Shown one piece after another: positions 1-64,000 of a stretch of 64,000 bases of DNA (position 1 is its first letter; each line of letters begins with the position of its first letter). A program made the translations under genes and the position numbers. Below the pieces are notes generated by a model. That model had not been told where the DNA came from and did no database searches. It saw only the letters and a list, made by a program, of their open reading frames with translations. The DNA is from Paracoccaceae bacterium (lineage in GTDB: Bacteria; Pseudomonadota; Alphaproteobacteria; Rhodobacterales; Rhodobacteraceae), in NCBI GenBank assembly GCA_009773375.1, contig WRPH01000005.1, positions 1 to 64,000 of the forward strand, written 5' to 3'.

Positions 1-117
1 CTGACGGATCGCGGCAGGCTTGGCCTTGGCGCGCGCGCCGATGTGATCCGCGTCGCCCGCGTGGCCCAAACCGCCGCCGTGCGTGGCGCTTGGGTGCAAG
101 GCCGCCGCATCGGCTAA
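1..117 (+). CDS. Amidohydrolase C-terminus, PhnM-like (partial)
   Basis: The window opens inside a reading frame that stops with TAA at 115-117, leaving 38 residues. The tail has the DRGRL...GARADVIRV...VRGAWVQGRR pattern that closes the composite beta-sandwich of metal-dependent amidohydrolases. The closest pattern I know is PhnM, the alpha-D-ribose 1-methylphosphonate 5-triphosphate diphosphatase of carbon-phosphorus lyase operons. No catalytic residues are inside the window, so the exact substrate is uncertain; a cytosine deaminase- or imidazolonepropionase-like enzyme would have a similar tail. It converges on the leftward gene ending at 179, with a shared hairpin between them. Confidence 0.55.
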   Translation: MTDRGRLGLGARADVIRVARVAQTAAVRGAWVQGRRIG

Positions 118-137
118 AGCCGCCAACGCGACAGATC

Positions 138-176
138 GGCTTGCCCTGAGGCAAAACTCCGTCAGGGCAAGCCTTT
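138..176 (+). terminator. Intrinsic terminator between convergent genes
   Basis: A perfect 12-bp inverted repeat (GGCTTGCCCTGA at 138-149, its complement at 162-173) encloses a 12-nt loop and is followed by TTT. It lies between the rightward amidohydrolase stop (117) and the leftward binding-protein stop (179), so it probably ends transcription from the left and may also serve the opposite strand. Confidence 0.75.
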
Positions 177-178
177 GG

Positions 179-1426
179 TCACTTCACCTGTGCCTTCACG
201 GCCTCTACATCGGCAGTGGTCAACTCGCCCACCGTCGTCACCACGCCATCGACGATCTGCCACAGCCGGAACGGCCCGGCGATGTCACCGAACTGGTCAA
301 AGTTGACCGGGCCGATAACGCCTTCGTAGCGAATCGGCTTGCCTTCGGCGATCAGCGCCAGCGCCTTGGCAAATTCGTCCTTGCCGGCATGAATCACCTC
401 GCCCGCCGGATCGACCGCCTTGCGCAGCGCGTCGGGCAGCTTGGCCGCATCCGGGCCACCGGCGATGGCGATGGCCAGACCCACCAGCGCGCCCGCGTCA
501 TAGCTGCGGTCGGCGGCAGGGGACGCCGGGTCCAGCCCCGAAAAGGCGGTGTAGTTGGCGTTGAAATACTCGGTCGAGGCGGTGGGATTGGTGCCCGACG
601 AGGTGCCGAACGCATTGCCCAGATATTCCTTGCCGACTGCGGTGATGAAATCATCGCTGTTCATGCCGTCGTTCAGCAGGAATTTCTGCACGCCGCCCTG
701 GCTGACCCAGGTGCGGGCGATGGTCGCACCATCCACCGGGTCGGAAATCAGATACAGCGCATCGGCCTCGGCCGACATCGCGGCGGTGACTTCCGACGCA
801 TAGCTGGATTGCTTGGCGTTATAGGGCGTAACCGAAACCACCGTGCCGCCCAGCGCGATGTAGGGATCAGAGAATTCCTTCACCAGATTGACGCCGAAGT
901 CATTGTTCTGGTGGATGATCACGATCTTCTTCATGCCGCTGTCGATGGCAAATTTCGCCGCCGCCACGCCTTGCAGCGCGTCCGAGGTGATGGTGCGGAA
1001 GAACACGCCATTGGTTTTGCCCTCGCGACCCAACGCGGTCAGCGTCGGCGAAGACGAGGCGGGCGACACCTGCAACACTTTGGCAGGCCCGGTCACCGAG
1101 GTCAGGATCGGGATCGACATCGGGCTGATGATACCGCCGATGATCGCCGGAACCTTGGCGACCTGCACCAGCTGCGTTGCGGCATCCACGGCGACGTTGG
1201 CCTGGGTCTGGCTGTCACGCGTATCAGTTTTCAGCGTGCAACCGGCAACGCCCCCGGCATCGTTCAGATCACGAAACGCCATTTCGACCGATTTCGCGCC
1301 AGCCTGGCCATAAGACCCGGCCTCGCCGGTCAGTTCCAGCACAAGGCCGATGGTGATATCGCAGGCATAAGACGCGCCCGGAAGCATGGCCAAAGCCGCC
1401 ACGGTGGCAAGTAGGGTTCTTTTCAT
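179..1426 (-). CDS. Branched-chain amino acid-type ABC substrate-binding protein
   Basis: This 415-residue secreted protein has a clear signal peptide (residues 1-21, ending ASYA before Cys-Asp). It is followed by the opening DITIGLVLELTGEAGSYG of Leu/Ile/Val-binding proteins (type I periplasmic fold). Length and pattern fit LivJ/LivK/AmiC-like binding proteins, which deliver amino acids, amides or aromatic acids to a LivFGHM transporter. It is the last gene of a leftward set starting with the GntR regulator near 4087, and the matching livGFHM genes run the other way from 4160. The ligand cannot be read from sequence. The family spans amides, urea, aromatic acids and amino acids, so leucine specificity should not be assumed. 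Confidence 0.88.
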   Translation of the reverse strand: MKRTLLATVAALAMLPGASYACDITIGLVLELTGEAGSYGQAGAKSVEMAFRDLNDAGGVAGCTLKTDTRDSQTQANVAVDAATQLVQVAKVPAIIGGIISPMSIPILTSVTGPAKVLQVSPASSSPTLTALGREGKTNGVFFRTITSDALQGVAAAKFAIDSGMKKIVIIHQNNDFGVNLVKEFSDPYIALGGTVVSVTPYNAKQSSYASEVTAAMSAEADALYLISDPVDGATIARTWVSQGGVQKFLLNDGMNSDDFITAVGKEYLGNAFGTSSGTNPTASTEYFNANYTAFSGLDPASPAADRSYDAGALVGLAIAIAGGPDAAKLPDALRKAVDPAGEVIHAGKDEFAKALALIAEGKPIRYEGVIGPVNFDQFGDIAGPFRLWQIVDGVVTTVGELTTADVEAVKAQVK

Positions 1427-1501
1427 GGAAATCCTCGCTGTTGTTTGGGTCAGGCCCTTGGTCTTGCTCTGCCGGGCTGGGCCTGCCCGGCAGATATCTG
1501 G

Positions 1502-2554
1502 TCAGGAAGCGGCGTTCAGGTTGTACTTGATGATATTGCCGTGGCGGCCATCGCGGTCGCGCTCCAGCGTGTAGGTATCGCCTTCCGGGATGCTGCCTTG
1601 GGCCTGAATCGCCGCAATCTCGGCAAGGTCCTGTTCGGTCAGCTGCAGTTCCGAAATGGCGACATTGCGCGCAAGATGGCTGCGGTTGCGCGCGCCGACG
1701 ATCACGGCAGCAACCGCCGGTCGGTTCAGCATGGCCGCGCTGGCAACGGTGGCAATGTCTGACCCGTGCCGGTCCGCGATGCGGCGCAGGGTTTGCAGCA
1801 GGGCCTGAAACAGATCCCAGCCGCCAAAATCGTCGATGATCAGCTTGTATTTCGTCAGCGACCGGTTTTCGAGCGGATGCTGCGGCTCGGGCCGGCCCAG
1901 CCAGGGATCGCCCAGAAAGCCGCCCGCAACCGTGCCATAGCACAGGATATGCATGGCATTTTCCTGCGCCGCTGCCACCAGCAGCCGTTCCGGGCGCAGG
2001 TCGATCAGGCTGTATTGCACCTGCATCGACACCAGCGGCACGCCCGATCTGATGATCTCCAGCGACGTCGCGGTATCGAAATTGGTGCCGCCAACATGCG
2101 CGACCTTGCCTTCCAAGCGCAGCTCGTTCAGCCAGCCAATCGCCTCCAGATAGCGCGGCACGGTGTAATCCCACCAATGGAACTGCACCAGATCCAGCCG
2201 CTCGGTCTGCAACCGCTTCAGCGAGGTTTCAACGATACCGCGCACATAGGCGCGATCCACCGTCGCCAGCCGCGCCAGATCGGGCACCAGCTTGGTATGC
2301 ACCTTGATCCGCGCCAGCGCCTCTGCGCCAAACCGATTGCCATATTCGACACGAAAGCCGCCGATCAGCTCTTCAACGCCGGTATAGATATCGGCGCAGT
2401 CAAAGGTGGTGATCCCGGCTTCGGCGAAGGCGATCATGTCGTCAATCGCGGCGGCGCGATCCACCGGGCCATGGCCCCCCGCCAACTGCCAACCACCACG
2501 GATCACGCGAGAAATCTCGTGGCCGGGGCGCAGGGTGATACGAGAAACGGTCAT
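1502..2554 (-). CDS. Aldo/keto reductase
   Basis: The 350-residue protein is a TIM-barrel NADPH-dependent oxidoreductase of the aldo/keto reductase superfamily. The catalytic tetrad appears as Asp52 and Tyr57 in FDCADIY, a lysine in KVHTKL and a histidine in QFHWWDY. The C-terminal NADP-binding segment (VIVGARNRSHLARN) is also present. Its start overlaps the stop of the TIGR04076 gene by four bases, so it is translationally coupled in the leftward operon below the GntR regulator. In that context it probably reduces or oxidises a carbonyl intermediate of the imported compound; the substrate is unknown. Confidence 0.9.
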   Translation of the reverse strand: MTVSRITLRPGHEISRVIRGGWQLAGGHGPVDRAAAIDDMIAFAEAGITTFDCADIYTGVEELIGGFRVEYGNRFGAEALARIKVHTKLVPDLARLATVDRAYVRGIVETSLKRLQTERLDLVQFHWWDYTVPRYLEAIGWLNELRLEGKVAHVGGTNFDTATSLEIIRSGVPLVSMQVQYSLIDLRPERLLVAAAQENAMHILCYGTVAGGFLGDPWLGRPEPQHPLENRSLTKYKLIIDDFGGWDLFQALLQTLRRIADRHGSDIATVASAAMLNRPAVAAVIVGARNRSHLARNVAISELQLTEQDLAEIAAIQAQGSIPEGDTYTLERDRDGRHGNIIKYNLNAAS

Positions 2555-2898
2555 GTTTGCTCCGAAACTAAGGGCAGCGGCACGGCAGTCGTTTCAGCAT
2601 GGCTGAAACGGCGCTTGCCGATACGGGTGATGCGCAACCGCGACGGGCAGTTCGGGTCCGGGCAGGCCACCTCGGCATCCGAGGTCATCCAGTCATGCGG
2701 ATGCGTCATGCGCTGTTTCGCGGGCAAAAGCGGCAAGATTGCCGCCAGCGAATAGATCGAGAAACTTTGCCCCGGCGGCATGTGCAATTGCTCGCCGCGC
2801 AACTCAAACCACTCGCCCGGCTTGCCGCAGTAAATCTTGGCACCTTCCGGAGCCACGATTTCTACGCGCAGATCGTAAAGCTCAAAATCGTCGTCCAT
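2551..2898 (-). CDS. TIGR04076 family protein
   Basis: This small 115-residue cytosolic protein matches my memory of the TIGR04076 family. It has YDLRVEIV near the N-terminus, a PPGQSFSIYSLAAILPLLPAK core, and a Cys-containing segment EVACPDPNCPSR near residues 80-90. Function is not established for the family; the CPDPNC motif could bind metal. I chose the ATG at 2898 over a GTG one codon upstream because it forms a TGATG junction with the upstream gene and has a GGAG ribosome-binding site. The gene sits between a DUF3830 gene and an aldo/keto reductase, so it belongs to the same catabolic operon. Confidence 0.8.
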   Translation of the reverse strand: MDDDFELYDLRVEIVAPEGAKIYCGKPGEWFELRGEQLHMPPGQSFSIYSLAAILPLLPAKQRMTHPHDWMTSDAEVACPDPNCPSRLRITRIGKRRFSHAETTAVPLPLVSEQT

Positions 2899-3374
2899 CA
2901 CGGCTCCAGTTCAAAGCTGATTTCGCAGGCACCGCTGCGGCGGATACGGCCGCAAGCCTCGGCCAGTGCGGCGCGATCCTCGGCGCGCACCTGCGCCACC
3001 ACCGACCCGGCCAGCCAGCCGATCGGAAACAACATCCGCGCGCCGGGGCCATAGAACAGGCCGATATCAAAGATCGGATCAGGATTGCCGCCCCACATCC
3101 GCGCAGGCACATAGGCCAGCACCACATCGCCCGGCTGCGGGTGCAAGGTGGCGTTTTCCGGCGGCAACGCCTGCGCATAATCGGCACCAACAAGATGCGC
3201 GGGCGGGATCGGGCAAGAAATCTCGGGGCCGGTCCACATCGCGTGCAACCCCGGCACCACGCGCGGCACGCTCAGATACTGGCGCAGAAACGCTACGTTC
3301 GCCGGAGCCTTGCCGGGCAGCAGATCCGCAACCACGGAAAGACCCGCTGCGGCGGAATGAATGCGAAGCGTCAT
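2898..3374 (-). CDS. DUF3830 family protein (cyclophilin-like)
   Basis: The 158-residue protein resembles DUF3830, a small beta-barrel family with a cyclophilin-like fold and no known activity. Visible features are an N-terminal beta-rich segment ending in LPGKAPANVAFLRQYL, and a GDVVLAYVP...NPDPIFDIGLFYG stretch near residues 90-120. DUF3830 genes commonly sit beside branched-chain-type ABC importers and amide- or amino acid-converting enzymes (family knowledge). Here the gene overlaps both neighbours, by ATGA with the GntR gene and by TGATG with the TIGR04076 gene. I infer a role in modifying or binding the imported substrate. Confidence 0.7.
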   Translation of the reverse strand: MTLRIHSAAAGLSVVADLLPGKAPANVAFLRQYLSVPRVVPGLHAMWTGPEISCPIPPAHLVGADYAQALPPENATLHPQPGDVVLAYVPARMWGGNPDPIFDIGLFYGPGARMLFPIGWLAGSVVAQVRAEDRAALAEACGRIRRSGACEISFELEP

Positions 3375-4087
3375 GTGGCCTCCTTGCCAAGTTTGTCGCG
3401 CAGATAGGCAAAGGGTCGGCTGATATCAGCCAACAGCGCCGCACGGGCCGCCTTGCCGTCGCCCGCCTCCAACGCGCGCAGAATATCGTGGTGAAACCGT
3501 GCAGCGTCCTGCGCCCCGGCTTCGGAAAACGCATAGATCGCCGCGCGCGTGAACGGACCCGATTGCAACCACAGGCTTTCGATCATCGGCAACAGAACGG
3601 GCGAGCCGCAGGCGCGGTAAATCTCGAAATGGAAGGCGTGGTTCAGCGTCACTTCGCGGTCAACGGTTTCCGGGTTGCCGCCCAATCGCATGTCTTCCCA
3701 TTCCGACATGATCGCCCGAATGCTGGCCAGCAGGCGCGGCGTCATCCGCGCGGCCGCAAGCTCCATCGCCTCACCTTCAATCAGCACGCGGGCGCGCAGC
3801 AGGTCTTCGATCCGCTCCAGCGTCACCGGCGGCACCCGGATCGACCGGTTCGGCAGCGCCTCCAGCGCCTGTTCGGTGATCAGCCGCCCCAAGGCCTCGC
3901 GCACCGGCATGGTCGAGGTCATCAACGCATCCGCCAATTGCCGGATGGTCAGCACCTGCCCCGGCGCAAACAGCCCGCCGATCAGCGCGCGGCGCAATTC
4001 GGTATAAACCCGGTCCTGCACCGTTTCGCGCCCCACTGGCGCCAATCCTGCCGAAGTTTCCATCCCGACCAACCCGCTGCGAATCAT
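3371..4087 (-). CDS. GntR family (FadR/FCD-type) transcriptional regulator
   Basis: This is a cytosolic repressor or activator with an N-terminal winged helix (VQDRVYTELRRALIGG...LTIRQLADAL...PVREALGRL) and an all-helical FCD ligand domain (LLRARVLIEGEAMELAA, FHFEIYRACG, HHDILRAL). A longer reading with GTG at 4138 would put the start inside the palindromic operator. I therefore prefer ATG 4087 (238 residues); ATG 4063 is also possible. The gene heads a leftward operon and is divergent from livG, which starts 72 bp away. It most likely controls both directions in response to the transported compound or a breakdown product. Confidence 0.88.
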   Translation of the reverse strand: MIRSGLVGMETSAGLAPVGRETVQDRVYTELRRALIGGLFAPGQVLTIRQLADALMTSTMPVREALGRLITEQALEALPNRSIRVPPVTLERIEDLLRARVLIEGEAMELAAARMTPRLLASIRAIMSEWEDMRLGGNPETVDREVTLNHAFHFEIYRACGSPVLLPMIESLWLQSGPFTRAAIYAFSEAGAQDAARFHHDILRALEAGDGKAARAALLADISRPFAYLRDKLGKEAT

Positions 4088-4114
4088 CTTGCCCGATGAA
4101 TTAGACGCTCCTAC

Positions 4115-4139
4115 TGTGATCAAATCAAGTGTGATCACA
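4115..4139. promoter_or_regulatory. Candidate GntR operator
   Basis: The 72-bp gap between the divergent GntR gene and livG contains TGTGATCA at 4115-4122 and the perfect 10-bp palindrome TGTGATCACA at 4130-4139, repeated with a 15-bp offset. Short GT-N-AC palindromes are typical of FadR-subfamily binding sites. Position between divergent promoters suits an autoregulatory operator; binding is inferred. Confidence 0.55.
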
Positions 4140-4159
4140 GATCAAACATCAGAGGCAGC

Positions 4160-4933
4160 ATGACAGCAGAGATTGTTCTGGAAGCGCGCAGTCTGACCAA
4201 GCGCTTTGGCGGCGTGGCGGCGGTAGACGGCATGTCGCTGGCCGTGGCGCGTGGCGAGATTCTGGGCCTGATCGGGCCGAATGGCGCGGGCAAGACCACG
4301 ATGTTCGACCTGCTGGCCGGGTCGGTTTCGGTCAGTTCCGGCACGATCCATCTGATGGGCCGCGACATTACCACCGAACCCGCGCATCGGCGGCTGGCGG
4401 GCGGCATGGGCCGGACCTTCCAGATCCCCCGCCCCTTCCCCGAGTTGACCCTGTTGGAAAACATGCTGATCGCCCGGCAACACCAGACGGGCGAGCGGCT
4501 TTGGGCGAATTTCACCGCACCGCGTCAGGTTGCCGCCGAAGAACGCGCCGCGCGCGAAAAGGCGCGCGGCTTGCTGGATCTGGTCGCCTTGGCGCGGCTG
4601 GCGGATGAACCGGCACGGGTGCTTTCGGGCGGGCAGCGCAAACTGTTGGAACTGGCACGGGTGATGATGGCCGACCCGAAGGTGATCTTGCTGGACGAAC
4701 CGGCAGCCGGCGTAAACCCCGCCCTGTTGGAAGTGCTGATCGCCCGGATCAAGGACATCAACGCCGCTGGCATCACCTTTGTGCTGATCGAACACAACAT
4801 CGACATGGTATCGCGGCTGTGCAACCGCATCATCGTCATGGCGCAAGGCAGCCTGCTGTTTGAAGGCCGACCGGACGAGGTCGCGCGTGACCCTCGGGTG
4901 ATCGAGGCCTATCTGGGCGGGGCCGCAGCATGA
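4160..4933 (+). CDS. livG: Branched-chain-type ABC transporter ATPase (LivG-like)
   Basis: The 257-residue protein is a cytosolic ABC ATPase. It shows Walker A GPNGAGKT (residues 39-46), a Q-loop region (GRTFQIPRPFPELTLLENML), the signature LSGGQRKLLELARV, Walker B VILLDEPAAG, and the C-terminal tail of LivG proteins (VIEAYLGG). A GAGG ribosome-binding site precedes ATG 4160. It is the first gene of a tight rightward operon, overlapping livF by ATGA. It powers uptake with LivF, LivH, LivM and presumably the binding protein encoded at 179-1426. Confidence 0.93.
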   Translation: MTAEIVLEARSLTKRFGGVAAVDGMSLAVARGEILGLIGPNGAGKTTMFDLLAGSVSVSSGTIHLMGRDITTEPAHRRLAGGMGRTFQIPRPFPELTLLENMLIARQHQTGERLWANFTAPRQVAAEERAAREKARGLLDLVALARLADEPARVLSGGQRKLLELARVMMADPKVILLDEPAAGVNPALLEVLIARIKDINAAGITFVLIEHNIDMVSRLCNRIIVMAQGSLLFEGRPDEVARDPRVIEAYLGGAAA

Positions 4934-5655
4934 GCATCTTGCAGGTCAACGCGCTGGTGGCAGGCTACGAGCCGGGTCTTTCCATCGTGAAAGGCGCGTC
5001 GATCCACGCCGCCGAGGCTGAAATCGTGGTCATTCTTGGCCCGAACGGTGCGGGAAAATCCAGCCTGATCAAGGCAATAGCCGGGCTTGTCCCGATCACC
5101 GGTGGTCAGGTTCTGCTGGATGGCCGCGATATGACAGCGGTGCCCGCGCATCTGAAAATCCGCCAGGGGCTGGCCTTTGTGCCGCAAACCGAAAACATCT
5201 TTCCGCTGATGACGGTCGAGGAAAACCTGCGCGTCGCAGGCGGCGTTTTGCCCCGCGCCGATGTCGCCCCCCGCATCGAAGAGATGTTCACGGCTTTCCC
5301 CGATCTGGCCCGCCAACGCGCGTTGATGGCGGGCAGCCTGTCCGGTGGCCAGCGACAGATGCTGGCGGTGGCACGGGCGCTGATCGTGCGGCCCCGCGTG
5401 CTGGTGCTGGACGAACCCTCGGCGGGCCTGTCACCCAAGCTGGTCGAACAGGTGTTTTCCCGGCTGTCGGAAATCCGTCAGGCCGGGCTGACCATCGTTC
5501 TGGTCGAACAGAACGCCCGCGCCGCGCTGGCGATCGGCGACCGCGCCTATGTGCTGGTCGAGGGCCGCGAGGCGCATGAAGGCCCGGCCAAGACGCTGTG
5601 GGATGACCCGATCATCGCTGAACTTTACCTCGGACACCGCAAGGAGGCATCATGA
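4930..5655 (+). CDS. livF: Branched-chain-type ABC transporter ATPase (LivF-like)
   Basis: This 241-residue protein is the second ATPase subunit. Walker A GPNGAGKS lies at residues 37-44, with VPQTENIFPLMTVEENL as Q-loop region, LSGGQRQMLAVARAL as signature and VLVLDEPSAGL as Walker B. The shorter length and the LVEGREAHEGPA...IAELYLGH tail separate LivF from LivG. Start and stop overlap both neighbours by ATGA, indicating translational coupling and fixed stoichiometry within the importer operon. Confidence 0.93.
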   Translation: MSILQVNALVAGYEPGLSIVKGASIHAAEAEIVVILGPNGAGKSSLIKAIAGLVPITGGQVLLDGRDMTAVPAHLKIRQGLAFVPQTENIFPLMTVEENLRVAGGVLPRADVAPRIEEMFTAFPDLARQRALMAGSLSGGQRQMLAVARALIVRPRVLVLDEPSAGLSPKLVEQVFSRLSEIRQAGLTIVLVEQNARAALAIGDRAYVLVEGREAHEGPAKTLWDDPIIAELYLGHRKEAS

Positions 5656-6548
5656 GCCTGCAATTTCTGCTGGATGGGCTGATCGCAGGCTCGATGATCG
5701 GTTTGGGCGCGATTGGCGTGACGCTGACCTATTCGATCCTGCGGTTTTCCAACTTTGCCCATGGCGATTTCATGGCCTGGGGTGCCTATGCCGCGCTGGC
5801 GGTGGTTGGTGCCTTGGGCGGCAGCACCCCGATTGCGCCGCTGTCGTTCGGATGGCCGCTCTTGGCCGCGATGGTGGTGGCGATGGGGCTGACGGCGCTG
5901 CTGGCGCTGGTGCTGGACGCACTGCTGTTCGGACGGCTGCGCGCGCGCGGGCAGTCGATCATCGTAGTGATGGCGTCGTTCGGGGCGTCGATGGCGCTGC
6001 GCAGCCTGCTTGAATTCATGTTCACCTCCAGCCCGACCTATTTCTCGCGCGCCATCCAGATGGCCACGCCCATCGGCTTTGGCGTGCGGATCACTGCGGA
6101 TCAGGTGGCGCTGCTGATCCTGACGCTGGCGCTGGTGACCGGCATGCACCTGTTCATGCAGCGCAGCCAGCGCGGCCGCGAGATGCGCGCCTACAGCCAG
6201 AACCCGGCCCTGGCGCGGGTGGTCGGCATCGACGTGGCCAAGGTGATCCGCGCCACCTGGATCATCGGTGCCGCCCTCGCCTGCGCCGCTGGCGTGATGG
6301 TCGGCGTGCTGGTGCAGATCCGCCCGCTGATGGGGCTTGATCTGCTGCTGCCGATCTTTGCCGCCGCCATTCTGGGCGGCATCGGGTCCGTGCCGGGCGC
6401 GGTGCTGGGCGGGCTGATCATCGGCCTGTCCGAGGCCGCCGCCGTGCAATTCGTCGGGGCTGAATGGCGCGCCGCCGTTGCCTTTGTGATCTTGATGGCG
6501 GTGCTGCTGGTGCGCCCCATGGGCCTTTACGGAGTGGCAGAGCGATGA
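5652..6548 (+). CDS. livH: Branched-chain-type ABC transporter permease (LivH-like)
   Basis: The 298-residue inner-membrane protein has about eight hydrophobic segments. It carries the LivH opening LLDGLIAGSMIGLGAIGVTLTYSILRFSNFAHGD (split here by position: residues 7-40) and a GGIGSVPGAVLGG loop near residue 250 that contacts the ATPases. It forms the translocation channel with LivM. It is coupled by ATGA overlap to livF upstream and livM downstream. Confidence 0.92.
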   Translation: MSLQFLLDGLIAGSMIGLGAIGVTLTYSILRFSNFAHGDFMAWGAYAALAVVGALGGSTPIAPLSFGWPLLAAMVVAMGLTALLALVLDALLFGRLRARGQSIIVVMASFGASMALRSLLEFMFTSSPTYFSRAIQMATPIGFGVRITADQVALLILTLALVTGMHLFMQRSQRGREMRAYSQNPALARVVGIDVAKVIRATWIIGAALACAAGVMVGVLVQIRPLMGLDLLLPIFAAAILGGIGSVPGAVLGGLIIGLSEAAAVQFVGAEWRAAVAFVILMAVLLVRPMGLYGVAER

Positions 6549-7477
6549 TCGACCTTCTGGGATATGGCGGCTTTTTCCTGTCTACCGCATTGATTTTCGG
6601 CCTGATTGCGCTGGGGCTGAACCTGCAATGGGGCCTGACCGGGCTGTTCAACGTCGGCATCGCCGGGTTTGTGGCGATTGGGGCCTATAGCTCGGCAATC
6701 CTGACCACGCCGGAAACGGTGGATCGGGTTGGCGGCTTTGGCTGGCCGATTGTGGCGGGCTGGCTGGCGGCCGCCGCGATCACGGCGACAGCGGCGGCGT
6801 TTACCGGCTATGCCACCTTGCGACTGAAATCGGATTATCTGGCGATCACCACCTTTGGCGTCGCCGTCGTGGTGCAACTGGTGGCGCTGAACGCGCAAAG
6901 CCTGACCGGCGGCCCGTTTGGCGTGGCGTTCATTCCGCGCCCCTTCGCTTCGGTGCAGGATCAGTCCGTGCTGTTCAACCTGTCAAATCTGGGCGTGATC
7001 GCCGCCGTAACGCTGGCGGTTTATCTGGCGCTGGAGCGGCTGTCGCGCAGCCCTTGGGGCCGGGTGCTGCGGGCGCTGCGCGAAGACGAACGCGCCGCGA
7101 TTGCCTTGGGCAAAAGCGCGCAGTCCTACCGGGTTCAGGCCTTTGCAGTCGGTGGCGCGGTGATGGGGCTGGCTGGGGCGGTGCAGGCGCATTTCATCGG
7201 CTTCATCGCGCCGGACAACTATCTGCCAACGCTGACTTTTCAGGTCTGGGCGATGCTGATGGTGGGCGGATCGGGCTCCAACCGCGGCGCGCTCTTGGGC
7301 GCAATCGTGGTCTGGGCGATCTGGGTCGGCTCCGGCTCTGTCACCGCGGCGCTTGTCCCCGCCGATCTGCAAGCCCGCGCCGCCTCGTTGCAGATCGTCG
7401 CCATCGGCGTCATGCTGTGCCTGATCTTGCTGTGGCGGCCGCAGGGCTTCTTCGGCTCCGGTCGGTCGCCGAAATGA
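6545..7477 (+). CDS. livM: Branched-chain-type ABC transporter permease (LivM-like)
   Basis: This inner-membrane permease of 310 residues starts at ATG 6545, overlapping the livH stop (ATGA). An upstream extension in the same frame has no start signal and would overlap livH coding sequence. Typical LivM features are LIALGLNLQWGLTGLFNVGIAGF in the first membrane segments, KSDYLAITTFG near residue 98, and the cytoplasmic EDERAAIALGKS loop that contacts the ATPases. It completes the LivFGHM importer. Confidence 0.92.
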   Translation: MIDLLGYGGFFLSTALIFGLIALGLNLQWGLTGLFNVGIAGFVAIGAYSSAILTTPETVDRVGGFGWPIVAGWLAAAAITATAAAFTGYATLRLKSDYLAITTFGVAVVVQLVALNAQSLTGGPFGVAFIPRPFASVQDQSVLFNLSNLGVIAAVTLAVYLALERLSRSPWGRVLRALREDERAAIALGKSAQSYRVQAFAVGGAVMGLAGAVQAHFIGFIAPDNYLPTLTFQVWAMLMVGGSGSNRGALLGAIVVWAIWVGSGSVTAALVPADLQARAASLQIVAIGVMLCLILLWRPQGFFGSGRSPK

Positions 7478-8754
7478 CCGATGATCCCGCCACGCTGTGG
7501 CACGCAACCGCCGCCGCTTTGCCAGCCTATCCCAGCCTGTCAGGCCCGGCAGAGGCCGATCTGCTGGTGATCGGCGGCGGCTTTTCCGGCCTTTCCACTG
7601 CGCTGCATGCCGCCGAGGCTGGCCTGTCGGTGATCTTGCTGGAGGCCCATCGCATCGCTTGGGGGGCCACCGGGCGCAACGCCGGTTTCGTGGTGCCAAA
7701 CTTCGCCAAGGTCGACCCTGATGCCATCCGCGCCAAACTGGGCACCAAGGCCGAGACGCTGATCACCATGGCGGCAGGCAGCGGCGATCTTGTCTTCGAT
7801 CTGATCCGCCGCCACGCGATTGCCTGCGAAGCGCAACAGGTCGGCTGGATTCAGCCCTCGCACAGCGAGGCCGCCTTCGCCAAGGCACAAGACCGCGTGC
7901 GGCAATGGTCGGCGCTGGCCCGGCCTGTGCACCTGCTGAACGCTGCCGAAGTCACCGCCCTCACGGGGGTAAACGGCTGGCGCGGTGGCTGGATAGACCG
8001 GTCGGGCGGCGTGCTGAACCCGGTCGGCTTTGCCCGAGGTCTGGCGCGGGCCGCAAACGCGGCAGGGGTGCGGATTCATGACTCCTCGCCCGTGACCGGC
8101 CTGCACCGCCACGGCACCGACTGGCAGGCGATCACGCCAAACGGCAAGATCACTGCGCGCCGGGTGGTGATGGCGACGAACGCCTATGTCGGCGATTTGT
8201 GGCCCAGACTGGCGCGCAGCTTCTTTCCGTTGCAGGTGTTTCAAGTGGCCACCGCGCCACTGCCGCTCAGCGTCCGCAGCCGCCTGCTGCCCGAAGGTCA
8301 ATGCGTTTCCGACAGCCGCCGCAATCTGTTCACTTTCCGCTTCGACGCGCAAAACCGCCTGATCAGCGGCGGCATGCACATTCTGTCGCTTGGTGCCAAA
8401 GCCCGCGTCCCCGCAGCAATCCACCGCCGCATGGCAAGATTTTTGCAGCTGCCAGACCTGCCGCCGCTCGCCTACCAGTGGTCCGGCATGGCGGCGGTAA
8501 TGCCGGATTTTCTGCCGCGCGTGGTCGAACTTGCGCCGGGTCTGATAGCCGGTTTTGCCTGCAACGGGCGCGGCATCGCGCTGTCCACCGCAATGGGGCA
8601 GCAACTCGCCGATTGGGCAAACGGCACACCTGCCGAGGCGCTTGCGCTGCCACTGAACCCCGCCAACCCGATCCCGCTGCACGCGCTGTCACGCCTCGCG
8701 CCGAACGCCTTGCTGCCGCTCAACATCATCCGCGATGGTCTGGAAAGCCGCTAG
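7474..8754 (+). CDS. FAD-dependent amine/amino acid oxidoreductase (DadA/PuuB-like)
   Basis: The 426-residue protein begins at ATG 7474, overlapping the livM stop. It has an N-terminal FAD-binding Rossmann motif (LLVIGGGFSGL, glycines at 34-39), then WGATGRNAGFV, which is characteristic of the DAO family including gamma-glutamylputrescine oxidase and D-amino acid dehydrogenase-like enzymes. The C-terminal FAD segment is PGLIAGFACNGRGIALSTAMG. These enzymes oxidise a C-N bond of a primary or secondary amine. Coupling to livM says the imported solute, or its product, is probably an amine or amino acid. The exact substrate is not readable. Confidence 0.85.
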   Translation: MTDDPATLWHATAAALPAYPSLSGPAEADLLVIGGGFSGLSTALHAAEAGLSVILLEAHRIAWGATGRNAGFVVPNFAKVDPDAIRAKLGTKAETLITMAAGSGDLVFDLIRRHAIACEAQQVGWIQPSHSEAAFAKAQDRVRQWSALARPVHLLNAAEVTALTGVNGWRGGWIDRSGGVLNPVGFARGLARAANAAGVRIHDSSPVTGLHRHGTDWQAITPNGKITARRVVMATNAYVGDLWPRLARSFFPLQVFQVATAPLPLSVRSRLLPEGQCVSDSRRNLFTFRFDAQNRLISGGMHILSLGAKARVPAAIHRRMARFLQLPDLPPLAYQWSGMAAVMPDFLPRVVELAPGLIAGFACNGRGIALSTAMGQQLADWANGTPAEALALPLNPANPIPLHALSRLAPNALLPLNIIRDGLESR

Positions 8755-8762
8755 CTGTGCCG

Positions 8763-11132
<2,370 letters not shown>

Positions 11133-11136
11133 CGCC

Positions 11137-12195
11137 ATGACAAAGCGCCAGAACTGGACAACCGAGCCGTGGGCCGACAGCGAACTGCTCGAATGCGCCA
11201 TGGTGATCCCCGAAACCGAAGATTGCGCCACCATCGCCTTTCGTGCGCCATCAGGCGCTTGGTTCGATTATCAGCCGGGCCAGTTCCTGACCTTCGATCT
11301 GCCGGTGCCCGGCGGCACCATCCAGCGCACCTATACGATCTCGTCCTCGCCATCGCGGCCGCTGTCGATTTCCATCACCATCAAGGCACAGCCGGGGTCC
11401 ATCGGCACGCGCTGGTTGCTGGATCATCTGAAACCGGGCATGCGGCTGCGCGCCTATGGGGCTGCGGGGCAATTCACCTCGCTGCGGCACCCGGCGCGGA
11501 AATATCTGTTCATCTCGGCAGGCTCTGGCATCACCCCGATGATGTCGATGACCACCTGGGCATGGGATTCGGGCGAAATGCCGGACATCGTCTTTGTGCA
11601 TGCCGCGCGCAAACCGTCTGATATCATCTTCAAGAACCGGCTGGAGCAATTCGCCAGCCGCGTCCCCGGCCTGCAACTGCGCTTTACTGTCGAGCAGGTC
11701 GAGCCGTTCTCGGTCTGGCCCGGTTATCGCGGGCGGCTGTCGCAGATCATGCTTGGCCTGATGGCCCCCGACTATCTGGAACGTGAAGTGTTCTGCTGCG
11801 GCCCGGAACCCTTCATGAAATCGGTGCGGGAAATGCTGGGGTCACTCGGCTTTGATCTGGCGCATTACCACGAGGAAAGCTTCGGCGCGCCTGCCTTGCA
11901 AGAGGTGCCGGTTGAACCTGCCGCGCCTGCCGTCGCCGCCGTGATGTCTTTCGCAGGCTCGGGCAAGACCGCCGCCTGTGACGGCAGCGAAACCGTGCTG
12001 ACGCTTGCCAAGCGCGCCGGGCTGAACATTCCGTCCAGCTGCAACTTCGGGCTCTGCGGCACCTGCAAAGTGCGCAAACTGTCCGGCGAGGTGATCATGG
12101 TACACAATGGCGGGATTTCAGACGATGAAATCGCCGCGGATTACATCCTGGCCTGCTGTTCGCGCCCGCAAGGCGATGTCACGATCGACCTCTGA
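11137..12195 (+). CDS. gbcB: Oxygenase reductase component (GbcB-like)
   Basis: This 352-residue flavin reductase passes electrons from NAD(P)H to the Rieske oxygenase. It has an FAD domain with RTYTISSSP, an NAD domain opening at ISAGSGITPMMSM, FCCGPEPFM before the linker, and a C-terminal plant-type [2Fe-2S] ferredoxin domain with ligands in CNFGLCGTC and a distal Cys in ILACCSRP. The layout is that of hybrid cluster-free GbcB/class IB reductases. It starts four bases after the gbcA-like stop, so the two form one operon under the divergent LysR regulator. Confidence 0.85.
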   Translation: MTKRQNWTTEPWADSELLECAMVIPETEDCATIAFRAPSGAWFDYQPGQFLTFDLPVPGGTIQRTYTISSSPSRPLSISITIKAQPGSIGTRWLLDHLKPGMRLRAYGAAGQFTSLRHPARKYLFISAGSGITPMMSMTTWAWDSGEMPDIVFVHAARKPSDIIFKNRLEQFASRVPGLQLRFTVEQVEPFSVWPGYRGRLSQIMLGLMAPDYLEREVFCCGPEPFMKSVREMLGSLGFDLAHYHEESFGAPALQEVPVEPAAPAVAAVMSFAGSGKTAACDGSETVLTLAKRAGLNIPSSCNFGLCGTCKVRKLSGEVIMVHNGGISDDEIAADYILACCSRPQGDVTIDL

Positions 12196-12216
12196 CGCAA
12201 CCCGGACAAAAGGCCA

Positions 12217-12253
12217 AATTCGCGCGGGCCGGGCACCGTCTGCCCGCGCAATT
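12217..12253. terminator. Hairpin after the Rieske reductase gene
   Basis: GCGCGGGC (12222-12229) pairs with GCCCGCGC (12242-12249), extended by AATT on both sides with one bulge. It follows the reductase stop by about 25 bases. There is no long T run, so it is a probable rather than certain terminator for the rightward operon. Confidence 0.4.
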
Positions 12254-12308
12254 CTGAACAAATCGTTAATGGCCTAACGCAAGCTATTGATTTTACACGC
12301 GTGCAACG

Positions 12309-12326
12309 CTGTCCACACGTGGACAG
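12309..12326 (-). repeat. 18-bp palindrome directly after a stop codon (copy 1)
   Basis: An 8-bp inverted repeat with a 2-bp centre lies immediately after the TAA (12327-12329) of the leftward hydroxybutyryl-CoA dehydrogenase gene. Read on the gene strand, its core is TGTCCACGTGTGGACA, identical to the core at 56821-56836 after lpxK. It may act as a transcript-end hairpin; there is no T run. Confidence 0.7.
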
Positions 12327-13202
12327 TTACCGTGTCGGAACCGGAACCTCGCCGCGATAGTCGTAGAAGCCCCGCTGGGTCTTCCGGCCCAACCAGCCCG
12401 CCTCGACATATTTCGACAGCAGCGGGCAGGGCCGATACTTGGTATCCCCCAGCCCTTCATGCAGCACGTTCATGATCGCCAGACAGGTATCCAGCCCGAT
12501 GAAATCCGCCAGCTCCAGCGGCCCCATCGGATGGTTGGCCCCCAGTTTCAGGCTTTCATCAATCGACTTCACCGACCCCACGCCCTCATACAGCGTATAA
12601 ACCGCCTCGTTGATCATCGGCATCAGAATCCGGTTGACGATGAAGGCAGGGAAATCCTCGGCGCTGGCGGCGGTCTTGCCCAGCTTGCCAACCACGGCCA
12701 GCAGCGTATCGTAGGTTTCCTTATCCGTCGCGATGCCCCGGATCAGCTCCACCAGCTGCATCACCGGAACCGGGTTCATGAAGTGGAAGCCCATGAACTT
12801 TTCCGGCCGATCCGTCCGGCTGGCCAGCCGGGTGATCGAGATCGACGAGGTGTTCGAGGTCAGGATCGTCTGCGGCGCCAGATGCGGCAACAGCCCGTCA
12901 AAGATCTGCTGCTTGATATTCTCGCGCTCCGTCGCCGCCTCGATGATCAGATCGCAAGGCCCCAGATCAGCCAGCGTCAGCGTCGTCTTGATCCGCCCGA
13001 TGGCGGCAGCCTTGTCTTCAGCCGCAAGCTTGCCCCGGCTGACCTGCCGCTCCATATTCTTGTCGATCGTCGCCACAGCTTTCGACAGCATGTCGGGATT
13101 CACATCGTTCAGCAGCACATCAAAGCCCGCCTGCGCGAAAACATGCGCGATGCCGTTGCCCATTTGCCCCGCCCCAACGATGCCAACCGACCGGATTTCC
13201 AT
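12327..13202 (-). CDS. hbd: 3-hydroxybutyryl-CoA dehydrogenase
   Basis: The 291-residue cytosolic enzyme reversibly oxidises 3-hydroxyacyl-CoA with NAD(P). It has the N-terminal dinucleotide-binding motif [13 protein letters not shown] (glycines from residue 10), the catalytic His region [17 protein letters not shown], and a C-terminal helical dimerisation domain with [18 protein letters not shown]. Length fits the single-function Hbd/PaaH family rather than the fused FadB. In this organism it could serve polyhydroxybutyrate and acetoacetyl-CoA metabolism feeding the ethylmalonyl-CoA pathway. etfBA lies just upstream on the same strand, separated by the DUF6473 gene on the other strand. Confidence 0.93.
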
Positions 13203-13364
13203 GCCTTGCCCCTTTACGTTTCAGCGGCACTTAAGCAGGGCAGGCGCGGCGGCGCAAGCCTGCGCGGGGCAGGAACAATTTGCGGCAAATGCCCGCATTA
13301 GCAATTTGGAAATCCGATTCGGGCAACCTCATGGATGGGTGTGAAGACTTTTGGGGTGGGTGCT

Positions 13365-14192
13365 ATGGCCTATGTATTTCCCGGCGCGGGGGCGCTGGAC
13401 TATTTTCCATGCCGTTATGGCAACTCGCGGATTTTGTTCCGCGGGCCAAAGCGGGATATCGAGCGGGCCTATGTCGCGGCTCTGGGGGGAACCGAAACGT
13501 ACGGCAAGTTCGTGTCCGATCCGTTTCCGGACCTGATTGAACGGGAACTCGGGCTACCCGTCGCGAATCTGGGCTGCATCAATGCCGGGCCGGATGTGTT
13601 CCTGAATGAACAGGCGGTAACGACAATCGCAGCGCAAGCCTGCATCACGGTCGTGCAGGTGCTGGGCGCGCAGAATTTGTCAAACCGCTATTACGCGGTG
13701 CATCCGCGCCGGAATGATCGGTTTCTGGGGGCGACACCGCTGTTGCGCCATATCTTTCCGCGGGTGGATTTCACCGAATTCAACTTTACCCGCCACATGT
13801 TGATGGCGCTGCAACGTGCCTCAGCAGATCGGTTTGAGGTGGTGGCGGAAGAGTTGCGCGCAGCGTGGGTGGCCCGGATGACCTTGCTACTGGCACGACT
13901 GCCGGGGCCGGTGATCTTGCTGTGGATGTCCGATGCACCGCCCCCGTCACCGACGCGCCGGGTCGATCTGGGGCACAATCCGATACTGGTGGATGCTGAA
14001 ATGGTTGCGGCGGTGCGGGGGCCAAAGACGACCTATGTCGAGGCTGTGATCAGCCCGGAAGCGCTGTCGCAGGGGGTCGAAGGCATGGCATTCGCGCCGA
14101 TGGAAGCCCCTGCTGCTGCGGGGCTGCCCGGCCCTGCGGCGCATCGGGAAGTTGCCGACTTGCTACTGCCGGTAATCCACAAGCTGTTATGA
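13365..14192 (+). CDS. DUF6473 family protein
   Basis: The 275-residue protein starts at ATG 13365, which gives the usual family opening AYVFPGAGALDYFPCRYGNSR and has a GGGGTGGG stretch upstream. The family is widespread in Rhodobacteraceae and has no established function. Visible features are the FRGPKRD segment near residue 30 and a VANLGCINAGPDVFL segment near residue 65, reminiscent of SGNH-like or glycan-related folds, though that is only a resemblance. It stands alone between two leftward units. Confidence 0.75.
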   Translation: MAYVFPGAGALDYFPCRYGNSRILFRGPKRDIERAYVAALGGTETYGKFVSDPFPDLIERELGLPVANLGCINAGPDVFLNEQAVTTIAAQACITVVQVLGAQNLSNRYYAVHPRRNDRFLGATPLLRHIFPRVDFTEFNFTRHMLMALQRASADRFEVVAEELRAAWVARMTLLLARLPGPVILLWMSDAPPPSPTRRVDLGHNPILVDAEMVAAVRGPKTTYVEAVISPEALSQGVEGMAFAPMEAPAAAGLPGPAAHREVADLLLPVIHKLL

Positions 14193-14194
14193 AA

Positions 14195-14217
14195 AAGGGC
14201 GCCCAAAAGGCGCCCTT
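14195..14217 (-). terminator. Intrinsic terminator of etfA
   Basis: A perfect 9-bp stem (AAGGGCGCC at 14195-14203, complement at 14209-14217) has a 5-nt loop and is followed on the minus strand by TTTTTC. It lies between the convergent DUF6473 and etfA genes and should end etfBA transcription; it can also form on the plus strand. Confidence 0.85.
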
Positions 14218-14241
14218 CCGCTTGCGGCAAGAGGCCGAAGC

Positions 14242-15168
14242 TTAAAGCTTTTCAACCAGTTCCGGCACAGCGGTAAACAGGTCAGCAACCAGACCGTAAT
14301 CGGCAACCTGGAAGATCGGTGCTTCTTCGTCCTTGTTGATCGCAACGATGACCTTGGAGTCTTTCATGCCTGCCAAATGCTGGATCGCGCCGGAAATCCC
14401 GACTGCGACATACAGCTGCGGCGCCACGACCTTGCCGGTCTGACCCACTTGCCAATCGTTCGGCGCATAGCCCGAGTCGACAGCGGCACGCGAGGCACCA
14501 ACGGCGGCACCCAGTTTGTCAGCCAGCTTCTCGATCAACGCGAAGTCGGCTTGGCTGCCAACGCCGCGGCCACCAGACACAACGATGCCTGCCGAGGTCA
14601 GTTCAGGACGATCCGAGGTCGCAACCTTGTCTTCAACCCACGCCGACAAGCCAGCTTCGCCCGGCCCGCCGATTTTCTCGACCACAGCTGAACCGCCAGC
14701 AGCAACAGCGGTAAAGCTGGCGGTGCGCACGGTGAAAACCTTCTTTGCGTCGGCGGATTTCACGGTTTGCACCGCGTTGCCTGCGTAGATCGGGCGTTCG
14801 AACGTGTCGGCGTCGACCACAGCGGTCACGTCCGACATCACCATCACGTCAAGCAGGGCTGCCACACGCGGCAGCACGTTCTTGTTGAACGCGGTCGCAG
14901 CGCCACAAATGTGGCTGTAACCACCGGCGAGGCCGACCACCAAAGCAGCGGTTGATTCGGCCATGCCGTGGCAGTAGGCGTGATCCTCGGCGAACAATAC
15001 CTTGGAAACACCAGAGAATTTCGCAGCTTCAGCAGCAGCGGCGTCGCCGCCCGTGCCAGCCACCAGCACATGCACCTCACCCAGAGACGCAACGGCTGCA
15101 AGGGTTTTGCCAACGGCATCCGCCGCCAACGCGCCTTCGTTCACATCCGCAATCAGCAGAACGGCCAT
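14242..15168 (-). CDS. etfA: Electron transfer flavoprotein alpha subunit
   Basis: The 308-residue protein carries the FAD of the electron transfer flavoprotein, which takes electrons from acyl-CoA dehydrogenases to ETF:quinone oxidoreductase. The FAD-binding C-terminal half shows SGGRGVG at residues 198-204, [37 protein letters not shown] (residues about 240-270) and the closing [17 protein letters not shown]. The ATG overlaps the etfB stop (TGATG), so both subunits are coupled. A likely electron donor in this window is the methylsuccinyl-CoA dehydrogenase at 29128. Confidence 0.95.
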
Positions 15169-15929
15169 CAGATCACCCCCGCTTCGTCTTTGAGTTTCGC
15201 AATCAGTTCATCCACCGAGGCAACCTTGACGCCCGCCTTGCGGCCGGCCGGTTCCACGGTTTTCAAAATGCTCAGGCGCGGTGCGACATCAACGCCGTAA
15301 TCGGCAGGCGTTTTCGCCGCCAGCGGCTTGGCCTTGGCCTTCATGATGTTCGGCAGCGACGCATAGCGCGGCTCGTTCAAGCGCAGGTCGACCGAAACGA
15401 TGGTCGGCATTTTTACCGAAATCGTCTGCAGACCGCCATCGACTTCGCGGGTCACAACGGCCTTGTCACCGTCAATCGCCAGTTCCGACACGAAGGTCGC
15501 CTGCGACCAACCCAGCAGAGCCGACAGCATCTGGCCGGTAGCATTCATATCGTTATCAATGGCTTGCTTGCCACAGAGCACGATGCCGGGGGCTTCTTCC
15601 TTGACCACGGCGGCCAGCAGTTTGGCGACAGCCAGCGGTTCAATGTCGGTGTGCACATCGGCGGTCGCTTCAATCAGGATCGCCCGATCCGCGCCCATAG
15701 CCAAAGCGGTCCGCAAGGTTTCCTGCGATTGCTTGACGCCGATCGACACCACGACAACCTCGGTCGCGACGCCCTTTTCCTTCAACCGGATCGCCTCTTC
15801 CACGGCAATCTCATCAAAGGGGTTCATCGACATTTTCACATTGGCCAGATCGACACCCGATCCATCCGCCTTGACGCGAACCTTCACGTTATAGTCGATC
15901 ACACGTTTGACAGGTACGAGCACCTTCAT
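15168..15929 (-). CDS. etfB: Electron transfer flavoprotein beta subunit
   Basis: This 253-residue AMP-binding subunit begins [17 protein letters not shown] and contains the ETF-beta pattern [19 protein letters not shown] and [25 protein letters not shown] recognition loop for acyl-CoA dehydrogenases lies near [16 protein letters not shown] (residues about 190-205). It is the first gene of the etfBA operon, with a 114-bp leader region between it and the upstream adenosyltransferase gene. Confidence 0.95.
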
Positions 15930-16043
15930 GCGTCTCTCCGTTCATTGGCCCAAGGGCCGTTCAAGCTCTCGGCGCCGTCATATCGCGTTGGAGGCCGGGG
16001 CAACAGATCAAAACCGACAGAAAGTTACCGTGCGACGTCGCGG

Positions 16044-16616
16044 TTAGCGCGTCAGCCCCGGCACCCACAACACGTCATCTTTACCATCATTGTTGGCGAT
16101 GCGCCCCGCGACAAAGAACCAATCTGACAGCCGGTTGAGGTACTTCACCGCTTCGGCATTCACCTCTTCCATCGTCGCCAGTTCCACCACAAGGCGTTCA
16201 GCCCGCCGACAGACCGTCCGGCACAGGTGCAGTTGTGCGGCCAAGGCCGATCCGCCCGGCAGAATAAAGCTGCGCAGCGGCGTCAGCCGGGCGTTCATCA
16301 CGTCAATTTCGGCTTCCAGACGCAGGACTTGCGGCGCGATCATCCGCAGCGGCGGATACGCGGCCTCGGCATCCTTGTACATGTCGGGCGTGCACAGATC
16401 GGCGCCCAGATCAAAAAGATCGTTTGAAATCCGCTGCAAAGCGGCGTCCATCTCGCCGCTGGAATGTTGACGGGCCAGACCAACCGTGGCGTTGGTTTCA
16501 TCGACGGTGCCGTAAGCGTTCACGCGCGTGGAGTGTTTGGCCACCCGCGCGCCGTTGCCCAGGGCGGTTTCACCGGCATCGCCGGTCTTGGTGTAGATTT
16601 TCGACAGAACGACCAT
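16044..16616 (-). CDS. PduO-type cob(I)alamin adenosyltransferase
   Basis: The 190-residue enzyme transfers adenosyl from ATP to cob(I)alamin, making coenzyme B12. PduO-family motifs are all visible: YTKTGDAGET near the N-terminus (ATP site), YGTVDETNATVGLAR around residue 36, CRRAERLVVEL and LNRLSDWFFVAGR. Adenosylcobalamin is required by ethylmalonyl-CoA and methylmalonyl-CoA mutases of the ethylmalonyl-CoA pathway, which fits the nearby etfBA and the mcd gene. It overlaps the upstream HIG1-like gene by one base. Confidence 0.92.
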   Translation of the reverse strand: MVVLSKIYTKTGDAGETALGNGARVAKHSTRVNAYGTVDETNATVGLARQHSSGEMDAALQRISNDLFDLGADLCTPDMYKDAEAAYPPLRMIAPQVLRLEAEIDVMNARLTPLRSFILPGGSALAAQLHLCRTVCRRAERLVVELATMEEVNAEAVKYLNRLSDWFFVAGRIANNDGKDDVLWVPGLTR

Positions 16617-16825
16617 CAGTTGCCCCCTTGGCTACGGAAATAGGCGAAGCCGACGATCAGGATGACGGCCACCGCCTGCGCAATGATGCGATAGCGCATC
16701 AGCCGATTCGAGTGGTTGCGGTTGAACTCGCCGCCCTTGGCAAAGCCACCTATGCCGATCATCAGGATGATCAGCACGACAAAACAGGCAATCATGCCAA
16801 GAATGAAAATCGGATCGCTGAGCAT
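16616..16825 (-). CDS. Twin-transmembrane HIG1-domain-like protein
   Basis: This 69-residue membrane protein has two hydrophobic helices (about residues 5-27 and 45-63) joined by a charged loop, GEFNRNHSNRLMRYRI. The RxxRLMRxRIxxQ pattern matches the HIG1 domain (hypoxia-induced gene 1), which in alphaproteobacteria includes small proteins implicated in respiratory complexes. Function here is unproven. It is coupled to the downstream cobalamin adenosyltransferase gene by an overlapping start and stop. Confidence 0.75.
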   Translation of the reverse strand: MLSDPIFILGMIACFVVLIILMIGIGGFAKGGEFNRNHSNRLMRYRIIAQAVAVILIVGFAYFRSQGGN

Positions 16826-16936
16826 GGGTGGCTCCTTTCGTTGGCCTCTGATTTAGGGGCATCGCGCGAAAAAGCGAGCCTGAAAACGCCGCAGCCCGGT
16901 GGTTGCGGTCATTCATCGCGACAAAAGCGTGCCGCA

Positions 16937-17761
16937 TCAGCCCTTGGCGATCATCCAATCCAGCAACCGGGTTGGCAGAATGCGGCGGGCAATACCCATC
17001 AGGTGCGTTGGAGTCGTGACAAAATACCGCGCCTTGGGCCGGGGGCTTTCCAGCGCGTGAATCAGCTTTTCGGTCACCGCCGAGGCGGGTAGTTCCCATT
17101 TGTCAGGACCAGCGCTTTCATAAAGCCGACTGCGCAGGCCACGGTATTCTTCGGATCGCGCCGAATTTTCCCAATCAATCCAGCGTTCAAAATGCGGGAT
17201 TGCCTTTTCACGGATCGAAGAGGTGATCGGCCCCGGTTCGATCAGAATAACCTTGATGCCGGTATCGGCCATCTCGATGCGCAGCACGTCGGTCAGCCCT
17301 TCCATGGCGAATTTGGTTGCCACATAGGCGCCGCGCCACTTCAAGGCGACCAAGCCAAGCACCGAGGAACAGTTGATAATCCGCCCGCCACCCTGCGCGC
17401 GCATCAGCGGAATCACCCGGCGGGTCAGGTCGTGATAGCCAAACAGGTTAGTCTCAAAGATCGCCCGCAGCGCGCCGCGCGGCAGGTCTTCCACCGCGCC
17501 GGGGCAGGCAAAAGCACCGTTGTTATACAAGGCATCCAGCTTGCCGCCGGTGCGCGTCACCACCTCGGCCACCGCGGCTTCGACGCTGGCCTCGTCGGCG
17601 TAATCCAGCACAAAGCTTTCCAGCCCCTCACCGCGCAACCGCTCGCAATCAGGTTCCTGACGGCAGGTTGCGAACACCCGCCAGCCGCGCGCGCGCAGGC
17701 CGCGTGCCGCGTCAAGGCCGATGCCCGAAGAGCATCCTGTGATCAGAATCGTGCGTTGCAT
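16937..17761 (-). CDS. Short-chain dehydrogenase/reductase
   Basis: The 274-residue enzyme is a classical-type SDR. It has the cofactor motif TGCSSGIG near residue 8, NNGAF in the NNAG position, the catalytic Ser in INCSSVLG, and YVATK as the Tyr-x-x-x-Lys pair. The long C-terminal substrate region (IPHFERWIDWENSARS) resembles SDRs annotated as retinol dehydrogenase-like or lipid-acting. The substrate is unknown. It is transcribed alone on the minus strand. Confidence 0.88.
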   Translation of the reverse strand: MQRTILITGCSSGIGLDAARGLRARGWRVFATCRQEPDCERLRGEGLESFVLDYADEASVEAAVAEVVTRTGGKLDALYNNGAFACPGAVEDLPRGALRAIFETNLFGYHDLTRRVIPLMRAQGGGRIINCSSVLGLVALKWRGAYVATKFAMEGLTDVLRIEMADTGIKVILIEPGPITSSIREKAIPHFERWIDWENSARSEEYRGLRSRLYESAGPDKWELPASAVTEKLIHALESPRPKARYFVTTPTHLMGIARRILPTRLLDWMIAKG

Positions 17762-17828
17762 GCCTGTGCCCTTTTTGGGTTTTTCCCATTCCTAGGCGCG
17801 GGCGGCAGATTGGGCAATGCCGGTCAGA

Positions 17829-18284
17829 TCATTCCGACAGCAAGCGGGCGGCGATATAGCCTTCGACGCCATCGCCTTCGATCCGGATCAACGCCCAGCC
17901 ATCAGGGCCATCGCCCTCCGCCACCACCAACACCGATTCGCCACGCACCAGCCGACCGACCACGTCAAAATCCTTGCCGGGACCAGAGCGGACATTGGCG
18001 GATTTTGCAGTCACTTGCAGCAAGCGGCCTTCAGCCGGGATAACAGCACCGGGTTCAACCACAACAGTTTCTTCCACAACCGGGATATCCATTACAGGCT
18101 GACTTGGCGCAAAAGCCGCCTTGGTCGCAGCGATCTCGGCGACAGACGCCAAGGGGGCCTCAACCACGACCACAGTGGGTTCGGATTGTGGCATCAAGCC
18201 AAACCGCTGCTGGCCGCGATCCTGACCGCCGATCAGCAGCGCAAGAAACAAGCCACCACATAAAAGCAAAGTCAGTCGGATCAT
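17829..18284 (-). CDS. Exported bacterial SH3-domain protein
   Basis: The 151-residue protein starts with a hydrophobic signal or anchor ([20 protein letters not shown]), then a Val/Pro-rich linker, and ends with a bacterial SH3 (SH3b) domain ([21 protein letters not shown]...[21 protein letters not shown]). Such domains typically bind cell-wall peptides, so it probably acts in the periplasm on or near peptidoglycan. No catalytic domain is attached. It is divergent from parC. Confidence 0.8.
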
Positions 18285-18443
18285 CTACGCACGCATCCCC
18301 ACTCGTTCAGGCGTTGTTTAGCATGGATTTGCGGAAATCGGGGCGGAAAAGCAGCAGATTATTCCCCGTCGCAAAGGGATTGCCAAAGCCAGCCTGACGT
18401 TTTCCGTCTGGACCAGACCCGCCCTGCGCACTACACAACATCC

Positions 18444-20747
18444 ATGTCAGAACCGTCAGACGACCCCAAGATCGAGCCTATCACGCTCGCCGAGCCTTTG
18501 GCCCGCGCGATTGGCGAACGCTATCTGACCTACGCGTTGTCAACGATCATGCACCGCGCGCTGCCGGATGCCCGTGATGGGCTGAAGCCGGTGCACCGCC
18601 GAATCCTGTTCGCCATGCGCGAGCTGAAACTGTCGGCCACCAGCGCCTTCCGCAAATCCGCCAAGATCAGCGGCGACGTGATGGGCAACTATCACCCGCA
18701 TGGTGACAGCGCGATTTACGACGCGATGGCGCGTCTGGCGCAGGATTTCAACGTGCGCTACCCGCTGGTCGATGGGCAGGGCAACTTCGGCAATATCGAC
18801 GGCGATAACCCCGCCGCCAGCCGCTACACCGAAGCCCGCCTGACCGCGATTGCCGAAAGCCTGATGGAAGGGCTGACCGAAAACGCCGTCGATTTCCGCC
18901 CGAACTATGACGGCACGCTGGAAGAGCCGGTGGTAATGCCCGCCGCCTTCCCGAACCTGCTGGCAAACGGGTCTTCGGGCATTGCCGTGGGCATGGCGAC
19001 CAACATTCCGCCGCATAACCTCGATGAATTGATTCAGGGCTGCCACGCGATGCTGGCCGATCCTGCGATCAGTGACGAGGGCTTGGTTGCGCTGATCCCC
19101 GGCCCGGACTTCCCGACGGGCGGCGTTATGGTCGAACCTCGCGCGACGATTCTGGAGGCGTATCGCACCGGGCGCGGATCTTTCCGCACGCGGGCAAAAT
19201 GGGCGGTCGAGGATCTGGGGCGCGGCACCTGGCAGATCATAATCACCGAGATCCCGTATCAGGTGCAGAAATCCAAGCTGATCGAAAAGCTGGCCGAACT
19301 GATCCAGCTGAAGAAAATCCCGCTGCTGGCCGATGTGCGCGACGAATCCGCCGATGATGTCCGCATCGTGCTGGAGCCGCGCTCACGCACGGTTGACCCC
19401 GATATGCTGATGGCGGCGCTGTTCAAATCGTCGGATCTGGAAACCCGGTTCAGCCTGAACATGAACGTGCTGATTGATGGCCGCGTGCCGAAAGTCTGCA
19501 GCCTGAAAGAGGTGCTGCGGGCATTTCTGGACCACCGCCGCGATGTATTGCGCCGCCGCAGCACGCACCGGATGGAAAAGATCGACCACCGGCTGGAGGT
19601 GTTGGAAGGTTTCATCATCACCTTCCTGAACCTCGATCGCGTGATCGACATCATTCGTTACGATGATGAACCCAAGGCCGCGCTGATGGCCGAGGATTGG
19701 GGCAAGCCGCACAAGCGCGCGACCTCTGAAAAAGACTATCTGCCGCCCGCCAAGAGTGGTGGCACGCTGACCGAGTTGCAGGCAGAATCCATCCTGAACA
19801 TGCGACTGCGCAGCTTGCGGCGGCTGGAAGAGATGGAACTGATCCGCGAACGCGATGCCCTGATGGCCGAACGCACCGGACTGGTCGATTTGCTGGCAAG
19901 CGACGTGCTGCAATGGCAGCAGATCGGCACCGAGCTCGAAGACGTGCGCAAGAAATTCGGCAAGGAAACCGTGCTGGGCCGCCGCCGGACCGCCTTTGCC
20001 GACGCCGGTGAAGTCGAAGAAGTCAGCTTCGAAGCAATGATCGAACGCGAGCCGATCACCGTGATCTGTAGCCAGATGGGCTGGATCCGGGCGCTTAAGG
20101 GCCATGTCGATCTGGCAACCGAACAGAAGTTCAAGGATGGCGACACAGCCCGCTTTGCTTTTCATGCCGAGACGACTGACAAGATCCTGCTGGTCGGCGC
20201 CAATGGCCGGTTCTACACGCTGATCGGCGTCAACCTGCCCGGCGGGCGCGGCATGGGTGAACCGGTGCGGCTGATGGTTGATTTGCCGAACGATTCCGAA
20301 ATCGTTGATCTGCAAATCTTCCGCCCCGGCGAAAAGCTGTTGGTGGCTTCGACGGCGGGCGATGGCTTTGTGGTCGCCTCGGATGAGGTGCTGGCGCAGA
20401 CGCGGGCGGGCAAACAGGTGCTGACCCTTGGCGCTGGCGTGAAAACCGCGCTGTGCAAGAAGGCCGTGGGCGATCATGTCGCCGTGGTGGGCGACAACCG
20501 CAAAGTGCTGGTGTTCCCGCTGGCCGAACTGCCGGAAATGGCTAAGGGCAAGGGCGTTCGGTTGCAGAAATACAAGGATGGCGGGCTGTCGGATGCCACC
20601 ACCTTTGTGCTGGCCGCAGGGCTGTCGTGGAAAGATCCCGCCGGGCGCACGCGCACCGAAACCGATCTGGGCGAATGGCTTGGCGCGCGCGCCTCGGCCG
20701 GGCGGATGGCGCCGCGTGGCTTCCCGCGGGACAATCGGTTCAACTGA
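18444..20747 (+). CDS. parC: DNA topoisomerase IV subunit A
   Basis: This 767-residue protein is the DNA-cleaving subunit that decatenates chromosomes with ParE. The active-site tyrosine is Tyr128 ([10 protein letters not shown]), and the quinolone-determining region [12 protein letters not shown] has Ser89 and Asp93. The coiled-coil gate and C-terminal beta-pinwheel (blades such as [20 protein letters not shown], residues about 590-610) follow. The short C-terminal domain, without the GyrA box seen in gyrase, supports ParC over GyrA. There is no strong ribosome-binding site before ATG 18444. Confidence 0.93.
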
Positions 20748-20757
20748 ACGGCACCAC

Positions 20758-20788
20758 GGCTAACCTGCAGCAGCGCCGCAGGTTAGCC
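20758..20788. terminator. Bidirectional terminator between parC and the acyltransferase gene
   Basis: A perfect 11-bp stem (GGCTAACCTGC at 20758-20768, complement at 20778-20788) with a 9-nt loop lies eleven bases after parC. Its right arm overlaps the TAA of the convergent acyltransferase gene (20783-20785). No strong T run follows on either strand. Confidence 0.65.
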
Positions 20789-21655
20789 CTGTTTGCCCAG
20801 ATCCAACGTATGCTGGCGCAGCCAAGCCAGAAATCCGCGCGGGTTGCCTTCCCATTTTTCCAGTTCTGCCGCCGAAATCGGGGCGCCGATATAGGGGCGC
20901 TGCGCCTTGAACAAGGCGCGCTTGATTTCATACAGCAACAGCCCCTGCCGCAGCGTATCGGATAGCTTGTTGGCAATCAGAAACGCCCGGCTGTTCTGCC
21001 CGGTAAAGTGAATCGGCAGGATCGCGGCACCCGAGCGCTGAATCATCTTGTGGGTAAAGACGTTCCATTCCGACTCGATTGCCGGGCCGAAAAACCCCTC
21101 TGACATCGCCACTTTCCCGGCCGGGAACAGGATGATCACGCCGCCTTGCTTCAGATGCGCCATGGTCTGATTGCGCATCTCCAGCCCGAGTTCGCGCGCG
21201 TTTTCCTCGTGCGGGAACGGCACCGGGATCATGAATTGCTCCACTTCGGGAATGCCGGTCAACAGGCTGCGCGTCAGGATCTTGAAATCCGACCGCACGC
21301 GGTTGACCAGTTCCGCCATGATCATGCCATCAACCAGCCCGTGCGGATGGTTGGCCACCACCACCAGCGGACCAGTTTTCGGAATCAGCGCGATTTCGTC
21401 CTCAGGCGTATCAATGCGAATACCCATCTGCCTGACCGCCTTCGGCCAGAACGGCGAGCCAAACGGCGCGCCCGAGCGTTCGAAATCCCGAATCAACCGC
21501 AACAAAGTCACCTTCGCCGACAGCCATTCAATGGTGCGGATGGTGTTTGCCTTGACGGGATTCTTGAAGGTCCCGGCATAGGACAGCCGCCGCATATCAT
21601 ATTTGCGGTCCTGGCGTGCCTGAGCAACGCGGTCAGTCTGTGGCGTGTCTGTCAC
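20783..21655 (-). CDS. Lysophospholipid acyltransferase (PlsC/OlsA-like)
   Basis: The 290-residue enzyme has the acyltransferase signature NHPHGLVDG (the H-x4-D pair), followed by PVPFPHEENARE, the substrate motif ILFPAGKVAM, and ILPIHFTGQNSRAF, the glycerolipid acyltransferase blocks I-IV. It should acylate a lysolipid at the inner membrane; length and pattern also fit the ornithine-lipid acyltransferases of Rhodobacterales. GTG 21655 is preferred as start because GGGGAAGG lies upstream and it begins 28 bp after ptsH; an upstream methionine would overlap ptsH. Confidence 0.82.
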   Translation of the reverse strand: MTDTPQTDRVAQARQDRKYDMRRLSYAGTFKNPVKANTIRTIEWLSAKVTLLRLIRDFERSGAPFGSPFWPKAVRQMGIRIDTPEDEIALIPKTGPLVVVANHPHGLVDGMIMAELVNRVRSDFKILTRSLLTGIPEVEQFMIPVPFPHEENARELGLEMRNQTMAHLKQGGVIILFPAGKVAMSEGFFGPAIESEWNVFTHKMIQRSGAAILPIHFTGQNSRAFLIANKLSDTLRQGLLLYEIKRALFKAQRPYIGAPISAAELEKWEGNPRGFLAWLRQHTLDLGKQG

Positions 21656-21683
21656 GAAGCCTAAGCCTTCCCCGTCCCGCGCT

Positions 21684-21953
21684 TCAGTAGTCTTCCCCGA
21701 AGCGATTGGCCACCAGCGCCGACAATGCATCGGCAAGCGCCGTTGCCTGTGGCCCACTGGTGCTGACCTCAATAGAGGTTCCGCGCGATGCTGCCAACAT
21801 CAAAAGCCCCATGATGCTGTCGCCCGATACGATCATCCCGTCTTTGGTCACTTCGGCGGCGGCGTCAAAGCCTTCGACCACCTCGACGAATTTCGCCGAA
21901 GCGCGGGCGTGCAGCCCCTTTTCGTTGATAATTTGCAGCTCGCGTCCGGCCAT
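21684..21953 (-). CDS. ptsH: HPr phosphocarrier protein
   Basis: The 89-residue cytosolic protein is HPr. Phosphorylatable His15 sits in GLHARAS, and Ser46, the target of HPr kinase, sits in SGDSIMGLLMLAA. Its gene directly follows the EIIA(Man)-like gene and is in one run with hprK, so both kinase and acceptor are present. No PTS sugar permease is seen in the window, which fits a regulatory phosphorelay rather than sugar transport. Confidence 0.94.
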   Translation of the reverse strand: MAGRELQIINEKGLHARASAKFVEVVEGFDAAAEVTKDGMIVSGDSIMGLLMLAASRGTSIEVSTSGPQATALADALSALVANRFGEDY

Positions 21954-21955
21954 GT

Positions 21956-22351
21956 TCAGGCCCCTCCGCCCAGATCCAAGGAATTGATATATTTCCGCCC
22001 GGCATCCAGCGCAGCGGCGACAGCCTCGGCAATCGGCAGATCGCGCGATTTCGCAAGCTTGATCAGCATCGGCAAATTGGCCCCGTAGATGATCCGGCGC
22101 TCAGACGCAGCGCAGGCCATCAGCGACAGGTTCGAAGGCGAGCCGCCGAACATGTCCGTCACCATCACCACGCCCTGACCTTCATCAACCGCATCGGCGG
22201 CATCACAAATCTCGGCCTGCTTGGCACTGCGGTCATGGTCGTCTTCAATCGCAATGGCACGCATGGCGGCCTGCGGGCCAACCACATGTTCCACTGCGGA
22301 AAGATATTCCCGCGCAAGCCCGCCATGTGCCACGATCACGATACCGATCAC
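21956..22351 (-). CDS. PTS EIIA component, mannose family (ManX-like)
   Basis: This 131-residue protein is a stand-alone EIIA domain of the mannose/fructose/sorbose family. The phosphorylated histidine is His9 in IVIVAHGGLA, and MVTDMFGGSPSNLS is the family's second motif. GTG 22351 is the start: AGGA lies a few bases upstream and it begins seven bases after rapZ. An ATG far upstream would overlap rapZ. The absence of EIIBC partners suggests a regulatory role, probably tuning HprK or the neighbouring ChvG/ChvI system as proposed in other alphaproteobacteria. Confidence 0.9.
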   Translation of the reverse strand: MIGIVIVAHGGLAREYLSAVEHVVGPQAAMRAIAIEDDHDRSAKQAEICDAADAVDEGQGVVMVTDMFGGSPSNLSLMACAASERRIIYGANLPMLIKLAKSRDLPIAEAVAAALDAGRKYINSLDLGGGA

Positions 22352-22358
22352 GCGCGTC

Positions 22359-23276
22359 CTACCCCGATCCCAATGGCGCTGCCGCCTTGCGTTCCAACTC
22401 TCGGTGTCGTTTTGACACCGGCCAGCCCGCTTCTGCAAGCACCTTGCCAAGTTTTTCTGCAACTGCAACAGACCGATGTTGGCCGCCGGTGCAGCCAAAG
22501 CCGATAGACAGATGCGCCTTGCCCTCTTCAAGATGGGCCGGAAGTAGCATCAAGACAAGGCCCTGCAACCGCTGGAAGAAATCAACAAAGCGCGGGTCGG
22601 ATTCGATATGGGCGGCAACGCTGGGATCACGGCCATCTTTGCTACGCAGGTCAGCCTGCCAGTAGGGGTTCGTCAGAAAACGGCAGTCGAACACCATATC
22701 CAGCCCGCGCGGCAGGCCACGTTTGTAGCTGAATGACTGCACCGAAACCGCCATATGCTCGGCAACGCCACGATCAAACCATTTGACGATTTCTGCTTTC
22801 AGATCGTGCGGCGACATGTCCGAGGTGTCGATCAGATGATCGGCGCGCACCCGGATCGGGCCAAGCAGGTCGATTTCGCGGGCGATGCCTTCGGTCGGGG
22901 TTTCCATCGGCGCAAGCGGGTGGCGGCGGCGGGTTTGCGAATAGCGGCGGATCAGCTCTGACGGGTCGCAATCGAGGTAAATCAGCTCCAGGCTGACGCG
23001 CGGGTCACGTGTCAGCGTGTCGATCAGTTCGATCAGCGTGGTGGTGTTGAAATCGCGGTTTCGCACGTCCAGACCCAGCGCGATCGGCCGACCGAGTGTG
23101 GGGCCGTCGATCAAGCGCGGCACAAGGTTCAGTGGCAGGTTGTCGATCACCTCAAAGCCCAGATCCTCCAGCGCATGGATCGCGGTCGAGCGCCCAGCTC
23201 CGGAAGGGCCGGTGATCAGCACCAGCTGATGTTCGGCGGCGGGTTCAAGATGGCTTGGCACGTCTGGTTCCTTCAT
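22359..23276 (-). CDS. rapZ: RapZ/YvcJ family nucleotide-binding protein
   Basis: The 305-residue protein is an RNase adapter-type ATPase/GTPase. It has an N-terminal P-loop GPSGAGRS (residues 23-30, with Arg in the usual Lys position), the [11 protein letters not shown]...RRHPL segment, and the C-terminal [17 protein letters not shown] motif that defines the family. ATG 23276 overlaps the hprK stop (ATGA). In enterobacteria RapZ controls GlmS through RNase E; in alphaproteobacteria its role beside PTS genes is not settled. Confidence 0.92.
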
Positions 23277-23695
23277 TGCTGCCGCGCACCTTTGAGATAG
23301 CACAGCAGGGCAGAAGGAAAGTGGCTGCTCCGGCTGCCAAACACAAGGTCCAGCGCATAGTCAAAAAGTGTCAGGCTGCGGCGGGGTGGCAGGCGGTCGG
23401 TTTCGGTCTGGCCCAGATCGACGGCCAGCGCCAGCGTGGTTTCGGCAAGCGCCGCGGCACGCAGGATACCAACGCCGCGCGCTTCGATCAGGCCGTGGAT
23501 GGTGGGCGGGCAGCGGGCAATCAGGCTGGCGTTTTCAAGGCGAACCTCGGTTTGGTCGTCCGCGACCAGATCCCCCCCCAGCGCCATCAGCTGCAAGGCC
23601 AACGCCGATTTGCCTGCCCCCGATGGGCCAAGGATCAGCACGCCGCGCCCGGCTACCGCCACGCAACTGGCATGCAGCAAAAGGGAATCGGTCAA
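23273..23695 (-). CDS. hprK: HPr kinase/phosphorylase, short proteobacterial form
   Basis: The 140-residue protein consists only of the catalytic domain, lacking the N-terminal domain of Gram-positive HprK; this is normal for alphaproteobacteria. The P-loop is GPSGAGKS (residues 23-30), followed by LVADDQTEV, and RGVGILR carries the conserved arginine. It phosphorylates HPr on Ser46. Start and stop overlap chvG and rapZ by ATGA, making it part of one coupled run from chvI. Confidence 0.93.
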
Positions 23696-25383
23696 ATCGG
23701 CAAGCCCACCACAAACCGCGCGCCCAGCGGGTCAGAGGTGGGGTCAGCGTTGGTCGGGCGGATGTTTTCGGCCCAGATCACACCGCCATGCGCCTCGACG
23801 ATCTGCTTTGAAATCGACAGCCCAAGACCGGAGTTATTGCCGAAATGCGTTGGCGGCCGGTCAGAATAGAACCGCTTGAACACTTTGGTCAGCGCCTGTT
23901 CCGGAATGCCCGGCCCGGTATCTTCCACCACGATCAGCACCCGGTTTTCCCGCCGTCGCGCCCAGACCCGCACCGCATCACCGTCTTCGCAGAACGACAC
24001 GGCATTGGTGATCAGGTTGACGAATACCTGTGCAAGGCGCCCCTCCAGCCCGTGAATGCGGATCGGTTCATTTGGAAAATCGGTAATGAATTCAACGCCT
24101 TTTTCGCGCGCTTGCTGGCCGAGATAATCGGTCAGGTTGCCCAGCGTCTTCATCAGATTGAATTCTTCTTCCTGTTCCTTGACCAGTTCCGAATCCAGCC
24201 GCGAGGCGTTGGAGATGTCAGACACCAGCCGATCAAGCCGCCGCACGTCATGCTCGATAACGTCCAGCAACTTCTCGCGGTGTTCCTCTTTCTTCACCAT
24301 CCGCAGCGAGCCTACGGCTGAACGCAGCGAAGCCAGCGGGTTCTTGATTTCATGCGAGACGTCGGCCGCAAACTGTTCGTTGGCGTCGATACGGTCATAA
24401 AGTGCCGCCACCATCCCACGCATTGCAACTGACAGACGGCCAATTTCATCGGGCCGCGCCGCCAGATCCGGGATACGCACCCGGCCCGGAGACATTTTGC
24501 GCGCGTCACGGTCACGGCCCAATTCGGCAGCAGCTGCCAGATCGGACAGCGGGTTCGCGATGGTCGAAGCCAGCACAAGGCTGAGGCCAATCGAGACCAG
24601 CAGCGCGATCACGAACATTTGCAGGATTTGTTCGCGCTCATAGCGCACCAGCCGATCAATTTCGCCTTCCGCCGAAGTCAGCACCACCGCACCAATCACC
24701 GCACCCACCTGCATCACCGGCGTTGCCACCGCAAATTGCGCGCCGCCTTCCGCCCCCCGCCCGGTGTTTACCGCAGTTTCCCCCGCCAAAGCCTTTGCAT
24801 AAAGTTCCAGCGCCATCGCCTCACCATTGGCGGCAACTTCGGCCTTGTTGGTGGACCCGAGCAGACCAGAAACGCCTTCCCAGATCGAATTGAGGAAATC
24901 AGTAATGATGGTCTGGCGCTGATCGCGCGCCGCGAGATTGCTTTCCCGCGGTGCGCCGATACCACGCGACACCAAGACCCCGGTCGGATCGAACAAGAAA
25001 ACCTCGACCCCCGGACCGATGCCCATCTCATTGATGTTGGACGGCAATTTGCCTGAGGTTGCCACCACGGCGGTTTCAACGACATTGGCGATCAACTGCG
25101 CCTCTGTCACCAGCCCCTGTTCGCGCTGCAACACAAGGCTGTCGCGGAACGGGTTCATGAACAACACGCCCGCCACCAGAATGACCAGCGCCATCAGGTT
25201 GAACACGATGATCTTGCGCGCCAGCGGCGACCGGTTCAGCGAGACAATCCCCCGCCGACCCCGGCCCTCGCGCAACGCCGTGTCGGCGACGACCTCGGGC
25301 GAAACCCAATCTTCGCCCAACAGCAATTCACCCGGCTTGGCCGACCTTGCGTTTTTCATCGAGATGTTCGGAGCCGTTGTCAT
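23692..25383 (-). CDS. chvG: Sensor histidine kinase ChvG
   Basis: The 563-residue inner-membrane kinase has two membrane helices (about residues 59-76 and 253-274) flanking a periplasmic sensor domain. These are followed by HAMP, the H-box [11 protein letters not shown] with phosphorylated His344, and ATPase boxes ending in DTGPGIP and [10 protein letters not shown]. ChvG/ExoS/BvrS kinases sense acidity and envelope stress and phosphorylate ChvI. The start overlaps chvI by ATGA, and the stop overlaps hprK, linking envelope sensing to the PTS-like relay. Confidence 0.93.
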
Positions 25384-26081
25384 TCTTCGTTATAACGATA
25401 ACCAATGCCATAAAGCGTTTCGATCGCCGCGAAATCATCATCCACTGCGCGCATTTTCTTGCGCAGACGCTTGATATGGCTGTCGATGGTGCGGTCATCG
25501 ACATAGACCTGATCATCGTAGGCAACATCCATCAGCTGATCACGCGATTTCACAAAACCGGGGCGTTGTGCCAGCGCTTGCAGAAGCATGAATTCGGTCA
25601 CGGTCAGCGAAACATCCTGCCCCTTCCAGGCCACCGAATGCCGCAGCGGGTCCATCCGCAGATGCCCGCGCTCCATGATTTTGGTTTCTTCGGTGACAGC
25701 TACCTCGCCAGTGGCAATCGCGTCATTGCGGCGCAAAAGCGCGCGGATGCGTTCGACCAGAAGCCGCTGGCTGAACGGTTTTTTGACGTAATCATCCGCC
25801 CCCATCCGTAGCCTGAGGACTTCGTCGATCTCATCATCTTTCGAGGTGAGGAAGATCACCGGCATGGTGGTTTTCTGCCGCAGACGCTGCAGCAGATCCA
25901 TGCCATCCATGCGCGGCATCTTGATATCAAGCACCGCCATATCGGGCATGCGCCGGTTGAAGGCATCCAGCGCGGATTGCCCGTCGTTGAAAGTTTCGAC
26001 TTCGAAACCCTCTGCCTCAAGAGTCATCGAAACCGACGTCAGGATATTCCTGTCGTCGTCTACAAGGGCGATCCTTGCCAT
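25380..26081 (-). CDS. chvI: Response regulator ChvI
   Basis: The 233-residue OmpR-type regulator has a receiver domain with acidic pocket DDD at residues 8-10, phosphorylated Asp52 ([11 protein letters not shown]) and Lys in FLTSKDD. Its C-terminal winged helix includes [28 protein letters not shown] (residues about 177-205). It heads the leftward chvI-chvG-hprK-rapZ run and is divergent from pckA. In Agrobacterium the ChvG/ChvI system controls pckA, so direct control of its neighbour is a reasonable inference. Confidence 0.94.
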
Positions 26082-26436
26082 TTTTGGGCTTCCCTATTCT
26101 GCTCGGCTTGCCTGATTTTTTCCATATGATCGGTTTTTCGCACCAAGGAATCAACAGTTAACTGCGAATCACCCCCGGCCACGGACTCCATCAGGCCCGA
26201 AATTTCCAAAGGAATGGCTAATATGACGCACATTTCCGATCAGCTGCATTTTGGTTGCGCTAAACTGGAAATGGTTGCGCTAACTGTGCCAAAGCGTCCT
26301 ATTCCGTGCAAAATCTGCATGTTATAGCGGGGCCACATCAGCTGACGGCATCGGCTGGTGGCAGAAACGCCCCTTGGCCCGGGCGTTCGCTTTGGAAACT
26401 GACCCGCCTCGCAAGGCGGAAACGGGAGCTTGCAGG
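26082..26436. other. 355-bp chvI-pckA intergenic region
   Basis: This is the only gap over 300 bases. I see no credible gene in it. It must contain promoters for chvI (leftward) and pckA (rightward). The part from about 26100 to 26330 is less GC-rich than the flanks and holds a 12-bp direct repeat described separately. A TTATAG at 26322-26327 could be a pckA -10 element, but no well-spaced -35 was found. Confidence 0.6.
26252..26283. promoter_or_regulatory. 20-bp-spaced direct repeat, candidate ChvI site
   Basis: TGGTTGCGCTAA occurs at 26252-26263 and again at 26272-26283, exactly 20 bp apart, which is about two helical turns. OmpR-family regulators bind tandem direct repeats as head-to-tail dimers. 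The location between chvI and pckA makes ChvI the obvious candidate, but the site is inferred. Confidence 0.5.
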
Positions 26437-28035
26437 ATGACAAATGGACGGGTGAACCCATCGCAGCGTTTGGAAGATCAGGGCATCAGCGGTCTGGGCA
26501 ACGTCTATTACAACTATATCGAGCCTGCCTTGGTCGAGGCCGCCGTGTCGCGTGGCGAGGGCAAGCTGGGCAAGGGTGGTGCGTTTTTGTGCTCGACCGG
26601 GCAGTTTACCGGGCGCTCGCCGAAGGATAAATTCGTCGCCCGCACGGCTTCGGTGGAAAACACCATCTGGTGGGAAAACAACGCTCCGATGGCTGCCGAT
26701 GCGTTTGACCGGCTGCACGCCGATATGCTGGAGCATATGAAAGGGCGCGATTATTTCGTGCAGGATCTGTTCGGCGGCGCAGACCCGGTCTACCGGCTCG
26801 ACGTGCGGATGGTGACAGAACTGGCTTGGCACGGCCTGTTCATCCGCCACATGCTGCGCCGGCCCGAGCGGGCGGAACTGGATACTTTTGTGCCGGAATG
26901 GACGGTGATCAACTGCCCGTCGTTCAAGGCTGACCCGGAACGCCACGGCTGCCGCACCTCGACGGTGATCGCGCTGAACTTTGACAAGAAGCTGATCCTG
27001 ATCGGCAATACCGCCTATGCGGGCGAAAACAAGAAAGCGGTGTTCACGCTGCTGAACTACCTGCTGCCGGAAAAGGGCGTGATGCCGATGCATTGCTCGG
27101 CCAACCATGCGATTGCCAACCCGGTGGATTCGGCGGTTTTCTTCGGGCTGTCGGGGACGGGGAAAACCACCTTGTCGGCTGACCCGTCGCGCACTTTGAT
27201 TGGCGATGACGAACACGGCTGGTCGGATCGCGGCACCTTCAACTTTGAGGGCGGCTGCTATGCCAAGACGATCAACCTGTCGGCAGAGGCGGAGCCGGAG
27301 ATTTACGGCACCACTTCGAAGTTCGGCACGGTGGTCGAGAATATGGTGTTCGACCCGGAAACGCTGGAGCTGGATTTCACCGACAGCAGCCTGACGGAAA
27401 ACATGCGCTGTGCTTACCCGTTGGAGTATATCTCCAATGCCTCAGAAACCGGGATGGGTGGTGCGCCGCGGAATGTGATCATGCTGACCTGTGACGCCTA
27501 TGGGGTGCTGCCGCCGATCGCGCGGCTGACCCCGGCGCAGGCGATGTATCACTTCCTGTCGGGCTTCACCTCGAAAACGCCGGGGACGGAGCGCGGGATT
27601 GTCGAGCCGACGCCGACGTTCTCGACCTGCTTTGGCGCGCCGTTCATGCCGCGCAGGCCGGAGGTGTATGGCAAGCTGTTGCAGGCCAGGATCGCCAAGC
27701 AGGGCGCTGCGTGCTGGCTGGTCAACACCGGCTGGACCGGCGGCAAGTTCGGCGAAGGCAAGCGGATGCCGATCCGGGCGACGCGGGCTTTGCTGACGGC
27801 GGCGCTGGATGGCAGCCTGGCCGGGGTGGAGTTCCGCCGCGATCCGAACTTTGGCTTTGAGGTTCCGGTGGCGGTGCCGGGGGTGGATGCGACCTTGCTG
27901 GACCCGCGCGCGACCTGGGCGGACAAGGCGGCCTATGATGCGCAAGCCAAGAAGCTGGTGGGGATGTTTGCCGACAACTTCGGCCAGTATGTGCCCTTCA
28001 TCGACGCGGATGTGAAAGCGGCTGCAATCGGCTGA
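26437..28035 (+). CDS. pckA: Phosphoenolpyruvate carboxykinase (ATP)
   Basis: The 532-residue cytosolic enzyme converts oxaloacetate and ATP to phosphoenolpyruvate for gluconeogenesis. It has the ATP-type signature with P-loop [11 protein letters not shown] near residue 238, then [18 protein letters not shown] and the C-terminal GEGKRMPI. Length is normal for the family. ATG 26437 has GGGAG eight bases upstream and gives the usual N-terminus; an upstream in-frame start lacks a signal. A terminator follows at 28052. Confidence 0.96.
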
Positions 28036-28051
28036 GATGGGAAGACTCTGG

Positions 28052-28075
28052 ACGGTCCCGGCTCGGGACCGTTTT
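28052..28075 (+). terminator. Intrinsic terminator of pckA
   Basis: ACGGTCCC (28052-28059), a 5-nt loop and GGGACCGT (28065-28072) form a perfect 8-bp stem followed by TTT, 17 bases after the pckA stop. Confidence 0.85.
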
Positions 28076-28142
28076 CGGGGCCTTTGTTTTCAGCTAGTTA
28101 AGGCTCGTCGTTTAGAGACTGTTAACTTTTACCGTGGCATGC

Positions 28143-28190
28143 GGGAAAATCCTTCAAAGGATTTTCCCAAATTTTTTGACAAAAATTTGG
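28143..28190 (-). repeat. Double hairpin element after the TSUP gene
   Basis: Two adjoining inverted repeats lie here: GGGAAAATCCTT (28143-28154) pairs with 28157-28168, and CCAAATTTTT (28167-28176) pairs with AAAAATTTGG (28181-28190). The pair abuts the TAG of the leftward TSUP permease gene. The AT-rich double hairpin looks like a dispersed Rhodobacteraceae 3'-end element and could stop transcription. Confidence 0.65.
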
Positions 28191-28961
28191 CTAGGCCCCA
28201 AGGGCACGACGCATCAGGTTCAGCCCGGTCAGCACCAGCAACACCTGCGTCCAGCGCCGAAACTTTGCCTGATCCAGCCGATCTTGAATCGCAAAGCCAA
28301 GGCTCTGCCCCAGCAGCGCGGGCAGCACCAAAGCGGCGGAAAAGCCAAGTGTGCTGGGGTTGAGCACCCCTGATTGCAGATGCGCCGCCAACAGGACCAC
28401 CGCCCCGATCAGAAAAACCACACCCTGCACCCGCACGGTTTCGAGTTTATCCGCCCCGATGGACAGCAGGTAGACCAGCAAGGGCGGCCCCCACACGCCG
28501 GAAACCCCACCATACAGCCCGCCAATCGCCCCCAGAATCCATTCGGCCCGGCTGCGGTGTTCCAGCCGAAGCGCCAGAGTCTTGCCTGCAAGCTGCAACG
28601 CAGCGAAAGCGGTGATCGGCAAGCCGAGCAGTAGCAGGAACAGGTCTTGCGGGATCACCCGGACGAACTGCGCCGACACCACGATCATCACCACGGTGGC
28701 AACCAGCATCCGGCGATAGGCCAGCCCGGTTGCCCATGCGGCGGGCACACCCTGCCGCAAGGCCTGGCTGACATTGGAAAACAGCGTCGGCAGGATCAGG
28801 CCAGACAGCGCAACCTCGGGCGGCAGGAACGCGGAAAACGCCGAAATCATGATCATCGGCATGGCAAAGCCGACTGCGCCCTTGATGAATCCGGCAAACA
28901 ACGTGATCGCCAGCGCCGCCAGAAAGGCCGGAACTGACAGGCCAGCCAGCAAAATCTCCAT
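28191..28961 (-). CDS. TSUP (TauE/SafE) family membrane transporter
   Basis: The 256-residue inner-membrane protein has about eight hydrophobic helices. It carries the TSUP signature near the N-terminus (LFAGFIKGAVGFAMP) repeated in the second half as IGGLYGGVSGVWGPPLLVYLL, the internal duplication typical of TauE/SafE sulfite and organosulfonate exporters. ATG 28961 follows an AAGGGGG site; an in-frame start further up lacks one. Substrate is unknown. It is divergent from the acyl-CoA dehydrogenase gene. Confidence 0.85.
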   Translation of the reverse strand: MEILLAGLSVPAFLAALAITLFAGFIKGAVGFAMPMIMISAFSAFLPPEVALSGLILPTLFSNVSQALRQGVPAAWATGLAYRRMLVATVVMIVVSAQFVRVIPQDLFLLLLGLPITAFAALQLAGKTLALRLEHRSRAEWILGAIGGLYGGVSGVWGPPLLVYLLSIGADKLETVRVQGVVFLIGAVVLLAAHLQSGVLNPSTLGFSAALVLPALLGQSLGFAIQDRLDQAKFRRWTQVLLVLTGLNLMRRALGA

Positions 28962-29127
28962 CCGCGCCCCCTTGTGTGCGGCTTGCATAGCCAAGCCGGA
29001 GACGCTGCGCACGAAAAAACGACCGCGACAGATTAAAACTTATCATGCACCCTTGACGAAAGGATATTGCGCTGCAACTGCGAAGGGATTACCGCTTTTG
29101 CAACCGCAGAATCCAAGGATGACCGCC

Positions 29128-30792
29128 ATGGCTCTTGACGCCCGCACCCCCGCCGCGCCCCTGCTGGCCGATCTTCTGACCCTGACCGCCGATGCGCTGC
29201 CAGAGGTAGAGGCGCTGTTCACCCGCGCCCGCGAAGCCTTGCGCAGTTTGGTGACGGTGAGCGGTAAAGTGTCAGCGGCGGCGCTGGAGGAACACCAGTT
29301 TGCGGCGCATGGCCTGTCGTGGCTGGCGACCTATGTGGAAAGCCTGCGGCAGATGCGGGCCTGGGCCGGGCGCTTGGCCGAGGACGGCAAGTTTGGCGCG
29401 ATGGAGGGGCTGATCCTTCAGATTGCGTTTGGCGAGTATCTGAACCAGATCCACGGCGGCATCGCGATGTCGCAAGGCGAGGTGGCGCGGGTGCAGGATC
29501 TTGGCCTGACGCTGGATGCGCCGGGGGCTGCGGCGGCGCAACTGATGGCTGCGGGCAACAGCCCGGCTGCGCGGATGGCCTTGGTGGCATTGATGCGCGA
29601 CAACCACGGCCGGGCGACCTTCGGCGCGTCCGGGCTGGATGATGAATTGGAAATGATCCGCGAGCAGTTCCGCCGTTTTGCCGATGAACAGGTGGCACCA
29701 CACGCGCATGGCTGGCATTTGCGCGATGAGCTGATCCCGATGGAGATCATTCAGGCGCTGGCAGAAATGGGTGTGTTCGGCCTGACGATTCCGGAAGAGT
29801 TCGGCGGCTTTGGCTTGTCAAAAGCCTCGATGGTGGTGGTGTCAGAGGAATTGTCGCGCGGTTATATCGGTGTGGGGTCTTTGGCGACGCGGTCGGAAAT
29901 TGCGGCCGAGCTGATCCTGTGCGGCGGCACGCCCGAGCAAAAGGCGCAGTGGTTGCCAAAGCTGGCGTCAGGCGAGATTTTGCCGACGGCAGTGTTTACC
30001 GAACCGAACACCGGCAGCGATCTGGGGTCGCTGCGGACGCGGGCGGTGCGGATCGAAGATGGCTGGGAAGTGACCGGCAACAAGACCTGGATCACCCATG
30101 CGGCACGGACGCATGTGATGACGCTGCTGGCGCGGACCGACCCCGACACCAGCGATTATCGCGGGCTGTCGATGTTTCTGGCCGAGAAGGTGCCGGGCAC
30201 CGATGCGGAACCGTTTCCGACTCCGGGGATGACTGGTGGCGAGATCGAGGTGCTGGGCTATCGCGGCATGAAGGAATACGAGCTGGCGTTTGACGGCTTC
30301 AAGGTGGATGCGGCGAACCTGTTGGGCGGGCAGCCGGGACAAGGCTTCAAGCAGCTGATGCAGACGTTTGAATCTGCGCGGATCCAGACGGCAGCGCGGG
30401 CGATCGGCGTGGCGCAGAACGCGCTGGAAGTCGGGATGAAATATGCCGAGGATCGCAAGCAGTTCGGCAAGCCGCTGATCGAATTTCCGCGCGTGGCTGG
30501 CAAGCTGGCGATGATGGCGGTAGAGATCATGGTGGCGCGGCAGCTGACCTATTTCAGCGCCTGGCAGAAGGATCACGACAAGCGTTGCGATCTGGAGGCG
30601 GGGATGGCCAAGCTGCTGGGCGCGCGAGTGGCCTGGGCGTCGGCGGATAATGCGCTGCAGATTCATGGCGGCAACGGCTTTGCGCTGGAATATCAGATTT
30701 CCCGCATCCTGTGTGACGCGCGGATTTTGAATATCTTTGAAGGCGCGGCGGAAATTCAGGCGCAGGTGATCGCGCGGCGTTTGCTGGATTAA
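29128..30792 (+). CDS. mcd: (2S)-methylsuccinyl-CoA dehydrogenase (acyl-CoA dehydrogenase family)
   Basis: This 554-residue flavoprotein has an acyl-CoA dehydrogenase domain from about residue 180 (FGLTIPEEFGGFGLSK, FTEPNTGSDLGSLRTRA, GNKTWITHA, LQIHGGNGFALEYQ). An unusual N-terminal extension of about 170 residues contains FAAHGLSWLATYVESL and ILQIAFGEYLNQI. That extension distinguishes methylsuccinyl-CoA dehydrogenase of the ethylmalonyl-CoA pathway from ordinary enzymes of about 390 residues. The catalytic acid is probably Glu in NIFEGAAEIQ. The product is mesaconyl-CoA, and electrons go to EtfAB (14242-15929). ATG 29128 has AAGGA upstream; ATG 29119 is an alternative. Confidence 0.85.
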   Translation: MALDARTPAAPLLADLLTLTADALPEVEALFTRAREALRSLVTVSGKVSAAALEEHQFAAHGLSWLATYVESLRQMRAWAGRLAEDGKFGAMEGLILQIAFGEYLNQIHGGIAMSQGEVARVQDLGLTLDAPGAAAAQLMAAGNSPAARMALVALMRDNHGRATFGASGLDDELEMIREQFRRFADEQVAPHAHGWHLRDELIPMEIIQALAEMGVFGLTIPEEFGGFGLSKASMVVVSEELSRGYIGVGSLATRSEIAAELILCGGTPEQKAQWLPKLASGEILPTAVFTEPNTGSDLGSLRTRAVRIEDGWEVTGNKTWITHAARTHVMTLLARTDPDTSDYRGLSMFLAEKVPGTDAEPFPTPGMTGGEIEVLGYRGMKEYELAFDGFKVDAANLLGGQPGQGFKQLMQTFESARIQTAARAIGVAQNALEVGMKYAEDRKQFGKPLIEFPRVAGKLAMMAVEIMVARQLTYFSAWQKDHDKRCDLEAGMAKLLGARVAWASADNALQIHGGNGFALEYQISRILCDARILNIFEGAAEIQAQVIARRLLD

Positions 30793-30847
30793 GCTTTACG
30801 CAGGCGGTCTTAGGCGGGTAGAGCCGCCTTCTGCAATTGGGGCCGCC

Positions 30848-31855
30848 ATGACCGAGACTGTTCTTCTGACCGGGATTTCCGGGTTTATTGCCAAGCATGT
30901 GGCGGCGAAGCTGCTGAACGCTGGCTATCGCGTGCGCGGGTCGCTGCGGCGGTTGGATCGCGCCGATGAAGTGCGGGCGGCGCTGGCTGGGGTGGTTCCG
31001 GCAGAGGCTTTGGCGCGGTTAAGCTTTGTGGCGCTGGATCTGGAGGCGGACGCGGGCTGGGATCAGGCGATGGCGGGGGTGGCGGCGCTGGTGCATACCG
31101 CCTCGCCCTTCCCGATTGCACAGCCGAAGGAGGCGGCGGTGCTGATCCGCCCGGCGGTTGAAGGCACGTTGCGGGCGCTGCGGGCGGCGAAGGCGGCGGG
31201 GGTTGGCCGGGTGGTTTTGACCTCCAGCACGGCGGCGGTGACGGACAGCGGCAAGACCGGGGTGCAGGACGAAACCGATTGGTGCGATGCCAATGCGGCG
31301 GATACCTCGGCCTATTCCAAATCGAAGACATTGGCAGAGCGGGCCGCGTGGGATTTTTGCGCGGCGGAAGGTTTGGCGCTGACCACGATCAACCCGGGGT
31401 TTGTGATGGGGTCGCCGCTGGATAGGCATTACGGCAGCTCGGTCGGGGTGATCAAACGGATCTTGCGCGGCAAAGACCCGATGATGCCGAACCTGTCTTT
31501 CCCGGTGGTGGATGTGCGCGATGTGGCGGAAATGCACCTGCGCGCGGTGTAGCGGCCTGACACGACGGGCAAGCGGTTTCTGGCGGTCGCAGGCATGCTG
31601 ACGATGCCGGATATGGGGCGGGTGCTGAAGCTGGCTTACCCGGCGCGGCGCATCCCGACGCGGGTGGCACCCTACCCGATCTTGCGGCTGCTGGCGCTGT
31701 TTGACCCGCAGATCCGCGCCATTCTGCCCAGCGTTGGCGTGGCGCATCCAATGTCGAACGCCCGCGCGCGAGCCGATATGGCGATGAATTTCATCTCGCC
31801 CGAAGGGGCGCTGCGGGCGACGGCGGCCTGGCTGATCGCGGCAAAAGAAGTCTGA
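30848..31855 (+). pseudogene. NAD-dependent epimerase/dihydroflavonol reductase-like SDR, broken by an in-frame stop
   Basis: The frame encodes an extended SDR: GISGFIAKHVAAKLL cofactor motif at residues 9-23, TSSTAAV with the catalytic Ser, and YSKSK as Tyr-x-x-x-Lys. It stops at TAG (31550-31552) after LRAV. The same frame continues without shift as RPDTTGKRFLAVAGML...ISPEGALRATAAWLI to TGA at 31855, exactly the family's C-terminal third. Without the stop the product would be about 335 residues, the usual length. One base change (for example GAG or CAG to TAG) explains it. The truncated 234-residue product retains the catalytic residues but lacks most of the substrate domain. A sequencing error is the alternative. 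Confidence 0.8.
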
Positions 31856-31867
31856 GGCGGCCGCAAG

Positions 31868-34129
31868 CTATTTGCGCTTGCGGACCACCTTGCGCTTGAT
31901 CTTTTCGGCCTTCGCCGCTGCCGGACCGGGTTTGCGCGGCTGATAGCGGCCCGGACGGCCCTGCCTGCCGCTGGGCAGGGTTTTGCCCTCGATGTTCAGC
32001 AGATCCAGCATCAGCCCACCGCTGAGCGGGCTGGCTTCGGCCAGCCGCACCAAGACACGCTGACCGATGCCGATCACCACGCCGGTATCGCTGCCGATCA
32101 GGGTCTGGCTGTCCTGATCATAATGGAAGAACTCGCGCCCGACCGAGCGGATCGGCACCAGCCCGTCGGCCCCGGTTTCGTCCAGCTTGACGAACAGGCC
32201 AAACCGCTGCACGCCGGAAATCCGGCCCGAGAATTCACTGCCGACCCGATCAGCCAGAAAAGCCGCCAGATAGCGATCGGTGGTGTCGCGTTCGGCCATC
32301 ATGGACCGACGTTCGGTATCGGAAATCAGCTTGGCGGTTTCGTCCAGATTTTCGATATCCCAAGCCGACAACCCGTCATCACCCCAAGCATGACCTGCAA
32401 TCAACGCGCGATGCACGATCAGATCGGAGTAGCGCCGGATCGGCGAGGTGAAATGCGCATAGTTGCGCAGCGCCAGACCAAAATGCCCAAAGTTTTCAGC
32501 GTTGTAATAGGCCTGCGTCATCGAGCGCAGGGTCGAGATGTTCATCAGCTCGTCAAACTCGGTGCCCTGCGCCTGTGCCAGCAGACGGTTCAGGTGTTCG
32601 GTTTTCAGCACTTGGCCCTTGGCAAGGGTAAAGCCCGACGCCTCGGCCACTTCGCGCAGGCTATCCAGCTTTTGCGGCGAAGGTTCTTCGTGCACGCGGA
32701 ACAGCAAAGGCCGTTTCAGGCGGATCAATTCCTCGGCAGCGGCGACGTTGGCGAGGATCATATATTCCTCGATCAGCTTGTGCGCATCAAAGCGGTCGCG
32801 GAAGTCAACCGAAGTGACCTTGCCATCATCAGACAGCACGATCTTGCGTTCGGGCAGTTCCAGATCCAGCGGTTGCCGCGCGTTTTTTGCCTGCTTCAAA
32901 GCGGCATAGGCCGCGTAAAGCGGTTTCAGCACCGGATCGAGCAGCGGCGCGGTTTTTTCATCGGCGCGCCCGTCGATGGCATCTTGCACCTGCGCGTAAT
33001 GCAGGCTGCCCTGCGACCGCATCAGGCCACGGGTAAAGCGGTGGTCAAGCTTGCGGCCATGCGCGGTGATGCGCATCTGCACCGCCATGCAGGCGCGATC
33101 GACATGTTCGTGCAGGCTGCACATATCGCCGGACAGCACGTCGGGCAGCATCGGCACCACGCGGTCAGGGAAATAGGTGGAGTTGCCACGCTTGCGCGCC
33201 TCGCGGTCGAGCGCCGAATTCGGGCGGACGTAATGCGCCACATCGGCAATCGCCACCCAGATGATATGGCCGCCGACGTTCTTCGGATCGGTGTCGGGCT
33301 CAGCATAAACCGCATCGTCGCGGTCGCGGGCATCGACCGGGTCAATGGTGATCAGCGGCAGCAGGCGCAAGTCTTCGCGCGTGCCAAGCGGGGCAGGACC
33401 GGCGCGATCTGCCTCGGCAACCACCGCGTCGGGGAACTGATCGGGGATGCCGTGCTGGTGAATGGCGATCAGGCTGAAGGCGCGCGGCCCGGTGGGGTCG
33501 CCCAACCGGGTGGTGACGCGGGCTTGCGGCAGGCCCAGCCGTTTCGGGCCGACCTGTTCCGCCTCGACCAACTCGCCATCGCGGGCACCGTTGGTGTTGT
33601 CGCGGGCGACCTTCCATTCCTTATCGACACCCTTGTCGATCGGCACGATCCGGCCCCCTTCGGCAGAGGCGCGGAAAACCCCCAGCACCTTGAGCGGGTT
33701 GGAGCCAAGTGCGCGGATCAGCCGCGCCTGATAGGTATAATCCTGCCCGCCAACCGCAGTCAGCCGCGCCAGAATCTTCATGCCAGCGGCCAAGGCCGGA
33801 TCACCCTTTTGCGGCATGATCAGGATTTTCGGCGTGTCTTCCGGGCCTTCTTCGCCGGTATCTTCCAAGGGCCGGGCGAACAGATCACCGTTGCTGTCGG
33901 GCGGCAGCACCAGCAGCACCGACACCGGCGGCAGCGCCCCCGGATCGCGGAAGCGGCGGGCGGTCTTTTCGACAGCGCCTTCGGATTCAAGTTCCTTCAG
34001 CATCCGCTTCAGGTCGATGCGCGCATCGCCCTTGATGCCGAAAGCCTTGGCAATATCGCGTTTTCCGGTCAGGCCGGGGTTCTCGGCGATCCATTTCTGG
34101 ATCTGGTCTTTGGTGGGGAGCGTGTTCAT
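31868..34129 (-). CDS. rnr: Ribonuclease R
   Basis: The 753-residue 3'-to-5' exoribonuclease degrades structured RNA. It has an N-terminal helix-turn-helix-like region (GLTGKRDIAKAFGIKG), cold-shock domains, the RNB catalytic domain with the metal-binding aspartates in DPVDARDRDDAVY near residue 268, HFTSPIRRYSDLIVHR near residue 560, and a C-terminal S1 domain (FSGRISGVQRFGLFVKLDE) ending in a basic tail rich in Lys and Arg. Length and domain order match RNase R rather than RNase II. It is transcribed alone on the minus strand. Confidence 0.94.
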   Translation of the reverse strand: MNTLPTKDQIQKWIAENPGLTGKRDIAKAFGIKGDARIDLKRMLKELESEGAVEKTARRFRDPGALPPVSVLLVLPPDSNGDLFARPLEDTGEEGPEDTPKILIMPQKGDPALAAGMKILARLTAVGGQDYTYQARLIRALGSNPLKVLGVFRASAEGGRIVPIDKGVDKEWKVARDNTNGARDGELVEAEQVGPKRLGLPQARVTTRLGDPTGPRAFSLIAIHQHGIPDQFPDAVVAEADRAGPAPLGTREDLRLLPLITIDPVDARDRDDAVYAEPDTDPKNVGGHIIWVAIADVAHYVRPNSALDREARKRGNSTYFPDRVVPMLPDVLSGDMCSLHEHVDRACMAVQMRITAHGRKLDHRFTRGLMRSQGSLHYAQVQDAIDGRADEKTAPLLDPVLKPLYAAYAALKQAKNARQPLDLELPERKIVLSDDGKVTSVDFRDRFDAHKLIEEYMILANVAAAEELIRLKRPLLFRVHEEPSPQKLDSLREVAEASGFTLAKGQVLKTEHLNRLLAQAQGTEFDELMNISTLRSMTQAYYNAENFGHFGLALRNYAHFTSPIRRYSDLIVHRALIAGHAWGDDGLSAWDIENLDETAKLISDTERRSMMAERDTTDRYLAAFLADRVGSEFSGRISGVQRFGLFVKLDETGADGLVPIRSVGREFFHYDQDSQTLIGSDTGVVIGIGQRVLVRLAEASPLSGGLMLDLLNIEGKTLPSGRQGRPGRYQPRKPGPAAAKAEKIKRKVVRKRK

Positions 34130-34194
34130 TTCCTGCCCCTAGCACGAGAAGCCCCGCGTATAAAGGCCAAGCTGCGGTTTTGCGCGGCAAGCCA

Positions 34195-34240
34195 CCGGGG
34201 CGCTGCCCCGGACCCCGGGATATTTAAGGACAGATGAAAG
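34195..34240 (-). repeat. GC hairpin plus conserved tail, dispersed 3'-end element
   Basis: CCGGGGC (34195-34201) pairs with GCCCCGG (34205-34211), followed by GACCCCGGGATATTTAAGGA and CAGATGAAA. A GGGGC..GCCCC hairpin with a GGATATTT...AGATGAA tail recurs in many Rhodobacteraceae intergenic regions (from memory). It sits just downstream of the leftward TIGR03862 gene, suggesting an mRNA 3'-end role. Confidence 0.5.
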
Positions 34241-34242
34241 GC

Positions 34243-35385
34243 TTAGTGCTGCGCGGCTGCCTTGCCCGCCCAGCGCCCGGTGGCCCAGGCGCCGGTCAGC
34301 AGATAGCCGCCGGTCGGCGCCTCCCAATCCAGCATTTCACCGCAGACGAAGGTGCCGGGCAGCGCGCGCAGTTCCAGCGCGTCGGTGACGGCGGATTGGG
34401 CGATGCCGCCGGCCACAGAAATCGCTTCGTCCAAGGGGCGCGGGCCTGCGAGTTTGATTGGCAGCGCCTTGACCGCGGTGATGGGGTCGAGGTTGCGACC
34501 GAACTCCATCACAAGAGCGGCGGCGGCGGCGGGCAGGCCGAGTTTGCGCAGGCGGTTGGCGAGGGTTTCGCCCGGCTTCATCCGCGCGAGTTTGGCGGTG
34601 ACCTCTGCGGCAGGGACATCCGCCATCAGATCCAGCGTCAGCGCGGCACCTTCGCGCAGCGTGCGGCTGACGGCGTAAATGCCGCCGCCCTCGATGCCCT
34701 TGGCCGAGATGACAAACTCGCCGCGTTCATGCTGATCGCCCGCCATCAGCATTGCACCCTTGATCGCGGTGCCGAAATGCTTGGCCATGTGCGGCGTCCA
34801 ATCCACCGCAAAGCCCATGTTGGCGGGTTGCCACGGCGTGATCTGCACGCCCTTTTCAGCCAGCCACGGCACCCAGGCCGCATCCGACCCCAGCCGCGCC
34901 CAAGACGCGCCGCCCAAGGCCAGCACAGTGACCGCAGGCCGCAAGACCTGCACACCATCGGGCGTGTCAAAGGCAAAGCCACCATCGTCAAACCCCGCCC
35001 AGCGCCAGCGGGTGCGCAGGTCCACCCCCTGCCCTTCCAGCCGTTTCAGCCAGGCCCGCAGCAGCGGCGAGGCCTTCATCGTCTTCGGGAATACCCGGCC
35101 GGAGGATCCGGTGAACACCTCTTGTCCCAAGGCGCGCGACCAGATGATCACCTCACGCGGGCCGAATTCGGTCAGCATCGGGCGCAGCCAGTCGGAGCGA
35201 CAGGCGGCGATGAAGCTGCCACGGTCTTCATCCTTGGTGATGTTCAGACCGGATTTTCCGGCCATCAGAAACTTGCGCGCCGGGCTGGATTTCGCCTCGC
35301 ACAGCACCACCCGCCGACCGGCGCGGGCCAACTCTTCTGCCGCCATCAAACCGGCGGGGCCGGCCCCGATTACCAAAGCATCCAT
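34243..35385 (-). CDS. TIGR03862 family flavoprotein (HI0933-like)
   Basis: The 380-residue protein has an N-terminal FAD-binding motif (ALVIGAGPAGLMAAEEL) followed by the HI0933-type CEAKSSPARKFLMAGKSGLNITKDE region at residues 29-53. The C-terminal FAD segment reads FVCGEMLDWEAPTGGYLLTGAWATG. The family is conserved but has no defined substrate; related proteins are YhiN-like oxidoreductases. The ATG overlaps the MscS-gene stop by one base, so the pair is coupled, although no functional link is obvious. Confidence 0.88.
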   Translation of the reverse strand: MDALVIGAGPAGLMAAEELARAGRRVVLCEAKSSPARKFLMAGKSGLNITKDEDRGSFIAACRSDWLRPMLTEFGPREVIIWSRALGQEVFTGSSGRVFPKTMKASPLLRAWLKRLEGQGVDLRTRWRWAGFDDGGFAFDTPDGVQVLRPAVTVLALGGASWARLGSDAAWVPWLAEKGVQITPWQPANMGFAVDWTPHMAKHFGTAIKGAMLMAGDQHERGEFVISAKGIEGGGIYAVSRTLREGAALTLDLMADVPAAEVTAKLARMKPGETLANRLRKLGLPAAAAALVMEFGRNLDPITAVKALPIKLAGPRPLDEAISVAGGIAQSAVTDALELRALPGTFVCGEMLDWEAPTGGYLLTGAWATGRWAGKAAAQH

Positions 35386-36704
35386 TACGCATTTCCTTTG
35401 GGCAGGTTGCCCCTGATTTCCACCACCCGATGCGGATAGGGCATTTCAATTCCGGCCGCCTTCAGCGCGTTCCAGATCGCAAACAACACCTGACTGCCGT
35501 ATTTATTCTTGCCGTCGTCAATGCCGTTAACCCAATATTCCACCACAAAATCAATGCTGCTTTCGCCAAAGCCGCGCAACTCGCAATCCGGGCCATCCGG
35601 CTTTGCCAGCACGAAGGGCAGACTGCGGACGGCGGTTTCAATGATGTCGGGCACAAGGTTGATGTCGGTTTCATAGCTGACCGAAAACGCCGCCTCGTAG
35701 CGGTTGGCGCTGCCCTGATCCGAGTAATTCACCACCCGCGTGGTGATGAAATGATCGTTCGGCACCACGATCCAGCGGCCGTCAAACGTCTCCAGCACGC
35801 AGGCGCGGGCGGTCATCTTGACGATGGTGCCCTTTTCGCCGCCGTCGAGTTCGACATAATCGCCAACGGTGGTCTGGCCTTCGATCAACAGGATGATGCC
35901 GCTGACAAAGTTTGCCGCGATCTGCTGCAAGCCAAGCCCGATGCCGACGCCCAAAGCGCCGCCCAGCACTGCAACGGCGGTCAGGTCGATGCCCATGATG
36001 TTCATCAACAGCAGGAAAGCCGCGCCGAAGATCGCCACCTCGGCGGCTTTCACCGCCAGTTCACGGGTGGCCGGGCGCAGTTCTTGCTGCTTTTTGATAT
36101 AGTCGGCGGATTGTCGGTTGGACCATGCCCCCAGCCAGAACAACAGGCTGCCGGCGATCAGACCCCGGATCAACGCCATCGCCGAAAACCGGATATTGCC
36201 CAGCGCGATGATCGACGCATCCAGCCTTGCCGAAATATCATCCAGAATGCCCAGCGCATACAGCGCCGCAATCGGGATCAGCACATATTTTCCCAGCAAT
36301 TTCAGGAAACTATCTGTCAGAACCTCGCGCACGAACAGCCGCGTGGCCAGCAGCAGGAACACCCGCTTGCCAAAGGCAATCACCTCGCCCGAGCCGAAAA
36401 TCTGCCGCGTCACCTCTTCGCCCGCCGCCGTGAAGCCGTAGGCGAGCAGGGGCATCAGCAAAGGCAGGAAACCCAGCGCAAACCGGCGGGCGGTGGCGAT
36501 CAGGTTGGCCTTTTCACCGGGGTCCAGAAAGCGGGTGACCAGCGGGCTGATGCGTTTGCTGGCGGCAACGGCGGCGACATAGGCCAGTGCCAACAGCGCG
36601 AATTGTGACCATGCGGCGGGGGAAAGCAGCCAGCCTTGCGCGATGTCGCTGGCTTGGGCCAGCCAGCCCAGCAGATTGGTCGCGAATTCCGATTGCGGTT
36701 GCAT
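35385..36704 (-). CDS. MscS-family mechanosensitive channel
   Basis: The 439-residue inner-membrane protein has several N-terminal helices and then the MscS pore-lining helix and beta domain: VAVLGGALGVGIGLGLQQIAANFVSGIILLIEGQTTVGDYVELDG (residues about 255-300). It is longer than E. coli MscS because of extra N-terminal helices. It should open under membrane tension to release solutes after osmotic downshock. ATG 36704 follows an AGGA site. Confidence 0.9.
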   Translation of the reverse strand: MQPQSEFATNLLGWLAQASDIAQGWLLSPAAWSQFALLALAYVAAVAASKRISPLVTRFLDPGEKANLIATARRFALGFLPLLMPLLAYGFTAAGEEVTRQIFGSGEVIAFGKRVFLLLATRLFVREVLTDSFLKLLGKYVLIPIAALYALGILDDISARLDASIIALGNIRFSAMALIRGLIAGSLLFWLGAWSNRQSADYIKKQQELRPATRELAVKAAEVAIFGAAFLLLMNIMGIDLTAVAVLGGALGVGIGLGLQQIAANFVSGIILLIEGQTTVGDYVELDGGEKGTIVKMTARACVLETFDGRWIVVPNDHFITTRVVNYSDQGSANRYEAAFSVSYETDINLVPDIIETAVRSLPFVLAKPDGPDCELRGFGESSIDFVVEYWVNGIDDGKNKYGSQVLFAIWNALKAAGIEMPYPHRVVEIRGNLPKGNA

Positions 36705-36783
36705 GGGGGCGTCCTGGTTTATGGCTTCCCTGCTGTGACAAAGATTCCCTGCGGAAACAAGCCGGACTGACGCCGCCAACGCG

Positions 36784-36899
36784 CCGATTTCTGTTCAGAA
36801 ATCGGGCACGGAATTTGCCAAATTCCGGGCAATACGCAACAGTCACAGGCAGATCTTGTCTTGGATTTCCTTCAATCTGAGTCAGATTGCTGGAAATCC
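36784..36899 (-). repeat. Three tandem hairpins in the mscS upstream gap
   Basis: The gap holds three stem-loops in a row. CCGATTTCTG (36784-36793) pairs with 36796-36805. CGGAATTT (36809-36816) pairs with 36820-36827. A compound stem joins GGATTTCC and CAATCTGA (36863-36880) with TCAGATTG and GGAAATCC (36882-36899). They follow the leftward crotonase gene (stop at 36903) and precede the mscS start, so they may terminate the first and insulate the second. The second stem resembles the AT-rich hairpin at 28167-28190. Confidence 0.6.
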
Positions 36900-36902
36900 G
36901 CT

Positions 36903-37508
36903 CTAACCGATCAGCCGTTTGATCGCCGCCGCATGGCCGGGTTTGGCGGCCAGCGTATCTGCGGCCAGTGCGCGCGCGGTTTCCAGCAGGCTTTGCGGTT
37001 CGACAATGCGGTCGATCAGGCCCCAGGCCAAAGCCTCGTCGGCCTCTATTTTCGCGCCGCCCATCAGGATCAGTTTGGCGCGGGCCGGCCCAATCAACGC
37101 CACTAACCTTGCCGGGTCCGACGGTTGCGGCAGGAAGCCCAGCTTCATCACCGGATAGAAGAATTTCGCGGGCGGCACCGCCAGCCGCAGATCGCAGGCC
37201 AGCACCATGCCCATCGCGCCACCGGCCAGCGTGCCGTTCAGTGCTGCAATCGTCAGGCAGGGCAGCGCCGCGATCCGCCCCGACAGCCGTTCCCAGACGC
37301 CATCGGTGGCAAGCCCGGCCCGCGCCTCGTCCAGATCGGCACCGGCGGAAAATACCTTGCCCGCCCCGGTCAGGATCAGCGCGGCGGGCGTGTCACCCGA
37401 CAGGGCGGCGTCGAGGGCTTCCAACATCGCCTTGGTCAGCGAATTGGCCTTGTCTGACCGGTTCAGCCGCAGCACCAGCAGCCCCGCGTCGCGTTCGATC
37501 TCGATCAT
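36903..37508 (-). CDS. Enoyl-CoA hydratase/isomerase (crotonase) family, short
   Basis: The 201-residue protein has crotonase-fold oxyanion motifs, GAGKVFSAGADLDEARAG near residue 50 and ALNGTLAGGAMGMVLACDLRLAV near residue 90. It lacks about 50-60 residues of the C-terminal helical region usual in 260-residue enoyl-CoA hydratases, though it still ends with a plausible TLAAKPGHAAAIKRLIG helix. It probably acts on an acyl-CoA, but hydratase, isomerase or another reaction cannot be separated. It overlaps the upstream SDR gene by ATGA. Confidence 0.82.
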   Translation of the reverse strand: MIEIERDAGLLVLRLNRSDKANSLTKAMLEALDAALSGDTPAALILTGAGKVFSAGADLDEARAGLATDGVWERLSGRIAALPCLTIAALNGTLAGGAMGMVLACDLRLAVPPAKFFYPVMKLGFLPQPSDPARLVALIGPARAKLILMGGAKIEADEALAWGLIDRIVEPQSLLETARALAADTLAAKPGHAAAIKRLIG

Positions 37509-38251
37509 GCCATCAACCCCACTGCCAGCCGCACGGCGTCATCGCGCAAGGATACGTCCTTGCCAAGCCACGGGTCTGCGGCGGGTCCGCACATCCACAG
37601 CAGGCATTTCGCGGGCCAATCCGGCGGGATATGCACCGAGAAGTCCAGCTGGCTGACCGGGTTCACGCCGCTGGCCTTGATCTTGACCTGCATGTCGGTC
37701 GCGACCGTTCCGGGCGACAGCCCCAGCACGCGGAGGCCGCGCGCGGCCTGTTCCAGATGCGCCACCCGTGTCAGCATCAGGGCCCCGGCCTTGGCGGAAC
37801 AATAGGCGCCCCAGCCTTCCATCGGGTTGACCGCCGCACCCGAGGATACGGTGATGATGGTGCCCGCGCCCTGTGCCTGCATGATCGGAAGCGCGGCCCG
37901 CATGCCGTGGAACACGCCTTTCAGGTTGATGTCAATTGCGCGGCCAAACTCCGCAGGGTCGGCTTCGGCCAAGCCCGCAATCGGTTCGATCACGCCTGCG
38001 TTGTTGATCAGCACATCCAGCCGCCCAAAGCGCGCCTGCACCGCCAGCATCGCCGCCTGCATTTGCGCCCAATCCGCCACGTCACAGCGCAGCGCCATCG
38101 CCTGCGGGCCGATCTCGGCCGCCAGCGCCTCCACCTCGGCACCCGAGCGGGCAATCAGGGCCAGCTTTGCCCCGGCCTGCGCGAATTCGCGCGCGGAGGC
38201 AGCGCCTATGCCGCGGCTTGCCCCGGTGATCACCACAACCTTGCCCTGCAT
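37505..38251 (-). CDS. Short-chain dehydrogenase/reductase
   Basis: The 248-residue classical SDR has GASRGIG near residue 10, NNAGVI, the catalytic Ser in TVSSGAA and YCSAK as the Tyr-x-x-x-Lys motif. ATG 38251 follows AAAAGGAGAG; the frame stays open far upstream, but that region overlaps the divergent DUF2125 gene and is not coding on this strand. It is coupled by ATGA to the crotonase gene, suggesting the two act on the same acyl-CoA or alcohol intermediate. Confidence 0.9.
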   Translation of the reverse strand: MQGKVVVITGASRGIGAASAREFAQAGAKLALIARSGAEVEALAAEIGPQAMALRCDVADWAQMQAAMLAVQARFGRLDVLINNAGVIEPIAGLAEADPAEFGRAIDINLKGVFHGMRAALPIMQAQGAGTIITVSSGAAVNPMEGWGAYCSAKAGALMLTRVAHLEQAARGLRVLGLSPGTVATDMQVKIKASGVNPVSQLDFSVHIPPDWPAKCLLWMCGPAADPWLGKDVSLRDDAVRLAVGLMA

Positions 38252-38318
38252 CCTGCTCTCCTTTTCTGCGCCTTGATGACAATTGCGTTTACCCCGAACC
38301 GCAGTCCAACGGAAAGCC

Positions 38319-38347
38319 TTGACCCTATCTGCGCAAGCACGGATGCT
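38319..38347 (+). promoter_or_regulatory. Possible sigma70-type promoter of the DUF2125 gene
   Basis: TTGACC (38319-38324) is followed after 17 bases by GATGCT (38342-38347) and then TATT, upstream of ATG 38381. The -35 is good, the -10 weak; no other pair looked better in this divergent gap. Confidence 0.3.
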
Positions 38348-38380
38348 ATTGGCCAGATATTTCCTTGATGAGGGTTGGTT

Positions 38381-39895
38381 ATGAAACAGTGGAAACTGGC
38401 GGGCAGCACCGCTGTGATTGCAATTTTGGCCGGAACCGGCGCATTTGCCGAAGTGACACCGGAAGAAGTCTGGCAGAACTGGCAAGACCTGAGTGCGTCG
38501 TATGGCCAGACCGTCACCGCCACCAGCGCCGAGCGGGATGGCGATACGCTGGTGGTTTCGGGCGTCACCATCAGCCAAGACAAAGACGGCGTTGCTGTGT
38601 CTGGCTCGATTGACGAGCTGAACTTCACCGACAATGGCGATGGCAGCGTTGATGTCACCATGTCGGAAAGCTATCCGCTGCTGGTGGTGCTTCCGGCCGA
38701 TGACGGCGCCGAGCCGGTTGATCTGAAAATCACCCTGACCCAGCCCGACATGGTGATCACCGCCAGCGGCACCGCCGATGCGCTGTCTTACGATTTCGAG
38801 GCCCCGACGATGGTGGCCAAGCTGGAGGCGATCAACGGCGTTGATGCCTCGCGGGTCGATGCCACCGCCGAAGCCACGCTGACCAACATGACCGGCAGCT
38901 ATCTGGTCGAAGGCGACGGCGAGGCCAAGAACATCACCTCGGATTTCGCGGCAGAAAGCGTCAAGCTGGTGATGAGCGGCACCGATGATGAAGCCAAATC
39001 GGCTGTCAACCTGACCGCCAGCATCGCCAATCTGGCCAGCAATTCCACCGGCACTTTCCTGGGTGCCGAAGCGATGGTGGATTTTGCGGCGGCCCTGAAG
39101 GCGGGCTTCGCGGTGAACGGCAATGTCAGCTACGGCGCGACCTCGTTTGATGTGGCGATCACCGAAGCCGGTGCGCCGAGCAAGGTCAGCGGCACCCTGG
39201 GCGGTGGCGATATTTCCTTCGCAATGGACGCCAACCACATGCAATACGGCGGCGCTGGCAAGGCGGTTGCGGTCAGCATCACCAGCCCTGATATCCCGTT
39301 CCCCGAGTTGAAGATGGCCTATGAAGAAGCCGCCTTCAACTTCCTGATGCCGGTGGCAAAAACCGATGCGCCCAGCGATTTCGCGCTGCTGACCAAGCTG
39401 GTCGGTCTGACCGTGTCTGACGAGGTTTGGGGCATGTTCGACCCGGCTGGCAACCTGCCGCGCGATCCGGCGACGGTGGTGATCGACACCAAAGGCAAGG
39501 TCAAGCTGACCACCGATCTGCTGGACGAAGCCGCAATGGCCGCGATTGGCGAAACGCCACCGGGTGAATTGCACGCGCTGGACATTACCGAAATCAAGGC
39601 CTCGATTGCCGGGGCGGAATTGACCGGCAACGGCGCTTTGACCTTTGACAACAGCGACTTGACCACCTTTCAGGGCATGCCGGTGCCGACGGGCAAGGTG
39701 GATCTGAAACTGGTGGGCGGCAGCGGTTTGCTCGACAAGATCGTCGCCATGGGGCTGATGACGCAAGATGACGCGATGGGCTTCAAGATGATGGTGTCGA
39801 TGTTCGCCAACTCTGCGCCCGACAAGGACGAGATGACCTCGACACTAGAGTTCAAGGACAAGGGCTTCTACGCCAACGGCCAGAGACTGCAGTGA
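38381..39895 (+). CDS. DUF2125 domain protein, exported
   Basis: The 504-residue protein starts with a signal peptide (KLAGSTAVIAILAGTGAFA, cleavage near residue 21). The rest is rich in beta structure and polar Asp/Thr/Ser repeats (DGDTLVVSGVTI, FTDNGDGSVDVTM), matching DUF2125 proteins of Rhodobacteraceae. It probably resides in the periplasm or on the envelope; function is unknown. ATG 38381 follows a GAGG site seven bases upstream, and an in-frame TTG two codons earlier is less likely. A strong terminator follows. Confidence 0.8.
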   Translation: MKQWKLAGSTAVIAILAGTGAFAEVTPEEVWQNWQDLSASYGQTVTATSAERDGDTLVVSGVTISQDKDGVAVSGSIDELNFTDNGDGSVDVTMSESYPLLVVLPADDGAEPVDLKITLTQPDMVITASGTADALSYDFEAPTMVAKLEAINGVDASRVDATAEATLTNMTGSYLVEGDGEAKNITSDFAAESVKLVMSGTDDEAKSAVNLTASIANLASNSTGTFLGAEAMVDFAAALKAGFAVNGNVSYGATSFDVAITEAGAPSKVSGTLGGGDISFAMDANHMQYGGAGKAVAVSITSPDIPFPELKMAYEEAAFNFLMPVAKTDAPSDFALLTKLVGLTVSDEVWGMFDPAGNLPRDPATVVIDTKGKVKLTTDLLDEAAMAAIGETPPGELHALDITEIKASIAGAELTGNGALTFDNSDLTTFQGMPVPTGKVDLKLVGGSGLLDKIVAMGLMTQDDAMGFKMMVSMFANSAPDKDEMTSTLEFKDKGFYANGQRLQ

Positions 39896-39912
39896 TCTGA
39901 CGCGATCCGAAG

Positions 39913-39940
39913 GCCGCCCGGCGCGATCCGGGCGGCTTTT
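39913..39940 (+). terminator. Intrinsic terminator of the DUF2125 gene
   Basis: GCCGCCCGG (39913-39921), a 6-nt loop and CCGGGCGGC (39928-39936) form a 9-bp GC stem followed by TTTT, 18 bases after the stop codon. Confidence 0.9.
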
Positions 39941-40039
39941 GCATGGCTGCGGGTCGGCTGTGGGCAAATTTGCCCCGACACCTTGAATTCCGCGCCAAAA
40001 CCATGACTTTGGCGGCAACGCCTTTGCAAAGGAATGCCC

Positions 40040-41380
40040 ATGTCTCGCCTTGCCTCGCTGACCGAAGCCCTGCTGTCCGCCGCCAAACAGGCGGGGGCCG
40101 AGGCCGCCGACGCGATGGCGCTGTCGGGCACCTCGCAATCCATCGACATCCGTGCCGGGGCGCTGGAGCAGGCCGAACGGTCAGAGGCGACAGAGATCGG
40201 CTTGCGCGTGCTGATCGGCGGGCGGCAGGCCTGCGTTTCAGCCTCTGATACCTCGCCCGCCACCTTGGCGCGGCTGGCCGAACGCGCGGTGGCGATGGCA
40301 CGCGAAGCGCCGGAAGATCCCTATGCGGGTTTGGCAGCCCCCGATCAGATTGCCCGGAACTGGGATCTGGCTGCGCTGCAACTGGTTGAAGACGCTGAAG
40401 AACCCAGCGCCGCCCGGCTGGAAGCATTGGCGCGCGAGGCCGAAGCCGCCGCCATGGCCACCGCTGGCATTGCCCAGGTAGAGGCCTCGGCTGGCTATGG
40501 CCGCCGTCAGGTTCATTTGTCTGCCAGCAACGGTTTTTCCGGCGGCTATGAACGGTCGTCGCATTCGGTTTCCGCCGTTGCCTTCACCGGGTCTGGCACC
40601 GCGATGGAGCGGGACTATGCAGGTGAGGGCCGCATCTTTGCCGCCGATATGCCATCCGCCACCGAAATCGGCACCTTGGCCGCTGAACGCGCACTGGCCC
40701 GCGCCGGGGCGACCAAGCCGAAGACCGGCACCTATCCGGTGGTGTTTGACGAACGGGTTGCGTCGTCGCTGATCGGCCATCTGACTTCGGCCATCAATGG
40801 GGCCGCTATCGCGCGCGGCTCTTCCTGGCTGCTGCACGATCTGGGCAAGCAGGTGCTGCCCGCCACCCTGTCGCTGGTGGAAGACCCGCTGCGCCCGCGC
40901 ATCGGCGGTTCGCGTCCGTTTGACGGCGAGGGCCTGCCTTCGGCGCGGCGGATGGTGGTGGAAAATGGCATCCTGCTGGGCTGGACGCTGGATCTGGCGA
41001 CGGCGCGCAAGCTGGGAATGCAATCGACCGGCAACGCCGCGCGCGGCACCTCGTCGCCGCCGACACCGTCCAGCTCCAACCTTGACCTGACGCTGGGCAG
41101 CGCCAGCCGCGCCGATCTGCTGCGCGACATGGGTACCGGGCTGCTGATCACCTCGATGATCGGATCGACGATCAACCCGACCACTGGCGATTATTCACGC
41201 GGGGCTTCGGGGTTCTGGGTGGAGGGGGGCGAGATTCTGTATCCGGTGAACGAATGCACCATCGCGGGCAATCTGCGCGATATGCTGCTGCGGATTATCC
41301 CCGCCAACGACGCCCGCGTGCATCTGTCCACCCGCGTCCCCAGCCTGCTGGTGGACGGGATGATCCTTGCCGGAGCCTGA
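40040..41380 (+). CDS. pmbA: TldD/PmbA family protein, PmbA (TldE) type
   Basis: The 446-residue protein is the PmbA/TldE partner of the TldD metalloprotease, which processes peptides such as modified antibiotics and antitoxins. It has the family's SIDIRAGALEQAERSEATEIGLRVLIGGRQACVS region near residues 35-68, and SMIGSTINPTTGDYSRGASGFWVEGGE near residue 375. The HExxxH zinc motif of TldD is absent, so it is the non-catalytic subunit. ATG 40040 has AAGGA at proper distance; ATG 40034 is too close to that site. Confidence 0.9.
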   Translation: MSRLASLTEALLSAAKQAGAEAADAMALSGTSQSIDIRAGALEQAERSEATEIGLRVLIGGRQACVSASDTSPATLARLAERAVAMAREAPEDPYAGLAAPDQIARNWDLAALQLVEDAEEPSAARLEALAREAEAAAMATAGIAQVEASAGYGRRQVHLSASNGFSGGYERSSHSVSAVAFTGSGTAMERDYAGEGRIFAADMPSATEIGTLAAERALARAGATKPKTGTYPVVFDERVASSLIGHLTSAINGAAIARGSSWLLHDLGKQVLPATLSLVEDPLRPRIGGSRPFDGEGLPSARRMVVENGILLGWTLDLATARKLGMQSTGNAARGTSSPPTPSSSNLDLTLGSASRADLLRDMGTGLLITSMIGSTINPTTGDYSRGASGFWVEGGEILYPVNECTIAGNLRDMLLRIIPANDARVHLSTRVPSLLVDGMILAGA

Positions 41381-41383
41381 GCG

Positions 41384-42157
41384 GTGCCCGCGCATGACCT
41401 TGCCCTGCTGACCGACGCCGCCCGCGCTGCGGGCGAAGTGGCGCTGCAATTCTGGCAGAAAGCCCCAAAAGCCTGGGACAAGCCCGACGCCAGCCCTGTA
41501 ACAGAGGCCGATCTGGCGGTGAACGATCTGCTGCACGGCATGCTGTCGCGGGCGCGTCCGGGCTATGGCTGGCTGTCGGAAGAAACCCCGGATGATACAG
41601 CGCGGCTGGATACCGAATATCAGTTCATAATCGATCCGATCGACGGCACACGGGCGTTTATTGCGGGAGAGCAGCACTTTTCGCACTCGCTGGCGGTGGC
41701 GCGCAATGGCCGGATCACCGCTGCCGTCGTGTATCTGCCCGCGCTGGACCGGTTGTATACGGCGACCGAAACTGGCCCGGCCTTGTGTGATGGCGTGGCG
41801 ATGCAATGCAGCCAGAAATCGCTGGCAGATGGCGTTAATGTGTTGACTTCAAAGCACTCTCTTGATCCGCAGCACTGGCGCAGCACCCCGCCCGCGTTCA
41901 AGCGCAGCTTCCGCGCCTCGCTGGCCTATCGGCTGTGCCTGGTGGCCGAAGGCGCGTTTGACGGCATGATCACCTTTCAGGATGCGTGGGAATGGGACAT
42001 TGCCGCAGGCAGCCTGATCGCGGAAAGGGCTGGTGCGCGGGTGACCGACAAGCGTGGCGCGGCGCTGCAGTTCAACGCCCCCGGCGCGCAATCGGCGGGC
42101 ACTTTGGCCTGTGCGCCTGCGTTGCATAAAGATCTGATGCCGCTGATAACGCAATAG
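41384..42157 (+). CDS. Inositol monophosphatase family protein (CysQ/histidinol-phosphatase-like)
   Basis: The 257-residue protein has the magnesium-dependent phosphatase motifs of the inositol monophosphatase superfamily: SEETPDD, IIDPIDGTRAFIAG near residue 84 with the metal-binding DPIDGT, and WEWDIAAGSLIAERAGA near residue 205. The substrate could be inositol phosphate, 3'-phosphoadenosine 5'-phosphate or histidinol phosphate. GTG 41384 starts three bases after the pmbA stop, so the two are one operon. A terminator overlaps its stop. Confidence 0.88.
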   Translation: MPAHDLALLTDAARAAGEVALQFWQKAPKAWDKPDASPVTEADLAVNDLLHGMLSRARPGYGWLSEETPDDTARLDTEYQFIIDPIDGTRAFIAGEQHFSHSLAVARNGRITAAVVYLPALDRLYTATETGPALCDGVAMQCSQKSLADGVNVLTSKHSLDPQHWRSTPPAFKRSFRASLAYRLCLVAEGAFDGMITFQDAWEWDIAAGSLIAERAGARVTDKRGAALQFNAPGAQSAGTLACAPALHKDLMPLITQ

Positions 42158-42179
42158 GGCTGCCAGAAGGCAGCCCTAT
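42154..42179 (+). terminator. Terminator of the pmbA-phosphatase operon
   Basis: An 11-bp stem with loop AGAA overlaps the TAG stop (42155-42157) and is followed by an AT-rich stretch ending in TTTTT at 42185-42189. Confidence 0.75.
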
Positions 42180-42197
42180 ATGAATTTTTATACGCCG

Positions 42198-42221
42198 TAA
42201 TGTGATTTAACGTTCACATTA
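42198..42221 (-). repeat. Inverted repeat at the end of the helicase gene
   Basis: TAATGTGA (42198-42205) and TCACATTA (42214-42221) form a perfect 8-bp inverted repeat with an 8-base spacer. Its right arm overlaps the leftward helicase stop, so it may form a 3'-end hairpin for that message. Confidence 0.45.
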
Positions 42222-44489
42222 CTTTTTCTTCGGCGGCACGAAGCGCTTTGAAGTGTCCTTGGCATCTACTTTCGGACCTGCGGGTTTGGCGAAAGCGGGT
42301 TTGCCAAACGATTTCGCTTCGGAACCGTGCGACTTGAAGCCAGCCGCCTTGCCCGGTTTGCCATCTGCACCACCGTGCGATTTGAACGCGGCCGAACGCG
42401 GTGCAAACGGCTTGCGCTCGGCATCCTTGGCATAGGGCTTGGCGCCTTCGGCACGCGGCGCGTAAGGCTTGGCCCCTTCGGCGCGTGGCGCGTAAGGCTT
42501 ACGATCACCATCTTCGCGCTTGGCGTAAGGCTTTGCCCCCTCGGCACGCGGCGCGTAAGGCTTGCGTTCCGCATCAGCACGCGGCGCGTAGGGCTTCGGC
42601 GCATAGGCCGGTTTGTCACCGCGCGGCGCGTAGGGCTTGCGATCGGCGTCGTCGCGCTTGGCATAGGGCTTTGCTTCGGCACGCGGGCGCGGTGCCTCGG
42701 CAGGGGCGGCTTCGCTGCCACGGATCGGATCATAGCCATCCGCCGCCGCTTCTTCCACCAGACGCGAAGGCTTCGGCACATAGGCCGGCTTGTCCCGCTT
42801 TTCATAAGCCGGTTTCTCGGCACGTTCTGCCCGCGCCGGACGTTCCGCACGGTCGCCACGCGGGGCCGGAGCCTTGCGCGGGGCACGTTCCGGACGATCC
42901 ATCGAAGGCTCGCCGTCCATCCGCTCCATCACGACGCCGTTTTCCAGTTCGAGCGCCTGACCGAACTTGCCAGCCAGATTTTCAGCGATCTGCACGTAGG
43001 TCACATCGTCTTGCACCCGGATCGCGCCGATACCATCCTTGGTGATCGAGCCTGCGTCGCAGATTTTCGGCAGCAGCCAGCGCGCTTCGGCGCGGCCCGA
43101 CCGGCCCACCGACAGCTGATACCAGACCGAGGCACCAAATTCCGAACGCTCGCGCGGCGGAGCGGCATCGCGCGGCGGGCCTGCCTGATCCGACAGCACT
43201 TCCGGGGCCGAACGGCTGGACCGCCAGCCGCGCACAAAAGCAGCCGCGATCTGTTCGGGGCCAAAGCGCTGGATCAGCGCCAGGGCGGTGTCCATCTCGT
43301 CGGTCAGATCCTGCGCCAGAATCGGGTTTTCAAACAGCCGCAGATCGTCTTTGGCCTGAATCTCATCCGCCGAAGGTGCTGTGCCCCATTCCGCCACAAC
43401 CTTGGCGCCTTGCAGCAAACGCTGGGCTTTCTTGAACTCGGACGGGGCGACGATCAGCGCCGAAACGCCTTTCGACCCGGCACGGCCAGTCCGGCCAGAG
43501 CGGTGCAGCAGCGTTTCAGAGTTTGACGGCAAATCGGCATGGATCACCAATTCCAGACCCGGCAAGTCGATACCGCGCGCCGCCACGTCGGTAGCGATAC
43601 AGACGTTCGCCCGGCCATTGCGCAGCGCGGTCAGCGCGTTGGTGCGCTCTTGCTGGCTGAGTTCGCCCGACAGCGCCACAACCTTGAAACCGCGATTGCC
43701 CATCCGCGCCATCAGGTGGTTGACGTTGACGCGGGTTTTGCAGAACACGATGGCCGTCTTGGCCTCGTAGAAGCGCAACACGTTGAAGATCGCATGTTCG
43801 CGGTCGCGCACCGCCACCGAAAGCGCCCGATATTCGATATCGACGTGCTGCTTGGCCTCGCCCTGCGCGGCAACCCGCAGCGCGTTGACCTGAAAATCTT
43901 CGGCCAGTTTGGCGATTTCTTTCGGCACGGTGGCCGAGAACATCAGCGTGCGGCGATCTTCCGGCGAGGTTTCCAGAATATATTCCAGATCTTCGCGGAA
44001 GCCCAAATCCAGCATCTCATCGGCTTCATCCAGCACCACGGCGCGGCAACCCGACAGCACCAGCGACTTGCGGTCGATGTGGTCGCGCAGACGGCCCGGC
44101 GTGCCGACAACGATATGCGCGCCACGGTCGAGCACGCGCTTTTCAGTGCGGTAATCCATGCCGCCAACGCAGGTGGCAATCACAGCGCCAGCCGAGGCAT
44201 AAAGCCATTCCAGCTCGCGCGCCACTTGCAGCGCCAGTTCGCGGGTCGGTGCGATCACCAAGGCCAGCGGGTTATCGGCATACAAAAGCTTGTCCATGCC
44301 GCCGAGGATCTGGTCGGCAATCGCAATACCGAACGCCACGGTCTTGCCCGAGCCGGTTTGCGCCGAAACCAGCACGTCGCGGCCCTGCGCTTCGGGCGCC
44401 AGCATGGCGGTTTGCACGGCAGTAAGGGTTTCATAGCCCTTAGCAGTCAAAGCCGCGGCCAAAGGCGCGGCAATCGTTTGATCAATCAT
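42219..44489 (-). CDS. deaD: DEAD-box RNA helicase with repetitive basic tail (DeaD/CsdA-like)
   Basis: The 756-residue RNA helicase has all core motifs: AQTGSGKT near residue 41, PTRELA, GTPGR, DEADEMLD, SAT, and ATDVAARGIDLPG with HRSGRTGRAG. A DbpA-type RNA-binding domain follows (WYQLSVGRSGRAEARWLLPKI). From about residue 604 to 700 the tail is a run of about nine KP[YF]A-[PK]-R units with Asp/Glu spacers, ending in a Lys/Pro-rich terminus. It probably remodels structured RNA in ribosome assembly or cold. The repeat tail is likely disordered RNA-binding sequence and may vary in unit number between strains. Confidence 0.9.
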   Translation of the reverse strand: MIDQTIAAPLAAALTAKGYETLTAVQTAMLAPEAQGRDVLVSAQTGSGKTVAFGIAIADQILGGMDKLLYADNPLALVIAPTRELALQVARELEWLYASAGAVIATCVGGMDYRTEKRVLDRGAHIVVGTPGRLRDHIDRKSLVLSGCRAVVLDEADEMLDLGFREDLEYILETSPEDRRTLMFSATVPKEIAKLAEDFQVNALRVAAQGEAKQHVDIEYRALSVAVRDREHAIFNVLRFYEAKTAIVFCKTRVNVNHLMARMGNRGFKVVALSGELSQQERTNALTALRNGRANVCIATDVAARGIDLPGLELVIHADLPSNSETLLHRSGRTGRAGSKGVSALIVAPSEFKKAQRLLQGAKVVAEWGTAPSADEIQAKDDLRLFENPILAQDLTDEMDTALALIQRFGPEQIAAAFVRGWRSSRSAPEVLSDQAGPPRDAAPPRERSEFGASVWYQLSVGRSGRAEARWLLPKICDAGSITKDGIGAIRVQDDVTYVQIAENLAGKFGQALELENGVVMERMDGEPSMDRPERAPRKAPAPRGDRAERPARAERAEKPAYEKRDKPAYVPKPSRLVEEAAADGYDPIRGSEAAPAEAPRPRAEAKPYAKRDDADRKPYAPRGDKPAYAPKPYAPRADAERKPYAPRAEGAKPYAKREDGDRKPYAPRAEGAKPYAPRAEGAKPYAKDAERKPFAPRSAAFKSHGGADGKPGKAAGFKSHGSEAKSFGKPAFAKPAGPKVDAKDTSKRFVPPKKK

Positions 44490-44670
44490 GTCTTTTCCTG
44501 ATGGGGGACGGTTTTCCCGTGCCCGTGACGTACCATTTTCAACGGCACCTCATTCCCCATCGCAAGCCAGCCTCCCCGCCGCTTGCCCCGGAATCCTCGG
44601 GCCGATCTGCGCCGCATACAGCGAATCAGCCCGATTGTATAGTGCAAGCTGTCCGTTGCGCCCGAGGTAG

Positions 44671-44690
44671 GGTGCGTGCGTGCACGCACC
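44671..44690 (-). terminator. Hairpin after the winged-helix protein gene
   Basis: GGTGCGTG (44671-44678) and CACGCACC (44683-44690) form an 8-bp stem with a 4-base loop, 11 bases past the stop of the leftward gene ending at 44702. No T run follows, so termination is only probable. The rest of the 212-bp gap to deaD shows no gene. Confidence 0.45.
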
Positions 44691-44701
44691 GCAGGTTGGC
44701 G

Positions 44702-45406
44702 TCAGATCATCCTGATGGTGTCCTTGCCCACCGCCAACACATAGCCGCGCCGCGCGATGGTCTTGACCAGCAATTCCGACACCAGTTGATTGCCCAAGGC
44801 ATCGCGCAAGCGTTTTACCCGCGTCGCCCCCGCCGCCTCGTCACAATCCGCCGCATCCCGACCGGAAATCACGCCTTCGATCTGCGCCCCGGTCAGCACA
44901 TCATCATCCATCCGCGCCTCGGCCAGCACCGACAGCGTTTCAATCGCGGCCTCGGTCAGGGTGAATTCCATATCGTTGATATAGACCGCCCGTGCCTCGC
45001 GGCTGATCAGCAGGGACGCCACCTGAATACCACTGCGTTGAATCGCCGAAATCCGCCGGTTCAGCGCGATGATCGTGACCAGAAACACCAGCGCCGCCAC
45101 CATCAGCGCGGTGGCAAACACCAGCAGCACGAAGATCACCGAGCGATAGCTGTTCAGCACCTCGGAAAACGAGGTGCCGGATTGCGCCAGAATCTCCAGC
45201 AGCTTGATTTCCGCGCCGGTGGTCAGATCGTTGTTCTCGACGAACAGCCGTTCAACCCGCGCGTTGAAGGCGTTGGCATCCGGCAGATTCAGGAACAAGA
45301 ACACCGCCGCGCCCAGCAAGATCAGCACAATCGCCGTGATGCCGCCCGCAACCACCCGGTTGCCCGCGCGCAAACTGTCAGTAGCGGAGGAAGTAGTCTC
45401 CTGCAC
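44702..45406 (-). CDS. Membrane-anchored protein with C-terminal OmpR-type winged helix
   Basis: I prefer GTG 45406 (234 residues) because AAAGGAAA lies upstream; a start at 45439 would lack one. Two membrane helices (about 18-40 and 90-114) enclose a roughly 50-residue loop predicted to be periplasmic. The cytosolic C-terminus (about 146-228) resembles an OmpR/PhoB winged helix, with LTEAAIETL, TRVKRLRDAL and KTIARRGYVLAV. There is no receiver domain. This order, membrane first and DNA-binding last, is opposite to ToxR/CadC. It overlaps the secreted-protein gene upstream by 29 bases. I infer a one-component membrane sensor; targets are unknown. Confidence 0.75.
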   Translation of the reverse strand: MQETTSSATDSLRAGNRVVAGGITAIVLILLGAAVFLFLNLPDANAFNARVERLFVENNDLTTGAEIKLLEILAQSGTSFSEVLNSYRSVIFVLLVFATALMVAALVFLVTIIALNRRISAIQRSGIQVASLLISREARAVYINDMEFTLTEAAIETLSVLAEARMDDDVLTGAQIEGVISGRDAADCDEAAGATRVKRLRDALGNQLVSELLVKTIARRGYVLAVGKDTIRMI

Positions 45407-45659
45407 TCGCTTTCCTTTCGGCCAGACCTTCAGGCCCAAAGGTGGACAATACGTTCAGCAAAGTCCAGCCATCAGCGGTCAGCCGTGGCGCAAGTTCGCC
45501 TTCAGCCCCGCTCTTGCTGCAATTGGCGTCGGAAACCTGCGCCACACCGTAATGCAGCCGCAACGGGGCATCCTGCTTGGCCTTGTAATCGGCATAGCAC
45601 TCGGCTTGGGCGGGCAGGGCCAGCCCCAGCATCAGGGCCACGGCAAGGGAAACGCGCAT
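45378..45659 (-). CDS. Small exported protein
   Basis: The 93-residue protein has a signal peptide (VSLAVALMLGLALPAQA, cleaved before ECYADYKAKQ). The mature domain has two cysteines (ECYADYK and DANCSK) likely to form a disulfide, and the ending GDYFLRY. I recognise it as a conserved Rhodobacteraceae family without known function. ATG 45659 follows GGAG; an in-frame GTG three codons earlier is less likely. Its last 29 bases overlap the start of the membrane-anchored winged-helix gene, so the pair is translationally coupled and may form a ligand-sensor or modulator-sensor unit. Confidence 0.75.
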   Translation of the reverse strand: MRVSLAVALMLGLALPAQAECYADYKAKQDAPLRLHYGVAQVSDANCSKSGAEGELAPRLTADGWTLLNVLSTFGPEGLAERKASAGDYFLRY

Positions 45660-45850
45660 CGGTGGCACTCCATTTTTGTTGCGACCATCCTGCGCAATGC
45701 GGCCGCGCTATTCAATATCCAAGCGGGTTTATGACGGCGCTATCGCATAACAACCGCCCGTTATTGCTTGGCCAAGCCACCTCGACCCAAGGTTTTGGCA
45801 TCGAGACGGCCCAGCGCCAAAACCAGCACCTGCCATGAAGGAGGCCAAAA

Positions 45851-46357
45851 ATGCCCCAGCCGATGATCGCATCCGAAACCCTTGCCGAAACCATCCACGC
45901 GCTGCGTCATGCCCGCCATGTGCCGATGTTTGCGATGAAACGTCAGGCCAACCGCCTGCTGGCCGCAGTCATCGCGGTGTCGCTGCTGGCGGCTTCTGCG
46001 CTGCCGTCGCATGCTGACAAGCGCGGTGACAATATCGCCAAGCTTCTGGCCGGGGCTCTGGCGGTTGGCCTGATCGCCAACAGCATCGACAACAACAAGG
46101 CCCGCGCCACCCCTGCCCCCGCCCCGCAACCGCAGCCGCAACCCACCGGCCTGCCGCGCGTGCCGTCGGTCTGCGCGATTTCCATCGACAGCAATTCCGG
46201 CGACGCGGTGACGATGTATCCCGAAAAATGCCTGCGCCGCGAGGGGTTCAGCTACGGCCTGCCCGCCTGCGCCCGTCCGGCCCGCATCTTTGGCGAGGCC
46301 GACAAGATCTATTCCGCAAATTGCCTGCAAGACGCCGGCTTCAAGCTGGGCCGCTAA
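45851..46357 (+). CDS. Exported hypothetical protein with Pro/Gln linker
   Basis: This 168-residue protein has a strong AAGGAGG site before ATG 45851. Its hydrophobic signal segment (LLAAVIAVSLLAASALPSHA) lies unusually deep, at about residues 36-55, so an internal start at ATG 45935 is possible. After a second short hydrophobic stretch (IAKLLAGALAVGLIAN) comes a linker of alternating Pro, Ala and Gln. The C-terminal domain carries four cysteines (VCAIS, EKCLRR, PACARP, ANCLQD), probably forming two disulfides in the periplasm. I do not recognise a named family. Confidence 0.7.
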   Translation: MPQPMIASETLAETIHALRHARHVPMFAMKRQANRLLAAVIAVSLLAASALPSHADKRGDNIAKLLAGALAVGLIANSIDNNKARATPAPAPQPQPQPTGLPRVPSVCAISIDSNSGDAVTMYPEKCLRREGFSYGLPACARPARIFGEADKIYSANCLQDAGFKLGR

Positions 46358-46408
46358 GGCTGTTTCAGATTCGGGTCCGTGATCCCCTAGTCCTTAGGGC
46401 CCGACCTT

Positions 46409-46447
46409 GGGGGCGGAAGGCCAGAGCAGCTTCCGCCCCCCCTTTTT
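46409..46447 (+). terminator. Strong intrinsic terminator
   Basis: GGGGGCGGAAG (46409-46419), a 10-base loop and CTTCCGCCCCC (46430-46440) form a perfect 11-bp stem followed by CCTTTTT. It ends the hypothetical gene stopping at 46357 and lies directly upstream of rnhB. Confidence 0.92.
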
Positions 46448-46477
46448 ATGCGCCGCATTTCACGCTACGCGGATGAC

Positions 46478-47116
46478 ATGCATAAACTTACCGCCGATTT
46501 CAGCTTCGAGACCGCCGCCCAAGCCCGCGGCTTTGCTTGCATTGCAGGTGTTGATGAGGTTGGTCGTGGTCCGCTGGCGGGCCCGGTCACTGCGGCTGCC
46601 GTTATCCTTGATCCGGACAACATCCCCGCCGGTCTGGCGGATTCCAAGGCGCTGACCGCTGCGAAACGCGCGGCGCTTTACGATGCAATCCTGCAAAGCG
46701 CGCAGTGCTGCATTGCGCATGCGTCGGTTGAAGAAATTGATCAGTTGAACATCCTCCGCGCCAGCCATCTGGCAATGGAGCGCGCGGTGGCCGGGTTACC
46801 CCGCCTGCCGCACCACATTCTGATCGACGGCAACCTGATTCCGGCCAACCTGAAGGGCCGCGCCGAGGCGATTGTGAAGGGCGATGCGAAATCTTTGTCG
46901 ATTGCCGCCGCCTCGATCATCGCGAAAGTGACGCGAGATCGCATCATGGTGGATTTGGCGCAACAGCACCCTGGCTATGGCTGGGAAAACAATGCCGGAT
47001 ACCCGACAAAGTTGCACCAACAAGCGCTTCTAAATCTTGGGGTCACTCCTTGGCATAGACGTTCGTTCAAACCTGTCCACAATATCTTGTATCAAGACAA
47101 ATCTATAACCCCTTGA
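46478..47116 (+). CDS. rnhB: Ribonuclease HII
   Basis: The 212-residue enzyme cuts RNA in RNA-DNA hybrids and at single ribonucleotides in DNA. It has the active-site motif IAGVDEVGRGPLAGPV with the catalytic Asp-Glu pair, DSKALTAAKR, and IAAASIIAKVTRDRIM with a further metal ligand region. A start at 46448 is in frame but falls directly on the T run of the upstream terminator, so ATG 46478 is preferred. The gene ends 86 bp before ccrM, with a regulatory region in that gap. Confidence 0.92.
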   Translation: MHKLTADFSFETAAQARGFACIAGVDEVGRGPLAGPVTAAAVILDPDNIPAGLADSKALTAAKRAALYDAILQSAQCCIAHASVEEIDQLNILRASHLAMERAVAGLPRLPHHILIDGNLIPANLKGRAEAIVKGDAKSLSIAAASIIAKVTRDRIMVDLAQQHPGYGWENNAGYPTKLHQQALLNLGVTPWHRRSFKPVHNILYQDKSITP

Positions 47117-47153
47117 TTCAATAAAGAATTTGACGAGTTATCCACAATGACTC
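47115..47153 (+). promoter_or_regulatory. ccrM control region: two GANTC sites and a DnaA box
   Basis: GATTC (47115-47119) and GACTC (47149-47153) are GANTC sites that CcrM itself methylates. A perfect consensus DnaA box TTATCCACA occupies 47138-47146 between them. All lie in the 86-bp gap before ccrM. In Caulobacter, methylation of GANTC sites in the ccrM leader represses the gene; DnaA input here is inferred. Confidence 0.65.
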
Positions 47154-47181
47154 ATTCTCTGCATCAACAAACGGTGAATAA

Positions 47182-48327
<1,146 letters not shown>

Positions 48328-48354
48328 CCCCGGCTGGGGATTCCGACAATCAGT

Positions 48355-48708
48355 TTACGCCTGTGCCGTGGTCCGCCCGCGGCACACCTGCCCCAGCATG
48401 CTTGTCGTGCTGGGGTTTTTTCGCGCTTGCGCCGCCTCGCATTCAGAGATCGCCAGGCCGCCAATCAGATCGGCGCAGCTGTTCACCCCGGCCTTGCGGT
48501 AAATCGCCGCCGACTGATCCTTGATCGTGCCCGCACGGGTGTCGGGCATCCGGGCAATTTCAGCATTCGACATGCCGTTGATCAACAAAAGTGCCTCGGC
48601 GCGTTCCGCCTTGGGTAGCTTGCAGCGGAGCCTGCCATCAGACCAGGCGAATCTTCGCCTTTCCAGATACATATGCCAAGTTGAACCGCTGCAATCTTGC
48701 CGAATCAT
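48355..48708 (-). CDS. LuxR-type HTH protein, short, coupled to alkB
   Basis: The 117-residue frame contains a helix-turn-helix of the LuxR/GerE type (LPKAERAEALLLINGMSNAEIARMPDTRAGTIKDQSAAIYRKAG, residues about 31-74). The usual TxRExEVLxLxAxG start is altered, and there is no receiver or ligand domain. Its ATG overlaps the alkB stop (ATGA), which argues for translation as a coupled gene. It could equally be the remnant of a larger regulator. The ccrM terminator lies within its last codons, on the opposite strand. I infer a DNA-binding role, possibly in alkane response. Confidence 0.5.
   Translation of the reverse strand: MIRQDCSGSTWHMYLERRRFAWSDGRLRCKLPKAERAEALLLINGMSNAEIARMPDTRAGTIKDQSAAIYRKAGVNSCADLIGGLAISECEAAQARKNPSTTSMLGQVCRGRTTAQA
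48391..48421 (+). terminator. Intrinsic terminator of ccrM
   Basis: CCCCAGCA (48391-48398) pairs with TGCTGGGG (48408-48415), extended by a G-T and a C-G pair, and is followed by six T residues. It stops transcription from ccrM, inside the 3' end of the convergent LuxR-type gene. Confidence 0.9.
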
Positions 48709-49859
48709 AAACCCGGCGCGCCCTTTGGCATCGGGTTCAGCGCCTTGTTATAGGCCTGCCAGTCGGTGATGTCGGCATAGTATTGCCGCCGCCACGCCCG
48801 CACGCGCGGGTTCATCAGCCGTTTCCACAGCGGCGGGATCATCGCGGCAATTGCCATCAGCGGATAGCCGCGCGGCAGTTGCGGCGCTTCCGCCTCGGTA
48901 TAGGTTTGCAACAGCGGAAAGCGGCGGTCGGGTTTGTAATGGTGATCCGAATGCCGCTGCAAATTGATCAGCAACCAATTCGAGGCGCGGTGCGAGGCGT
49001 TCCAGCTATGCCTTGGCAGCACATGTTCATAGCGCCCCTCGCCCAGATAGCGCCGGGTCAGCCCGTAATGTTCAACGTAGTTCACCAGCTCCAATTGCCA
49101 GACCGCCACCGCTGCCTGCCACAGGAACAGCGCCAGCCCGACCCAGCCGCCAAGGGTCAGCGCCAGCAGCAGCATCGCCGTCTGCAAGCCCCAATACCGC
49201 CAATAGGGGTTGGAAATATGCAGCGATTTCAAACCCTTGCGCGTCAGCATCGCTGCTTCGGCCCGCCATGCCGATTTGCGGCAGCCAAGCAGAACGCGCG
49301 GAAAAAACCGATGGAAGCCTTCGTTATAGCGCGCCGTCACAGGATCGCGCGGCGTGCCGACATACAAATGATGCACCCGCAGATGTTCGCTGCGGAAATG
49401 GCTGTACAGCACCATCGCCAACAGCAGGTCGCCCAGCGCCCGTTCCCACGCCGGTTTCTGGTGCATCAACTCATGCGCATAGTTGATGCCGATGGTGCCA
49501 GACACCACGCCCATGCCGAAAAACAGCACGATAGCTTCAAGACTGCCCAGATGCGGCGCGTTCGGCACATACCAGATCAGCCAGAACAGCAGCAGCAGTT
49601 GCACCGGCACCCAGATCAGCGTGACCAGCCGATACCAGATCAGCGCCGAGTCTGGCGTGGCCAGATCGGCATTATCCTCATTTCGCCCGGTCAGCGCGTC
49701 GAGCAGCGAGAACATCCCCCAGGAATACAGCGGCAACAGGCACACCACCCAGCCCCCTGCCAGCGCCCCCCAGACGGCCAGCGGCACCATGCCCAGTGAT
49801 AACCAGAACGGCAGGGCGTTCAGCGGGCGTTGCACTTCGGCGCTTGGGATGGTGGTCAT
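48705..49859 (-). CDS. alkB: Alkane 1-monooxygenase
   Basis: The 384-residue integral-membrane di-iron enzyme hydroxylates the terminal carbon of n-alkanes. All histidine boxes are present: HELMH at 129-133, EHLRVHH at 158-164, the AlkB-specific NYVEHYGL at 260-267, and LQRHSDHH at 300-307. Hydrophobic helices precede and separate them. ATG 49859 follows GAGG; the longer frame lacks a start signal. No rubredoxin gene is adjacent, so the electron donor must be encoded elsewhere. A LuxR-type HTH gene is coupled directly downstream. Confidence 0.92.
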   Translation of the reverse strand: MTTIPSAEVQRPLNALPFWLSLGMVPLAVWGALAGGWVVCLLPLYSWGMFSLLDALTGRNEDNADLATPDSALIWYRLVTLIWVPVQLLLLFWLIWYVPNAPHLGSLEAIVLFFGMGVVSGTIGINYAHELMHQKPAWERALGDLLLAMVLYSHFRSEHLRVHHLYVGTPRDPVTARYNEGFHRFFPRVLLGCRKSAWRAEAAMLTRKGLKSLHISNPYWRYWGLQTAMLLLALTLGGWVGLALFLWQAAVAVWQLELVNYVEHYGLTRRYLGEGRYEHVLPRHSWNASHRASNWLLINLQRHSDHHYKPDRRFPLLQTYTEAEAPQLPRGYPLMAIAAMIPPLWKRLMNPRVRAWRRQYYADITDWQAYNKALNPMPKGAPGL

Positions 49860-49902
49860 TTTACCCTCATTTTTCGCCAGTCTACCGCAAAGCCCCCCAG
49901 CC

Positions 49903-50952
49903 TCAACGCGGCGTTTTGACAGCGAAGGCCGGATCAGCTGCGGCAAGGTCATAAGCCTTGCGCATCACAGTCGGCAAATCGGCGGGTTGCAGCGGCATGA
50001 ATTCTCCTCGGTCTGGGTTGGCGGTGGTGTTGGTGGTCAGCACCTGCAAGATTAGGTGGAAATGTGTAAAGGTATGCTTAACTTCGCCCAGATCGCGCCA
50101 ATCGGCCTGAAACGGCGCGGCACCGTCGCGGCCATCCCAGCCAGCAGTGGGAAAGCCCAGCATGCCGCCAAGCAGGCCCTTGGCGGGGCGCTGTTCCAGC
50201 AATATCTGACCGTTGCGCACAGCCAGCCAAACCACGCCGCGCCGCACCGGCTTTTCCGGTTTCGGCAGCTTGCGCGGCAATTCCGCAGCGATTCCCTGCG
50301 CTTGCGCGGCACAAATTCCCAACAACGGGCAAATCCCGCAGGCCGGATTGCGCGGGGTGCAGATCGTTGCCCCCAGATCCATCACCGCCTGCGCATGATC
50401 CCCGGCACGCAACCGCGGCGTCACCTGCCCGGCCAGCCGCACCAGTTCCGGCTTGGCGGTGGGCAAGGGCTGCTGCACCGCGAACAGCCGCGCCATCACC
50501 CGTTCGACATTGCCATCCACCACCACGGCGGGTTCATCATGGCAGATCGCGACCACCGCCGCCGCCGTATATGGCCCCACACCGGGCAAAGCGCGCAGGT
50601 CGTCCGCAGTCCCCGGAAACACCCCGCCATGATCGCGCACCACCGCCCGCGCACAGGCCAGCAGGTTTCGGGCGCGGGCGTAATAACCAAGCCCGGCCCA
50701 TTCCGCCATCACCGCCGCATCGTCAGCCGCGGCAAGGTCCACCACGGTCGGCCAGCGCACGATGAAGCGTTCGAAATACGCCTTTACCGCCGCCACAGTG
50801 GTTTGCTGCAACATCACCTCCGACATCCAGACCCGGTAGGGATCGGCCCGCTGCCCCGCCGCCCTTGCCGCAGGGCCGACCCGCCACGGCATCACCCGCG
50901 CTGACGCGTCATACCATGCCAACAACTGCTCGCTCACCGCTGCGTCACGCAA
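49903..50952 (-). CDS. mutY: A/G-specific adenine glycosylase
   Basis: The 349-residue DNA repair enzyme removes adenine mispaired with 8-oxoguanine. It has the HhH-GPD fold (SEVMLQQTTVAAVKAYFERF, LPGVGPYTAAAV with the hairpin, VVDGNVERVMARLF with the catalytic Asp) and a [4Fe-4S] cluster loop, C-x6-C-x2-C-x5-C in CTPRNPACGICPLLGIC. The C-terminal Nudix-like recognition domain (HTFTHFHLILQV) is also present. It is divergent from the DUF721 gene. Confidence 0.95.
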   Translation of the reverse strand: MRDAAVSEQLLAWYDASARVMPWRVGPAARAAGQRADPYRVWMSEVMLQQTTVAAVKAYFERFIVRWPTVVDLAAADDAAVMAEWAGLGYYARARNLLACARAVVRDHGGVFPGTADDLRALPGVGPYTAAAVVAICHDEPAVVVDGNVERVMARLFAVQQPLPTAKPELVRLAGQVTPRLRAGDHAQAVMDLGATICTPRNPACGICPLLGICAAQAQGIAAELPRKLPKPEKPVRRGVVWLAVRNGQILLEQRPAKGLLGGMLGFPTAGWDGRDGAAPFQADWRDLGEVKHTFTHFHLILQVLTTNTTANPDRGEFMPLQPADLPTVMRKAYDLAAADPAFAVKTPR

Positions 50953-50968
50953 TCTTTATCCCCTTAAC

Positions 50969-50987
50969 CCTGCCAAGCCTTGGCAGG
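50969..50987. promoter_or_regulatory. Inverted repeat between mutY and the DUF721 gene
   Basis: CCTGCCAA and TTGGCAGG form an 8-bp inverted repeat with a 3-base centre in the 81-bp divergent gap. It could be an operator or a leader hairpin; no regulator can be assigned. Confidence 0.35.
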
Positions 50988-51033
50988 CCCCTCGCTTCGC
51001 AGATACAATAGCGTCAACCCCGGATAGGACCAG

Positions 51034-51567
51034 ATGGCCCGCACACCCAGCCCACTTCCTTCAGCCGCCCGCCGTGTTCGCGGCTTTGAGGCCACCTCTG
51101 GCCTGCTGAAGGATCAAATCCGCAAGGTCGGTGAATCGCGCGGCTTTGCGGTGGCGCGGTTGCTGACGCATTGGCCCGAAATCGCCGGCGAGGAAATGGC
51201 CCGGATCACAAGGCCGGTGAAGGTCGGTTACGGGCGCGAAGGCATGGGGGCTAGCCTGACGCTGCTGACCACCGGGTCGATGGCACCGATGGTGGAAATG
51301 CAGAAGGAAAAGCTGCGCGAGCGGGTGAATGCCGTCTATGGCTACGCCGCAATTTCGCGCATCCTGCTGACCCAGACCGCCGCCACCGGCTTTGCCGAAG
51401 GTCAGGCCGCGTTCAGCACGAAACCCAAAGCCGCGCCGGTGCCGGACCCGCAGGTGCAGGCCGAAGCTGCCCGCACCGCTGCGCCGATCCACGACGAAGG
51501 GCTGCGCATGGCCCTTGAAGCTCTTGCACAAAACATCTTAACTCGCCGGAAATCCAAGGAAGGCTGA
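51034..51567 (+). CDS. DUF721/DciA-like protein
   Basis: The 177-residue protein contains an N-terminal DUF721 domain (HWPEIAGEEMARITRPVKVGYGREG with the conserved Trp-Pro, residues about 45-70; LTLLTTGSMAPMVEMQKEKLRERVNAVYGY). DUF721 defines DciA, the ancestral loader of the replicative helicase DnaB in bacteria without DnaC/DnaI. The C-terminal part, after about residue 115, is Ala/Pro-rich and probably flexible. Whether this protein is the functional DciA here is inferred. Its stop overlaps the next start as TGATG. Confidence 0.78.
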   Translation: MARTPSPLPSAARRVRGFEATSGLLKDQIRKVGESRGFAVARLLTHWPEIAGEEMARITRPVKVGYGREGMGASLTLLTTGSMAPMVEMQKEKLRERVNAVYGYAAISRILLTQTAATGFAEGQAAFSTKPKAAPVPDPQVQAEAARTAAPIHDEGLRMALEALAQNILTRRKSKEG

Positions 51568-52211
51568 TGCCCATGGCACTGAAACTGACCACCGCAACGC
51601 TGGCCCTGATCGCGGGCTTCGGCCTGTTTGCCGCCAATGCGCAAACCACCACCGAAACCCCCGCCACCACCGAAGCGGCTGCGGTGCAAATTCAGGATTA
51701 CGGCATCGGCGCGCTGGATGCCAAGGTGCAGATCGTCGAATATGCGTCGTTCACCTGCCCGCATTGCGCCAATTTCCATGCCGATGTGTATCCGAAACTG
51801 AAGGCCGACTATATCGACACCGGCAAGGTCCGGCTGGAGTATCACGAGGTTTACTTCGACCGGTATGGCCTCTGGGCCGGGATGATCGCCCGCTGCGGCG
51901 GCGAGATGCGCTATATCGGCATCACCGATATGCTTTACGATACCCAGTCTGAATGGGCCGCCTCGGACGATCCCAAGGTGGTGGTGGAAAACCTGAAGAA
52001 GATCGGTCGCACCGCAGGCATGGACGATGCCAGCATGGATGCCTGCCTGAAAGATGAAGCCACCGCCAACGCTCTGGTGGCGCATTTTGAAGAAAACTTC
52101 ACCAAAGACGGCATCGAAGGCACGCCGACCTTCCTGATCAACGGCGAAAAGCACGCCAACATGACCTATGAAGACCTGAAGGCGATCATCGACGCAGAGC
52201 TGGCGAAGTAA
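51567..52211 (+). CDS. DsbA family thiol:disulfide oxidoreductase
   Basis: The 214-residue periplasmic protein has a signal peptide (residues 1-26, ending FAANAQ) and a thioredoxin fold with the active site CPHC at residues 64-67 (EYASFTCPHCANFH), plus the cis-Pro loop GIEGTPTFLING. It resembles single-domain DsbA/DsbG-like proteins of alphaproteobacteria that form or isomerise disulfides in exported proteins. ATG 51567 overlaps the upstream stop (TGATG); ATG 51573 is an alternative. Coupling to a DciA-like gene is common in this lineage and may not be functional. Confidence 0.9.
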   Translation: MPMALKLTTATLALIAGFGLFAANAQTTTETPATTEAAAVQIQDYGIGALDAKVQIVEYASFTCPHCANFHADVYPKLKADYIDTGKVRLEYHEVYFDRYGLWAGMIARCGGEMRYIGITDMLYDTQSEWAASDDPKVVVENLKKIGRTAGMDDASMDACLKDEATANALVAHFEENFTKDGIEGTPTFLINGEKHANMTYEDLKAIIDAELAK

Positions 52212-52212
52212 C

Positions 52213-53343
52213 ATGACCACACCTCTGGCTGGCGTAAAAGTCATTGAACTGGCACGGATTCTGGCTGGCCCCTGGGCGGGCCAGACTCTGGCTGATCTGG
52301 GCGCGGATGTGATCAAGGTGGAAGCGCCCGAGGGCGACGATACCCGCCGCTGGGGGCCTCCGTTCATCACCCGCGATGGCGATAAATCTGCCGCCTATTT
52401 CTACGCCACCAACCGCGGCAAGCGCAGCATCACCTGCGATTTCCGCACGCCGGAGGGGCAGGAAATGGTGCGCAAGCTGGTCGCCGATGCTGATGTGCTG
52501 ATCGAAAACTTCAAGGTCGGCGGGTTGGCGAAATACGGGCTGGATTACGAAAGCCTGCGCAAGGTGAACCCGCGTCTGGTCTATTGTTCCGTCACAGGCT
52601 TTGGCCAGACCGGCCCCTACGCCCACCGCGCTGGCTATGATTTCATCATTCAGGGCATGGCCGGGTTGATGTCTGTCACCGGCGAACCCGATGGCCAGCC
52701 GCAAAAGGTTGGCGTCGCGGTCACTGACGTCTTCACCGGCGTCTATTCGGCCACTGCCATTCTGGCAGCCCTTTTGCAGCGCGGCCGCACCGGCGAGGGC
52801 CAGCATATCGACATGTCGCTGCTGGATGTTGCCACCTCGATCATGGCGAACCAGTCGATGAACTATCTGGTGTCGGGCAAACCACCCGGCATGATGGGCA
52901 ACGCCCACCCCAACCTTGCGCCCTATGCGGTGTTCGATTGTGCCGATGGCTGGATCATTCTGGCCACCGGAAATGACGCGCAATACCGCCGCCTGTGCGG
53001 GATTCTGCACCTGTCCGATATGGCCGAGGCCGCCGAATACCTGACCAACGCCGACCGCATCGCCAACCGCGTGGCCCTGACCGCCCGCATCACCGCCGCC
53101 ACCAAAACCTGGTCAAAGGCCGATCTTCTGGCGGCATGCGAGGCCGAAGGCGTGCCGGCTGGCCCGATCAACAGCCTGGATGAGGTTTTCACCGACCCGC
53201 AAGTGCTGGCCCGCCAGATGCAAATCGCCCCCGAAGGCCTGCCCGGCGTGCGATCACCCATGACCTTTTCCGGCGCGGAATTGTCGCTGGACCGCCCCGC
53301 GCCGAAACTGGGCGAACATCAGGCCGAGGTGTTGGGGGGCTGA
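52213..53343 (+). CDS. CaiB/BaiF (family III) CoA-transferase
   Basis: The 376-residue enzyme moves CoA between carboxylic acids. Family III features are the N-terminal LAGVKVIELARILAGPWAGQTLADLGADVIKVE, ATNRGKRSITCDFRTPEG, the catalytic Asp in VAVTDVFTGVYSATAIL and GEGQHIDMSLLD. The substrate pair cannot be told from sequence; relatives act on carnitine, formate-oxalate, succinate and methyl-branched acids. It begins immediately after the DsbA-like gene and converges on kdgK. Confidence 0.9.
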   Translation: MTTPLAGVKVIELARILAGPWAGQTLADLGADVIKVEAPEGDDTRRWGPPFITRDGDKSAAYFYATNRGKRSITCDFRTPEGQEMVRKLVADADVLIENFKVGGLAKYGLDYESLRKVNPRLVYCSVTGFGQTGPYAHRAGYDFIIQGMAGLMSVTGEPDGQPQKVGVAVTDVFTGVYSATAILAALLQRGRTGEGQHIDMSLLDVATSIMANQSMNYLVSGKPPGMMGNAHPNLAPYAVFDCADGWIILATGNDAQYRRLCGILHLSDMAEAAEYLTNADRIANRVALTARITAATKTWSKADLLAACEAEGVPAGPINSLDEVFTDPQVLARQMQIAPEGLPGVRSPMTFSGAELSLDRPAPKLGEHQAEVLGG

Positions 53344-53364
53344 CGCAGGACAGGGCGCAACCGG

Positions 53365-54258
53365 CTACTTCACCGCCACCAAAGCCCCCGGCTTGCGGAT
53401 GACCTGACCGGCAAGGGCTGCGCCCTGGTCCAGACAATCATGCATATTGCAGCCCTGCAAAAGCGCCGCCAGAAAGCCTGCGTTGAAACTGTCCCCTGCC
53501 GCCGTGCTATCAACCGCGCGCTGTTGCAGCGGCACAAACCGATGCGCCTCACCGTCCCAGGCCCGGATCGCCCCGGCGCCATTCTTCACCACCACCATCG
53601 GCACGCCCATGCCGCGATAGCGCGCGATAGTGGCCTCCGAGGTCGGGTCGCCCGCAATCAGGGTTTCTTCGTCGAACGAGGGCAACACGATATCGGCGCG
53701 TCGGGCTGCGGCCTCGATCCAGTGCCGCATTGTCGGACGGTTCTGCCACAGCCGTTCCCGCATGTTGGGATCAAACGCCACCCGCGCCCCGCGCGCCCGC
53801 GCTTCTGAAATGCTTTGAATCAGCTGTTCCCGCCGGTCTTCTGTCAGAATTGCCAGCGTGATGCCGGAATAGACCACCAGCGCCGCCCCGGCCAAACCCT
53901 GCGCCAGCATCGCCGGATCATCCGCCAGATGCCGTGCAGCCGACTTGTCACGCCAATAGGTAAAGCTGCGCTCGCCATGCTCCAGCGTGATCAGATACAT
54001 CCCCACCGTCGCATCGCTGCGGCGCGCGACATGCGCCACGCCGATCCCCGATTGCCGCATGAAGCCCAGCATCTGATCTGAAATCGCATCCTGTCCGACC
54101 GCCGACAGGTAATCAATCTGCCACGTCTCTGGCAGCTTTTGGCGCAGATACCAGGCGGTGTTGAAGCTGTCGCCAGCAAAACCTCGCCGCAGCAGGTCTG
54201 CGCCTGCGGGTGAAAGCTCGACCATACATTCCCCGACCGCGACGATCCGCCCTGCCAT
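53365..54258 (-). CDS. kdgK: 2-dehydro-3-deoxygluconokinase (PfkB family)
   Basis: The 297-residue sugar kinase has the N-terminal GECMVELSPAG of KDG kinases, a substrate-binding FAGDSFNTAWYL segment, and the PfkB signature 2 region DSTAAGDSFNAGFLAALL with the catalytic Asp of the GDSFNAG motif. It phosphorylates 2-keto-3-deoxygluconate to KDPG, linking sugar-acid breakdown to the Entner-Doudoroff pathway. ATG 54258 follows GGGCGG; the upstream methionines lack a signal. No KDPG aldolase gene is adjacent. Confidence 0.88.
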   Translation of the reverse strand: MAGRIVAVGECMVELSPAGADLLRRGFAGDSFNTAWYLRQKLPETWQIDYLSAVGQDAISDQMLGFMRQSGIGVAHVARRSDATVGMYLITLEHGERSFTYWRDKSAARHLADDPAMLAQGLAGAALVVYSGITLAILTEDRREQLIQSISEARARGARVAFDPNMRERLWQNRPTMRHWIEAAARRADIVLPSFDEETLIAGDPTSEATIARYRGMGVPMVVVKNGAGAIRAWDGEAHRFVPLQQRAVDSTAAGDSFNAGFLAALLQGCNMHDCLDQGAALAGQVIRKPGALVAVK

Positions 54259-54386
54259 GTTCCGCCCGTGATTGCCTTGACTGCCGCCAAGCATGGGCCG
54301 CCATTGCGTTGGCTGCAAGTGCGCATAGCCTTGACCCGGCGCGCACAGGCGTTACCCTGTGCGGCGGTGCAGCATAGGAATTTCAG

Positions 54387-54632
54387 ATGACCCAGCGTCT
54401 TCATCTTGTCTTTGGCGGCGAGTTGGTCAGCCCGCAAAAGAACGTCTTCAAGGACGTCAGCGATATCCACATCGTCGGCATGTTTCCTGATTATGCCTCG
54501 GCCTTTTCGGCGTGGAAGGCGGAAGCGCAGCGCACCGTGGACAATGCGCACATGCGCTATTTCATCGCGCATATTCACCGCCTGCGCGAAGAAGGTCAGG
54601 CCGGATCGCTGACCGAGGAGATGGGCGCGTAA
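54387..54632 (+). CDS. DUF4170 family protein
   Basis: The 81-residue cytosolic protein matches DUF4170 by its whole-length pattern: LHLVFGGELVSP near the start, IVGMFPDYASAFSAWKAEAQRTVDNAHMRYFIAHIHRL in the middle and an acidic end. The family is small and restricted mostly to alphaproteobacteria, and no activity is known. It has an AGGAA site and lies 13 bp upstream of waaA, so it travels with lipid A/core genes; a link to lipopolysaccharide synthesis is only positional. Confidence 0.82.
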   Translation: MTQRLHLVFGGELVSPQKNVFKDVSDIHIVGMFPDYASAFSAWKAEAQRTVDNAHMRYFIAHIHRLREEGQAGSLTEEMGA

Positions 54633-54645
54633 GCGACCGTTGTTG

Positions 54646-55836
54646 ATGGCACTTTCGATTGGCCGCACGCTTTACAATCTGACCGGACGGCGCGAGCCGG
54701 GGCCAGAGGCGGTACGTCTGGCGCGGCCCTCGGGCGAGCTGATCTGGCTGCACGCCCCCGAAGCCGCCTGCGCGCGCGGGCTTTTGCAGCTGGCGCAGCG
54801 GCTGATCGACGCCTTGGGGGTCAACGTGTTGTTGACTTGTCCCGATGATCTGCCGGTCGGGCGCGGCATGATCCGTCAGCCTCCTCCGGCAGACACTGCC
54901 GCCGAGGTGAAATCCTTCCTGTCGCATTGGCAACCGCAGGTGGCGATTCTGGCCGAGGGCGAGGTGCGCCCTGCCCTGCTGCTGGAAGCAGAACAGCGCC
55001 GGGTGCCGGTGCTGATGGTCGATGCCCGCGCGCCCTACCTGCTGAAGGCCCGGGACGGGTGGTATCCGGGCTTGCTGCGCGCCAGCCTGCAATCGGTACG
55101 GCAAGTGATGGCGGTGGATGAGGCTGCCGCGCGGGCGTTTCGCAAGGCCGGCGCGGGCGAAGTGGCGGTGGCGGGCCGGATGGAGGAACCCAGCGCGGCG
55201 CTGCCCTATCACGAACCCGAACGGGCAGCTTTGGCGGCGATCATGGCGACGCGCCCGGTCTGGCTGGCGGCGGATGTGCCTGCGTCGGAAGAAGCTGCGG
55301 TGATTGCGGCGCATCGGTCTGCTTTGCGTCTGGCGCATCGGCTGTTGCTGATCCTGGTGCCGCAGGACCCGTCGCGTGGCGACGCGTTGGCGCGGCAAAT
55401 CGAGGCGGCGGAAGGCTGGGCTGTGGCGCAGCGCGGTCTTGAACAGGAGCCGGACACCGAGACAGAAGTATACATCCCGGATTCCAACGCAGAATATGGG
55501 CTGTGGTATCGGCTTGCCCCCGTCACCTACATGGGCGGCAGTTTGCTGGGCGAGGGTTGCGCGCGCAATCCGATGGAACCTGCGGCGTTGGGGTCTGCAA
55601 TCATCTACGGGCCAAGGCCGGGCAGTTATGGCGTGGTGTTTGGCAGGCTGGGGGCGGCGCAGGCGGCGCGGGCGGTTGGGTCGGCTTCTGATCTGGGCGA
55701 GGCGCTCAGCGATTTGCTGGCCCCGGATCGCGTCGCACGGCTGGCGCAGGCGGCTTGGGGGCTGGCCTCGGACGGGGTGGAGGTGACGGATCGGGTGATC
55801 GAGCTGGCGCGGCGTATTCTCGATGGGGAAAGCTGA
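54646..55836 (+). CDS. waaA: 3-deoxy-D-manno-octulosonic acid transferase
   Basis: The 396-residue glycosyltransferase (GT-B fold, family GT30) adds Kdo to lipid A at the inner membrane. The N-terminal half has [10 protein letters not shown] and the family's [13 protein letters not shown] (usual WPN.. variant) with VDARAP. The C-terminal nucleotide-sugar half has [41 protein letters not shown] near residues 280-320. ATG 54646 is chosen over an in-frame TTG two codons upstream. The stop overlaps lpxK (TGATG), forming a lipid A operon. Confidence 0.9.
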
Positions 55837-56819
55837 TGCGGCCGCCGGGATTTTGGCGCAACCCGCCCGACGCGCCGGGCTTGTGGGCGCGGGTGCTGGC
55901 GCCGCTCGGTTGGGCCTATGCGGCGGCGACGGCGCGACGGGTGGCCGGGCCGGGGTATAAGGCTGCGGTGCCGGTGATCTGCGTCGGCAATCTGAATGCG
56001 GGCGGCACGGGGAAGACTCCGACCGCGATTGCGCTGATCGAACGGCTGCTGGTGCGGGGCGTGGCGGTGCAGGTGGTGACGCGCGGGCATGGCGGCAGTT
56101 TGGCCGGGCCGGTGCGGGTTGATCCGCTGCGGCACCGGGCGGATCAGGTGGGGGACGAGCCGCTGTTGCTGGCCGCCTTCGCGCCGGTCTGGGTGGCGAA
56201 GGATCGCGCGGCGGGGGTGCGGGCGGCAGAGGCGGCGGGGGCGCGGGTGATCGTGCTGGACGACGGCTTTCAGAACCCGTCGGTGGTGAAAGATCTGTCG
56301 ATCATCGTGGTGGATGCCGAGGTGGGCTTTGGTAACGGCCGCTGCCTGCCTGCGGGACCGCTGCGTGAGCCGGTCGCGGTGGGGCTGGCGCGGGCTGATC
56401 TGGTGCTGGCGATCGGGCCGCAGGCGGCGCAGGCGGGGTTTGCGGCGCGCTGGCCGGTCGGCTTGCCGGTGCTGACCGGGGCGCTGGAAGTGCTGGCGAT
56501 GGGGATGGGCTGGCAGGGCGAGCGGGTGCTGGCCTTTGCCGGCATCGGTCGGCCCGAGAAGTTTTTCGCCACCCTGCGCGCCGAGGGGGCCGAGGTGGTG
56601 CGGGGTGAGGCTTTGGATGATCACCAGCCGCTGACCCCGGCTTTGCTGACCCGGCTGGAGTTGGAGGCCTTCGCAAAGGGGGCGCAACTGGTGACGACGG
56701 AAAAAGATGCGGTGCGCCTGCCTGCCGCGTTCCGGTCGCGGGTGCTGACCCTGCCGGTGCGGCTGCGGATCAGCGATTGGGGCCCGCTGGATCAGGCGCT
56801 GGACAGGCTGGGCATTTGA
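55836..56819 (+). CDS. lpxK: Tetraacyldisaccharide 4'-kinase
   Basis: The 327-residue membrane-associated kinase phosphorylates the 4' position of the lipid A precursor. It has the LpxK P-loop [12 protein letters not shown] at residues 51-62, [17 protein letters not shown], the Asp-Asp-Gly in [13 protein letters not shown], and [11 protein letters not shown] near the C-terminus. An N-terminal hydrophobic region ([16 protein letters not shown]) anchors it to the inner membrane. It is coupled to waaA, and a long palindrome overlaps its stop codon. Confidence 0.94.
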
Positions 56820-56847
56820 GTGTCCACGTGTGGACACTCAAATGCCC
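56810..56847 (+). repeat. Long palindrome overlapping the lpxK stop (copy 2)
   Basis: Two perfect 18-bp arms (56810-56827 and 56830-56847) are separated by GT. The TGA of lpxK (56817-56819) lies in the left arm. The core TGTCCACGTGTGGACA at 56821-56836 is identical, in gene orientation, to the element following the stop codon of hbd near 12310. A 36-bp stem would be a strong transcript-end structure, though no T run follows. Confidence 0.8.
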
Positions 56848-56939
56848 ATGTAATTTCAGATAGTTACACGGTGGTCTTTACCGAATGTTAACCTGAGCGC
56901 TGCGGCGCGAGTCCGCGCGCCACGCGACCGCAACCCGCT

Positions 56940-57737
56940 TCACGCCACCTGATCCAGCCAGTCGCGGAAGGATTCGACCACGGCGTTGTCACTATCCACC
57001 AGATACTGCGGGGCCGGATAGTCGCCTTCATGCACGTCGCGGGCAAAGCGGGACATGGCATCGATGCGCAGGTCTTGCAGGCGGTCGTATTCTGCGGCGA
57101 AGTCGGCGTAGCGCTTGGCATGGCGCGGCATGCGGCCCCGGTTCTGGCCCAGCACATCATCGCTGAACAGATATTGCGCATGCCCGGCAGCCCCTGCCCC
57201 CATCGAGATCAGGAAAAGATTGGTCTTTTCCGCAATCGCCTGGGTGATGGAATGCGGCACCACCTCTATTTCAACTGCGAAAGCACCAGCCGCTTCGGCG
57301 GCTTTGACCTGTTGCCAGACCAGCTTGGCGCTGTCCAAAGTCTTGCCGACCGCCTTGAAGCCCCCAGTCCAGGTGGCTTTGGAGGGGATCAGCCCGACAT
57401 GGCCACAGACCGGCAAACCGTGGTCGGTCATCGCACGGATGGTGGCCATCGATCCCGAGCAATAGAACGCATCCGCGCCATGCTTGAACAGCGGAAACGC
57501 CCATTTCAGGAAATCATCCGCCGTGCCGATTTCATAGAAATTGTCACCGGGGAAGATGAAGGCATCGGGGGCCACTTCACGAAAGCGGCGGTCGAACACC
57601 ATGGCCGGGGGCACCGACAGCAGTTCCACCCCGCCCTTGGCGGCGGCCTCGGCCTCTTCCAGCGTTTCGACGCGCAGCATGGCAAACTGATGCTTGCCGC
57701 GCTGATCGAGCAGGTCTTTGACAGTCAGACGCGCCAT
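56940..57737 (-). CDS. PanB (ketopantoate hydroxymethyltransferase) family protein, divergent
   Basis: The 265-residue TIM-barrel protein aligns by eye with PanB in its second half: GLPVCGHVGLIPSKATWTGGFKAVGKT, GAFAVEIEVVP with the catalytic Glu, and ISMGAGAAGHAQYLFSDDVLGQN. The canonical metal and substrate motifs are replaced: VGDS by SVPP and KLEGG by YCSGS. It is therefore unlikely to make ketopantoate. Relatives include phosphoenolpyruvate/isocitrate-lyase-like aldolases. It is the last gene of a leftward set with MocE- and MocD-like genes, two bases downstream of the ferredoxin gene. I infer an aldol or hydroxymethyl transfer step in that pathway. Confidence 0.8.
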   Translation of the reverse strand: MARLTVKDLLDQRGKHQFAMLRVETLEEAEAAAKGGVELLSVPPAMVFDRRFREVAPDAFIFPGDNFYEIGTADDFLKWAFPLFKHGADAFYCSGSMATIRAMTDHGLPVCGHVGLIPSKATWTGGFKAVGKTLDSAKLVWQQVKAAEAAGAFAVEIEVVPHSITQAIAEKTNLFLISMGAGAAGHAQYLFSDDVLGQNRGRMPRHAKRYADFAAEYDRLQDLRIDAMSRFARDVHEGDYPAPQYLVDSDNAVVESFRDWLDQVA

Positions 57738-57738
57738 G

Positions 57739-58050
57739 TTACGGCACCTCGATCAGGACGCGGTTGCCATCAACCTTGACCGGGAAGGTTTTCAGATTGA
57801 CGCAGACCGGGGCGCGCATTGCCTCGCCGGTGCGGTAATCAAACTGGCCGTTGTGCTTGGGGCATTCGATCATGAAATCCATCACCAACCCGTCGCACAG
57901 ATGCACATGTTCATGGGTGCACATCCCGGCGGTGGCGTAAAACTTGCCATCCACGCCGTGGTAGATCGCATAGGTGGCACCGCCATGATCAAAGCGGATC
58001 AGGTCTTCTTCGTCAATCGCATCGGTGGCGCAGGCGTCAATCCAGGGCAT
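57739..58050 (-). CDS. Rieske-type [2Fe-2S] ferredoxin, MocE-like
   Basis: The 103-residue soluble ferredoxin has Rieske ligands Cys44/His46 (GMCTHEH) and Cys63/His66 (ECPKHNG), with the TG-rich RTGEAMRAPVCVNLKTFPV tail. It matches MocE-type ferredoxins that pass electrons to the MocD oxygenase in rhizopine catabolism. The gene lies four bases downstream of the oxygenase gene and one base upstream of the PanB-like gene, so all three are one operon. The matching reductase (MocF) is not in the window. Confidence 0.88.
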   Translation of the reverse strand: MPWIDACATDAIDEEDLIRFDHGGATYAIYHGVDGKFYATAGMCTHEHVHLCDGLVMDFMIECPKHNGQFDYRTGEAMRAPVCVNLKTFPVKVDGNRVLIEVP

Positions 58051-58054
58051 CGTG

Positions 58055-59146
58055 TTACTCCGCAGCTTTGGGGGCCATCATGCCCGGAACGTATTGGTGA
58101 AAGTCTTCGCGATAGGGTTTTGCGGTGGGCGGCAATTCGCGCTTGAGGAAGTAATCCTCCTGAAACAGCTGGCGTTTCAGTGCGGGCCACATTTCGGCAA
58201 AGCCTTCGGCGATGGAGCGGTTTGGCGCGGGCAGATCGGCCTTGATGGTCTCATGCAGGCGCGGCAGGGCATGGTAGGGCACCATCGGGAACATGTGGTG
58301 TTCGACGTGGTAGTTCATGTTCCAGTAGATGAAGCGGCTGATCGGGTTCATGTAAACTGTGCGGCTGTTCAGGCGGTGGTCGATGACGTTGTCGGCCAGC
58401 CCGCCGTGCTGCAACAGCCCGGTCATGACGTGGTGCCACGCGCCGTAGATGCGCGGCAGACCGATCACCATCAGCGGCAGGATTGACCCCAGCGCAATCG
58501 CCAGTGCGACCGTGGCGGCATAGATCGCCAGATGGATTTGCGCGACGCGCTGCACCTTGGCCCATTCGCTTTGCGGCACGAAGGTCTTCTCGGCTGCCGT
58601 CGGACCGGCGACAGCGTTCCGGATCAGGTTGGGAAAGAAGGTGATCACATCGATGATGCCGAAGAAATTCAGGATCAGCTTGGCCAGCACGGTGGGCCGC
58701 ATCACCGCAATTTCGGGGTCGCGGCCCACGATGTAGGTTTCAGAGTGGTGGCGTGCGTGGCTCCAGCGCCAGGTGGCAGAGTTGCGCATGATCATGAAGG
58801 ACGAGATTTCATAGACGGCGTTGTTCATCCATGGCGTGCGAAAGGCGGTGCCGTGGCTGCATTCATGCCAGCGCGAATCGGAGGCCGAGCCGTAAAGCAC
58901 GCCGTAGGCCAGCCAGAACGGTAGCGACCACAAGGTCGGCCACAGCGCGATGCCTGCCCCGGCGAAAGCGATCATCAGGCCGTAAAGCAGCACCGTGTCG
59001 CGAATGGCCGGGCTGTCGCTGCGCGCCATCAGATCTTTCATCACCTTGCGCGGCACGTCGGTGTGATACCACTCGGCCGCTGTCAGACCGCTTTCGACCG
59101 CGCGCTTGGCGTCGGCACCAAAGGGGCTGTAATCCCGCTGTCCCAT
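58055..59146 (-). CDS. Fatty acid desaturase-like membrane di-iron oxygenase, MocD-like
   Basis: The 363-residue membrane protein has the three histidine boxes of the desaturase/hydroxylase family: H94-ECS-H98, H130-ARHH134 and H280-VEHH284, with the extra QHGGLADN...DHR segment near 246-260. Hydrophobic helices surround the boxes. Coupled to a Rieske ferredoxin, it most resembles MocD of rhizobia, proposed to remove the methyl group of rhizopine (3-O-methyl-scyllo-inosamine). ATG 59146 follows GGGAGGA. A general alkane or lipid desaturase is the alternative, but the catabolic neighbours favour substrate demethylation. Confidence 0.82.
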   Translation of the reverse strand: MGQRDYSPFGADAKRAVESGLTAAEWYHTDVPRKVMKDLMARSDSPAIRDTVLLYGLMIAFAGAGIALWPTLWSLPFWLAYGVLYGSASDSRWHECSHGTAFRTPWMNNAVYEISSFMIMRNSATWRWSHARHHSETYIVGRDPEIAVMRPTVLAKLILNFFGIIDVITFFPNLIRNAVAGPTAAEKTFVPQSEWAKVQRVAQIHLAIYAATVALAIALGSILPLMVIGLPRIYGAWHHVMTGLLQHGGLADNVIDHRLNSRTVYMNPISRFIYWNMNYHVEHHMFPMVPYHALPRLHETIKADLPAPNRSIAEGFAEMWPALKRQLFQEDYFLKRELPPTAKPYREDFHQYVPGMMAPKAAE

Positions 59147-59292
59147 ATCGTCCTCCCTCTCTGAGGTGCCCGCTGTCGGGCCTGTCTGTCGATAGACTGC
59201 AAAGGTGTGATTCACCAAGAGGCCGCCTTGCAAGTTTCATCAAAAACTATCAGAATTGCCACAATAATGATGTTGTTTCGTCAGGATATTAC

Positions 59293-60324
59293 ATGACCCG
59301 CCGCCCAACCATCCACGATGTCGCCCGCGAGGCGGGGGTTTCCACCGCCACGGTGGACCGGGTGCTGAACGCCCGCGAAAAGGTACGCGAAGACACCGCC
59401 CGCAGGGTCTACGAGGCGGCGCGACTGGTCGGCTATCACGCGACGCCGCTGATCGGGCAACGGGTGCAGATGGATCTGCCGCGGCTGCGGCTGGGCGTGG
59501 TGTTGCACAAGGAAAAGCAGGCGTTTTACCAGACCTTCAAGACCGAGATCGAACGTGCCGTCGCCCAGGCCACGGGCTTGCGCGCGTCAGCGATCATCGA
59601 GTTTGCGCCGTCGCAAACCCCTGCGGACTTTGCCGCGCTGATGGATGGGCTGGCGACCCGCGTCGATGCCGTGGCCGCGACGGCTGTCACGCATCCGGAA
59701 GTGACCGAAGCCGTCTTGCGGCTGAATGCCAAAGGTATCCCGTGTTTCGCGCTGCTGAACGATTTTGCCCAAGGCGTGCGGCAAAACTATCTTGGGCTGA
59801 ATAATATGAAGATCGGCCGGATTGCGGCGCATCTGATCGCGATTTCCAGCCATCAGGCGGGCAAGATCGCGGTGTTTGTCGGCGGCTATCGCTGGCACGG
59901 GCATGAGCTGCGCGAAACCGGGTTTCGCAGTTATTTCCGCGAATATGCGCCGCAGTTCACGGTGCTGGATACGCTGGTCAACCTTGAGACCCGGCAGTTG
60001 ACCTATGAGGCGACGCTGGACCTGCTGAACCGTCACCCTGATCTGCGCGGGATCTATTGCGCGGGCGGCGGGATGGAGGGGGCGATTGCAGCGCTGCGCG
60101 AGGTGCGCCAACCCGGCGAGGTGACGCTGGTTGTCAACGAATTGACCCCCGAAAGCCGCGCGGCGCTGATTTCGCGCTATGTCGGCATGGCGATTGCCAC
60201 GCCACTGGGCAAGCTGTGCGCCGACCTTGTGACGGTGGCGGCGGAAGCCGTGCGCGACGGAATCACCCCGCTACAGGGCCAACATTTCCTGCAACCCGAC
60301 CTGTATCTGCCGGAATCGGTATGA
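59293..60324 (+). CDS. LacI family transcriptional regulator
   Basis: The 343-residue regulator has the LacI helix-turn-helix and hinge (PTIHDVAREAGVSTATVDRVLN, residues about 5-26) and a periplasmic-binding-protein-like effector domain. The STATVDRVLN variant of the usual VSRVLN is common in LacI proteins controlling cyclitol and sugar import. ATG 59293 gives the family's N-terminus; the longer frame runs through the divergent oxygenase gene. It sits between the two arms of the locus and probably represses both until a pathway sugar binds. Confidence 0.9.
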   Translation: MTRRPTIHDVAREAGVSTATVDRVLNAREKVREDTARRVYEAARLVGYHATPLIGQRVQMDLPRLRLGVVLHKEKQAFYQTFKTEIERAVAQATGLRASAIIEFAPSQTPADFAALMDGLATRVDAVAATAVTHPEVTEAVLRLNAKGIPCFALLNDFAQGVRQNYLGLNNMKIGRIAAHLIAISSHQAGKIAVFVGGYRWHGHELRETGFRSYFREYAPQFTVLDTLVNLETRQLTYEATLDLLNRHPDLRGIYCAGGGMEGAIAALREVRQPGEVTLVVNELTPESRAALISRYVGMAIATPLGKLCADLVTVAAEAVRDGITPLQGQHFLQPDLYLPESV

Positions 60325-60327
60325 TTC

Positions 60328-60375
60328 TGATGTAAATCACATCATGTCGTCATGGCATTCACATCATTTCTGATG
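60328..60375. promoter_or_regulatory. Candidate LacI-type operators
   Basis: Two dyads lie in the 134-bp gap before the isomerase gene: TGATGT-5-ACATCA (60328-60344) and CATCA-4-TGATG (60362-60375). Both share the TGATG half-site. The same TGATGT also occurs at 59268-59273 in the gap upstream of the LacI gene. This recurrence on both sides of the regulator gene supports shared control, though binding is inferred. Confidence 0.45.
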
Positions 60376-60458
60376 GAAAAACCTATGCGCTGAATTGACC
60401 TATTGAAATTCTCGTAACATGGTCTGGCCTCAACACCGCACGGATGGGAGACCAAGCG

Positions 60459-61277
60459 ATGACAGCTTTCGCACTGAACCACATGACGGTCGCCCGTCTG
60501 AACTATGTCCAGCTTCTGGACCTTGCCGCAGCTTTGGGCTGCATTGGCGTCGAGGTGCGCAACGACCTGCGGCAGCCGCTGTTTGATGGCATGGGCCCGG
60601 CAGAAGCAGGCGCATTGGCCCGCGCCAAGGGGCTGCGGCTTTTGGCGGTGGCCGAGGTCAAGCGCTTCAATGACTGGTCCGATGACAAGGCCGCCGAGGC
60701 GCTGGCGCTGATGCAGATTGCCAAGGCGGCAGGGGCAGAGGCGGTCAGCCTGATCCCGCGCAATGACAATCTGGGCATGGGCAACGGCGAGCGGCAAGCC
60801 GCACTGCGTGTTGCGCTGAAGGCGCTGAAACCGATGCTGGAGGATCACGGTCTGGTCGGTATGGTCGAGCCGCTGGGTTTCGAGATTTGCGCGCTGCGCT
60901 ACAAATCCGAAGCTGTCGAGGCGATTGAGGCGATTGGCGGCAAGGGCCGGTTCAAGCTGGTGCATGACACCTTCCACCACACGCTGGCGCATGGCGGGGC
61001 GTTTTTCCCCGAGCATACCGGCATCATCCATATCTCGGGCGTGGTAGACAAGGCCGTGACGATTGGCCAGATGACCGATGCGCACCGGGTTCTGGTGGAT
61101 GGTGCCGACCGTCTGGGCAACATCGACCAGATCGCAGCGCTGCAGGCGCTGGGCTACGGCGGTCCGGTCAGCTTTGAGGCCTTTGCGCCACAGGTCCATG
61201 CCAGCACGCATCCGCAGGCCGATCTTGCCGCGTCGATCCAGTTCATCCGCGAGGCAATGCAAAAACGCGCCGCTTAG
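60459..61277 (+). CDS. TIM-barrel sugar isomerase/epimerase (IolE/MocC-like)
   Basis: The 272-residue protein is an AP endonuclease-2 family TIM barrel (xylose isomerase-like). It shows LLDLAAALGCIGVEVRND at residues about 19-36, a central LVGMVEPLGFE with a metal-binding Glu, and LVHDTFHH with Asp/His ligands. The family includes inosose dehydratase IolE, MocC, hydroxypyruvate isomerase and tagatose epimerases. ATG 60459 follows GGGAGA. It is the first rightward gene of the sugar locus and likely isomerises or dehydrates the imported cyclitol or sugar. Confidence 0.85.
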   Translation: MTAFALNHMTVARLNYVQLLDLAAALGCIGVEVRNDLRQPLFDGMGPAEAGALARAKGLRLLAVAEVKRFNDWSDDKAAEALALMQIAKAAGAEAVSLIPRNDNLGMGNGERQAALRVALKALKPMLEDHGLVGMVEPLGFEICALRYKSEAVEAIEAIGGKGRFKLVHDTFHHTLAHGGAFFPEHTGIIHISGVVDKAVTIGQMTDAHRVLVDGADRLGNIDQIAALQALGYGGPVSFEAFAPQVHASTHPQADLAASIQFIREAMQKRAA

Positions 61278-61414
61278 TGCGAATCGTTGCGTCTTGTGTC
61301 GTTTTGCAATTTATGTTGCGCGACGGCTGCCACGGCGGCCCGAAAGAATTGCCGCGTTCTACGCGGTCCGGCAGGAGGAGCGAGGCAAGCCGGGCCTCGC
61401 ACAGGGAGAGAAAC

Positions 61415-62353
61415 ATGAAGAAATACGTTTTTGCAGGCGTCGTCGCCCTTATGGGCACCAGCGCAATGGCCGACGGTATCGGTGTGTCGATGGCCAAGTT
61501 TGACGACAACTTTCTGACCGTTCTGCGCAACGGCATTCAGACCCAGGCCGATGCGGCCGGTCTGAAAGTGCAGATTGAAGATGCGCAGAATGATGTGGCC
61601 AAGCAGTTGGACCAGATCAACAACTTCATCGCCTCGGGCGTGTCGTCGATCATCGTCAACCCGGTGGATACCAGCGCCACGCAAGCGATGTCGGACGCCG
61701 CCGCTGCTGCCAACATCCCGCTGGTTTATGTGAACCGTCAGCCGATCAACGTTGACACCATGCCGGACAATCAGGCTTTCGTGGCGTCGAACGAAGTGGA
61801 CTCTGGCACGCTGGAAACCATCGAGGTCTGCAACCAGCTGAAGGCCGCCGGCAAGGACAAGGCATCGGTCTATGTGATGATGGGCGAGCTTTCCAACCAG
61901 GCCGCCGTGCAGCGCACCGCCGACATCCATGATGTGATGGCGGCTGGCAAATGCTCGGTCGAACTGACCATCATCGACGAGCAGACCGCCAACTGGTCGC
62001 GCGACGAAGCGCAGAACATGATGACCAACTGGCTGTCCTCGGGCACCGCGTTTGATGGCGTGATCGCCAACAACGACGAAATGGCCATCGGTGCCATTCA
62101 GGCGATGAAGGCCGCAGGCATTGATATGGCGACCGTCGTGGTCGGCGGTATCGACGCGACGCAAGACGCTTTAGCTGCGATGCAGGCCGGTGATCTGGAC
62201 GTGACGGTGTTCCAGAACGCGGCAGGGCAAGGTGCGGGCGCGTTGGACGCCGCCACCAAGCTGGCTGCGGGCGAAGCGGTTGAGCAGAAGGTCTATATCC
62301 CGTTCGAACTGGTGACCCCGGCGAACGTGGCAGATTACGCCGCCAAGAACTAA
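61415..62353 (+). CDS. Sugar/cyclitol ABC substrate-binding protein (MocB/IbpA-like)
   Basis: The 312-residue periplasmic protein has a signal peptide (residues 1-19, ending SAMA before DG) and a type I sugar-binding fold. Its opening GIGVSMAKFDDNFLTVLRNGI and the loop FIASGVSSIIVNPVDTSAT are very close to inositol- and rhizopine-binding proteins rather than ribose or xylose ones (recalled pattern). NNDEMAIGAIQAMKAAG near residue 228 forms part of the pocket. A GGGAGAG site precedes ATG 61415. It feeds the permease and ATPase encoded next. Confidence 0.88.
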   Translation: MKKYVFAGVVALMGTSAMADGIGVSMAKFDDNFLTVLRNGIQTQADAAGLKVQIEDAQNDVAKQLDQINNFIASGVSSIIVNPVDTSATQAMSDAAAAANIPLVYVNRQPINVDTMPDNQAFVASNEVDSGTLETIEVCNQLKAAGKDKASVYVMMGELSNQAAVQRTADIHDVMAAGKCSVELTIIDEQTANWSRDEAQNMMTNWLSSGTAFDGVIANNDEMAIGAIQAMKAAGIDMATVVVGGIDATQDALAAMQAGDLDVTVFQNAAGQGAGALDAATKLAAGEAVEQKVYIPFELVTPANVADYAAKN

Positions 62354-62431
62354 GCGATCCGTTTTGCAGACCTGTGACGGGGCGGCGGTCTTTTGCCGCC
62401 CCGCTTTATGCCGACCCAGAAAGGGAACCCC

Positions 62432-63502
62432 ATGGCACAGACATCACATGGCATCGGAGGCCTGACCTACGATCCTGCCAAGAAAGCAAGGCCGCCGGAA
62501 CTGAACGTGTTGATGGCGCTTGTGCTGATCACCGCCGCGTTCGAGTTGATCGGGCGGGTGTTTCTGGGCGACAGCTTTTTGTTCAACACCCGCGATAACG
62601 TCGAAGGCATCTTCAACTGGCAGCGGCTGAACATCATCATTCTGCAGGTTTCGATTGTTGGCATCATTGCTCTGGGCGTGACGCAGGTGATCATCTCGGG
62701 CGGGATTGATCTGTCGTCGGGGTCGATCGTCGGGGCGACGGCGATGATCGCGATGAGCTTTGCACAGACCGAACTGGTCAACGGCAACCCGAACCCGAAA
62801 GCGATTTTCGGCGACTGGGCGATGGATTTGCCGGTGATCGTGCCGGTGCTGGTCGGGCTTGGCTGCGGGCTGATGGCCGGATTTGTCAACGGCGCGTTGG
62901 TGGCATACACGCGCATCCCACCGTTCATTGCCACGCTGGGCATGATGGTTTTCGCGCGCGGGCTGTCGCGCTGGTGGTCGAACGGCAACCCGGTGTCTTT
63001 CCCGACCGAAGGCTATGCGGCGATTGGCAAGGGCATGATGCCCGTGGTGATTTTCGTGTCGCTGGCGATCCTGTTCCACCTGATCCTGACCCAGACCAAA
63101 TACGGCAAACATTGCTATGCGGTGGGGTCAAACGAGCAGGCCAGCCGGATGTCGGGGATCAAGGTCAACAACCACAAGGTCTTGGTCTATAGCATCGCCG
63201 GGATGCTGGCCGCTTTGGCTGCGGTGGTGCTGTCATCCAAGAACCTGACCGCACAGGCGGGCATGGGGGTGATGTATGAACTGGACGCCATCGCCATGGC
63301 GGTGATTGGCGGCATCAGCCTGCAGGGCGGGCGCGGGTCTATCCTGGGCACGGTGCTGGGCGCGCTGATTTTCGGGGTGATCATCTCGGGGTTCACCTTT
63401 CTGAAACTCGACGCCTATTATCAGGAAATGGTGAAGGGCGTGATCATCGTCGGTGCCGTGGTGCTGGACCAGTGGCGTCAACAGAAGCGGGGGCGGGGGT
63501 AA
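62432..63502 (+). CDS. Sugar ABC transporter permease (CUT2/RbsC-like)
   Basis: The 356-residue inner-membrane permease has about ten hydrophobic segments and CUT2 family motifs, GVTQVIISGGIDLSSGSIVGA near residue 95 and YAVGSNEQASRMSGIKV near residue 240, which couples to the ATPase. MYELDAIAMAVIGGISLQGGRGS follows. ATG 62432 has an AAAGGGA site. In this family a single permease gene works as a homodimer with a double-domain ATPase, whose gene follows four bases later. Confidence 0.92.
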   Translation: MAQTSHGIGGLTYDPAKKARPPELNVLMALVLITAAFELIGRVFLGDSFLFNTRDNVEGIFNWQRLNIIILQVSIVGIIALGVTQVIISGGIDLSSGSIVGATAMIAMSFAQTELVNGNPNPKAIFGDWAMDLPVIVPVLVGLGCGLMAGFVNGALVAYTRIPPFIATLGMMVFARGLSRWWSNGNPVSFPTEGYAAIGKGMMPVVIFVSLAILFHLILTQTKYGKHCYAVGSNEQASRMSGIKVNNHKVLVYSIAGMLAALAAVVLSSKNLTAQAGMGVMYELDAIAMAVIGGISLQGGRGSILGTVLGALIFGVIISGFTFLKLDAYYQEMVKGVIIVGAVVLDQWRQQKRGRG

Positions 63503-63506
63503 AGCC

Positions 63507-64000
63507 ATGAGCAACATCATTCTTGAAACCCGCGGCCTGACCAAACACTACGGCGGCGTGCATGCGCTGTCGGATGCCAACTTCATCCTGCACAAGGGCG
63601 ATCATGGGCGACAACGGCGCGGGAAAATCGACTTTCGTGCGGCAGTTGACCGGGGTTGAACAGCCGACGCGTGGCCAGATCGTCTTTGACGGGGTGGAAC
63701 ACAGCTTTGCCAGCCCGATCGAGGCGCGCGAGGCCGGGATTGAAACCGTGTTCCAGAACCTTGCGCTGGCCGATGATCTGGATGTGCCGTCGAACCTGTT
63801 TCTGGGCCGCGAGAAGTTCCGCTTCAAATTCGGCCCGTTCTCGGTGCTGGACAAAAAGGCGATGCGCGATGCGACGACGCAGGCTTTGATCAAGACCGGG
63901 GTGAAAATCCCCAACCTGATGAACACCATCCGCAACATGTCGGGCGGGCAGCGCCAATGCGTGGCCATCGCCCGCACCGCCGCCTTCAAATCCAAGCTGG
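63507..64000 (+). pseudogene. Sugar ABC transporter ATPase, frameshifted and cut by the window end
   Basis: The gene starts at ATG 63507 with SNIILETRGLTKHYGGVHALSDANFILHKGD, the N-terminus of CUT2 sugar ATPases. At about 63598-63603 the frame shifts. The original frame reaches TGA at 63657-63659. A second frame opens at 63604 with MGDNGAGKSTFVRQLTGVE (Walker A) and continues uninterrupted to 64000, including ETVFQNLALADDL and MSGGQRQCVAIART. The family normally reads about five extra residues (GEHVAIMGDNG) at the junction, so 11 bases seem to be missing. It is either a real pseudogene or an assembly error; the rest of the gene is beyond the window. Confidence 0.82.

Follow-up and report, generated by a model that had tools for sequence, protein, structure and literature searches.

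The locus at the end of the analysed DNA (the window: 64,000 nucleotides, positions 1 to 64,000 of contig WRPH01000005.1 of a Paracoccaceae bacterium) combines a MocD-like oxygenase, a MocE-type ferredoxin and a PanB relative with a LacI regulator and an ABC importer, which raises the question of what compound it takes up and what a PanB relative does beside an oxygenase. At present the genes of the cluster are labelled as a fatty acid desaturase, a ferredoxin and a pantothenate enzyme. A previous sequence-only reading had proposed that an O-methylated sugar or cyclitol is imported and demethylated, with the PanB-family enzyme capturing or transferring the one-carbon (C1) unit.

Organization and conservation of the locus

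Profile searches of the window recovered the MocD, MocE and PanB-family genes, the LacI gene, the TIM barrel and the importer, all lying where that reading had placed them. The features are listed below, with start codons of our choice.

56940..57737, minus strand: PanB-like protein (PanBL), 265 aa, final gene of the operon (PF02548, 122.9 bits)
57739..58050, minus strand: MocE-family Rieske 2Fe-2S ferredoxin, 103 aa (TIGR02377 MocE_fam_FeS, 167.5 bits, cut-off 136.15)
58055..59146, minus strand: MocD-like di-iron membrane oxygenase, with which the operon begins (PF00487 FA_desaturase, 128 bits)
59147..59292, no strand: region separating the two divergent operons, presumed from sequence inspection to be a shared control region
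59293..60324, plus strand: LacI-family regulator with a sugar-binding-type sensor domain (PF00356, PF13407)
60444..61277, plus strand: xylose-isomerase-like TIM barrel, IolI/IolH-like (PF01261; PDB 2q02, 4hgx, IolI 1i60)
61415..62353, plus strand: periplasmic substrate-binding protein of the importer (PF13407, 168.7 bits; best solved chain 4yo7)
62432..63502, plus strand: ABC importer permease (PF02653, 152.9 bits)
63507..64000, running beyond the window, plus strand: ABC importer ATPase (frame broken at ~63.6 kb)
64315-65316 (window numbering, past the window), plus strand: IolG inositol 2-dehydrogenase (TIGR04380, 427 bits, cut-off 355)

The MocD-like, MocE and PanBL genes form a single compact minus-strand operon (56940-59146), with intergenic gaps of 4 bp (MocD/MocE) and 1 bp (MocE/PanBL). 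Since the three genes share one direction, the "divergent" PanB-family gene of the sequence-only reading is divergent in sequence and not in orientation. On the opposite strand, the ATPase reading frame shifts close to the N-terminus at ~63.6 kb, and the iolG gene follows directly on the same strand as the importer. A search for a conserved LacI operator in 59147..59292 gave none that was convincing.

The MocD-like oxygenase possesses three histidine boxes (residues 95-99, 131-135 and 281-285 in a 364-residue reading), the histidines of which are invariant in 16 alignment rows. No gene for a MocF reductase was found in the window locus. The TIM barrel has 2q02 and 4hgx as its nearest solved chains and matches IolI (1i60) weakly; residues E142, D175, H196 and E245, presumably metal ligands as in IolI, are invariant in six rows. 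Its previous assignment to the IolE type is rejected, as no NCBIfam model matches at E 0.01.

The gene neighbourhood was compared across the best 80 of 269 loci, ranked by similarity to the window PanBL, and each count includes only relatives with enough flank. Within this set MocD adjoins PanBL in 73/73 testable loci, MocE is present in 75/76, LacI stands next to the operon in 69/71, the TIM barrel occurs in 56/63, the importer in 51/58 and MocF in 36/76. This linkage is far beyond chance, with p-values that overstate independence because the loci were chosen by similarity to the window protein and the rows are related. The importer count also disposes of a prospect raised against the catabolic model at the outset, that the MocD/MocE/PanB trio occurs mostly without sugar importers.

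Counted from the side of MocD, PanBL is not a constant neighbour. In the family sample, 37 of 68 MocD genes have a PanBL within 8 kb and the other 31, some of which sit at contig ends, have none. Three clusters of MocD, importer, IolG and iol genes (L156, L157 and L158) have no PanBL in the stretch, and neither does a MocDEF-purU operon (L094). PanBL is therefore not required for demethylation, and an obligatory role is ruled out. The genome of the window contains a second cluster, in which an unrelated oxygenase of the FA_hydroxylase type is combined with PanBL, MocE, an importer and an IolG-like gene.

Fold and metal site of the PanB-like protein

PanBL falls within PF02548 (cut-off 28.7) and below both panB equivalog models, with 91.9 bits on TIGR00222 (cut-off 207.55) and 108.9 bits on NF001452 (cut-off 272), and forms a clade separate from PanB. 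Structural similarity search of its AlphaFold model (pLDDT 88.7) using Foldseek gave ketopantoate hydroxymethyltransferase (KPHMT, PanB) as the top matches, with a TM-score of ~0.67 (1oy0, 3vav and 1m3u), and PEP mutase/isocitrate lyase-type enzymes as weaker ones. The two proteins share the fold and the positions of PanB E181 and H136, whereas the metal site differs. In all 28 aligned PanBL members, D84 is replaced by G, K112 by Y, and E114 by S, A or P, and the loop of D45 is changed, this region aligning poorly and having no conserved acid (E. coli PanB numbers, where we take D45, D84 and E114 to be the Mg ligands). Because this site is lost, the mechanism of PanB is not simply transferable to PanBL.

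Judged from its sequence, PanBL is not a normal ketopantoate hydroxymethyltransferase. Its database name and PF02548 membership would fit a second pantothenate enzyme that stands here by chance, a reading we reject as wholly improbable: the metal-site residues are gone, a normal panB, with a panC-like gene behind it, is present on C66 of the genome, and, according to the available text of a study on Rhizobium etli, the relative RHE_PE00443 fails to replace panB and is not functional in pantothenate synthesis (PMC3082293).

Inositol link and comparison with rhizopine loci

In three family genomes (L150, L152 and L153; NCBIfam check on L153), the importer operon continues into iolC-iolD-iolE-iolB; L154, which has no MocD and a partial iolC, was left out of these cases. 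Bacterial myo-inositol (iol) operons with an ABC importer have the importer and IolG in common with the window locus, and those of the three genomes hold the four iol genes in the same operon, whereas the window locus has the additional MocD-MocE-PanBL oxygenase operon. In the genome studied here, iolE (C71:94587 and C67:18627), iolB (C67:17755) and an iolD-like gene (~C71:92.7 kb, 47% identity) lie outside the window operon. PanBL of at least 340 bits, a border of our choice, co-occurs with IolE in 24/33 genomes, compared to 41/150 genomes without PanBL (p 1.8e-6). Weaker PanBLs show no such link (5/15 genomes), so that inositol specificity of PanBL in general is rejected.

A second line of comparison is the rhizopine catabolism locus mocCABRDEF of Sinorhizobium meliloti L5-30 and Rhizobium leguminosarum. 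A MocR relative of at least 80% is present in 14 records; seven of these were examined, and all seven have MocD-MocE-MocF-PanBL-PurU in a row, with FolD also present in five; the label "moc-type" refers here to gene order and similarity, not to comparison with the L5-30 sequence itself. In one of the moc-type loci (L090), in which tblastn located PanBL, PurU and FolD, MocD and MocE are 70% and 64% identical to their window counterparts, and the window MocD clusters with moc-type MocD in the tree. Both kinds of locus have MocD, MocE, a related binding protein, a Gfo/Idh dehydrogenase and an inositol link, in addition to PanBL, which follows MocF in the moc-type loci. The window locus differs in having LacI rather than a MocR-type (GntR-aminotransferase) regulator, importer permease and ATPase genes of its own next to the binding-protein gene, and an IolI/IolH-like TIM barrel in place of IolE, and in lacking MocF, purU and folD. 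Neither panB nor purU nor folate appears in the main text of two rhizopine papers, though the moc-type loci examined here have PanBL and purU directly behind mocF.

The moc-type set ties these genes to a methylated cyclitol and a folate-bound C1 unit. Together with the continuation of the relatives' operon into iolCDEB, it narrows the substrate class to the inositol type. The proposal that the locus serves to break down an O-methylated cyclitol is supported, also by the frequency of the importer among the best 80 of 269 loci.

The substrate might instead be rhizopine (3-O-methyl-scyllo-inosamine) or another methylated sugar, the inositol link then reflecting shared downstream enzymes. The presence of the same MocDEF-PanBL set in moc-type loci and the identity of MocD (70%) and of the binding protein (62%) to their counterparts in L090 speak for this, as does the occurrence of MocD relatives with other sugar importers (L164 and L166). 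We nevertheless regard it as unlikely, given the LacI regulator and a binding protein that shares more identity with its counterpart in an iolCDEB operon (L153, 68%) than with the one in L090. This protein scores 40.3 bits on the rhizopine-binding model NF052284 (cut-off 420), a test in which the L090 protein is also absent at 1e-20. Moreover, rhizopines are called rare in nature in the available text of one source (PMC6668481). In favour of an O-methyl-inositol, mocDEF-like, mocB-like and iol genes of Rhizobium mesoamericanum are upregulated in Mimosa root exudate, the most concentrated compound of which is pinitol, although the authors, in the text available, interpret this induction as rhizopine use (PMC5789663).

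Oxygenase partners, C1 genes and the proposed pathway

In the class sample, 14 of the 25 PanBLs have an FA_desaturase, FA_hydroxylase, PhyH or Rieske oxygenase within 3 kb (1.1 expected), compared to one of 11 control genes drawn from the other PF02548 genes among the matches listed; no oxygenase of these families lies within 5 kb of ten PanBLs, two of which are located at contig edges. The PanBL border of 195 bits used here was set after a gap between 197 and 155 bits had been seen. Every FA_desaturase and FA_hydroxylase match entered the adjacency count, whereas PhyH and Rieske matches entered only when located on the PanBL contig and judged near, the rest being per-genome counts; Rieske oxygenases were hand-counted as open frames of ~300 aa or more. 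The MocD links arise partly by selection, because the A1 model was built mostly from MocD-linked rows, which does not apply to the PhyH and Rieske links.

Genes for folate-linked C1 handling accompany PanBL in a part of the relatives. Among the best 80 of 269 loci, purU occurs in 16; it lies at most 1.8 kb after PanBL on the same strand in 9/66 loci and faces PanBL in one more. In the present genome, the profile search found no PurU above cut-off. The C1 role suggested earlier for the PanB-family protein is strengthened by purU and folD in the relatives' operons, but the chemistry of PanB itself cannot be assumed for it with the metal-site residues replaced. A known parallel is the purU-mabO-folD nicotine demethylation operon of pAO1, where purU and folD accompany a demethylation step and their products handle its C1 unit, as suggested for relatives of the window locus; it differs in that the flavin oxidase itself makes methylene-folate and in acting on an N-methyl group, compared to the O-methyl group proposed here, and the available text on this operon does not mention PanBL (PMC3891541).

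Altogether, we consider it probable that the locus serves uptake and oxidative O-demethylation of an O-methyl-inositol, with PanBL most likely acting in C1 handling. In the pathway that we infer, LacI would control a system for an O-methyl-inositol such as pinitol or ononitol, or for a cyclitol ether like these, which the ABC importer would bring in. MocD would hydroxylate the methyl group with electrons from the MocE ferredoxin, and from the MocF reductase where present, and the resulting hemiacetal would break down into formaldehyde and the free ring, which IolG and the TIM barrel of the IolI/IolH type would feed into the inositol pathway. The C1 unit would pass, at least partly, onto tetrahydrofolate, from which FolD and PurU of several relatives would yield formate. 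PanBL may bind the hemiacetal or formaldehyde, or hand the C1 unit to folate, by what would be one half of the PanB reaction performed without a metal.

Two other readings concern the enzymes rather than the substrate. MocD belongs to the FA_desaturase family, and might act on membrane lipids or give a ring-hydroxylated or desaturated product with no methyl group lost. The gene context makes a membrane-lipid desaturase, and any such activity, very unlikely: MocD is in the constant company of a sugar importer, IolG and iol genes, relatives' operons contain purU and folD, and an unrelated FA_hydroxylase-type oxygenase takes its place in an otherwise matching cluster. A less remote reading, though one we find doubtful, is that PanBL stands outside C1 handling altogether and is a lyase, isomerase or hydrolase whose substrate is the oxidised ring or some other oxygenase product. 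The weaker fold matches to PEP mutase/isocitrate lyase-type enzymes and the lost metal site are in keeping with such an activity, as is the MocDEF-purU operon that has no PanBL; the oxygenase partners drawn from four families, and purU after PanBL both among the similarity-ranked loci and in every moc-type locus examined, argue for a C1 role instead.

Beyond the window locus, we suggest tentatively, at somewhat less than an even chance, that PanBL represents a new metal-free PanB branch which is a general partner of oxidative demethylases, and is an unnoticed part of the rhizopine operon as well. Such a partner would take the hemiacetal or formaldehyde from MocD-, FA_hydroxylase-, PhyH-type and Rieske oxygenases to folate, and so keep formaldehyde low.

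Pinitol and similar O-methyl-inositols are found in root exudates, according to the available text of two studies (PMC5789663, PMC12573493), and the open-access literature searched, in the text available, describes no bacterial pathway for O-methyl-inositol demethylation. If the proposed reading is true, a widespread alphaproteobacterial cluster becomes testable as such a pathway, and a PanB relative working with several families of oxygenases would represent a new way of handling formaldehyde at its source.

Organization of the locus

The locus consists of two divergent gene groups. The oxygenase, ferredoxin and PanB-like genes are spaced by 4 and 1 bp on the minus strand, facing a regulator, a TIM barrel and a sugar importer.

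56940-57737, minus: PanB-like gene (product termed PanBL)
57739-58050, minus: MocE ferredoxin
58055-59146, minus: MocD-like oxygenase
plus, in series: LacI regulator, TIM barrel, binding protein, permease, ATPase
64315-65316 (window numbering; contig C71, outside the window), after the ATPase: IolG inositol 2-dehydrogenase (TIGR04380, 427 bits; cut-off 355)

The reading frame of the importer ATPase (63507-64000) is broken near the N-terminus, at ~63.6 kb in the assembly; either a misassembly or a genuine defect may account for this. A further FA_desaturase-family match in the window (48855-49529) is separate from the MocD/PanBL locus. The TIM barrel is not IolE, giving no NCBIfam match at E 0.01. 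The solved structures nearest to it are 2q02 and 4hgx and, weakly, IolI (1i60); the residues aligned with the IolI metal ligands are invariant. The pairing of an IolI-like isomerase with IolG would suit D-chiro-inositol, which forms the pinitol ring.

Conservation and the inositol link

Scanning 84,980 species genomes for the PanBL pattern gave 269 relatives; the best 80 were kept, chiefly from Rhodobacteraceae and Rhizobiales. Among those of the 80 loci whose flanks are long enough, MocD accompanies PanBL in 73/73, MocE in 75/76, LacI in 69/71, the TIM barrel in 56/63, and binding protein, permease and ATPase together in 51/58, which bears out the proposed co-occurrence of the trio with an importer. 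The MocF reductase (36/76) and IolG at ≥50% identity (24/58) complete the counts. The binding protein was missed despite at least 9 kb upstream in L014, L040, L072, L073, L077 and L079.

In three loci from the window's family (L150, L152 and L153), the importer operon runs through IolG into iolC, iolD, iolE and iolB, and MocD is divergent from that operon; in L153 all products score above the NCBIfam cut-offs (IolC/J 711, IolD 931, IolE 382, IolB 335 and IolG 422 bits). L154 carries PanBL, LacI, IolG, iolD, iolE and iolB with iolC as a fragment only, and MocD was not found there. In another family, PanBL-MocE-MocD adjoins LacI, TIM barrel, IolG and iolB (L130), and PanBL accompanies PurU, iolC, iolD and iolB (L132). 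MocD, importer, IolG and iol genes also occur together in L156, L157 and L158, with no PanBL within the stretch. Across 198 family genomes, IolE is found in 24 of the 33 with PanBL at ≥340 bits versus 41 of the 150 without PanBL (p 1.8e-6); weaker PanBLs (<340 bits) show no association (5/15). The distance between PanBL and IolE is at most 42 kb in 11 genomes, including the window genome (37.6 kb) and G442, whose PanBL is weak. The window genome has two iolE copies, iolB and an iolD-like gene; a further carbohydrate region on the same contig (L155, C71:80000-99000) combines another importer with several Gfo/Idh-like dehydrogenases and with iolE and an iolD-like gene. Other sugar importers sit beside MocD relatives in L164 and L166.

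With this importer/IolG/iol context and the moc-type loci described below, the sequence-only reading, uptake and demethylation of an O-methylated sugar or cyclitol, stands as a catabolic model, and its candidate substrate narrows to an O-methylated compound of the inositol type. Mimosa root exudate is reported to raise mocDEF-like genes, a mocB-like importer and iol genes in R. mesoamericanum, which its authors took as rhizopine use; the most concentrated exudate compound was pinitol, at 145 uM (PMC5789663). The induction is at least as compatible with pinitol as with rhizopine. PanBL goes unmentioned there for the mocDEF-like cluster.

Rhizopine-type loci and one-carbon genes

MocDEF has reportedly been proposed (Bahar 1998) to demethylate the rhizopine 3-O-methyl-scyllo-inosamine. 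Seven moc-type loci, named by gene order and similarity, were collected: L090 and L170 (R. leguminosarum), L172 (R. lentis), L173 (R. indicum), L169 and L171 (S. meliloti) and L168 (Phyllobacterium). Their order is IolE, binding protein, then MocD, MocE, MocF, PanBL and PurU, with a MocR relative between binding protein and MocD. The set is seen in 6/7 from gene tables and in 7/7 by tblastn for the genes tested; L171, which lacks gene annotation, was assigned by tblastn alone, and the L169 MocD is a tblastn match absent from the gene table. FolD follows PurU in 5/7, the exceptions being both S. meliloti loci. In L090, the MocR-like (7332-8832) and PanB-like (11756-12542) genes are each split across two reading frames. 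The L090 MocD falls inside the PanBL-linked MocDs with moderate support (90/95), and the whole group is separate from pelagic relatives (100/100). The MocD-MocE-PanBL trio is thus common to the window and to a system whose substrate is a known O-methylated cyclitol.

The rhizopine operon has been given as mocDEF, mocR, mocBA and mocC, with scyllo-inosamine inducing the mocD promoter; the main text mentions no panB, purU, folate or formaldehyde (PMC10107442), nor does that of PMC6668481 mention panB, purU or folate. The genes downstream of mocF point to folate-bound C1.

Among the best 80 of the 269 relatives, purU occurs in 16/80 loci and lies no more than 1.8 kb downstream of PanBL in 10/66 (in L040 on the facing strand). 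Loci of Chelativorans, Nitratireductor, Paramesorhizobium and Rhizobium have it after PanBL, whereas in other Rhizobiales it ends the importer operon; folD accompanies it in L014, L085 and L095. In Nitratireductor rhodophyticola, MocDEF leads directly to purU, with no PanBL within the stretch. Full-length copies match the L085 purU at ~48-81%, and this divergence suggests that purU may have been recruited more than once. The purU-mabO-folD operon of pAO1 is a known precedent (PMC3891541). No PurU above the cut-off was found in the window genome, which counts against a strict purU rule.

The PanB-like protein and its oxygenase partners

In the tree, PanBL forms a clade (100/100) apart from panC-linked PanB, represented by only three rows, and from a third group. 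In all 28 aligned rows (E. coli numbering), D84 is replaced by G, K112 by Y and E114 by S, A or P, and E181 and H136 are retained; the D45 region aligns poorly, with no acid conserved. Among more distant PanBLs, M or H often stands in place of K112. Solved KPHMTs are the structures nearest to the predicted fold (pLDDT 88.7, 22 rows), at TM ~0.67. The third PF02548 group (L121-L129), intermediate between PanB and PanBL, has lost D84 and E114 but retains D45, K112 and S46 (in some members C or A); its G028 member adjoins an FA_hydroxylase gene.

The window genome also encodes a normal panB, upstream of a panC-like gene. RHE_PE00443 of R. etli plasmid p42e was equated with L084, the sole place found on that plasmid. 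The R. etli panB mutant is reported to be a pantothenate auxotroph despite this gene; raising its expression failed to rescue growth (stated there as data not shown), and no more than 5/12 active-site residues were found (PMC3082293). These results together exclude RHE_PE00443 as a pantothenate enzyme. The idea that the PanB-family enzyme captures or transfers the C1 unit needs revision: PanB's metal site is gone from the protein, yet its gene keeps company with oxygenases and lies beside purU in the rhizopine-type operon. A putative folate- or formaldehyde-linked role is most likely.

In a sample of 385 genomes from this class, PanBL at ≥195 bits accounts for 25 genes in 21 genomes, which were searched with four families (FA_desaturase, FA_hydroxylase, PhyH and Rieske oxygenase). 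An oxygenase lies within 3 kb of 14/25 (1.1 expected) and within 5 kb of 15/25 (1.7 expected), versus 1 of 11 other PF02548 genes, taken as control, with one nearby. The p value (~1e-13) is too small, given the relatedness of the genomes and a model derived chiefly from MocD-linked rows; the PhyH and Rieske links are independent of that choice. A second, parallel cluster on contig C9 of the window genome (L088 5000-15400) contains LacI, an unrelated FA_hydroxylase-type oxygenase, a sugar importer, MocE, a TIM barrel, a second PanBL and an IolG-like dehydrogenase, and this type recurs on a Gemmobacter plasmid. Rhizobium and Shinella plasmids (L098, L099) carry an FA_hydroxylase-type oxygenase, MocE, ferredoxin reductase, binding protein and TIM barrel, with no PanBL within the stretch. 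The 1.6-Mb, low-GC genome G161 (L136-L138) has four PanB-like genes, seven FA_desaturase and 11 PhyH matches; one locus combines an importer, two MocD-like proteins, one FA_hydroxylase, MocE, MocF and PanBL.

Of the 198 family genomes, 54 have MocD, 48 have PanBL and 36 have both; PanBL lies within 8 kb of 37/68 MocD genes, and MocD within 8 kb of 31/43 strong PanBLs. Such partial linkage argues that PanBL is a putative helper, rather than the maker, of demethylation.
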